Program-made: the position numbers and the translations under genes
NCBI RefSeq assembly: GCF_910592395.1
Contig: NC_088325.1
Coordinates: forward strand, 310,001 to 374,000
DNA length: 64,000 nt
Source: Lineus longissimus
Taxonomy: Eukaryota; Nemertea; Pilidiophora; Heteronemertea; Lineidae
Reading direction: 5' to 3'
Notes under the pieces: model-generated
Told to the model about the DNA's origin: nothing
Database searches by the model: none
What the model saw: only the letters and a program-made list of their open reading frames with translations
Shown: piece by piece, positions 1 through 64,000 of the stretch
Numbering within the stretch: the stretch's first letter is position 1
Layout of the letters: each line of letters starts with the position of its first letter

Positions 1-3000
1 TGGAACAAACGTCAGTTAATTATAACATCTGAAACTGAGATCGATTTAGATCACGCTGTGGTTTCATGTTTTTATCAAAAATGGATTTCGTTAATCAAGT
101 ATTATAAGATCGCGTGCGAGGCATGTTTTTCTTTCTTCTGTCATACTTTTGGAAATGTCAACAATGGAAATGTTGAAGCCATAACGGCGGGATATTTAGT
201 TGAGAAGAAAGGGAGGGATATCGTGGCGCCAGAATCTGACAACAAGTATTGAAGAAGGTTTGAGAACTGATCGCGAGTTGGCAACTCAAGCAAGTGATTT
301 CAGGACTCAAATCCTTTTTCATATTTCATACTTATAAATATTTTGAGATAATCTTGCTTTAACGAGACAGCAACCGCACGTTATTGCACAGAATCTTATC
401 AAGTTATCGGCAACTTTGTCACCGAGAGGCAACTTAATTATTTCCCTCCAGCATTTAATTAAACGCAGGGAACAATATTGGCAGGATCTAAATAGTTTCA
501 TCAACACCAAAGTTGTAAGAAAATGTAATAATTTGGTTGGTAAAAAAATAGTTGTTACATTAATAACTTTTATCGCCATGTTCCCTTCGGCTACACTGAC
601 AATTTCCTTCATTACTTCGGTTTTTACTAAAGAATGATGCAGACCGTTATGATTTAATTGGAGAATAGTTGAAGTGATCTTGCAATTAAAAGCTATGGGT
701 GTAAACACCAAATCTGTTTTGTCAACAGATATTCTGGGAGATGATGAGTTTGATACTTTGGTCATATTTAACTAGTAGACCATAAGTATGTTCAGTAATT
801 TTGGTACGAACTTGTTTCTAGCGGAAAATAAACGTTATTGTTCATACAGCCCCATGAGTTGGGATCACTGCCAAATACATACGGTGGAATAGTGGTAGGA
901 GCCTTGGGTGTATAGTCGAAACTGGTGGCCTCAATGCAGCTATAATTGTCAGGGACTTTGCTTTGGTTTGATTCTGTGATAAACTTCTTCAAACAGATTT
1001 GCCGATGCAAAAAAGCCCACAAAAATTTGTCTTTGAAAATTTTTCAGAATTTTGAACTTATGAAAAAATTCAACTCTGAAGGATGAAAAAAACTATAAGT
1101 CCAAATATTTTTTCACTTGTTTTTTTTCTGCTCAAAATGAAGAAACATCATCAGCCCCCAAAAAATGTTGGCCCTGAAAATTTTTCCGAATTTTGAACGA
1201 AAAAATTTCTGAGTCCAAATATTTTTTTCACTTTTTTACTTTGAAAATTTTTCAGGATTTTGAACTGATGACCTTAATCCTAACCCTAATAAGCTAACCC
1301 AACTATGAAGGTTGAAAACGATATTTGTTTATTTCTTGACTCAACATACTTCAAGAACATCATGTCCTTGTCAGAAGTAGTCATAGCGCGGTGTGATCTT
1401 AGGATAGCTAAACAAAGATACAAGGATCGATCCGAGAGAAAACTTGAACATCTTCATCATTTATTTACATGGACGGAGATTTCAATCGTTTTTCGATATT
1501 TTTCATTGGAATTGAGCAGATTAGAATGGTGGGTTCGGTGAAGGTAGGAACTGTGTCTGGTGAAATATTAAGAGGTCAATCGAGCAGATCCGGTATTGGG
1601 TGCGAGCACCTGTTGTCTAAGCGAGATCGTCACACCTTTAGATGATTTATGCTTGCGTCCCTGGGCTGACAACCGAGTTTAGACGCCGTCTAGTGTAAAG
1701 TGAGTGCTGTGTAAAGAAAATATGCAAATTGCGGATGACGGTTCATAATCTCACAGCCAAGCATTTCAAAACAAGTTTTTCGAAGTTGACAAGTATATAT
1801 CGAAAGGTGTATGGGGGTGTTTAATATTCATCATCTTCGCTTTTATGTCGTATCGCCATTTGCCATGGTAATGAGTGGCTGATGTGGGTGATTTGAAATT
1901 CGAGGATGCAGGTTTTAGGGATGCAGAGAATATATGATTATTTCGAACTAACAAGTACAAGTTACAAAGTTCCGTGCAGTGCATGAAGCGTTGTTGATAA
2001 TGAATATGCTTAGCTGAGTGTATTTGTCTCCATAAAATTGAAAATATCGCCGTGGAGGGAAAGGTTTCCTTGATGTTTCAAATTCATGAACTGGTCATCG
2101 TCTCATAGATCAGTCTGATACGAGCTGAGGGGTGCGGGGGGTTCGAAATAAGTTGAGTAGATGAATGGGCTACCGACGTTGAGTGCATGTTGGACAACCA
2201 TCATCGCCATCGCCATAGACATCCTCATGTGTGACGTCAAGTCGTGCTAGTATTAACGTGGGGGGGGTAATTTTCAGTGGGTTTTTGGTAGCATCTCATT
2301 TGAAAAATTTCTCATTGGTAATAAAGGAAACGAACATATTTCAGCTTTACAGAATATTGGACGATACAAGATTTAACGAGGAAAATGTTGTTCTTTTCTG
2401 ACGACATTTGGATGTTGAGCCTGTTTCTCTCATAGAACAAGTAAAAAATCGACCGCTGAAACTGATGCAAATTGCTTGTTTTCGTCTGGTGTTTTTGTTG
2501 TTATTTTACCGCTTCCATTGTCTATGTGACCTTCTGCAACCATTATATTGTTTACCTATAGAAGTAAACACTGTCATCGAGAACAAGACCACGACGAATA
2601 CATTATACTGCTTTAGTTCTATAAATGTGAGCTGGCAAGAAATGGGATTAACGGCGTTGGGTACAGAGACGCCATATCATGAGAACAATACGTGATTTGT
2701 ATAACGTTCCGTTTATTTCAGATATAAGGCAAGGTAAGATGGTACAATTATAACCCCACTCAGTTTGGCACAGATTTAGAACAGCAAGTATATGGAGTTT
2801 CGATTCAATGTTTTCTTCAATCAAATATTTTTAAAAATCCTTTGCGTGTTTATGCCTTGAAATCTAACTTGCCAAAGAACGTGATTTTCAGCAAAATATC
2901 TTTTACAAATCTTAAAGTTTCCTGTACTTTTCATCACATACCGATACGAAGTACAAAACGATTCCGATTTCAAACCTCACCATGCGATAACTAACTGGTG

Positions 3001-3871
3001 CTCTTCAGATAAGAACTTGAAAGGATTTCAAATCTTAAGATCTACTTTGTATTTTAGAGTTAAAGGTATCTGTCATTGGGAGAGTAACCTTATGCTTGTA
3101 GTGTTTGAAAGAAAAGTTTCGTGAACGAAATACCTGTGAAGTATGGGTTGAGATTCAAAATCATGAATTCTACGCAGAAATGGGTGTGTTCCAAAACTCG
3201 ATACTTGTTCTGTCGAAGGTAGATGGTTTTGATACCACGAGGCGTTTGTGATTTACTTTCGAGTATTGACTGAGTTGTCTTTCTCGTTGAACAGAAAATG
3301 ATTTAAACCATGACATGTCGCAACAATTTCCTTGACCAGAAAGAATTCCCATTACTCTAACTATCTAAATTGATTCCAGAATCAACGATGCTGGCCCATA
3401 ATAGGAGTTTCTGCCCAGCTCACGTGAAATGCTTGTACTTCACAGTACGTTGCATGCCTTTTGGTTTTTTTTCTGATAATTTAGTCATTGCATAATATTG
3501 CAAATGAGTCAAATGAGGCCTACTTCACGGTAAGGTCGAAGGTTCTGATAACTTACAAAAATATTGCATGTTGAAGATGACTACCTGAGATACTGTATAC
3601 TGTATACTGCACAATATGAGTTTGCTCGCTGCAATTTTCTGAACTCAGGGAATTGCATTTTGAACATGAATAAAAGAGAGACAGTATTTCTTTGTGGTTA
3701 AAATGCGAGAAACTCAAAGGGAATAATGCATAAGAGACGTTTTGCTGCTGCTTTCACGGAACCAAGACGCTGGTGTGCCCTATAGATTGTTCTTTGGGTC
3801 GTCTCTGGAGGGGAGAGACGCCCGTGAAGTCCTGTTGAGTGCGTCCGTATGATATGGTATAATGGTATACT
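1..3871. other. Gene-poor sequence, no gene recognised
   Basis: No open frame here resembles a protein family I recognise, and none has flanking splice signals in a consistent frame. Around 1027-1265 an AT-rich phrase, roughly gaaaatttttcagaatttt, occurs three times, which suggests a degenerate short repeat. Absence of a recognised gene is not proof of absence, because short exons of a poorly conserved gene could be missed by eye. Confidence 0.5.
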
Positions 3872-4480
3872 GTTATCATCAAAAATAGATCAGAGTAGCT
3901 CGCAAGTGAGAAGACACAAAAAGGTAACCTTTGTACACCACTATTATTATGCTGTCATTGGTTATACATGTATTTTTTAATCCCAGTATTCGATAGTGTG
4001 TCAAGAGGTTACGAATGTCTGCTTTAGAGTCATCCGCCCATAGGCCTTTAAAAATCACATCTTTACTTATAGCAAGAGTGCAGTGTTGAATATCGAAAGT
4101 TATGAAGTATGAAGACGCGGTTATAATGAACTCAGTGGACCAATGTTTTTAATGGAATCAGATAATAATGTTATCATCAAAAATAGATCAGAGTAGGTCG
4201 AAAGTGGGAAGACACAAAAAGCTCACCTTTATACACAACTATTATTATGCTGTCATTGGTTATATATGTTTTTATTAATCGCCGAATTCGGAATATCTAT
4301 ACATCGATAGTGTGTCAAGAGGTTACGAATATCTGCTTTAGAGTCATCCGCCCATAGGCGTTTAAAAATCACATCTTTACAGATAGCAAGAATGCAGTGT
4401 TGATTATCGAAACTTATGAAGTATGAAGACGAGTTATAATGAACTCAGTGGACCAATTTTTTTAATGGACATCAGATAAT
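3872..4480. repeat. Tandem duplication of about 300 bp, two diverged copies
   Basis: The copy starting at 3872 (ttatcatcaaaaatagatc) recurs at 4170, an offset of about 298 bp, and similarity continues to about 4480 with scattered substitutions and small indels. Shared landmarks are the phrase tattattatgctgtcattgg, the phrase gagtcatccgcccatagg and a terminal 'gaactcagtggaccaa'. No coding potential is apparent. It reads as an old segmental tandem duplication of non-coding DNA. Confidence 0.85.
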
Positions 4481-6267
4481 TTATTTGAATTCACATAACG
4501 TCATAAAGAGTGATATTTCATAAGATAGGCCGACAGGTGTAAAACTTAGAGAAACCTTATTCAAAGGTGTTCAATATATATAGATTTACAAAACGAAGCA
4601 AACTTTCATTTCAAAGTGAAAAGCGACTGAGACGCTGTCAGGCTGATATTGAAGTCTGATTTCAGTGGAATAAGATTATCTATTGGAAGTTAAAAGAGTA
4701 TAAAACGGTTGCATTGAGCCAGATCGGAGAGTATAGCGCATAGTGTCAGTCGCAAGATCATTGGCTGGACACCAAACCCGTTTTGAGTCCATTGATAGAA
4801 TGTTTCCTCGCACACTTTACAGAAACCGCTCAAAGTAACCTCGCCACAGGCGACATGAGCTAATCCCGCAGGTATGCTCTCTCCGACAAGACCGACTCGG
4901 AAAAGATGCCGCATTCTTCAGATGCCGCCGGCTGATTCTTAAGGAATCACGTATACTACACGAGTCTCATCCATCATTAAATCCGATACACGGGAGTATT
5001 TACCGTAGTTTAATTCATTAGAAACACTTATTTCTTCTTCTGTGAGAAGTAGTGCAATGTTCTTTGACGCACGGAGATCGTGAGGCACTTCAACTAGAGT
5101 TAGGACGGTGCCAGGAAGTCAGAGCCGAGATTTCAAGATTCCGTGCTATAGATATTTAACATTCTTTGACTCTAAATCCAGCCGCACGCCAGGAATAGAT
5201 TCCACGCCTCTGAGCGCAAACTCCATGGAGAAGGTCGAAGCCGGTTACGATGGCACAAAACGACATGTACGTTTGGACACCATCCATATAGGAGAGGTTC
5301 CGTCCATATTGGCGGAGAACCGGATGGATGCGGGACAGTCGACCATATACCGCCCCTCCCAAACCGGCTCAAGGCAGTGGAACAGAAAGACGCGGATAAT
5401 CTGTATCAAATCATCTACTCTTTAAAAGCACTCTAAAAAAGTATTGTAAAAAGCTTACCATCACTGCTGTACATTTCCATTATTATCCGTTAATCCGTTT
5501 ATTAGTCTAACGAGATAATCCTAGTCGACGTAAAGCAAGATAATCACCATTCCATCAGCACAGAACCGCACAAATCCTAGCCATCCATAAAAAATTAGGA
5601 ATCCAGAATCGACAGTAAAAATATCCTCCAGGACCAAACGCAATATAAGTTTGGGAGTTGATTGCGAGATGGATTCGTATTCTGTTACTTTTGCTTATGA
5701 CTTGCTGATCCGTTATATAATAAAGATACACTGAAATTGACACAGCGCCCGTCGATCACTTTTAATTGCAAGTTGTCTGTCTTTGCGTCAATATAAAAGT
5801 AACTTCCTTGGCCTCGAAAACTATTCCATGTTATGAAAATGTAAATTATTTCATGCCAAGACGACGTTTTATTTCTACATCAATAAAAAAGCCATTATGA
5901 TGTGATTTATGACAAGTGTCACTAGTTCCACGGTCCGTTAGCGCAGAGCAACAGAGTCACACGCGGTTCAACCAGCAACAAGCGTGCGTCGCCAAGAACA
6001 TCTGGATAGCAGCTTTTAGCCGCTCATCGGTGATTAACCAATCATATGCCGCGATGGCGCCATGTGACATCTTTCGTTTCGTTTTGTGTTTCGTGTTTGG
6101 TTTACTGTTTAATTGATGACAGTCGTCCATTAATTCCCTACAAACCATGGAAAATTATATCTTTGATATACATTGTATATACACGTAGTTCTTTAAAGGG
6201 GGCCTGATAGGTAGAACGACCTGGGGAACGCAGGAACGAGATCTGGGACTTCTTTGGGTTGGCAGAC
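4481..6267. other. Intergenic sequence, no gene recognised
   Basis: Several open frames of 60-105 codons overlap each other on both strands around 4690-5430, but none shows a recognisable domain, splice signals or codon bias. I see no supported feature. Confidence 0.45.
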
Positions 6268-6475
6268 TATATGTCCTCGCACTATTATGCATTGCCTATA
6301 TTTTGCGAGTTCCTGCAATTGATTAGGATTATATTTTTACATTTGCATACCATATGATTCACTGACCATATACATTCACTATCCATGCCATAAAATGCTC
6401 CTCTCAAAATTTCCTGTGTAGAAATTGAGGAAACATTGAAATTTGGGTGTGCCACACTATTATGCATGGTAAGGT
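6268..6475 (+). repeat. Left terminal inverted repeat of the Tc1-like element
   Basis: The outer half (about 6280-6400) matches the reverse complement of 7735-7852 with few mismatches. After a short divergent spacer, the inner half (about 6418-6470) again matches the right arm. The phrase cactattatgca appears at both the outer and inner positions, giving two presumed transposase-binding direct repeats per arm. This is seen directly; the binding role is inferred from IR/DR transposons. Confidence 0.85.
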
Positions 6476-6588
6476 AATGATATCAAATAATCTTATTAAA
6501 GGTGTTTCAATGGCAATTACCTGACAGAAACCAACTACAAGAGCAAGAGAAAGAGCTAGATGCAGTACATCCGTCATTTTGTCTGATC

Positions 6589-7602
6589 CTATTGATTGAT
6601 ATAACCACCTTTCTTACTAATTACAGAGATCAGCCTATCATCCATTCCAGAAGTGACTTTTTCTATCTCAGCTGACGAAAAGCTCTTCGCTGCTTCTTGA
6701 AGATCCTTCCAGAGAGTCTCTTTCGATGAATATTGCCTGCCATTTGCATATAACCTTCTTTTCAGTGGCGACCAGAAGTTTTCTATCGGATTGAGGTCTG
6801 GTGAGGACGCAGGCCAGTCCATCAAAGTGCCGTCTTTGAACCCCTGAGCAGCTAGCCAGCCCACCGAGTACTTGGACGCGTGTGACGGTGCATTATCTTG
6901 CATGAACATCAGCTTTTTTCTGGTTGCAGCAGGTTGTCGCTTGATACATGGAAGAAAATGCCGATTGAGAAATTCACAATAATTCTGCGAATTCATCTTC
7001 ACACCATCATCGACCTTGAAGGGTCCAATCAAGCGATCCTTTTGAAGAGCAGCCCATATCATGATGCCTCCTCCTCCTTGCTGGCGTTTGAACCTCACCG
7101 GGGCAGCTTCACCTTCCATCAGCCAGCCTCTGGCCCAGCTATCAGGTCCATCAAGGGTTGCGCGCATCTCGTCGGACCAGATCACCTTGCTAAAATCCTG
7201 TTTCAGGTACTTTTTACACCACTCAATGCGTTTTTCCTTGTGTCTCTTGTTCAGAGGGCGCCTCGTTTTCACTTTCACCACTTTTCCGAAGATCCTGAGG
7301 GCACGACACCTTGTTGACCTTGAAACATGTGGCAGTCTAGCCGCTTGAAATATTTGAGTGCTTGTACTAATTGGCTTTCTGGACATTTCTCTCTTCACAG
7401 CTGCCAAGTCACCACCAGACAACACCCTCCTGGATGGTTTATTGACTCTTGTTCGGACATGTTGGCTGTCATTCACGAACTTTTTCACTGCCCTATGGTC
7501 ACGATGAATAATCTTGGAAATTTCGAGTGAAGAGCATCCTTCCGCCAAACACTTGACAATTTTCGCCTTCTCTGTACTGTCTAGGTCCCTTTTCCTACCC
7601 AT
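6589..7602 (-). CDS. Tc1-like DD37E transposase (337 aa)
   Basis: Cut-and-paste transposase acting in the nucleus on the flanking inverted repeats. The start at 7602 gives MGRKRDLDSTEK, a typical Tc1 N-terminus. A helix-turn-helix region covers about residues 1-110 and is followed by a basic GRPR-like stretch (TRRPLNKRHK) and the DDE catalytic domain. The acidic residues visible are D144 (IWSDEMR), D236 (FMQDNAPSH) and E274 (SSPDLNPIENFW). There are 37 residues between the second D and the E; classical Tc1 has 34, so this is a DD37E enzyme. A glycine-rich motif (GGGGIMIWAAL) lies between the first two acids, as in the family. There is no frameshift or internal stop, so the protein could be functional. 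Confidence 0.92.
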   Translation of the reverse strand: MGRKRDLDSTEKAKIVKCLAEGCSSLEISKIIHRDHRAVKKFVNDSQHVRTRVNKPSRRVLSGGDLAAVKREMSRKPISTSTQIFQAARLPHVSRSTRCRALRIFGKVVKVKTRRPLNKRHKEKRIEWCKKYLKQDFSKVIWSDEMRATLDGPDSWARGWLMEGEAAPVRFKRQQGGGGIMIWAALQKDRLIGPFKVDDGVKMNSQNYCEFLNRHFLPCIKRQPAATRKKLMFMQDNAPSHASKYSVGWLAAQGFKDGTLMDWPASSPDLNPIENFWSPLKRRLYANGRQYSSKETLWKDLQEAAKSFSSAEIEKVTSGMDDRLISVISKKGGYINQ

Positions 7603-7654
7603 AGTGAGGCCTAGACTTAGTAAATGGCCAGTATACACTGCCAAATGTCCCTGA

Positions 7655-7864
7655 GCCCTTACTTGCATAATAGTGGGGGCACATCCATTATACAATCTTT
7701 CCTCAATTTCTATTGTGGTTATTATCCAAGGAGCATTTTATGGCATGAATAATGAATGTATATGGTCAATGAATCATATGGTATGCATTGTTAAAATATA
7801 ATCCCAATCAATTGCAGGAATTCGCAAAATATAGGCAATGCATAATAGTGTGACACGCAGTGTA
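7655..7864 (-). repeat. Right terminal inverted repeat of the Tc1-like element
   Basis: Reverse complement of the left arm, with the outer repeat ending near 7864 and the inner direct repeat at about 7664-7676. The inner repeat lies upstream of the transposase start chosen here (7602). That is why the longer frame beginning at 7695 was not taken as the true start: its first codons are made of TIR sequence. Confidence 0.85.
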
Positions 7865-10800
7865 GAGCCGATAGGACACACATGAAGAGCAGCATAGCAA
7901 AAAGACTTATGTCATGAAATTAATCCATAGGAATTATAGGTGGCTTGCCTTGCAGCCCTTCATCATAGTCTTCGCTTTGTGAACTGACTATCTGTCCCAC
8001 TTGGCTCCTACTAAGAGTCTTCCTTTAACATGGGCAGGTTTGGCAATCATTCCGGAGAGCTACGAATGACCTGACATTGTTTGTAATGATTTTACCGACG
8101 ACACACGTCGCAAACTAAGGACTTGTTTTCGTACTTCGACCATCAACTGTTATTGATCGGAGTTATGAGGTTTGCGAAAGCTGTCTAATATGTTCGACTT
8201 ACGAACCTGTAATATTCTTGTTCTCTAACTGTGTCACATCTCTTCAAAATGCATCCCCGTGTTCAATCAGTGTCGCTGAGCTGCGCCCGCGGTGTTTTTT
8301 CCTTGAACATGAATGCGTAATTAAAATGGGTTGTAGCATAATATCCTAAAGTTAAACTTTATGAATCAAGGCTACGTCAACTGGAAGTACCATAAGTAAG
8401 TTATTAAATTAACCCTTTCTAGACATGGATGTTACTTTCACAAATATCGGTAAGATCTCACACCGCTGCTCCGCCCCCAGTAAAAACGGCCCCATATACG
8501 ACAACGTCTACAGTTTACAGAAGACTGCATCTCACCGATACAGAACGACTGAACGTCAACTGTGATACAACGGCCGAGACAGTAAGCCAACGATAATCCA
8601 CTCACAAACAGCTAATCCATTTGTTATCACGTGGTCACGTGGTCACGTGGTCAGTGGCTGCCGCCATCTTATACTTCCCTTGACGGCTAGTAAGTTACTC
8701 TCTTCAAAGAGACGCAGGTCGATGATTTGTGCTGCCGGAGCAAGCTCTTGGCTTTTGAATTCAATATCATATTTAGGAATCTTTGCCCCTTGTTCCCAGT
8801 TCCATCAAGGTCATTTTCCCACAAGGTCGCTACACTCGCCCCCCCCCCCCCCCCGAAGTAGTTTGGTCATCAACATTACCCACTGGTGCGACGTCTTCTC
8901 GTGAAACATGTACTTCTTTTCGCCAATTCCGCGCTGGCGGGTGATACTCGCTGGGCTCGAGCTCAGCCCCTATTGTTATTTGGCCGTCAAAATGTCGGCT
9001 GATGTGATAGGGATCTTTTTATGTTTAAGCTTCAAACAAACCACCGCCTAGCGGGGAAATCGAACAACTGAATGACCGCTGAGACCGTAAGTAGTTTGCC
9101 GCGACGGCGACAGCATGCAAGCGGGAAATTTCCTTTGTGGAATTAGGCCTTCGCAGTGTACATTGCGACGTTCAGGAAACGATGCGAAGTCACCATACTT
9201 GCATCTTTTGTGCAGAGAAAACCAGTGAGAAATCACATTATCACTTTATGCGTTTATAATAGGGCGCCAACGGAGGAGAATTCTCGACTACCATGATATC
9301 ATTTGCACATGCGCAGTTGAAGATTGCGTGATGATCATGACAATAAAACAACGCGCATGATTTCAGAACCTCTTATACCCAAGGGCAATCATAGCCAACA
9401 ACAATGTTATTACGAGAGAAATACGGGGTGAAAATAGAGATAGACAAAAGGAATTGCCTTATTTTGCTTGCTAATGTCTTTTAGGTTCCCACGCACCTCT
9501 CATAACATTGTCAGACATCAGCATATTAGCTCGATTAGCTAACCCTTCATTACAAGCATGTTTTGCCTGGAGTCGAGCATCGAAGCCTTCATGACTCGAC
9601 AACAAGCTGGCGGAGACACCATTCGATAACCAGCTGGCAGGGGTAATATTCGTCGGCCGTCACTATTTCACTCTGTGGGATGACATTCTTCAGCCGGAAA
9701 ACCTGTAGTGAAGATGCAGGAGGCCACAGTCCCATCGCTTTTCAATCGCTTTTTAGATTGAGTAAATTGGGGAGAAATTCACTTAAAAGAATGTCGCATC
9801 AGAAATTGAATTCGTTTTGTGGTGATAAGAAAGTTAACAAGGTTCGTAAGGTTTATTTGATTATTTGACGAAAATGAGACGAAATTTGCTTAAGTCGCGG
9901 TGTCGCAGTGGACTCAACCTCTAGTCCGATCGAAGGTGTTTTAATTGACCTAATTCAGCGAGTGAGAGCTTTCCTACTTCAGTTGCGGCCACGAGAAAAA
10001 TAGGCTTGGCCCAGCAGTTTTTTTTGGCGGGTATGCCTCCAAACTGAATTTAGACTAAGTTCCATCATAAAATTAACAATATTTACAAAACTCATCAAAT
10101 AACCATCCGTAATAGATTACTCATGATATTCTTATGGACATTAGTAAACTATTTGTTCTAACTTAAATTGGTTGGAGAATGTCGAAGAAATGCTCCCTCG
10201 GGGCCTCAGGGGAAGTAGGCCCATCCGAATATGTTTGTTTTTCACAGGAGCGAGAAATGTCCGCCAGTTATGGTATTTGTGAATCATTTATCACCTTTGT
10301 AAGAAAATAACTTCGTGAGAAACGATATTTGTCCAGATGTTATGAGAGTCTTGGGGCTATGTGTCACGTGGTACTCGTGTTTACACAATGGTAACAACGT
10401 CCCGCGACGTATTTCTAGGCCCATTTGAGGAAAAACCACCATAAGATGCTAACACTTGACCTCCGTACTGGCAACCTCCTCTGATTCAGAAATTGACAAA
10501 GAGTCCAACCCTGCATGGAGATGTACAGTTCCAACTTGGTCACTGACTTGGCTGGAGAATCCATTGGATGGGCCCTGGAAGCCTCCACCTCTTTCGGCCC
10601 TGAAAACATCAGTCAAGCTCTGAGTGACCTAGAGACCTGTGTCTGACTGCCCTGGAGACATCCATCAGCTGGTTTTCTAGTAGAAGTCTCATTGCCTTCG
10701 TCTCTACCTGAGCCAGAGACAAATCTTAGAATTGCCTGCCCTGAAGACAAACCACCAATCTGCAATCTCGTCAGGTATGGTGGCAGGATCTATTCTACAG

Positions 10801-11240
10801 ACCAAAGACTTTACAGACCTCGTTATTTGGCTCTCACTTTTTTGTGAAGTTTATCATCAACGCTTTAGATATTCATCAAAATTACAAGTTGTCATTCGGT
10901 AAAAGTAGCCTAAAAATGGACTTTGAAAGCAAGCAAAATTTTGCAAAATTTTCAGACAGAGTACGCCTAGTAAAGGGTTATGGACTTGGTACACTATGTA
11001 GCAACACTGCCATGGTGCGCTATGAAGGGGGAGGGCACATCCAGAAGAGACATGGGGCACCACGTAGAACCTGATACAATTGGGGACAAGGCGCACCAAG
11101 TAGCGAAAAGGAACATCCATTAGAGGGAAGGGCCAGGCCGGTCTACTGTCTCATTGGCAAAAGCCATTTCTGAAGAACATGGTTCTCCCCAGCAGATAAA
11201 CAACATAGAGCCACGGTAAATCCATATGTGTCATATCTTT
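7865..11240. other. Long intergenic stretch, no gene recognised
   Basis: Apart from the promoter-like cluster at 8628-8670 and a poly-C run near 8840, I see no supported feature. Open frames here are short, and none shows a recognisable domain or joins to another through consistent splice sites. A stretch at 10480-10650 reads open for about 40 codons on the plus strand but matches nothing I know. Confidence 0.45.
8628..8670. promoter_or_regulatory. Orphan promoter-like cluster: three E-boxes plus a YY1 site
   Basis: Three perfect CACGTG E-boxes (8628-8633, 8636-8641, 8644-8649) repeat every 8 bp. They are followed 11 bp later by GCCGCCATCTT at 8660-8670, the reverse complement of the YY1 core AAGATGGCGGC. 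USF/MYC-type E-boxes and a YY1 element next to the start site are a known signature of TATA-less metazoan promoters. No recognised gene begins here, so the assignment rests on the motifs alone. Confidence 0.45.
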
Positions 11241-12390
11241 ACAAGTCTTCGTAACTGTCAGGTACCGCCATCTATACTAAGAAATTGGAACTAGGCATTT
11301 GCGTAAAATGAAAAATATCGCCCGTTTTTAGGGCGGGGGACGATTTACAGCTGGAACCCCTGAACCAGCTCCCGCAGATCCGTCATTCATTGAGTCAAAG
11401 CAAATATGAACCTGGTTTAATCATGCGGTTTATCTTAGTTATACTATACCTATCAAGTTGTTTATATACCCGTCAGTTTCTTGCTGCATTGTTCCCATCG
11501 GGACGTCTTGTATACGTTTCATGTAGTACTGCTGGTCCACGGCAGGGGAGCGAGGGAGGAATAGCTTCTCCGTCTTTCAAAGAAGGTAGGAGACAAGAGA
11601 AAGTCATAACAAGACTGAGTCGGCCTTGGCAGCTTCGCCGTATTGCCGGCACAGTGTGCATATTGAGATAGTCACAACCAGACTAAATCCATCGGTCATT
11701 GCAGCTCCACCGTCTTGCCGACACGGTAAGAGATCATGCGAGACAGTCAGAACCACAAGCCGAATGGGACCTGGCTGCACTGCCGTCTTGCCCACACGAT
11801 GTGAGAGCCGATGTGACTGCATCACCAACATCACCGTATCGCGACTATACTCATAGGGAGAGAGGTCACATCCAAATCAGGCCGAACACGCCGAGAAGAG
11901 GCATGACACCATCTAGAGACTTGGCGTAGATATGGAACAACCTGCGTGGCGAGAAGGCACATCAGGAGGAGACATGTAACACCCTGTAGATGCACACCTT
12001 GTACAGAAACATGGTGCACTGGTGTCTGGGGATGGCTCATCGAGAAGAGAAAGAGCACATCCGCTAGAGACAAGGCACATCCAGCAGAGACGATACACCA
12101 TGTCGACAGGAAGTACATCTGAACGAGACATAGTGCAACCCTGCAGCGCCATATCACACCCTGGATAGACATGACACATCCAGTAGAGACATATCACGCC
12201 CAGCAGAGATGGCACATCGAACAGAGACATAGTACACTCTGTAGCTACATATCACACTGCATTGACAAGGCACATCGAGTAGAAACATGGCACACCCTGC
12301 AGCATATGGCACACCCACCAATAGTATAATATTAGAAACACGGCACATCATTCGTCACTGTCAGGTACCGCCATCTAAGCTAAGAAATTG
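11241..12390. repeat. Mosaic of degenerate minisatellites flanked by a direct repeat
   Basis: A 40-bp phrase containing gtcaggtaccgccatctat occurs at about 11257 and again at about 12358, bracketing 1.1 kb. Inside, 11605-11835 holds three or four diverged units of about 75 bp (gtcacaaccagactaaat; gccgacacgg). From 11860 to 12350 there is a degenerate array of about 20 bp built on cacatccagcagagacat. The long open frames seen here on the minus strand reflect the repeat and not a gene. Confidence 0.7.
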
Positions 12391-12690
12391 GAATGGAAGA
12401 CAATGGTCACAACCAGTCTAGGACTATCACACCGACTTGATGTGTCCCTCTGAACGATGGAAGACAATGGTCACAACCAGTCTAGGACATCACACAGACT
12501 TGATGTGTCCCTCTGAACGAGGGAAGACAATGGTCACAACCAGTTGGGACATCACATCGACTTGATGTCTCCGCCTGAACGATGGAAGACGATAGTCACA
12601 ACCAGTTTTGGTCATCAAACGGACAGAGCTTCAGTCTCCATCAGGGAGGACAATAGTCACAACCAGATATGGCATTAGACCAACAACATG
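12391..12690. repeat. Tandem repeat, unit about 62 bp, four to five copies
   Basis: The phrase ggaagacaatggtcacaacc recurs about every 62 bp, each time followed by a variant of gacttgatgtgtccctctga. The last copies are more diverged. It lies about 170 bp downstream of the eIF3F polyadenylation signal (12861). Confidence 0.85.
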
Positions 12691-12860
12691 TTGTTTTAGT
12701 CTCAACCAGGGAAAACTGGTGTGACTTTACCCCAAGCCCCCAACAACACCTACCATTGACCAGCAGGCTGTCCTGTTGATAGAAGTTCAACAAGTTGCCT
12801 TCAAAACTGTCCATGTTTCTCCAAAATACTCAGAAAATAATGTGTTCGATATATTTTCCA

Positions 12861-12866
12861 TTTATT
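12861..12866 (-). terminator. Polyadenylation signal candidate for eIF3F
   Basis: AATAAA on the minus strand (TTTATT on plus), 117 bp beyond the eIF3F stop codon. The position is right for a short 3' UTR. The cleavage site itself is not determined. Confidence 0.5.
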
Positions 12867-12982
12867 ATTTCTCATCAAGTCAAGACAGCAATGGCTTTAT
12901 ATAGAATTTACACGTTGAATAGAAAATGTCCAAAAACTTCTCTTAACAAGAAATTCTGATGAAAACGAGGTCCTGCTTCTCA

Positions 12983-15482
12983 TTAACTTCCAAGGCTTAG
13001 TTTCTCATTTATTGCTAGTTGGGTTCGGGTCAGGTTGGAAAGATACACTACCATCAGTAAGTCCTGAAATAGTAAGGAAGGAAATGAATTAGACGAGGGA
13101 AGCGGCTAAAGTGAACACAAAATGCAAGGATCAGTTGAGGTTCATGCGGGCATTCTTTCATGACTCAACAAAAGTTTGTGAGCTATACATGAATATCTGC
13201 AAGGGGTCGACACTTGGAAGGGTGGCCAGCAATGTAAGGTAGGGTGACCCCATAGAAACCCTTTACAAGATTCTAGACCAAGGTAAGATGGTAAGCTGCC
13301 AAGGTAGGGTGGGATGCCCTGACAGATGGCCTTGTGGAAAACACTGGAGGTAGGCTTACTAACCTTCAGGTTCGAGTTCAACATCTCTTCGAAATCTTCT
13401 CTGTTAATCTGCGGGACGCTGTTGATCATTTCCATGAGCTCACGACCCACATTGCTGTCTGCCTGCACTTTACCACTCTGTAATGTTGAAGCAATGAAAA
13501 GTTAGTACACAGTGAGACAATGACTACAGTTACACAGACCATATCGGTCTTGTTGAATTTCAGGACACAACTTGGAGGTCAGGATGGGAACACTTTAATC
13601 CATGTTTGTCTCCAGAATGATTCTATAATTGCAGTACTCTTAATAGTCTAACACTTTACACCTACCAGCACGTCATCAACATATTTCAAGACGAGGTCCA
13701 ACTTTTGTTGAAGTTTAGCACATGCACCAGCCACTTGCTGAAGATCTGTGGACAAGTTGGTGATCCTCTTAGGGTTGTGTTTACCGTGCTGGAGCCACTC
13801 CACTGGACAAAGAAAACAACATATCAGAGCATTTATCAAGAAATCATCACAACCACACTTCAGCCTTGACTTCTTTCTATCAAGTTTGAATATTAAAAGC
13901 CAACAGAGTTATGAAAGGCATTATTCCCAAACTTTCCGCTGCCAAGACACAGTAGTTAGCAGTTGCCATCATCAAATTGCACATCATTAAATATCATCTT
14001 CCTACATGGTTTTGATTATCCAACCACAAGCATATAGCGATTCCTGCTGTTGATCAAGGTACATGCCGTGTACTTACACCCAACCTTCTCTGGCTCATAC
14101 GTCGTGATTTCTAAAGGAATTGGTGTAAACATTGTTCCGACTGTTTTACCAGGGACACCCATCTTTGTGCTGACGTAAGTCTTCATCCCCATCTTGGCAC
14201 CTTTCAACGACGTGTCTAACGTCATCAGGACAGGGTTCTTGGTTTCTCGCGAGTAGTACTCGTGGATGAGAACAGAGTGCTCTGTTACTTCACAACTTGT
14301 TGAGTACCTGAAATAGGAGAAGATGGAATTCAAGTGTTCTCCACCAGGCCATTTGTCAGGGCGGCCTACCGTGACAGCTCACCACCCTACCTCCTACTCT
14401 ATTGGGCCACACTGACATCCCCCCCCCCCAAGACAGCCTGGTGGATTTCTGGCACCTCCAGGTTCAATTTGATGCCCGAACAGGCTTTGTTTAGTAGTTT
14501 GAAAGCCCCGTATACTAAAATTTGACGGAAACTGCATCCAAATATTCCAGTTTCTCGACATTTTATACTCACCATCCCACAATGACCTCCGATGGGTTAA
14601 CCTTCTTATGAAGTTCAAACATGTTGCGGGCAAACTCGATATCAATGGCGACTTCATCCTCAGATTCATTATGCGGCACCGTGAAACAGTTGGTCACCTC
14701 GACAGAACCTTTATCGAGGACACCTGAAGAAGACAGAAAACATTCATATGTCAGATGCTACCTCATTTTTGTTCATAGGCCCCTTGACAGATATGCCGGT
14801 ACCACCTAGGGTTGGACCAACAAACCGTCTTAACAATAGATCTTCATGGTAAAAGACACCAGACAATAACTCATGTTTTAACCATATGCCTAGCAACAGT
14901 TCAAATTTACCTGTTTTAGACTCTGAATAAGGAGAAAAATGATCACAAAAAGTTGAGAATATTTGGTCACTTGGCTCATGGCACATCAGATCATGTGAAC
15001 AAATGTTCTCAACATTTTGTGATTTTTTGCCGTTTTACATCAATATCATCATCAAGTCTAAAACAGATAATTTTGTTAACAAACCCTTCCTTCAATCCTT
15101 GGATTGGAGTATTACAAAACGTCATTTGGATGGACCCTTTGAAACTCATGACTGGTCAGCATCCAAATGAACTTTGTCGATGATGTACACGACTGTGTAG
15201 GTGTACATTGTAGAATATGCACGACAGTAGTCTAGAATATGTACACGGTCACTGTACATTTTGTACACATTATGAGATTACTGACATATGGAAAACATGC
15301 CGGTTTTCACACATGAATTCTCGAAGAACTACAGGAGAATCGATTCGTATTTCTGGTATTTTCCGAAGAGTACCTAACAAAGTCCCGATGACTCGCTTAG
15401 CATCTTCATTTCGGCGCTCGAATGAGTCTACAATACTGAATAAAACAAGGGGATGAATCCGGCAAATCAGGTTGGACGCCAT
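12983..15482 (-). CDS. EIF3F: Eukaryotic translation initiation factor 3 subunit F (six exons, 273 aa)
   Basis: Subunit of the eIF3 complex, which organises the 40S ribosome for initiation in the cytoplasm. Exons in coding order: 15374-15482, 14573-14723, 14078-14307, 13666-13802, 13364-13477, 12983-13063. All junctions are GT-AG and the frame closes exactly at TAA. The protein opens [20 protein letters not shown] and contains [32 protein letters not shown] and [10 protein letters not shown]. These are the MPN-domain hallmarks of eIF3f, which lacks the metal-binding residues of JAMM proteases. The C-terminus ([17 protein letters not shown]) also matches the family. The Pro/Ala-rich N-terminal extension of mammalian eIF3f is absent. 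The gene is divergent from POLE, with 709 bp between start codons. Introns 2 and 5 contain copies of a dispersed repeat. Confidence 0.95.
13200..13345 (-). repeat. Dispersed repeat (GGCCATTTGTC / TCTAGAATCTTGTAAAGGG family)
   Basis: Read on the minus strand this intronic block runs ccacaaggccatctgtcagg, then a 'ccaccctaccttgg' phrase, then ctagaatcttgtaaagggtt. The same order of phrases occurs in 14336-14440, 26553-26690, 43137-43270 and, tandemly expanded, 60985-61360. It lies in eIF3F intron 5, opposite in orientation to the other copies. Confidence 0.75.
14336..14460 (+). repeat. Dispersed repeat (GGCCATTTGTC family), partial copy
   Basis: Contains caccaggccatttgtcaggg followed by a 'caccctacctcc' phrase, matching the start of the copies at 26553 and 43137. 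The second half (tctagaatcttg) is not clear here, and a poly-C run follows. Located in eIF3F intron 2. Confidence 0.65.
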
Positions 15483-16191
15483 GCTGTCTATTTGACTGTG
15501 ACGTAGTGGTCGGAATCGCTCGAGCTGATTCGTCAATATATAAAAAATATTTTTTGAAAATTGACCAAAACAAATTTGTCCAATATTCGAGACATAATTC
15601 CTCATCATTTCATCAACTATCGTATGTGATTATATAAAGTTTTTCTTTTTGCCTTGCAGTCGTGATTTATTTTCTCCGCAGTAAAAATTTCGCGGTCATC
15701 CTAAACAGCTTCAACCAGCGCCCACCAGCGTCCGCAAGGTTTAGTCATCAAAAGTCAGGTATAATAATCAAATTAAAATTTAGTAGCCATAAACGTAATA
15801 AGTACACCATGAAACATATTTCCTGAAAATTTCATGATATTTGGCTCCTAGATCCTGTTGTATTGGGAAGCCCTTCTCCTCCAGGTCAAATCCAACATGG
15901 CCGCTGACAAGGTCGTGGACGCTGGTACATTTTAGACAACAACTCGCTAATCTAGCACACAAATGTCATGAAACGATCAGAAAATTTGAAAAATGTTCTG
16001 CTTATTTCGTTAATGACCATTAGATGTTATTTTGATGACTTTAAATATGCTTTTAAACCTGGTGGACGCTGGTGGACGCTCTTTAGTATGACCCATATTT
16101 CGCGCCAAAGATGAAAAAGATGGTGGACGTGTAGAAAATATTACAGTTTTTCACTGACAAAATCTCATTTTTCTGCTTCAAATAAATCAGG
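15483..16191. promoter_or_regulatory. Shared divergent promoter region of eIF3F and POLE
   Basis: The 709 bp between the eIF3F start (minus) and the POLE start (plus) must contain both 5' UTRs and promoters unless far-upstream exons exist. No TATA box stands out. The phrase ggtggacgctggtggacgct near 16060 is a short tandem repeat of tggtggacgc, and a further tggtggacgtg follows at about 16120. Co-regulation is an inference from the head-to-head layout. Confidence 0.5.
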
Positions 16192-33234
<17,043 letters not shown>

Positions 33235-33576
33235 ACTGAGAACCTCTCTTGTCCCCAAGTTTCCTCGATATCTGAATACTCGGGGACTGCCCCCAAAAAG
33301 TTTTGCTGTAATCTTTTTTCTCTGGAGCAAATATTTTATGGCGACAATGACCCTTTCAGTTCTCGTAGCTTTGAGGAAAAGATAATAACATGGTGAGAGG
33401 ATTCAGTGAGTGGTACGTAGCTGTACGTAACCAGGTACCGACTCGCGCCTTACTGCAGTCAACTAACTTTCAAATCAATTCACGCCTTAACAGACAGGCT
33501 GCAGTGGGGCGGTCGGGCGCCTGGCATGAAATGTACAGGGGTGTTATGCTCCTTGATGTGATGAGGACATTTTGTA

Positions 33577-33582
33577 AATAAA
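33577..33582 (+). terminator. Polyadenylation signal candidate for POLE
   Basis: AATAAA 343 bp after the POLE stop codon; a second AATAAA follows about 30 bp later (33612). This would give a 3' UTR of about 0.37 kb. Confidence 0.5.
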
Positions 33583-33619
33583 TACATTATACAAAAAATG
33601 AGCAAGGAAATAAATAATG

Positions 33620-34308
33620 TAACTAGAAAATTTGTGTCTTCATTGTTGTGTCTTTAAGGAAAAGATGTGACGTCACTATTCAAGTATGGACCTGTAACAG
33701 TAATATGAGTTCTCTGCATTAGAGAAGCAACATGCCTGTCCTTTGAGGGCTGAACCAGGACACCTTGTCTGAATCCTGTGAATATGTCAATTGAGGCCAA
33801 TCCTTGGAGCATCGGTTGAGACCAGGATGACTTGTCCCTACATGGGTGAAGCAGCAATGTTCGTGACGTTTCATTGATCAACTGAAAATACCATGATGTC
33901 TCAGATTGTCTCCTAATCCCTCTCCAAGCAGCTTGAGTGTCTGTAGACTACTGTCTTAATATGCCTGTCAGCATTAGCCCACCATAACTCCCCACGGAAG
34001 TATAATATGTAAACTTGCCCATGGGTGATACCCACATATTCTACTGGAGACAAGTGACCATCATGATTCGAGTAGGAACAGAGAATTTATGGTACGGAAA
34101 TCGAGTTGTGAGAATATTTGACTAGCTGTTTTTTGAGACACGCTGTATTTATAGAAGACAGGTTGCGTTCTCTATCACCAGATGTCACTACTTGTACGAT
34201 TATAGTTTTGACCTCGTATCCAGGTCAATGAAAATCTTTGGCGTGCATTGTGTTATGTCTGAATGTACACTGTAAATTTGTAATGTCCTGGATCCGAGGA
34301 AAATCAAC
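33620..34308. other. Intergenic region and presumed RRP1 promoter
   Basis: About 0.7 kb between the POLE polyadenylation signals and the RRP1 start codon. No TATA box or repeat stands out. The RRP1 start has a good context (aaatcaacATGG). Confidence 0.4.
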
Positions 34309-37300
34309 ATGGCTGCGCCCAGTGAAAGCATGGATTTTGAGCAAAAACTAGCTCAAAAACTCGCTTGTAACGACAGGACCGTTCGCGATAGAGGCGTGAA
34401 AAAGTTGAGGAAATATCTAGAGGCCCGTTCACAATCACAGAAAAGTACGGGATTACTCCTAATCTTCAGAAATCACACTTTTTTTCACCCCCAAATTCCA
34501 CGTCCCAGCTTTCTCGCTGTACATTTTGCACGTGTTGCATGTACATTTGTGTGTGTAGAGTATAGGGGTCTACATTGTAGCATTGTACTCGAACATGTCG
34601 GTGCTTTTCAATTTTTCATGTAACCCCTCTCACTATACTTTTGAGAGCCAGATGGATTATTTGCCTTATTCACTTCCTGAAGTCAAGACACCAAATACCC
34701 TGTCCTTCCCTCACATATTCATTGACATCGTAGACTTCTGTAGACATTCACAGTAGAAGTAGTGTTCTGTAAAGAATTTTACAATCCTTTTCAGATGGGT
34801 TCAGCAGAGACGACTTGGTCAAGATCTGGAAGGGTCTCCACTACTGCATGTGGATGTCGGACAAACCCTTGGTTCAGGAAGATCTGGCCGAGCTCATATC
34901 GTCCCTTATCCACAACCTCAAGACGCCAGATGCTGCATTCATGTTCCTGGAGACGTTTTTCGAGACCGAGTGTAGGGAGTGGTATGGGATCGACAGATTA
35001 CGGATCGATAAGTTTATGATGGTAAGTTAGAATGACCATTCTCAAGTAGGCCCTTCAGCTTCCACTCTAGAGAGCACTAAAGACAAAGATACCACTAGAG
35101 AATTCCGATACGGAAGTTGGGATGACCCCTTATACTTGTTAAGTGCGAGTTCAGAGTATTTGACTATCAGATATTTCTAAGGATTTCCCCCAGGGTCTTT
35201 GGGTTTCATAAGTACAGATGAATCTCCCTCAGCGAACATCTCCCTACCAAAGACAACCTCTCTGTTAAGGACATTAATTTCAAAAACCCAAATTGGTTGT
35301 TTCGATTCAGTTTGATCTCTAATCAGAACACCTCTCTATCAAGGACAGCACTTGTCAGTCCTGAGGATGTCCTTACTAGAGAGGTTCTACTGTGCCGGTT
35401 AAAAGGAACTTTTAATTTCAGCTGATTAGACGAATGTTCCGGCAAACATTGGTGGTACTGAAGAAGAGTAAATGGAGCAAGAATCTGGTTACGCGACTTT
35501 TGGAGCTTCTATCGAAGGATTTGATCTCAGCCGACGGAAATGCTCCCATCGGTGTGCGGACACATCTCATCGATGTCTTCTACACGGAGCTGACTCGAGT
35601 AGCCTCAGATGAGGTATGGCAATATACAGTGAAACCGGACACCTCTGTAGTCCGGACTCTCCATTAGGGACACTGACTGAGTTCCAAATGCGCCATTTCT
35701 AATACAATTTGACCTCTGCATTCAGGACACCTCTCTATTAAGGACAACATTTGTCAGTTCCAAGAGTATCCATAATAGAGAGGTTCTACTGCACATTTAA
35801 TGCTGTATAAGCTACATAAAGTGAATTGTGTTGGGGGCAAAAAGTGATTTTCGAAATTTTTCCTCTGAAAGATAAAGTCTACTTAGGGAGAGGCTCCCAT
35901 GTTCCATATGCCAAAGTTTCTAATGTTACAGACTCACCACCAAGACAGAGAATTTGCTGTTTTGAATCACCAGGCGCTTTTTAAGTGGATACAGTTTATT
36001 TATATTTTCATGAAATGCTCTTATTCTCCAGCTCTCTTCCGACCAAGTGTTGACCTTCTTTGAACCGTTCATCCAACTCTATGCCAAGGGTAAAAAGTGA
36101 GTAGACTCTATTTGAAATTGGTCCAGTTTTCTTTTAGGACTTTAGACATTGTCTGGGATTCAAGTTGATCTAATTCCAGTGAGATATGAGCAAATGAAGG
36201 CGGAAAAACAATCCTGTACCTCATTCAAAAGAGGTCGGAAGTTAACTGGAGCTTTAACATGTTTAAAATTGTTCTCAAAATCTTCCACTCGTTCGAGAAT
36301 GTCTTTCTCTTATCTGTAAACTGATACAATTTCTCACACACAACCTGGGTGAGGCAGGCCTCTTTGGATATGGACTTCATGTCTTCCAAAATGTAGAAAA
36401 TTCTGCTCCATTCTTTCAGTAAAAAGCAAATGAATCGTTTCTTCATGGAGATCATCATCGACTCCGATGTTGGCTTGTCCGAAGCGAGGGCGGAGAAGCG
36501 CCAAGATGAACCACCGAGGCTGAATATCGACTATTCCAAAATGGCCGATCGTTTGTTTGAAGTGGCGAGCTCCGGTGTGTGCAGGAAGGCAAATAGAGAC
36601 AATATGTATGGCATTGTGAAAAAGTAAGAGCACATTCTGTGTTTCTCAAATAAATCCATTAAATTGGTTAATCCTGTGAGACATTACCTGGGACATGTTG
36701 TCATTGTTTTGTCAGGCCATCACATGACCAGCGGTCACATGACCAGGAAATCATGAAATGGAAACATTGTTTTGTCATTACCAGCGATCACATGACCAGT
36801 GGTCACATGACCAGGAAATCATGAAATGGAAACATTGTTTTGTCATTACCAGCCATCACATAACCAGTGGTCACATGACCAGGAAATCATGAAACAGAAA
36901 CATTGTTTTGTCATTACCAGCGATCACATGATCAGTGGTCACATGACCAGGAAATCGTGAAATGGAAACATTGTTTTGTCATTACCAGCGGTCACATGAC
37001 CAGGAAATCATGAAATGGAAACATTGTTTTGTCATTACCAGCGATCACATGATCAGGAACTCATGAACTGGGGATATTGAACTGCATGTACTATAGCCCA
37101 GTTCAGGAGAAAATTGAAATACTGTCTATCTTCATCTTACAAACACCTACATCATTGACTTCTGTCTAATTTTCAGATTCCGTAACTTGGCCGAGGGTAT
37201 TTTCCCGCGGGACAGAATAGCGGATGACTCTGATGACTCCATCACTAGGGACGACATCAACAAGGCCGTGGCTCAGCTGATGGCCATGGAGAAGCCCAGG

Positions 37301-40300
37301 GAGAAGAAGAGGAAGAGAAAGCGACAAGGTATGAGTTGATGAGAGTGGTATAAATTGAGGGTGTATAGTCTGATGTCAACAATGGCATCCACCGAATTTG
37401 CACGTTATTCACACTTTAACTCTGGTCTAACCTGAAACCATTCAGTAGAACTCGGAGGAGCTGCTCAATCAGCAATACAATCTGAGCATTTTTGACTTGT
37501 ATCCATTTATACACCTGGGTGGGGCGTGGCATGTCAGTCAAAGTCTCATCCCGACTGTGGGATTGAATGAGGCCCCTCTTGACAGCCGGCCTAAAGACTT
37601 GAGTCACTCTGCCAAAGTGACACAAGATTTCATGCCTGGCTGGTGGTCTTGGTTGATAGTAAGCAACCTTATTTAAAAACCAGAAGGCAGCAGGAGTCAG
37701 CGGTCCAATGCACCACGTCTCATCAAAATATGATTCTAAGAGCTGTTTCATCAAGTTAAAAATATTTTGATTTGTTTTGATTGCAGAATCTGATGACAGT
37801 GATGACAGTGATGAGGATGCTGCATTCAGTGATGAGAGTGATGAACAAGTTGCTGCCCCGCCTAGAAAGAAAAAGAAAGGAAAGTCGAATCAACCTAAGT
37901 TTGAAAATTTGAAGGAAAATACGGGAAATGATCTCGATGTTGATGATATGTCGCAAAAACAAGATTCAAATTCAAAGCAAAGTAAGAAAAACAAGGGAAA
38001 GAAAGGTTTGGAATCCAAAGGGGATACAACATTGAAAAGAAAGGGTAAGAGAGGAGCAGACGGTCAAGAGGGAAAATCTAAGGAAGGAGAGGATTCCACA
38101 CAAGTTGTGGGCGGTAAAAGTTTGAAGGGAGGAGAAGGGGTGATGTCAAAAACTGATGAGATACGTGGGAAAGATTCTGTTAAGAAGAAGAAGAAAAATA
38201 AGGAGAATTCTGGTGAGGTGAATCAAGCGATTGTTCCGCATCAGTTTACTGTCGGAGAAAAGAAAGCTTTAAATGCGGAGTTCAATCAATTTGAACAAAA
38301 AGTTGCGCAATTATCGGAGGAGAGGAGTGGTACTGAGAAAGCTGGAAAGTTGAAGAAAAAACGACGTAAGTCTTGCGGGGATGCGCTGGGTACTTTGATT
38401 CTGAGTAAGAAAGAGAAAAATGATGGTGATCTTGTGGGTCAAGATGAAACTGGGAATGACATTGGTGATCATACTGAAGTAGAGAAAGTTTCCTTGAAGG
38501 CTAAGTCAAAAAAACGGAGAAGTTTGGGTTCACTGATGTCTGAAATGTCCAAGACGGCCGAGTCGTCTGCTCCGGATGCAAATGAGCCTGTGTATTCAAA
38601 GATTAAGAAAAGGCTGAGTGGTGGACAGTCTGATGCTGCCTTGAAGGTCAAGGTCGCAAGCCCTGGGAGTTCAAAGGTCAAGGTCGTGACACCTGGAAGT
38701 TCGAAAAAGAGTTCTGCACAAGTGAGTGCGTATGCTAAGATGATGGAAAAGCGTCGTGAGGAACTGGTATCGGATACGCCATCTAGTGGTATGAACAAAA
38801 ATCGAAAGCATGTAAACTTTGATTCTGAATGCAAAACACCTATTCCTTCGAGTCCGAAAAGTCCGGCAATGTCCAGTCCGTCTGTGAAGGCTGACGTATT
38901 GACTCCTGTTCCAAAGTCCTCAAAGAAATGGGAGAAAACAAGACTGGATACGCCTGCTAGATCTGCGAGTCTGAAAAAGAAACAGAAGAAAACAAGCCCG
39001 GTGCATGAATTTGACTTCTTGACGCCTACCAACAGTGGAAAGAAGAAGAAATTGACCGGGACACCAGTGGGGCCATCTAGTAGTAAGAAAGGGAAAACTC
39101 AACTGACGAATATTGCGGAAGAAAATCCGGAGCCAGCGTCGGCGAAGATTGAGAAGAATTTGTTTGCTGCGTTTGAGAAGGTCAAGACTCCACCTGCCGT
39201 GTTTGTGAAGAAAGCTGTAACCAAGGTGACACCCAAGGTCACGCCCAAGGCCAAGCAGAATGAGGTGAGTGTTCCTTTAATATTGTTTTAAAGGAGTAGG
39301 CAGATTATTGCTTCAATATGTTTGTTCTTCTCCTGTTTCATTACCATAGTCTTTTGTGGCTCAATAACGGTAAAGAAGGGAAGGTACCTTTCTAAATTGA
39401 TTTTAATCATGATTGTTACATAACTTATTAAGATTTGAAAAGTCCATTTTTAGCTTTACAGCATGTGTTGATATTATTGATCAACTCAAGATTACCCAAA
39501 CACAGGGCGTTCCAACTACCGTACTATAACAGCTCATTGGGGCATCAATCGGAATAGTCTGAATGAGGGTTTTAACGTGCCACTATGGTTAGGTGCCAAT
39601 TGGGTTTATTGACCTTATGACTCTGTCTTTGGCCAGAGGGAGAGCCCAATGCAAGCTACTCATGTTTCTCACTTGGTGGGTGTTTTTCTCGGACCAGGTA
39701 CGAATCTCTGTTCTATGTCTCATTCAAAGGACTTTGAAGAGCCAGGAATTTTAGTTCCTGGGAAGTCACCCAGTTCATCCAGACATACATTCCTGGGTTA
39801 GAGGCCATGGAGGCATGGTAGCCAGCAAGCTTGTAACTACTAGGCTATGAGGCTCCTCAAGGGTAATGGTAAAATGTCTGTTCCTGATGCTTCAGCCAAG
39901 TCTATGACTGGGAAGTCTGATGGAATCACTACATTATCATTCACATCTTCAGGGGGTTCCCTTTGGAGTTCCTCTCGATAGCGTTCACCAACATGAGCCT
40001 TCATATGTGCTGCCACCTTGTGACATTTGACTGCATTGATATCGACCCCTTCGAGGAGGTTGATCTTGGGCATCCAAAACATCGGGATGAACCCATGAGA
40101 CAGATAGTACTCCAGATGAGAGTACAGAATGTACGCCATCTCAACAAGTGGTCGCTCATGGTTGCGGAAGTCCTCCACATTGTGCATGAAGACGGTCTTG
40201 AGGAAGTAACTGGTGATAAATTCACCGACAAAGTGTACCACACCTTCGTCTCTGACCACCACCTGACACACCACTGGGCTCCGGAGACATTTCGTCAAGA

Positions 40301-43300
40301 TGTAGGCATCCTTGACCCTGTCCTCAAGACCCTTGAAGTGCTTTACCTCAAGTAGGGAGAATGTGATCCGATACAGTCGCTCGCGTTCGGCTCCATGAAA
40401 GCTTTGACCAAACGAGCTATTCTTGTGTGGAGGCCTGGCTACAAGCTGGTACCCATGTGCTTTCAACTCTTCTGAATTCATCATCCAGGTGCTTTGAATC
40501 GCATTGCTCGGCCAGTCAGCGAAATGAAGTACTGGGACGAGGTCGACGGACACCATTAGGCCCTGCCGTCTATTTTCTTCATCCTGGTATCGCATTTTGA
40601 TGCAAGTGCAAGCAGCACCATCACCAGCTACACCTGTCGGCATTGAGGTCAGCGTGTCATCTTTAGGTTTAAGGTACACCCAGGTATCGGTGTGGAAAGT
40701 CTTACTACTATTCATGTGACATTTGTCACTGTCGTACCTTTTGTAACCATGCCCAACATCAACAAGTCCGTCTGGGGCAAAAGTCTCAGTATCTTGTAAT
40801 ATGATATCAAATTCATCAGGGAATCCCACTTTCGTTGATTCCGCCATACTTCCTATTTCCTTCGTTGTCATCAAGTAGCGTTCCTTTGTTTTTTCTGTAA
40901 TCCTCGTCACGTTGTCAAGAATTGTTCGCTTCAAGTTGCTTCGTATATCAAGCGGTAGACTTCGAATGGAGCCGAGGCCAGGGAAGTCAACCAAACTTGT
41001 GGTTGGGATCTTCTCTCTGTTTGCAGTCACTGAAGTTTGTACTCGAGGTGAAAGAGCATTCTTGAAGATGTCCCAATCAATTCTGCTACTACAATATAGA
41101 TAGTCATGTGCCTTGTAACCGCTGGTGTCCACCGCATCTAGGTCCACCCCTGCAACCAAGAGATACAGGTGAATATCCACTGATCCACATTCTGTGAGAC
41201 AGTTCATGAGTCTGTCACGTCCTATGGAGTGGGGTGTTGCCCCTAATGAGTGAAGCAATCTGACACATTCAAAATGTCCGTGAGAAATAGCTGCTGCCAT
41301 GGAAGACAGAAGTTCCTCCTGAAACGATTGAAATCGTTTGAACAATCCCGCCATAAAGGTGATAACATCTTTTTTGCCATATTTTGCAGCAAATGTCAAT
41401 TTGCCCATCAGATTTCTGACCTGGTCTTCATCAGTGATGCTTGTCAGTAAATATTTGACGAGGTCCACCTGGCCGTGTATGATACTATTTTCCAACGGTG
41501 AAAACCCATCCACGTCGTTGCTGTGGCAGTCTGCACCATTTTGGATCAAGAATTCAAAAACATCGACTTTGCCTAAAGTAGCCGTGTGGTTTAAGGGAGA
41601 TTGCCCCCGGTCGTTCTTACTCTCGATGTCGGCCCCCCGCTCAAGTAATATACGCATCACATCTAACTTTCCAAAGTATGCGGCACCATGAATTGGGGTC
41701 CATTCTGTAACGTTCTTAGACTCGATCTGCGCACCTCTATCTAGTAGAAGTTTGACAACGTTTACGTGTCCGTTGACAGCCGCCATTGCAAGAGGACTGA
41801 AACCCTGGACTTGTTGGGTGTCGATCTTTGCACCTCTGTCTAATAAAAGTCTAACGACATTCTCATGCCCATGATGCGCTGCCATGGATAGAGGTGTGTC
41901 CCCCCGGTACGAGTAGGCCTCAATGTCTGCACCTCTATCTAATAGAAGTTGAACAATCGTCTCGTGTCCATATCGCGATGCTAATAAAAGTGGAGAGCGT
42001 TGCTCATTTGTCTTTGTCTCAATATCTGCACCTCCGTCCAGTAAAAGTTTGATGACGTTCTCATGTCCGTTTTGTGATGCAAAGTGAATCGGAGACCAAT
42101 CTCGCTTTTCCTTTGCTGAAATATCTCCACCCTGATCTAACAAAAGACCAACCACCACCTCATGTCCGTGTTTTGAGGCTATTGTAAGAGGAGAAAGACC
42201 AAGGTTTGTCTTGGCCTCAATATCAGCTCCTTTAGTCAGCAGTTGGCTCACAATACGACCATGTCCACTTTGTGATGCCAAATGAAGCAGAGACCAGTTT
42301 TTGTTTCCCTTTGTTTCAACATTTGCACCCTGTTCTAAAAGCTGTTCTACAACATCAGCTTGTTCTTTCTCAATGGCGATGATCAAGGCATGTCCTTCTA
42401 TTGCGTCCATCAATCTACGATCGTCGAATCCCTTTTCTCGGCTGTCGGCTCCGTCCTCAGCCGACGGACCCTGCGGAGCACAGCCATGTCCATCCACCCT
42501 CGCAGTATATCTTGCGCTGGTGCCAGCGTCCTCCGTGACTGAAAAATAGAATAAATGTTATGACAATCCAAGGAGAAAGGCTGTGAGGTCTTGATTGCCC
42601 TTGAAGGGTCATCAGGTCAAGGTCAAGGTTAGTTTGTCAATATTACGGGCCATTTAGTATCAAAACTAGCAGATTTTCTCCAAATCTGATGTATGTTTTG
42701 GAGTTATTCAATATCAATAGAATGTCAACTTTTTTTGTGTCACCCAGTACTATGTTTCTAATTACCTTTCAACCTCTTCGGTGGGGTACAACCACTAGTG
42801 GAGGGCTCCGCCAAAGGTGGTTGATGTGGATCTTCAGTCCTGCATGAAGTTTGCTGGGCTGGCAGTACTGACGATGCATCATGCTTCCTTGTACCCCTCT
42901 TTGGTGGGGTACAACCACTAGTGGAGGGCTCCGCCAAAGGTGGTTGATCTGGATCTTCAGTCCTGCATGAAGTTTGCTGGGCTGGCAGTACTGACGATGC
43001 ATCATGCTTCCTTGGTGGACGGGTGCTTCCCCCAAGTTCATCCATTATCTGTCATCAAAACAAGATCAGGAAAGTGAGCCATCTATGGTAAAGTCGGAAA
43101 ATTCAGATTATGACACAAAACGCCTCATAATCACGCGTGTTCTCCACAAGGCCATTTGTCAGTTTGTCCCACCCTACCTTGGAGCAGCCACCCAACCTTG
43201 CTCTAGAATCTTGTCAATAGTTTCTACAGGGCCACCCTACCCTCCCTCTTGTGAAGTGTTCTCTGTGTTATACATGCAGCCTGCATTTATACATGCTTCC

Positions 43301-46089
43301 CGAAATTGGTGGCTTGCATTGGAACTAACTTTTTCCCCCTTGTATGTCATTAAAGGCATTCAAGTGTGTTGGTCAACCATGACTATCTCCTTTGTCCCTC
43401 CACCATAAGGCCTAGTTTCCCCTTATGACATCACTATTTCGGACACTCAGCGCCCCATTTCTGGAAAGGTGTATACATCACACGAAAGTGCTTAAAAGTA
43501 AAAATCTCCATAAATATTCATGCTGGGAGCTTACCACTGACTTTCTTCTTTATGTGAACAGTAGAAGTGCATCGAATGCTGGAAGGTCCTGTGCCCGAGA
43601 TAAGCCTGAATAAAGCAGAGACATTGCCATGAAATTTTCACTCCATGAAACCTTTTTTATCTGTGAGGGGAATTTCCACTTTCACAGCATTCTCATTAGT
43701 AAAATCCTTAAAACTTGTCCATCTCATCTTCTGAACTGACTTGGTGGATGTTCCCCTTGAAGTCTTCTCTCCGATTGAAAAACTGTCTGGTATCCTACAC
43801 TGTTATCAAAGATACTGGTATGAAATCAATAAAAGCACATTTTCACGCTCCCCAATACCATCAATTTGGGCCTTTATCTGAACAGATGGTTAAGGTTACA
43901 CCCACTGCTTGGCCTGGATGTAAAGTATAAGTATTGCCATGAAGTCTCCATGCCGGGAATCCATTACGGGGAATTCCCACTCTGCATCAGTATTAGGTCC
44001 AATCACTAGCTGATGCTGCCTCCATTAAGTACTGGTTGAACTAATACAGGGTGATCAAAAAAATGTCTACGATATCCCGTATCGCCAAAGTAGAGAGACA
44101 TATAGAAAATCAATGAATATATTATGTTGCTGGTTCGGGTGGGGGTACTAGCTGGTCAGAGTTCAAATAAAACTTGAAGACATGAATAACTTACTAAACT
44201 ATATTGTTCCTTCACCATATACACATCTACACAATCATAGGTCACACAGTTTCACAGTTTGGAAGTCCAAAACCGGTAGTGTTCTTCTCAGGCTGGAGTC
44301 CAGGACCTGAATGCCCACACATAAAATATAGATTCACCAAGAAAATTGGTTTCTAACAACACAGAAAACTTAATGACATAATTACAGCAACAAGCTAGGA
44401 CAGATGGCTTACCAATTAATTATAAGACAAGGGTGGCACAAATTACAAGGTGATTTGTCCACATAGCGTTAATCCCAGAATAAAGGATGTCTCTTAACCA
44501 TGAATGGGTTGTCGCCTAAATGCTAAGCAAACTTACATAAAAGCAATGGTTAAGAAGCGCAACAGCTGTGGGCGTGTTTAATCCTAAGGGAGTTCCCAAA
44601 TTCAGAGTTTGTAGGACAACTAAAGTGAGAAATGGGAATTCTTCATAAAAATTGAAATAAATTATTAAACTTAATTTAAGATGAAAAGCCACCATAAAAA
44701 ATCTCTCCCCCTAAGGACAAACGGGAACAATAATCTCTTCTCTGTAAGATTTAAAATAAGACTACATGCTTGGCTTACCATGTGTTATACAGTAGAACCT
44801 CTCTATTAAGGACACCCTTGTGACAGACAAGTGCTGTCCTTAATAGAGAGGTGTCCGGATTACAGAGGTCATGTCAGTGAAGACAACCAATTTGGGACCA
44901 GACACAGATGTTCTTAATAGAGAGGGTGTAGGTAATAGAGATGTGTCGGATAAGGGAGGTTCCGTGGTGTTTATTTTAGTCGGAGGTATTCCAAGCATGA
45001 AGTGACCTGGTTGTAAAGTGGATGTATTTCCATGTAATGTCTTCTCAAGGCAATGGATAGGAATCCCCTATTTCAACATATCAACACCTACGATGCCTTG
45101 AGATTAACAAAACATCCTGCATGGTGCCCGCATATCGAAAATTTAAAAAATATTGCAAATTTAAAAAATATTGCATATTTAACAAATATCGCAAATTTAA
45201 CGAATATCGCAAATTTAACAAATTTAACAAATTTAACAAATATCGCAAATTAAAAATAATGATTTTTTTTTATAAAAATTAAAAATAATGAATTTTTTTT
45301 AATTAAAATTAAAAAATTATAAAAATGAATTTTTTATATAGAAATCTTTGCAAATTGCTACAATAAAAAGACGAGTGAATCCTACTGATTTCACCTTCTT
45401 TTCATTGTTGAGTCACGCTAAACGGTGCTGCCACCTCCTGGGAGAAAAAGAAGTCGAAGATGGCCTTCCAAAGTTTGAACCAGTCAGCACAGTCACCCTT
45501 GTCGTGTTATACCTTTAACCGACTTTTCATTGTTGAGTTGTTTACATTTCAGACACCGAAGAAAAAGTCTCCAAAAAGTGCCACATCCTCGGAGAAGAAG
45601 AAGAAATCAAAGAGAGTCAGCTTCATAATGGCAAGAAACATGGAACAAGGTTCGTTCGAAAGAGATTATCGGGAAAAGAGGCCTTTTTATTTTCCGGAGC
45701 AATTTTACCAAATGGGCGCAAGTAGAATATAGATGGAAAGGAGAATGCTTGTGACACCTTGGTCAACAGAGCTGAGGTGTTATTGGGATTGACATACCTT
45801 ATCAAGCTCATCCTATCACTGTTGTTCTTTAAAAAAAATGATTTATTTTCCAGATTTCAAGGACAGTCTCAACGTCAGTCCGGTACCACCGTTCGTCCCA
45901 GACAAAAGGCCGGAAAACAGTATCCTGAAATCACCAGCGGTCACTCCGAAACAGATGTTACGCGCGAAGCAGCTTCAACTACTGTTGAAAAACAAGACAC
46001 CAACAATGTCACCATTGGCAAAAAGTCCGAAATCAGTTCAGAGGATGATGCAGAAAAAAAACAAAAACAAAAAAAGGAGCAGTATATAA
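34309..46089 (+). CDS. RRP1: Ribosomal RNA processing protein 1 (RRP1/RRP1B, Nop52 family; nine exons, 928 aa)
   Basis: Nucleolar factor for 60S pre-ribosome maturation. Exons: 34309-34444, 34795-35021, 35422-35613, 36032-36096, 36420-36623, 37177-37328, 37787-39264, 45553-45649, 45854-46089, joining in frame to TAA. The Nop52 domain covers about residues 8-210, with QKLACNDRTVRDRGVKKLRK, DLVKIWKGLHYCMW and EWYGIDRLRIDKF matching the family. Exon 7 encodes an acidic SDDSDDSDED stretch and a long Lys/Ser-rich low-complexity tail. Exon 8 contains KRVSFIMARNM, aligned with the PP1-binding KVTF motif of human RRP1B, and exon 9 a conserved SILKSP element. A second RVxF-like motif (KHVNF) is at 38806-38820. 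Vertebrates have two paralogues, RRP1 and RRP1B; this looks like the single pre-duplication gene. Intron 7 (6.3 kb) contains an antisense gene. Confidence 0.93.
35255..35400 (-). repeat. Dispersed AGAACCTCTCTATTAAGGAC repeat, copy 1
   Basis: Located in RRP1 intron 2. It includes 'aacacctctctatcaaggac' followed by 'agcacttgtcagtcc' and 'gtccttactagagaggttctactg', that is, two inverted half-sites facing each other. Related copies are at 35640, 44789 and 46318. Confidence 0.7.
35640..35795 (-). repeat. Dispersed AGAACCTCTCTATTAAGGAC repeat, copy 2
   Basis: RRP1 intron 3, starting just after the exon 3 donor. Contains ggacacctctctattaagga, 'aacatttgtcagttcc' and 'aatagagaggttctactgcac'. The inverted half-sites could form a hairpin. 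Confidence 0.7.
36706..37065. repeat. 68-bp tandem repeat, about five copies, RRP1 intron 5
   Basis: The unit is built on gatcacatgaccagtggtcac, 'atgaccaggaaatcatgaaatgg' and aaacattgttttgtcattac. One copy lacks the first part. Each unit carries two or three copies of tcacatgacc. It is intronic and does not reach either splice site. Confidence 0.9.
39605..39610 (-). terminator. Polyadenylation signal candidate for the ankyrin-cGLR gene
   Basis: AATAAA on the minus strand (TTTATT on plus), 230 bp past the stop codon at 39840. If used, the antisense gene ends inside RRP1 intron 7, 340 bp from RRP1 exon 7. Confidence 0.4.
39840..43045 (-). CDS. Ankyrin-repeat cGAS-like receptor / Mab-21-domain protein (two coding exons, 992 aa)
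   Basis: Predicted cytosolic sensor-type nucleotidyltransferase. Coding exons are 42766-43045 and 39840-42538; the junction (AAAG|GTAATT ... TTTTTCAG|TCACGG) keeps the frame. An acceptor-like gatgacag just before the ATG suggests a further 5' UTR exon. Residues 12-93 are two copies of a 41-aa low-complexity repeat. About 138-577 hold ten clear ankyrin repeats (pattern TPL..AA..GH..VV.LLLDRGA) and two or three weak ones. About 627-950 match the Mab-21/cGAS fold: GSMAES...PDEFDIIL, then SVDLVPVLHFADWP, YRITFSLLE, SYFLKTVF and GFIPMFWMPKINL. The acidic triad is present (E669, D671, D759). No insertion resembling the mammalian cGAS zinc thumb is seen. It lies wholly inside RRP1 intron 7, antisense. 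Whether it makes a cyclic dinucleotide, and in response to what, is unknown. Confidence 0.85.
39963..40940 (-). other. cGAS-like/Mab-21 nucleotidyltransferase domain with intact acidic triad
   Basis: Region of the nested gene covering about residues 627-952. The GS loop is residues 656-657, followed by the E-F-D motif with E669 (codon 40812-40814) and D671, and the third acid D759 (40542-40544) in SVDLV. In human cGAS the equivalent positions (GS..., EFD, SVD) bind Mg and are required for activity; many Mab-21 proteins have lost them. The C-terminal half preserves the helical landmarks RxxFSxxE, K.L and SYxxKT. Activity is inferred from residue conservation only. Confidence 0.8.
41088..42407 (-). 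other. Ankyrin repeat region of the nested gene
   Basis: At least ten consecutive units of about 33 residues, such as GDTPLSMAAHHGHENVVRLL and EWTPIHGAAYFGKLDVMRIL, each ending in GA.IE. The last two or three units (near MAAAISHGHFECVRLLHSLG) are degenerate. Ankyrin stacks normally mediate protein or ligand binding, so this part is likely the sensing or scaffold module. Confidence 0.92.
42767..43012 (-). repeat. 123-bp in-frame duplication in exon 1 of the ankyrin-cGLR gene
   Basis: Two near-identical 123-bp copies (43012-42890 and 42889-42767) encode RKHDASSVLPAQQTSC... twice. They differ at a D/H position and in the last two codons. The second copy ends one base before the exon boundary at 42766, so this duplication also abuts a splice donor. 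Confidence 0.93.
43046..44788. other. RRP1 intron 7 upstream of the nested gene
   Basis: Presumed promoter and 5' UTR side of the antisense gene. Apart from the dispersed repeat at 43137 I see no coding exon with convincing splice signals and no TATA box at a credible position. Confidence 0.35.
43137..43290 (+). repeat. Dispersed repeat (GGCCATTTGTC family) in RRP1 intron 7
   Basis: Runs tctccacaaggccatttgtc, 'ccaccctaccttgg', 'gctctagaatcttgtcaatag', followed by 'gggccaccctaccctccctc'. It lies just upstream of the ankyrin-cGLR start and could overlap that gene's promoter or 5' UTR. Confidence 0.75.
44789..44965 (+). repeat. Dispersed AGAACCTCTCTATTAAGGAC repeat, copy 3
   Basis: Begins cagtagaacctctctattaa, followed by 'ggacacccttgtgacagacaagtgctgtccttaatagagagg'. 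The two halves are inverted relative to each other. A third partial copy of 'cttaatagagagg' follows at about 44912. Confidence 0.8.
45125..45345. repeat. AT-rich minisatellite, 18-bp unit
   Basis: Tandem variants of caaatttaaaaaatattg and caaatttaacaaatatcg, followed by a second AT-rich stretch with aaaattaaaaataatg. Simple-sequence intronic DNA upstream of RRP1 exon 8. Confidence 0.85.
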
Positions 46090-46317
46090 AGATGTTCGGA
46101 CAATTGGAAATATAGAGTTTGAAATGAATGTTTTACATGTCACGTTTGATAGTATCATTGCCGGTATGTAAGTTACTTGAGTGTATCTGCATGGTCAGGC
46201 GCACACACACGATTCATGAGTTATTATTGGCACACACTCTGGAGTTGCTATTGGCACTTGTTGTCAAGTTGCAATTGGCACTTGTTGTCAAGTTGCAATT
46301 GGCACTTGGACAGGAAT

Positions 46318-46505
46318 TACAGTAAAACCTCCCTTAGCAGACACCTCTCTACTAAGGACACTTCTCTACTAAGGACACTGCATTTGGCCCCAAGTTGGTC
46401 ATTCCCATTGAATTTGACCACTTTAATCAGGACACCTCTCTATAATAAAGGACAGCACTTGCCAGTCCTAAGGGTGTCCTTAATTGAGAGGTGTCCTGAT
46501 TTAAA
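46318..46505 (+). repeat. Dispersed AGAACCTCTCTATTAAGGAC repeat, copy 4
   Basis: Lies 230 bp after the RRP1 stop, so probably in or just beyond its 3' UTR. Contains cagtaaaacctcccttagca, 'cacctctctactaaggacac' twice and the inverted end 'tccttaattgagaggtgtcc'. An AATAAA near 46445 within it could serve RRP1 as a polyadenylation signal. Confidence 0.75.
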
Positions 46506-46569
46506 TCAGCACTCATTGTGGAGTTACAATTAGCACTTATTCTGGAGTAGCCATAAGATTTCATTCTGG

Positions 46570-47187
46570 AGTTAACACTCCGATCATGGCTAGGCCTTAT
46601 CTCTGGATGTTTTGATCAGACAGGTGATTGGTACATGTACCACTCCGATCATGGCTAGGCCTTATCTCTGGATGTTTTGATCAGACAGGTGATTGGTACA
46701 TGTACCACACTTGTTCTGGAGTAGTCATAAGCTTTCATTCTGGAGTTAACACTCCGATCATGGCTAGGCCTTATCTCTGGATGTTTTGATCAGACAGGTG
46801 ATTGGTACATGTACCACTCCGATCATGGCTAGGCCTTATCTCTGGATGTTTTGATCAGACAGGTGATTGGTACATGTACCACACTTGTTCTGGAGTAGTC
46901 ATAAGCTTTCATTCTGGAGTTAACACTCCGATCATGGCTAGGCCTTATCTCTGGATGTTTTGATCAGACAGGTGATTGGTACATGTACCACTCCGATCAT
47001 GGCTAGGCCTTATCTCTGGATGTTTTGATCAGACAGGTGATTGGTACATGTACCACTCCGATCATGGCTAGGCCTTATCTCTGGATGTTTTGATCAGACA
47101 GGTGATTGGTACATGTACCACTCCGATCATGGCTAGGCCTTATCTCTGGATGTTTTGATCAGACAGGTGATTGGTACATGTACCACG
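46570..47187. repeat. 65-bp array with higher-order structure, eight copies
   Basis: The unit begins actccgatcatggctaggcc and ends tgattggtacatgtaccac. The first six copies are arranged in pairs separated by a 42-bp spacer (cttgttctggagtagtcata...), a higher-order repeat; the last copies are adjacent. Each unit ends in the palindrome tggtacatgtacca. Confidence 0.95.
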
Positions 47188-47320
47188 CTTCAAAACTTCA
47201 GATTTTGAGATGGTGTTGACATGCCACATTTGGTTCACTGCCAGCGCTGGCACTGAGAGGGTTAATGCATTGCTTACCAGCAGATCCAGGTGAATGGGTT
47301 ATATCAACATTGTTTGTAAC

Positions 47321-47431
47321 CTGATTCTCCTCTGCCTTGGCAAGTCTGAAATACAAGATGGGCTTGATGTTGATGTTATCTCTCAGGCAGAGTTCCTCGA
47401 TGGACCGATCGTAGCCCAAACAAGCTATTAC
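47321..47431 (-). CDS. Candidate 37-codon exon of an unidentified minus-strand gene
   Basis: Flanked by an acceptor (gctgcag|GTAATAG) and a donor (AATCAG|GTTACA), this 111-nt phase-symmetric block reads VIACLGYDRSIEELC...KPILYFRLAKAEENQ without a stop. The composition looks protein-like but I recognise no family and could not join it to neighbouring exons. The pyrimidine tract is poor. It may be a real exon, an exon relic or chance. Confidence 0.25.
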
Positions 47432-47528
47432 CTGCAGCAGTCTCTACTCTGGTAATTGCCAAGTTCCTCGATGGACCGATGGTAGCCCAAACAAGCTATT
47501 ACCTGCATCAGTCTCTACTCTGGCAATT
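47391..47528 (-). repeat. 68-bp duplication including the acceptor of the candidate exon
   Basis: The block containing gttcctcgatggaccgat, 'gtagcccaaacaagctattacctgca' and 'cagtctctactctgg' occurs twice in a row. On the minus strand each copy carries gcag|gtaatagcttgtttgg, so the exon start and its acceptor are duplicated. Confidence 0.85.
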
Positions 47529-47639
47529 GCCAGTCATCACTCAAAGCTCCAAATTGACTGGCTCAAAGATTCATTTTTAGCGCCCGAGAAGATCAAAAGA
47601 GTGGTCTATATCGCTAGCCGTGCGAAATCACCTTTAATG

Positions 47640-48062
47640 TTGTTGTATGGCTTTATCTGGCTACGATTTGTGCATCGAGCATCTCTGCCTGACTGGTAGT
47701 GGTAGGCCTATATGTATGGCTTTATCTGGCTACGATCGGTGCATCGAGCATCTCTGCCTGACTGGTAGTGGTAGGCCTATATGTATGGCTTTATCTGGCT
47801 ACGATCGGTGCATCGAGCATCTCTGCCTGACTGGTAGTGGTAGGCCTATATGTATGGCTTTATCTGGCTACGATTTGTGCATCGAGCATCTCTGCCTGAC
47901 TGGTAGTGGTAGGCCTATCTGTATGGCTTCATCTGGCTACGATCGGTGCATCGAGCATCTCTGCCTGACTGGTAGTGGTAGGCCTATCTGCATGGCTTTA
48001 TCTGGCTACGATCGGTGCATCGAGCATCTCTGCCTGACTGGTAGTGGTAGGCCTATCTGCTC
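47640..48062 (+). repeat. 69-bp tandem repeat, six copies
   Basis: The unit begins atggctttatctggctacga and continues through a gtgcatcgagcatctctgcc segment. About 30 bp of it (ggctacgatcggtgcatcga...ctctgcctga) match the candidate exon at 47321-47431 in inverted orientation. Since 69 is divisible by three, the array is open for 149 codons (a MALSGYDRCIEHLCLTGSGR unit), but there is no evidence it is translated. Confidence 0.93.
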
Positions 48063-48649
48063 TGTCAGCCTGACAACCTCAGGAATCCAATGGTGAAAAC
48101 GTTGTAACTCGTGCTGTGGGAAGGCTCTACCGACAGGTAGCAGCTCATAAACAATTCCTCTTCTAACTTGACGTACAGGTTGTATTCCGTTTTTTGCGGT
48201 TTTAACTGCTGAGAATAGTTGTGCTGTGTATTGTAATGCCGAGTTGTTTTGGCTGGATGCTGTTTGAAAATGGCTGCACATTTTCATTTCTTCCACACTT
48301 GCTTACACTTAAACCCCATCTCGCAAACCCTGGGTTCAAGTGATGACTCATCTGAGTAACTTCTAGTGCATAGCATCACAATGCTTGACACATGTACTAT
48401 GAGAACCTCTCACTGTGGTGCTCAAGCAGGAAATGATGAGGGGACCTGTTGACCGCGACCTTCTGTATCCACGATTTGGGATTCACATGGGTTTTGACGT
48501 ACCATACTCCCTGGTGTAAGAGTCATCCAACGAACTGGTTGAAAGAGAGATTTCCAATCAATGAAATTTCTCCACATTCACATTATCAAGCTCAATGCGT
48601 AACTTGTGTTCCAAGAACAGATCTTGATTTAAAAAATTTTAAAATTTTA

Positions 48650-49085
48650 ATTTAAGAATCATGGTGAGTCATTAATTTTTGTCACTGAGGTGATAACGAT
48701 ATTATCATCCTACCAGAAGTGATAAGGAAATAAGTCATTTTGTCATTCAATTATAATTTCAAAAGAGGTGACAATCATTTAAGTTTACTGGCACATTATA
48801 ATTGAAAAGCTGGTTTGTATTAGTTTTATTATCATTATTGAAGAGGTGATTTCAAAATTAATCAATTTTGCCACCAAAACCTATAATTGAAATTGGTGGC
48901 AAGTTGAGTGTTACTTTGACCACCATATTATAATTGAAAAGGTGGCTTGAAAATCAATTCACTTCACCACTGAATAATGAACGAATTAGTGAAAATAGTT
49001 CCTTTTTGCCACCAGGATGTTATTCATGCAGTTATGGACAGGGTGAGAAAAATCCCTCCTAATTATAATTGAGGAGGTGAAGGGC
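48650..49085. repeat. Degenerate repeat built on ATTATAATTGAAAAGGTGG
   Basis: The phrase ttataattgaaaaggtgg and variants (ataatttcaaaagaggtg; ctataattgaaattggtgg; ctaattataattgaggaggtg) recur about six times at 50-80 bp intervals. Non-coding and AT-rich. Confidence 0.65.
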
Positions 49086-49199
49086 CTAAGTCATGGTACA
49101 GCCAGATAGAGAGTGCATTTATGAATATGTGTCGTTTTTATGGGGTCGTTGACTCTTGAAAGACAATCTATAACATAAGGTAGAGTGGTACAATTACGG

Positions 49200-49611
49200 T
49201 CATGGGCCCATTTGTGCAAAATAAGTTTTGTTACCAATGCTGGTGTTAAGACTAATGGTGTCACCTGAGTGAGAAAACGCCAGCGTCAGTGACAACACTT
49301 GTTTTTCACAACTGGGCCCTGAAAAGATAACAAAAAGTTTTAGAGTGAATGCCAGCATTCGGGCCAACCAGACCCAGGTGTAATTCAAGCCCCTCAAGTG
49401 TAGAAAACAGCTCACAGTGTGCATCACTGCACATGAACACTGTAATTGTACCACCTTTCTTTACCTGTGATTCAATGGAAAGATTTGAAATTGTAAATCT
49501 TTTACGACTTTTAAGTTTTCTCTTCAAGTGTTTTGCCACATGAAAACAAGTTGAACATGCAGTATATTTTGTGTGGTCATCAATAGACAAGTATGTGATT
49601 TGCTTCCTCAC
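49200..49611 (-). other. Unassigned coding-like fragment
   Basis: The minus strand reads open for 101 codons with a Cys/His-containing stretch (YTACSTCFHVAKHLKRKL). A possible donor (TCACAG|GTAAAG) falls at 49465 and a good acceptor (ttatcttttcag) at about 49320. I cannot assign a family or a consistent exon chain, so it is listed only as a region to compare with transcripts. Confidence 0.2.
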
Positions 49612-50938
49612 TTGTGATGGTGAGAAATAAAAGGATTATGCAAGGAATCTTTCTTCTTATTGAGTCTGTAATGAGAATATTTCAGAGTCCAGACATACCT
49701 GTGTGGGAAGATCAGAGGCATGGTCCGACCAACAGCCTTGTAATGCGAGTTTGACTCATGGGAAGGATCACCAATTCATCTTTGTCCTTCAGCAAGGCAC
49801 TCTACTCAACTTGCTTCTCCACCAAAGGGTATATGGTGTTGATAATTCACCTCCAGATAGATCAGAAGTGGGGAAAGGGGTGAGAGACAGGGTGTCTCGA
49901 CAAAGACCATCCCCTTAACAAGAACACAAGTAAAGATAGTTTTTAAACGAATACTTTATTATGTGGAATAATATACAAAATGGACATTCAACAAACATGC
50001 AGTCAACTGGAGTCATGGAGTCAAATTGTACTCAATAAATTAGATAATCTCGATAATTATTTACATACTTGGAGCAGAGAAAGTGGAAACTGATGAGGAA
50101 GGTCCTGAGCGGTACTTCTATTGACACACAAAATCAGTGTTGTTGGATTTATTCATTTTTGCAACTAAAATAAACAAGAAGTTTGTTTACGAGTTCATGA
50201 TAGGGCTAGGAGTAACCAAGCCATCTGTCAATCTCAAAATGATGGTGTATTTTGAAACTTTGAATTTTCACCACAAAATCATGACTGCAATAACTGAATA
50301 TTACAACTTTGTGATTGGATGTGGTTGAGTTATTGCTACACTGAAAAATAGTACAAATAAAACGACAACAATCACATAACAATACATTGATGACTGATAG
50401 ACCTAACTGGCCTTAATAAGTACATGTGGAAGGACAGGACATAACTTACTCCAGAATTATGCGATGATGTCTTATAAAAATACTAAAACCCTGATAATTT
50501 GCCGTGGGAGCAATTAACATACGAGTGAGGTACAGCTTCAGCCGTCGTTAGTAGAATGCCACAAGATGCCATTAGAAGTTCCGCGGTGTATGATATCCAT
50601 TTCGTAAGTGCCTTTTATAGAAGTCCATTTTGTCAGTCGATGAAAAAAACCTTGTTTATTCCACTGAAACTTGGCAACAAGATGAAGGTGAGAGGTTGCT
50701 ACGATGTCAGCCTATGCCATTCTCTTTCTCAACACTACACACTTCTGAGAATACTAAGGTTTGACAACCAGTTGACTATTTTGAATCCATATTGGTTTTA
50801 CAAACGCGACTTCTTTCCATGAACAGTAGAAAGTTTCTGCAAACCAACCACAGCGATCTTGTTGCCAAGAAAAACCAGAAAAGCAAGGTTTTTCCATCGA
50901 TAAAAATTGTCTTTAAAAATGTTTTTGTGCACTGATGT

Positions 50939-53900
50939 CTAACTCTCCTCCTGATCTCCTGTGTCCACGTCCCCTGCAGGTGGCACCTCGCCACCCTCCT
51001 CCACAGGGGCATCCTCGGCAGGTGCCTCCCCTTGAGTCTCCTCCACCTCTGCTACAGGCTGTTCCTGTTCACCTCCCTCTGCTGGCTCTTGTGAAGGTGG
51101 TTCTCCCCCCTCTGCTTGTTCTTCAGCTGGTGTTGTTGGTTTTTCGGCTGGAAATCGAACAGATTGATTTAATAGTATAGAACAGAAACATGTTGAGAAG
51201 TGTGGATGCACATCGCAGCAGACGTCACCATACGGCACTTCACCATGACAACAAAGTCAGATTTTCCATCATCTGCGCTGAGACTGTAGACCAACTCATC
51301 AGTCCTACTTTACTTAGTCACTCATATTGTCTGATCTTCATACCTGATCAATATCTACATTCCTGCTCGTGTAACATCTGCCTAGTCAAACTAGTTCTGG
51401 CATTATCACTCAGATTGAAAACGACAGATGGAAAGTCCCAGCCTTTATCAGTGTTTTTAATCGGACGGATGCTTCTACAGTCTGCACCAGTCAACCTCAA
51501 TCATCAATCAATCATCAACGATTCTAATCTAATGGATTCTGTATAAATCTACACTAAACTCAGTAACTAATATATCCGCTAATGAAAAGTCATGCATAAA
51601 CAGAATAGTATAAGAGACTCTACTATAAACCGCATGCATCGGAACACTACAAAACACTTGACTATAAACTGCATGCATCCAACTGAAATGTCCGATGACC
51701 TCAAGCTATCATGGAGACAAGACAGACAAATCTACCACAATATTACTTGCAACACAAAGAAGCCCTCGATCATAAACTGATACATGTAGTGTATGTATGT
51801 ACAAAGATAACTTTACAACATTTACAGAGAAGTAACAGACAGGGTGATATGAATAAAGTCTAGCAAATGCTTTTACTTCAATTTTGTACAGAAAGGTGTA
51901 GTGTAAATGTACATGGAGTTTTAGACAAAAGCATTTGCTAGTCTTTATTCATATCACCCATTAGCATGCAGTTGCCAACCCTGGACCACTGCCAGCACTG
52001 GGCCAAGTTTTGGCAGGAGTTTCCAAGATTTGTGCAGTACAAATACATCAAGAAAGGTGCAGTTTTGGACAGCAGGGGGTCACAAGGACAAAAGCAGAAG
52101 GGAAGCAAGGTTCTAAGTTTCAGTATCCAAGAGCAAGCAGAGGGATTTTTATGTTCTCTGTTTCCAAGGACTGTAGCAAAGATTAGACCCTGGCACAGGT
52201 AGTTCCACAAAATGACATGAGCCAATTGTAACGTATAGCAGTAATACATGGAAATTGCAAAACAAAACATGCCGTAAAGTTTATCTGCGTAACTGTACAG
52301 GTATACTATCAGGCGACACAGGACAGTAGAGACATCATGCTGAAAATCATTTTAAAAGCATTTGGATCTGTTAACCAACTCACCTACGCTTTAATCTAGA
52401 ATTAAAACAGGTTATATTTTTGTGAGTTTTGATGAGAAATTAAAGGGAGAAAGAAGAAGACCTCGAGGACGAAATAGACTCTGGCAAACGCAGACAATTT
52501 TTACTGCTTACACCTATTGACTGAGGTCTTCAGGTATTGGTCAAAATGGAAGTAAGACAAGGTGGTACCAGGGTGTGACAAGAGGGACAAAGTCAATCCT
52601 AGATATGACATTATTGATAATATCTGGATACTTGGTCACTCACAAATCATACCCTGGTATTTTGGGTTAAAAAATAGTGAAGTTGTGTTACAAATAACGT
52701 TAAAAGGTTAAGTAAAATTATTTTTAGAAATGATGAAATTCAAATCTATCAAACTACATGTACTTTTGCCTCATCAAAAGGATAAAACATTACTGATAAG
52801 GGTCTTTGTCATTGTCATTAGAGGGTTAATGTTTAACTCAAGAATCTACAAATTTGAACGTAAGAAGAGATCACACACCTTGTTCACCCTCAGCCGGCGG
52901 CGTCCCAGCAGGTGGCTCACCTTCCTGGGCCTCTTCACCAGCAGGGGACCCAGCAGGCCCCTCCTCACCCTCGGGTATCGGTGAACCAACTGCGGCCACC
53001 TCCTCTGGCTCTGGCTCATCGACTGTGATCTCGGATACTTTTCCCGCCTTCCATTTTGGGATGACGACAGTGGCTTGTTCTTCTTCGTCAGCCTTGTCGT
53101 CATGAGGCTTGAAAAGAAACGAGAAGTTTTTGATAAATTGACAATATCTTGGTGAGGTCACAATCCGGCTACAAGTACCTTACACAAACAAGTCCAACCT
53201 AAACCAGGAGTGCACACATTGCACTTCCCTCAAGGATTTCAAGCCAGTTGAAGGTACTGATTGGCACTGGCCAGGCCCCTCGACCCTCCGGCCAACAATG
53301 AAAGTTAAGGTCAAAAATGCCCAAAATCTTTGAATGTATTTTCAGTTACTTTTCACCTTTTGGAGCCGTCTGGTTCATTTTGAGATGAACCTCTTCACCT
53401 GAAGCCAGTTATTGTAAACCTGGTCGAGTAGTGACAAAGATTGTAACTGTATGTTATGAAAACTGGTGCCAATTTAAAGTATTTGGTAAAAGCGTGATAC
53501 ATGTATTAAACATTTTGAAATAGTGTCCAGGAACTTAATTTACGCCGTGTGAAACTGTAAGTTATCGTTTGATTCTAAAAAATATGTGACAAAAGAATTT
53601 GGCTCGAACATAAAATTTCAACAACATCCAAAATAAAAGTATGTGTTATGTTGCTAAGGAAACATGCATTGTTGCTAGGGAAGCATGCATCACCCTAGCA
53701 ACCAATTCTTACAGCAACAGGGTTTGTTTGGCTTTGTTTCTGTTTGTTTTTCCTTGCTTCTTTCCGTTTTAAAGCCTGCCTCCTTTTCCTCTCAAGTTCG
53801 TCCATGGCCAGTTTTAGAGAAAGACATAAATTCAACTGCGGTACATGTAACTGTCGACAAATATAATCATTTGTTGCTCCAATATCATGATAGCAAAGCA

Positions 53901-55953
53901 AAAGTTTTCTGCTGTTTTTTTCTTCTTTAACTGGTCAATTCAAAAGGACCACGGTGTCCAAAGTCAAAGTCATGAAACACACTTTAAGTTAATCAAAAGT
54001 CAAGATCATACTAATTTGATGATTTTCAAATATGCAGCTCAGAGCAGGACATGGGTTTGTCCTCTCGAAAAAACAGAATCTTTGAGATTGATTGTTTAAT
54101 TGTTACCTGTTCAACTGGGATATATTCTCCATGCTGCTGACAACCAATATCAAATACGTATTTGCCTTTGCCCTCCATCTGAAAGTGAAATGTTTATGTT
54201 ATGTATTATATCAAATTTTATTTACTTATATTAATATTGGAATAACTGACAAACGATTTGAAGTTTGAAAGGAGATATAAACAGGAATAAAAGCACTTTT
54301 AAACCAAATCTTTTGAAACTGCAAATCCAATCACGTACCCTGTCTTCCTTGAAGGAACCGACATATTTGTGGTTGGCGTGGATGAGTTCACCAGCTCCTT
54401 CCCGTCGGCCCTCCTTCCACGTTCCGACGTACTTTGTCCCCGTCTCGGCGTAGAAATACATTCCCTGGCCGTTTCGGACGTGGTTCTGCCATTCTCCGTC
54501 ATAAACGTCACCGTTGACGTAGTAGTATTTACCGCTGCCACACCTCTGGTCATCCACCCAGCTTCCTGCAAATGTCAGGCATAAAATGATAAGCTAGAAG
54601 AGATACCTATCACTTTATCAATGCAGCAACTCCAAAAAAGACCCAAACATTGGATTGTGCATTTGGTGGATGTTGTTGAGAAGCTACTGTCAAGTAGACT
54701 AAGTTTATCCTTCTTGGAGAAAGTAGGTTTTTGATTTCTCATGACTCGACGGACAAGCTACCTTGGCCCAGATGATTGAATGGTGTTGTTCAGAGAAGAA
54801 TACTACTGCTTACTTTCACTGAACAATGAAAAGGTACTGTACAACTGAATATGTTATTTTGAGACTAGGTACCAGAAACATTTTCAGGAAGAAACAGCTG
54901 ACTTTTGTGACAGCTTAAAAATCATCCTTCGAATTCTTACCCTCGTATTTTGATCCATCTGGGTAGATGAATAAGCCCTGGCCATGCTTCTTATTTTTTG
55001 TATATTCCCCTATGTACCGAGCTCCATTTTTGAATCTGAAATAAACACAGAATATTAATTGTAATGAACAGCAACAGCGCTACCCGAAAAGAAGTGTACC
55101 CAGGTGGCGCTACCCAACATCTGTACCAATCTACCCAACATCTGTACCAATCTATCCAACATCTGTACCAATCTACCCAACATCTGTACCCAGGCGGCAC
55201 TACCCAACATCTGTACCTGTAAGTTCCTTGTCCATTTCTCTTTCCATTTTCATAAAGACCTTCATATGTGTCACCATTTGGGAGTGTGGCTTTACCGTAA
55301 CCATGGCGTTCATCGCGTTCATTCCTTTCACCTTCGTACTCCTGAAATTTATGAGAAACACAATTGATGAATGATATGATTACTAGATTAGACGTAAAAA
55401 AGGATTGAAAATGAGATGATTTTGGGCCTAGATAAAAAGATCGACAACAGATCCACGCCAACTCCAAGATAGGCATACTCTTCATTGAAATGATGTCAGT
55501 ACGGGTACCGGTAACGGTAGAGGCAGTAGCCAGTACAGGGTACCAAAGCCGCCATGGCGCCAAGGCAAAGGCAGTCAGCGCGGCAACTAATCAAAAGGTC
55601 GATGACTTTTGCTGTTTGCCAATCTTGAATGTCGGCACCCTTGAATGATCGTGGTGACAACTGACATCAGTGACTTTGGCAAGCAGTAGTGCTGCTAGTG
55701 AACGTTGTGAGTGGCAAGATTAGGATACAGGCATGTATGCATGCAGTGGCCAGTGCATTCAGCCTGTGTGCAGTCTGAGCAGCCTGCCAGAGACATGCAG
55801 CAGTGTGCACATATAAAAATGAACTGTCAGAGTCATCACTCTATTTGATATTTCACAATTTTACTTCACAATTGATCAATGAAAACTATATCAACCTACT
55901 CCTAAGTATGGCCCCTGCTCTTCTTCGAATTCATCAGAACCGATATCGGACAT
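50939..55953 (-). CDS. RSPH1: Radial spoke head 1 homologue (seven exons, 336 aa)
   Basis: Structural protein of the radial spoke head in motile cilia and flagella. Exons in coding order: 55900-55953, 55217-55341, 54941-55035, 54339-54565, 54107-54178, 52879-53107, 50939-51147, ending in TAG. It opens [20 protein letters not shown], close to the human N-terminus. Six MORN repeats span about residues 20-165 ([71 protein letters not shown]). Then come a conserved [17 protein letters not shown] segment and [15 protein letters not shown]. The last two exons encode a Glu/Pro/Gly-rich acidic tail longer and more repetitive than in vertebrates. Exon 6 uses a ttttcaag acceptor. Exon 2's donor lies at the head of a 21-bp repeat array. 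Human RSPH1 and RRP1/RRP1B are both on 21q22.3, so this linkage may be ancestral. Confidence 0.94.
51842..51959. repeat. Foldback palindrome with arms of about 34 bp in RSPH1 intron 6
   Basis: The arm at 51842-51875 (gggtgatatgaataaagtct...) is repeated inverted at 51925-51959 with about three mismatches, separated by about 50 bp. Transcribed, it would form a long near-perfect hairpin. It could be a solo foldback/MITE-like element. Confidence 0.9.
55085..55217 (-). repeat. 21-bp array at the RSPH1 exon 2 donor
   Basis: Reading on the minus strand from the exon end at 55217, the donor sequence gtacagatgttgggtag recurs five times; the central copies are 21 bp apart (gtacagatgttgggtagattg). Longer spacers containing 'ccgcctgg' or 'ccacctgg' separate the first and last. 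Each copy repeats the GTACAG donor hexamer, most of them after a G. Confidence 0.9.
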
Positions 55954-58900
55954 TTTGGCAGCCTTTTCGATTGAAATACGGGAAATAACAGAGCGGGTCG
56001 TTTAGACTTGAGTGTTCGCTGTGCAAAACAATGCAAAATGGTGACACAACAGCTTCACGTTACCAAGCGACGGGAACTCTCGCGAGCAGGTGCGCTTATT
56101 GTTCCTAATATCTTATATTTTCCCCTATCAATTGTGAATATATATTCATAATGTATAATGATAAGTTACATTAGAATATTAAAATCATCTTTTTTGTAAT
56201 TAATTTGCGAAAATTAAATTTATGAATTGCGGTTGTTGCGCGCCCTGACCTTTTCGCCCCCAGTCGTTTCACTCCTTGGGACTTTTTGTTGGGGATTGAG
56301 AAAGTCCCCCGGGAAAGTACAAATGGCAAAGTAGATGTGCTTTCTAGGGTTGTCAAATCTACAAAGAAGGAATCGTTTGGTCATCTGCTGTGTGATCTTT
56401 GGCAGGTCACTTGTCTTTCATTCTTTATCATTCGTCGGTCAGAATTTGACATATTGTCATGAGGGGCCGTGTATCCTGCCTGTGAGAGAATATCGGAGAG
56501 GAGTTTCTAATTCAAAATCGACCTGAATTCTGTTATTGTTGATATTATTTCAAATAAAAAAGCCCAAAATAACTACTTCAACCGAACATACATTAACCCC
56601 TGATTTCCCCAGGATGATCTACAGTGTAACCTAAGACAAGTCACTCGATCGGATATCTAGTTGATTGGTCATCAAGTAACCTTGAACAAGTCACTTTTCA
56701 ATCTCATTTATTCATCTGCTGGACATGCCGATCCACCGTCGTGGTGCGTATATCCATCCTTCACCGCCGATAAACTCCCCCTCCTGAGGAAATCAGGGGT
56801 TAATATTCGCTTTTAGGGCCGGAGAAGCGAACATCCTCGTGCCTCCAGTCACAGATTGATGTACATGTATTTTTGCTGAGCTATTGAAAGGCATTAGGCA
56901 GGTTCCGTAAGCCAAAAGACGATGTAAATGCATTTTATCGACGATTTTTTAAAAATCATTTCCCCAATTCCTCCTACAACCAAGTATAAAATAGGGTTCA
57001 GTGTCGTGTAAATCAATTAGCAGATAGAGGACTTGATGACTCGACAGACATTCGTACTTTGTAAATTGTAGTTCGTCGTTCGCAGGGCGCTCAGTTTTGA
57101 AACCTGCAATCATTCGAAACAAAATACAATTGCCAACTTTGACAGCATGATATCAAACTTGATCCGGTCGTCACTTAATGGGTTGTCCATTAAACACTCC
57201 TGTCTCCTGAGTAAAAGTTGGTGAGAAAAATGAGTGATTCAAATCTTGCCAGGCTTATTATAAACCGCGAGATGAGTAATCATTATTTTCTGCCACAAGA
57301 TTTTCTACTTCCCTGGACAATGACAATCACCATTTCTGATGCTGCTGTCCACTTCTCCATTCAATGATAGTAGGGCCGAAGGCAATGCAAAGGCTAAATG
57401 CAACTGCATGTTCATCTTGACCAAAAAGGAATCGATTCGAAGCTGCAAGTGCGAAACCAGAAGTCCCGAGGAGCGAAACGACTGGGGGCGAAAACGTAAT
57501 GGAGTGAAACCACCGCAGTTCACATATCACATGGTAGTCACGTGATTGTAACAAAATGGTGGTTGACACGTAAAAATTTATTAGCAAATTTTCTAGAAAA
57601 AATCAATTATTTCTCGCAATTTCTACCCATATTTTGAAAATTTGAAAAGATTATCATGATACCAAAAATTCAAGCAACCTTTCAATCATGTAAGTTGGTG
57701 TATAGAATGTTTTATTTTGAGAGAAAAGAGCTTTTTTCCTACCAAAAAGTACGGGGTCCGATCCTGGACCATGCCTGGCATTGCATTACAATGATTCAAT
57801 GAATCACTCTCCATTGTCGTGGACCTGGCTTGACTGGCTTAAGCATTTCCACTGCTTATCGTGTTGTATATTCATCACAATGTACGTGTAACATCCCAAA
57901 AGTGTCAGAATCTTTACCTTGTTTGTGGAAGAAAATTGACATTTTTTTATTAAGCGAAATATATTTTTAGCGGACGAGCAGACTGATCGCCATTTGCAAT
58001 CAAGTGTGCACTGCAGGCCAATCCTCGCCGTGCCCATATCCAATACCTGCATCAATCTATTATCAATTCATGAGGACCAACATTTCGGACTGCAGACATC
58101 ACAATTCACATGATCGGTGATGGCTCTGAATTGTTTTCGTCAGCTAAAGTTTTGTTTCATTTAATGCCGATTTTTTTATCAAATGTATTGTATTGGACAA
58201 TATGTTGATGTTACAGGTATTCAGTGATAATTAGAGAACAGAATAAATTGGTTGGAGAACTTAACACAAGTATTTACTAGTAAGGAGACACTGAAATTGC
58301 GTATTATTGAAAAATCAATACGTTTTGCTGTGAAGCCAGGCGTTCTGTTTGACTTCCAGATCGGGAGAAAGTGGCGTCCGAGTGTTTAACAATAAGTTGA
58401 CATCAAATTCCTTACTTTCATCTTATCATCTTTGTTTCAGATTGATTTGACTTGATTCGACAGACTTTCACAGACAGTAATTAGTCATTTAATTGGTTGT
58501 GAAATGTTGCTGTTTGTGTGTTTCAGCCTATTCTTCTGCAACTTGTCACTGATGTAAGAATAATCAGGCCAGATTAAAATATTCCAGTTTCTCATCAGAA
58601 CTTTTCAAAATTTCAATGAAACCCCACCAATTTTCAAATACCTGTGTCGCTGATGAGACACTGTGAATCTGTTTCACATGGCCTAATAGTTGTCACGAAA
58701 AATGAAAAAGATGTGGCTCTTGTCACAACATGTACAACACAGTTCAATAGCAAGTTAGCTGTTTCCCAATTCACTCCACATCCCGTTTTAGATCTGGAGA
58801 AATCCAAGGAGAAAATCCTTGAAATTCACCATTGTTGTGTACACAATTTCCTCACTATTAGATATCTTTTCACACGTCACTTTGATAGAAAACTTTCACT

Positions 58901-59602
58901 GCAACCTTGTCGTCCTATTATAGGCTATTCTCTGTTTATTAAAGTTTTTAAGAACTGTTCTTTGTATCTCTTGGTACAATTGCATCTAAATAAATTTGAA
59001 TTTATTCGCCAATAGCAAGACCAGTGCCAAACAGTACCAAGAATGGGCCAATTAGTAAGTGTCTGCCAGCAAATTGACTGGACCTGCAACAGGTTTTCAT
59101 GATTCCTTTTGCAACTATGACTGTGTTTCTTGGGTAGAAATCAAGTATGATAGCGGTCTGACATCTTTTGCGTGTAGTTTAGTAGACTTGTTAAGTTCGG
59201 TATTTGGACGTGGAGTTGTGCTTTGAAATTGTCTTTTGAAGTTTGTAAATTGTCAAGTGGGAGTAAAGTTTGAGTCGCGTTATCTTTGTACAACGTTGTA
59301 TGTGAAAACTTTGTTCAAAACGAGTTTGGCTGTTTCATTGATATGTTTTAAACAGTTTTAAAAGAGGTGATGAGTACACTGTGATATCTGCAGTTTGTTT
59401 GAGGCAGTACCCATCTGGCCTACACCCCATAGATCCTCATGAGTACCAAGCTTTAGATAGTATTACATAGAATTACCTGGTTCTCCGCGGGTTTCCATAA
59501 AAAATAGATGCTGCTTGATGCTATAAACACTAGTCAGTGAACCGAGTTGGGTGACCTGATTCAAAAAAGCTAATTAAAATTCTGTTTTTCTGTTTCATTC
59601 AG
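55954..59602. other. Intergenic region between divergent RSPH1 and the 59.6-kb gene
   Basis: Should contain the RSPH1 promoter and, because the next gene's coding exon starts just after an acceptor (gtttcattcag at 59603), at least one upstream 5' UTR exon of that gene. I cannot place it. No repeats or open frames of note. Confidence 0.4.
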
Positions 59603-59612
59603 GTAGGGGAGG

Positions 59613-62127
59613 ATGTGCTCGGGATCTCCTCCGGTGATTAAAGACGATGGCTTTGAGAGCGTATCCCTTGGTGAAGACGTTGACGCGTGTGACATCTGCC
59701 AACAGGACACAGGCCAACCAATCCGACCTTGCGAAATCTGCCTTAAGCCATACTTCGATTCTGCTACGACTGGATTTAATGAAATTCCGGAGGTGATACA
59801 CACAGGCCAAAAAGGCCATGAACAATGTTTTAAAAAATCACATGAAATTCTAGCGGGGAGTATTTTTCTCGAGTCTCATTCGAGTGCAGGGTCTAATCTG
59901 ACGTTGAGTCCTAACATTCCTCACAAAAGCCTTGCAGAAAATATTTCTGATTTGGCAACAGAGGTCCAAGCAAAGGTTGCGGAAAATATTTTGTGGATTT
60001 TTCGTCGACATTGTTCGCCAACGCGATGCCAGAGTCGTACGATCACAGGTCCTGAGAGGTCGTCAATGTCACCGCAGTGGGGACGGAAAGAATTCTCGGA
60101 TTGTTCCAGGTTGTCTGCATCGATGACAAATCTGAACGCTGATCTTACCGAATCTAGAATTTGCAGAAAAATCGACGGTGCTGATCTAAAGAAAAATCAA
60201 TCGAAGTTCAAGAGACGTAAATCTGAGGGGACTGTTGGGAAAGTTGGTTCGAAAATTAATATAGGGAGAGAAGATTCTTCAGGAGACGAGACCTCCCATG
60301 AAGTGCTGAAGCGTACCGATTCTTGGAACCGTCTGAAACCGACAAAAAAACGTAATATTGTTATCACAGTCACCGATGGTGATATCGACTTTAAAGATAT
60401 CGTAGAATATTCGCCCAAGGACTTGGCGGGAAAAGACGGCGCGATGTTGACATTCCAGAACGCACATTCCAAGGAACAGGATACGCAGATGACGAAATGT
60501 GGCAAAACATTGTCAACGTCGAGTATTGAGGAAGAGGAGAATGCAAAGAAATTCCCCACTTACACAAAAACTGAATGTAAGTTTACATTTTTCGCTGCTA
60601 ATATTCGCGATTGTACCCCATCTTGTGAAAATATTTGGCTCCCAAATAAATGGATTTTACAGTACTTATTCATTTAGCAAAATGATTGGTGTAATTCAAC
60701 TGTAGAACTAAGCTATCGAAATAAAGGATGCGGTAACTAGTACCAAGCCAATTAGGGGTGACTGCCAGTCAAGTCAACACCAGTGAACACTGCGTGAAAA
60801 CCGAACTTCCTAAATGCTTGCAATTGTGTGAAAGCAGGTGAGATACAAGATGGCCTATGAACATGTACATGTTTTCAATCAATCATATTTTCGATACGAG
60901 ACAAGTTGATCTTAAGTAACACTTCAGACCACATGCTACCTACATTACAATATTTGGCGGTTATGCAGCGCTACAGTCAACAGGCCAGGACAGCCCAACC
61001 TCAGACCTACCTTGCTCTAGAATCTTGTAAAGGGCAGCCCACCCTCAGACCTACCTTGCTCTAGAATCTTGTAAAGGGAAGCCCAACCCCAGACCTACCT
61101 TGCTCCAGAATCTTGTAAAGGGCAGCCCACCCTCAGACCTACCTTGATCTAGAATCTTGTAAAGGGCAGCCCTCCCTCAGACCTACCTTGCTCTAGAATC
61201 TTGTAAAGGGCAGCCCACCCTCAGACCTACCTTGATCTAGAATCTTGTAAAGGGAAGCCCAACCCCAGACCTACCTTGCTCCAGAATCTTGTAAAGGGCA
61301 GCCCACCCTCAGACCTACCTTGATCTAGAATCTTGTAAAGGGCAACCCGACCTTAAATTACTGGCCACAACACTGGGTGGCAAAACTTCTATTTGTCAAA
61401 GGTACTAGCCTACCTTGAGATAACCCTGTGTAGATCACTGTGTCGGGTATATTCTGGTGTGTCCTCTGCACCCAATTACAGAAACCCTGCTTATGAAAGT
61501 GAAATTGATTTGCCTCTGTCTTGTAGCTCGACTGCTAGGAATGATAAATACTTTAGTCTCTTCCATCTGTTTCAGTGGTATCAATGACCAAAGATGAACT
61601 GCACGCACTATCGCTGGAGCTGTCGAAACGCATACACGGTAAGAAACAAGTGCAATGTTGACAGAAATTGTTTATTTCAAAATAGGATATGAATACATTT
61701 GTCGTTCAAGTTATTTTAGTTTTAGCGTCTCTGATGTTCAGAATGTCATTGGCCTGCATGCTGGGACAAAATAAATATCTCTCACATATGCTGGCCTTGA
61801 ATTCAAAAAATATAAGGTCACCCATTTTAGAGCTATTTTGGTCTTAGTAATTTGCCCACAAACAGAGGCATTGGGTCTCGGACCACAAGTGCTTCTGTCA
61901 GTATCTGCTACCGTGTGTGAATGGCAGATCTTTTGTGATAATAATTCTACTGTTTATATGCTAATATTTGTGATAAAAGTTTCATTGTGATGTTGTCTCT
62001 TTCAGCCATTTCTTCCAAGCTGGTGGACTTGGTCCAGGAGCGTCACAGCCTACGGGAAGAAGTGGACGTCCGACACATATTCATCGAAAAGTTACTTAAG
62101 TTAAATCTTGCGTCGGAAATGGGTTGA
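59613..62127 (+). CDS. Uncharacterised protein with Cys-rich N-terminus and C-terminal coiled coil (three coding exons, 382 aa)
   Basis: Family not recognised. Exons are 59613-60576, 61576-61638 and 62006-62127. Junctions are GT-AG and the frame closes at TGA. The start is the first ATG after an acceptor (cag|GTAGGGGAGGATG), so a 5' UTR exon lies upstream. Residues 26-72 hold C-x2-C-x10-C-x2-C-x25-H-x2-C (CDICQQ...PCEICLKPYF...GHEQCF), a spacing suggestive of a zinc-binding half-LIM or treble-clef finger. The middle (90-320) is Ser/Lys/Thr-rich and probably disordered, with likely basic or phosphorylated segments (KFKRRKSEG, KRTDSWNRL). The last about 55 residues (SMTKDELHALSLELSKRI...RHSLREEVDVRHIFIEKLL) form a strong heptad coiled coil split over the last two exons. 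This C-terminus is likely the conserved part and a protein-interaction module. Confidence 0.75.
60985..61365 (+). repeat. 44-bp tandem array, eight copies, expanded from a dispersed repeat
   Basis: The unit cagacctaccttgctctaga plus atcttgtaaagggcagccca recurs at exact 44-bp spacing (aatcttg at 61021, 61065, 61109, 61153, 61197, 61241, 61285, 61329). Variants tgctct/tgatct/tgctcc and cagcccac/aagcccaac alternate, which suggests two- or three-unit block amplification. Same family as 13200, 26553 and 43137. Intronic in the preceding gene. Confidence 0.95.
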
Positions 62128-64000
62128 TCGCAGGAACATTTGGGAGAATGCTGCTGCCCTCTATACTTAGGTCTGTCATCAATGGAAGATGCCTGGTCTC
62201 GGAATTATTTTGATATTCGAATGCTGTGATAGTTTTTATTTTCGAACATATTCTGTATGATTTTTGGTAAATTATTTTTTCATGGCAACTTGATGAGGGA
62301 CCACTATGGTGTGTCTACATGAGGTGCAGAGGTTCACTGGTTCAGGTTAGTACGGAATCTATCAATAGGTGGCAACTTAATCTTTAAGACTGAATCGTTG
62401 TGAAAGCAATCACTGATTATATTAGGTTATGGGTTCAATTGTCAGAATGAAAGATTTATCTGTATTTCATGGCTGGCACTAAGATAAGACAAAGAAGAAG
62501 AGGTCAGTGGCACCTGACAAGGGACCACAGACCTTGAATTAGCATGGCCCAGCAGCTTTTTCTTGCGTCAAAGACGCCATCTTTGATTTGTGTTTACGTC
62601 ATTGGCATCAGTTTCAATTCTAACATCCGTCAGTGGACGCATCTTGACGTTACCTAGCAACAACCTGGGGGGTGTGACATTGTGACATCATCTATTTTTA
62701 TCTGTGCACCGATCTGTTTAGAAAGAAAACTCTGGCCCAGTTGAATACTGTAAAGTCAAAACTCTTGCCCTTGGCCGGGTTGTATACTGTAAAATCAAAA
62801 CAAACCAACATCTGACTGAAAGTGGTATTTGCAATAGCAAATCGCTATGATAGTATGGAATATCTATATAGATTTACAAGTGGTTTGCTCAAGGATATAT
62901 TAGTGCCATCATTCTTCGGGCGAGCATTTTCTAGTCTTACAGCTGCGACATAGTTGTGACAAATCTTCAGATACATTTTGGTATCTCATATAGAAGAGTT
63001 TTAGATGTTATAGGTGTTACTTGTTCAATGAAACGTAGAAGTCTGTTCTGTTTTATAATCCCAGCTCCTCTTAAGGAAACTATTTGTAAAGATCTGAGTG
63101 TAACGATTGCTGTTACCCACTTTATTTTCACAAGCACTTCTTGCTTGTCCTCCCACCACTGCCAAACACATCACTCTCATTCTATGCAAGACGCTGCCAC
63201 TATAATGAGGCACAGATTTAGAATTGACAGAATGACATTTGGTCACTGACCACACCTGAATCACTTACACAACCAAGCATCCCCTCTGATTGGTGCATTG
63301 AGCGATGCTGTGTGTTATAAACTGTATGATACTTCCCGATTTATGATAAGTCTTGGTTAATTGAAGCTGTCACAACTATGATAAGACTAGCACATCTAGA
63401 GTCGCTAGTAGGTATGCTAGCTAGTGCAAGTTTCCAGTTACCAGGACTTATTGTCCTTGATATTGAGACCGAGTGGTCACTGATCTGATAAGAGGCGTTG
63501 TGTGAAATGAAGGGGTTAACAGCATTTGTGTTCTAGTGCATGTATGATGTACAACTAAGTATTAAAGAGTATTGCTTGATGTCAATCGTGATAAGAGTGT
63601 TCAATCATGTATTTTAATGGCATTTATACATGTTATGTGGCATTTCTCAAGAGATGTAGACCAACTCCAAGTTAGCAAGGTGCATTAGCTGTATCTTGAT
63701 ATTGAGCATGGCGCTATTCTTGCGGCCTGACAACGTGATCATAGGGTGTCTCTGTTTGTAGAAAATGGCCTGGATATCTGTGCACGGAGTGTGGATGAAG
63801 GTTTAATGACATCTGACTGCTGGTGCTGGCTGTCTTGTTGAAGACAGTGAGGGTGGAGCTGAATGTTGGTGGAGACCAGGGTGAAATGGCAGCCCCACTC
63901 AAGCGGTGTTTCCTGAGACATCCAATGCCAGCAGTCAGGTATCAACTTCTATTCTAAAACACCTAAAACTCAACATATTCTGTAGCAACCCAGGTGGTGA
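62128..64000. other. 3' UTR and downstream sequence, no further gene recognised
   Basis: Begins as the 3' UTR of the 59.6-kb gene. I find no canonical AATAAA at a convincing position and no coding exon. Open frames at 62956-63249 and 63714-63945 lack recognisable domains. Confidence 0.4.

Follow-up and report, generated by a model that had tools for sequence, protein, structure and literature searches.

The window analysed here, 64,000 nucleotides of the Lineus longissimus genome (NC_088325.1, positions 310,001 to 374,000), contains a gene that joins ankyrin repeats to a cGAS/Mab-21-type domain, raising the question of whether its product is a working cGAS-like receptor (cGLR) and, if so, what it would sense. 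The gene has two exons on the minus strand and encodes a stop-free frame of 992 aa (Table 1). The predicted two-exon structure held, as translation of the exact splice model matches, without a single difference over 992 aa, the NCBI Lineus longissimus entry P0001, a protein that carries the name ankyrin-3-like. A 123-bp tandem duplication lies within exon 1. A pseudogene or chance frame was ruled out: the frame is free of stops and conserved, with four paralogs 54–68% identical in the catalytic domain and a dN/dS of 0.15–0.16 against two near copies.

Table 1 Features of the ankyrin-cGLR gene and its host intron (positions within the window; residue counts over 41 distinct family members, with lower denominators where a position was unreadable)
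Feature	Position	Strand	Details
Host intron of the RRP1-like (Nop52) gene, ankyrin-cGLR gene antisense inside	39265..45552	+	6,288 bp; splice sites, phase
Exon 1, start codon at 43045	42766..43045	-	280 bp; P0001 residues 1-93 and first base of codon 94
Intron, GT-AG, phase 1	42539..42765	-	227 bp; AAAG/gtaatt ... tttttcag/TCACGG
Exon 2, including stop codon	39840..42538	-	within the 905-aa stop-to-stop frame 39840-42557
Ankyrin repeat stack, ~12 units, approx. residues 137-590	41049..42410	-	Pfam Ank families, predicted helix pairs
cGAS/Mab-21 nucleotidyltransferase domain and C-terminal helix bundle, residues 603-948	39975..41012	-	Pfam, profile and structure matches
Activation-loop Gly-Ser, G656-S657	40848..40853	-	G in 40/40 readable members; then S in 35, G in 5
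First two catalytic acids, E669-F670-D671	40806..40814	-	E 39/40, D 40/40 readable members
Third catalytic acid, D759, in SVDLV	40542..40544	-	D in 41/41 members
R817-I-T819-F-S-L-L-E824	40347..40370	-	R 37/41 (K in 4), S/T 41/41, E 41/41
S870-Y871	40206..40211	-	S 39/40, Y 40/40 members with the residue

The predicted position of the gene, antisense within an RRP1 intron, was likewise confirmed. Nop52/RRP1 exons occupy the plus strand, opposite to the ankyrin-cGLR gene, and phase-matched exons flank the host intron, the upstream one ending at 39264 (AATGAG/GTGAGT) and the next beginning at 45553 (TTTCAG/ACACCG). Pfam gave no match for the exons at 37771-39264 and from 45553 onward; that they are part of the Nop52 gene is a probable assignment that rests on phase, strand and resemblance.

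Within the protein, Pfam ankyrin families are detected with high significance (Ank_2, E = 1.7e-109), and the predicted structure of the full protein shows helix pairs between about residues 141 and 540, for the most part with high pLDDT. At least ten repeats had been noted before; the count of about 12 units and the ends of the stack were read by eye on the translation, a regex count being unreliable and left unused. In the same reading frame follow Mab-21 (PF03281; E = 1.1e-7, 32.5 bits against a curated cut-off of 24.1, covering profile positions 108-193 of 197) and Mab-21_C (PF20266; E = 6.6e-7, 29.9 bits against 24.1), so that the predicted order of ankyrins and Mab-21/cGAS-type domain stands, with the repeats fused to an intact cGLR core.

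Over the whole domain, the wider-family profile matches solved cGLR1 and cGAS. Among the 45 solved-structure sequences in the list (E ≤ 1), cGAS and cGLRs were matched with MB21D2 far behind, and neither OAS nor poly(A) polymerase appeared. By itself, a five-row profile built from the closest relatives gave weak hits to solved structures (E = 0.0028 at best, with cGAS at ≥0.5 and one luciferase included), and the strong fold match therefore depends on the wider family. When the 905-aa frame was compared with solved structures by phmmer, the names of the best 60 of 537 matches all pointed to ankyrin-type, designed-repeat or TRP-channel proteins and the like. Prediction of the full protein from five rows gave pLDDT <50 over residues 555-944 and was useless for the catalytic domain. 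Prediction of the domain alone worked, using 11 rows (this protein plus segments from all but two, P0005 and P0010, of the 12 other P proteins), and the model resembles known cGLR/CD-NTase enzymes, as expected of a nucleotidyltransferase fold.

The catalytic residues named in the original prediction, namely the GS loop, E669/D671 and D759, stand at the positions given there and are conserved across the family. E669-F670-D671 lines up with E-x-D in cGLR1 and cGAS, and the distance from GS to the first acid is 11 residues, as in the aligned cGAS chains. The segment R817-I-T819-F-S-L-L-E824 aligns to the cGAS WRLSFSHxE stretch, and S870-Y871 to the S-Y of the SYHVKT stretch, whose tyrosine we take to be base-stacking. 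As judged from alignment and fold match, the three acids would come together at the active site. These data support a cGAS-type nucleotidyltransferase fold whose complete triad is conserved family-wide, as are further residues of the pocket. The cGAS zinc thumb has the motif H-x5-CC-x6-C, which was not seen by eye in the catalytic domain, in line with the predicted lack of such an insertion. The family motif KCLRxPxVC aligns near the cGAS thumb but has neither its His nor its paired Cys, and we rejected it as a disguised thumb.

A candidate receptor for the product is encoded in the same genome, where STING had been suggested as worth a search. Exon by exon, STING_LBD sequences were seen on C11, C16 and C9. 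Eight of ten exon frames gave some match with E no higher than 1, three lie in order on L015, and two passed the Pfam cut-off by themselves (L009, 30.1 bits; L010, 27.2 bits).

Taking these observations together, we consider it reasonably probable that the gene encodes a catalytically competent cGLR with the N-terminal ankyrin stack as its input, one of a large family with a single conserved engine and many ankyrin arrays. In the mechanism we propose, the stack would bind a ligand, for which naked dsRNA or dsDNA is less probable than a protein or some other molecule that is not a nucleic acid; binding would release or order the activation loop, and the E669/D671/D759 site would then link a pair of NTPs as a cyclic dinucleotide that would act on one of the Lineus STING proteins. 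The data establish the sequence, the gene model, the fold match, the conserved active site, the size of the family and the STING-type exons, while catalysis, product, ligand, direction of signalling and immune role are inferred. The fold with its conserved triad and pocket, the lack of a zinc thumb and the STING exons partly support the originally predicted active sensor with ankyrin input. Other points call for revision: the arrangement is already published, the gene is one of 73 related loci, and direct sensing of dsRNA or dsDNA is less likely in view of the pI.

The catalytic domain has a pI of 6.40 (Biopython) and is not basic. Across the family the median is 6.46 (42 rows, range 5.29-9.16), and two of four ordinary Lineus cGLR fragments are likewise not basic. 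In the cGLR survey of Li et al. 2023 (PMC9980059), the dsDNA- and dsRNA-sensing cGLRs discussed have a pI >8.5, a value that this domain does not reach, although the calculators differ and the pI calculated for a domain on its own is a weak guide. That the protein senses nucleic acids directly, as cGAS or Drosophila cGLR1 does, with ankyrins that would serve only for placement in the cell or for holding partners, is therefore unlikely in our view. Its fold and pocket are as in cGAS and Cv-cGLR1, but the domain pI of 6.4, the zinc thumb absent by eye and the proposal in the same survey that acidic cGLRs see other ligands (PMC9980059) argue against it. Because the domain is not basic, we prefer a non-nucleic-acid ligand, putatively read by the ankyrins.

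Ankyrins are protein-binding modules, which would also suit a domain that no longer makes a messenger and a protein that acts as a scaffold. Shrimp Mab21 proteins, described as enhancing IKK-epsilon (PMC12928593), offer a precedent. We regard this as improbable, since D671, D759, E824 and Y871 persist in all readable members, which is unexpected for a pure scaffold at identities down to 25%; one member, P0013, lacks E669, and single members may therefore be scaffolds.

The active site also agrees with the published motif in the Methods wording of Li et al. (G[S/G] loop, [E/D]h[E/D] X50-90 [E/D]; PMC9980059), with GS at 656-657, EFD at 669-671 and 87 residues between D671 and D759. The stricter wording in their Results, h[QT]GS, differs at one residue, the Ile that precedes GS; this position is Cys in many paralogs and Thr in some (L016, QTGS; P0004, LTGG), and acid-to-acid spacing in many paralogs exceeds 50-90. 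A nucleotidyltransferase that is active but uses a different substrate or makes a different product (a linear oligonucleotide, or a protein or RNA that it modifies), and that works apart from cGLR-STING signalling, could explain this departure from Gln/Thr and the large insertion between the acids of member L042, but we think it very improbable given the solved-structure matches and the STING exons.

Returning to the ankyrin-fused cGLR, its family is extensive. Of the 73 loci (this gene included), 66 have a frame of 700 aa or more that is free of stops, and 39 lie in same-strand arrays. Family catalytic domains, down to 25% identical to that of this gene, change more slowly than the ankyrin parts, and array lengths vary; that the ankyrins diverge more quickly may reflect the usual drift of repeats. 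Domain dN/dS in recent copies is 0.39-0.81 (12 pairs), which could reflect relaxed constraint; of the 18 pairs run, one gave no value. The 46 domain rows fell to 42 after removal of four locus repeats and to 41 distinct members, P0010 also repeating L042; L035 begins after the GS loop, and its letter in the D671 column was therefore left uncounted. The tree had 48 rows, without L035 and P0012, with eight other Lineus Mab-21 proteins added and the P0010/L042 repeat retained; it is midpoint-rooted, with unsettled bootstrap values and long-branch warnings. A protein-database search with the domain profile, scoring the 8000 candidates that shared most words, returned one protein, P0006. Searches with the family profile produced 34 pattern matches in viral contigs and 157 in prokaryote genomes, none of which was confirmed as a relative; a viral or prokaryotic origin was rejected, this negative being weak evidence because search sensitivity is limited.

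More tentatively, Lineus may have built an NLR-like repertoire from cGLRs, dozens of genes in which a constrained cyclic-nucleotide core would be joined to fast-changing ankyrin arrays of varied length; these would form the variable recognition part, through which many non-nucleic-acid ligands would feed into cyclic-nucleotide signalling to STING. If so, a large set of receptors would share cyclic-nucleotide signalling as its output. The dozens of natural variants, with near-identical catalytic domains on differing arrays (as in L030, L031 and L033), would make the role of the ankyrins in ligand choice directly testable, and would thereby bear on the ligands of acidic or fused cGLRs, a question posed by the cGLR survey (PMC9980059).

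Fusions of ankyrin-repeat modules to cGLRs have been described before, by Li et al. 2023, with the coral Stylophora among the animals that carry them (PMC9980059). Among the matches listed in the literature searched, we found neither nemertean cGLR work nor an ankyrin-cGLR radiation, and a nemertean radiation this large was not met; the word nemertea is absent from the main text of the survey, and Lineus proteins could still stand in its supplementary tables. In the survey, 87% of cGLRs carry no added domain, and of the 42 cGLRs of Stylophora pistillata three are fused to an ankyrin or death domain (PMC9980059). Stylophora ankyrin-cGLRs resemble the Lineus protein in having a motif-bearing core with ankyrins, in an animal that possesses multiple cGLRs and STINGs, but are a minor architecture there, whereas 66 long-frame loci in Lineus are related to this domain. 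Mab21L1/2 share the Pfam pair Mab-21 and Mab-21_C; for the human proteins, the survey's text gives complete putative active sites and a legend no predicted functional active site (PMC9980059). The Mab21L-type L001 of the same genome lacks, by reading, the GS and the third Asp, both of which the ankyrin-cGLR has. Crassostrea virginica Cv-cGLR1 (PDB 8gjw, deposited chain of 355 residues), 16% identical to this domain in structural alignment, was assayed with both dsDNA and dsRNA as ligands (PMC9980059), whereas the Lineus domain has a pI of 6.4. Compared with mammalian cGAS, the Lineus protein is without a zinc thumb (by eye), is not basic and carries an ankyrin stack at its N terminus.

The window gene has two exons on the minus strand (43045-39840), separated by a canonical phase-1 intron of 227 bp, and the encoded protein is identical to the NCBI Lineus protein P0001. 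It lies in opposite orientation within a 6,288-bp, phase-0 intron (39265-45552) of a plus-strand gene, the earlier exons of which match Nop52/RRP1 (E = 1.1e-7, 1.2e-35 and 1.2e-14). The exons flanking this host intron gave no Pfam match of their own; strand, phase and what we take to be a resemblance to Nop52/RRP1 are the grounds for assigning them to the Nop52 gene. The two-exon model and the antisense position in the intron therefore bear out the original prediction of a 992-residue protein encoded at these coordinates and nested in an RRP1-type gene. Exon 1 contains a tandem duplication of 123 bp (42766-43009, minus strand; the second unit has 121 bp inside the exon, 114/121 identical), so that a Pro/Ser-rich segment of ~41 aa is encoded twice. 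Among the other features of the window, the tandemly repeated stretches are probably non-coding, as judged by eye; one is open in three frames, and one has a repeated unit of ~25 aa.

Other features of the window and the evidence for each
Feature	Position	Strand	Basis
Exons, located upstream of the RRP1-like gene, with matches to families of the DNA polymerase epsilon catalytic subunit (POL2_thumb, DUF1744)	24560-30051	plus	Pfam
Tc1/mariner-like stop-free frame of 382 aa: DDE_3 transposase domain, plus a weak match to HTH_Tnp_Tc3_2	6589-7737	minus	domain matches
Tandemly repeated stretches	32008-32590 and 47638-48096	plus	by eye

Judged from its sequence, the window protein is a cGAS-like receptor (cGLR) bearing an ankyrin stack under the definition in the Methods of Li et al. 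(PMC9980059), a survey of cGLRs; the tighter definition in their Results leaves one deviating residue, the Ile preceding GS. The ankyrin-cGLR fusion is already a published architecture. A nemertean radiation of this form was not found among the papers listed by the literature searches.

With the window domain as query, a search of the Lineus longissimus genome gave at least 91 matches, merging to at least 73 loci when same-strand pieces within 3 kb were joined. A stop-free frame of ≥700 aa is present at 66 of the 73, a shorter one at four more, and internal stops occur in three. Same-strand arrays of 2 to 12 members account for 39 of the 73 loci (for example, 12 on contig C17 and 8 on C12), and the window gene is the sole family locus on its contig, C19. 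Pfam detected both ankyrins and Mab-21 in all twelve long family frames scanned, the window not counted, and precomputed Pfam lists record ankyrins in proteins P0002-P0005, P0007, P0008, P0010 and P0013, of which P0004, P0007 and P0008 also belong to the twelve. A stop interrupts the frame of a thirteenth member, L035, and Pfam showed no ankyrin in the 520-aa stretch of it that was scanned; the remaining long frames presumably carry ankyrins, as deduced from frame length only. Ankyrin-bearing relatives also occur in non-Lineus records (P0006 from ENA; P0009, P0011 and P0012 from JGI metagenomes). A 48-row tree, which carries long-branch warnings and an unsettled bootstrap, separated 40 ankyrin-cGLR rows (39 distinct) from eight other Lineus Mab-21 proteins with support of 98/100. 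Loci L030, L031, L033 and L035 (three on C17, one on C15) have a repeated C-terminal tail past the catalytic domain, with units like KDTRDPGTVPLETESTEVEGRDHARSCLGQT.

The profile alignment includes 20 further domains, whose identity to the window domain falls as low as 25%. Across 41 distinct members, of which 37 are Lineus loci and four are proteins from elsewhere, the catalytic acids D759 (41/41), D671 (40/40 readable) and E669 (39/40) and the activation-loop residue G656 (40/40) are kept, as are the cGAS-aligned pocket residues E824 (41/41), R817 (37/41, Lys in the other four), S870 (39/40) and Y871 (40/40). The exception at E669 is P0013, where the first catalytic acid is Gly (PDGIDY), making this protein a candidate natural inactive form. 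At L042, the P0010 locus, a repetitive insertion of ~200 aa or more between the EVD and SID acids splits the nucleotidyltransferase domain; its motifs are otherwise intact. The window domain has a dN/dS of 0.15-0.16 against two near copies. Among the 18 pairs tested, 12 recent ones (dS <0.16) gave 0.39-0.81, which may reflect relaxed or diversifying change, five more diverged ones gave 0.08-0.35, and one gave no value.

On the input side, the ankyrin part was less similar than the catalytic domain in all eight pairs compared (71.5% versus 94.3% identity for L030 and L031; 53.3% versus 66.0% for the window and P0002), a divergence that is suggestive only, because repeats can misregister in alignments. 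L030, L031 and L033, with domains 93-96% identical, have 23, 4 and 10 Ank_2 stretches, respectively. The pI of the window catalytic domain is 6.40 (42-row median 6.46, range 5.29-9.16). According to Li et al. (PMC9980059), cGLRs sensing dsDNA and dsRNA have a pI >8.5, and acidic cGLRs are proposed to sense other ligands. Four fragments of ordinary Lineus cGLRs are divided between values near or above 8.5 (8.43 and 8.62) and lower ones (6.35 and 6.69).

On the output side, the search of the same genome for STING that the original prediction had proposed yielded ligand-binding exons at L009 (E = 3.7e-7), L010 (2.9e-6), L012 (1.6e-5), L013 (2.2e-5) and L015, the last with three exons in order (profile positions 1-21, 20-68 and 99-160). 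As single exons, only L009 and L010 passed the Pfam cut-off; L012 passed it together with its in-frame neighbours (37.6 bits). Order and strand of the STING exons were concordant, and two of the ten frames scanned had no STING match. STING-type exons lie in small clusters (L009, L011 and L015 on C11 at ~2.02-2.05 Mb; L012 and L013 on C16 at ~5.74 Mb), and by eye the adjoining frames could be TIR- or SEFIR-like.

We read the family as a sensor repertoire in which ankyrin input is variable and nucleotide output conserved; in this reading the enzyme step is likely, while the ligand and the immune role are inferred. A KCLRxPxVC motif (window C844 and C851) is strongly conserved, with C844 in 36/40 and C851 in 38/39 of the members that have a residue at the position, and lies near the position of the cGAS zinc thumb. 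This genome's Mab21L-type gene offers a useful contrast to the ankyrin-cGLR family: as read from its sequence, both GS and the third Asp are absent.
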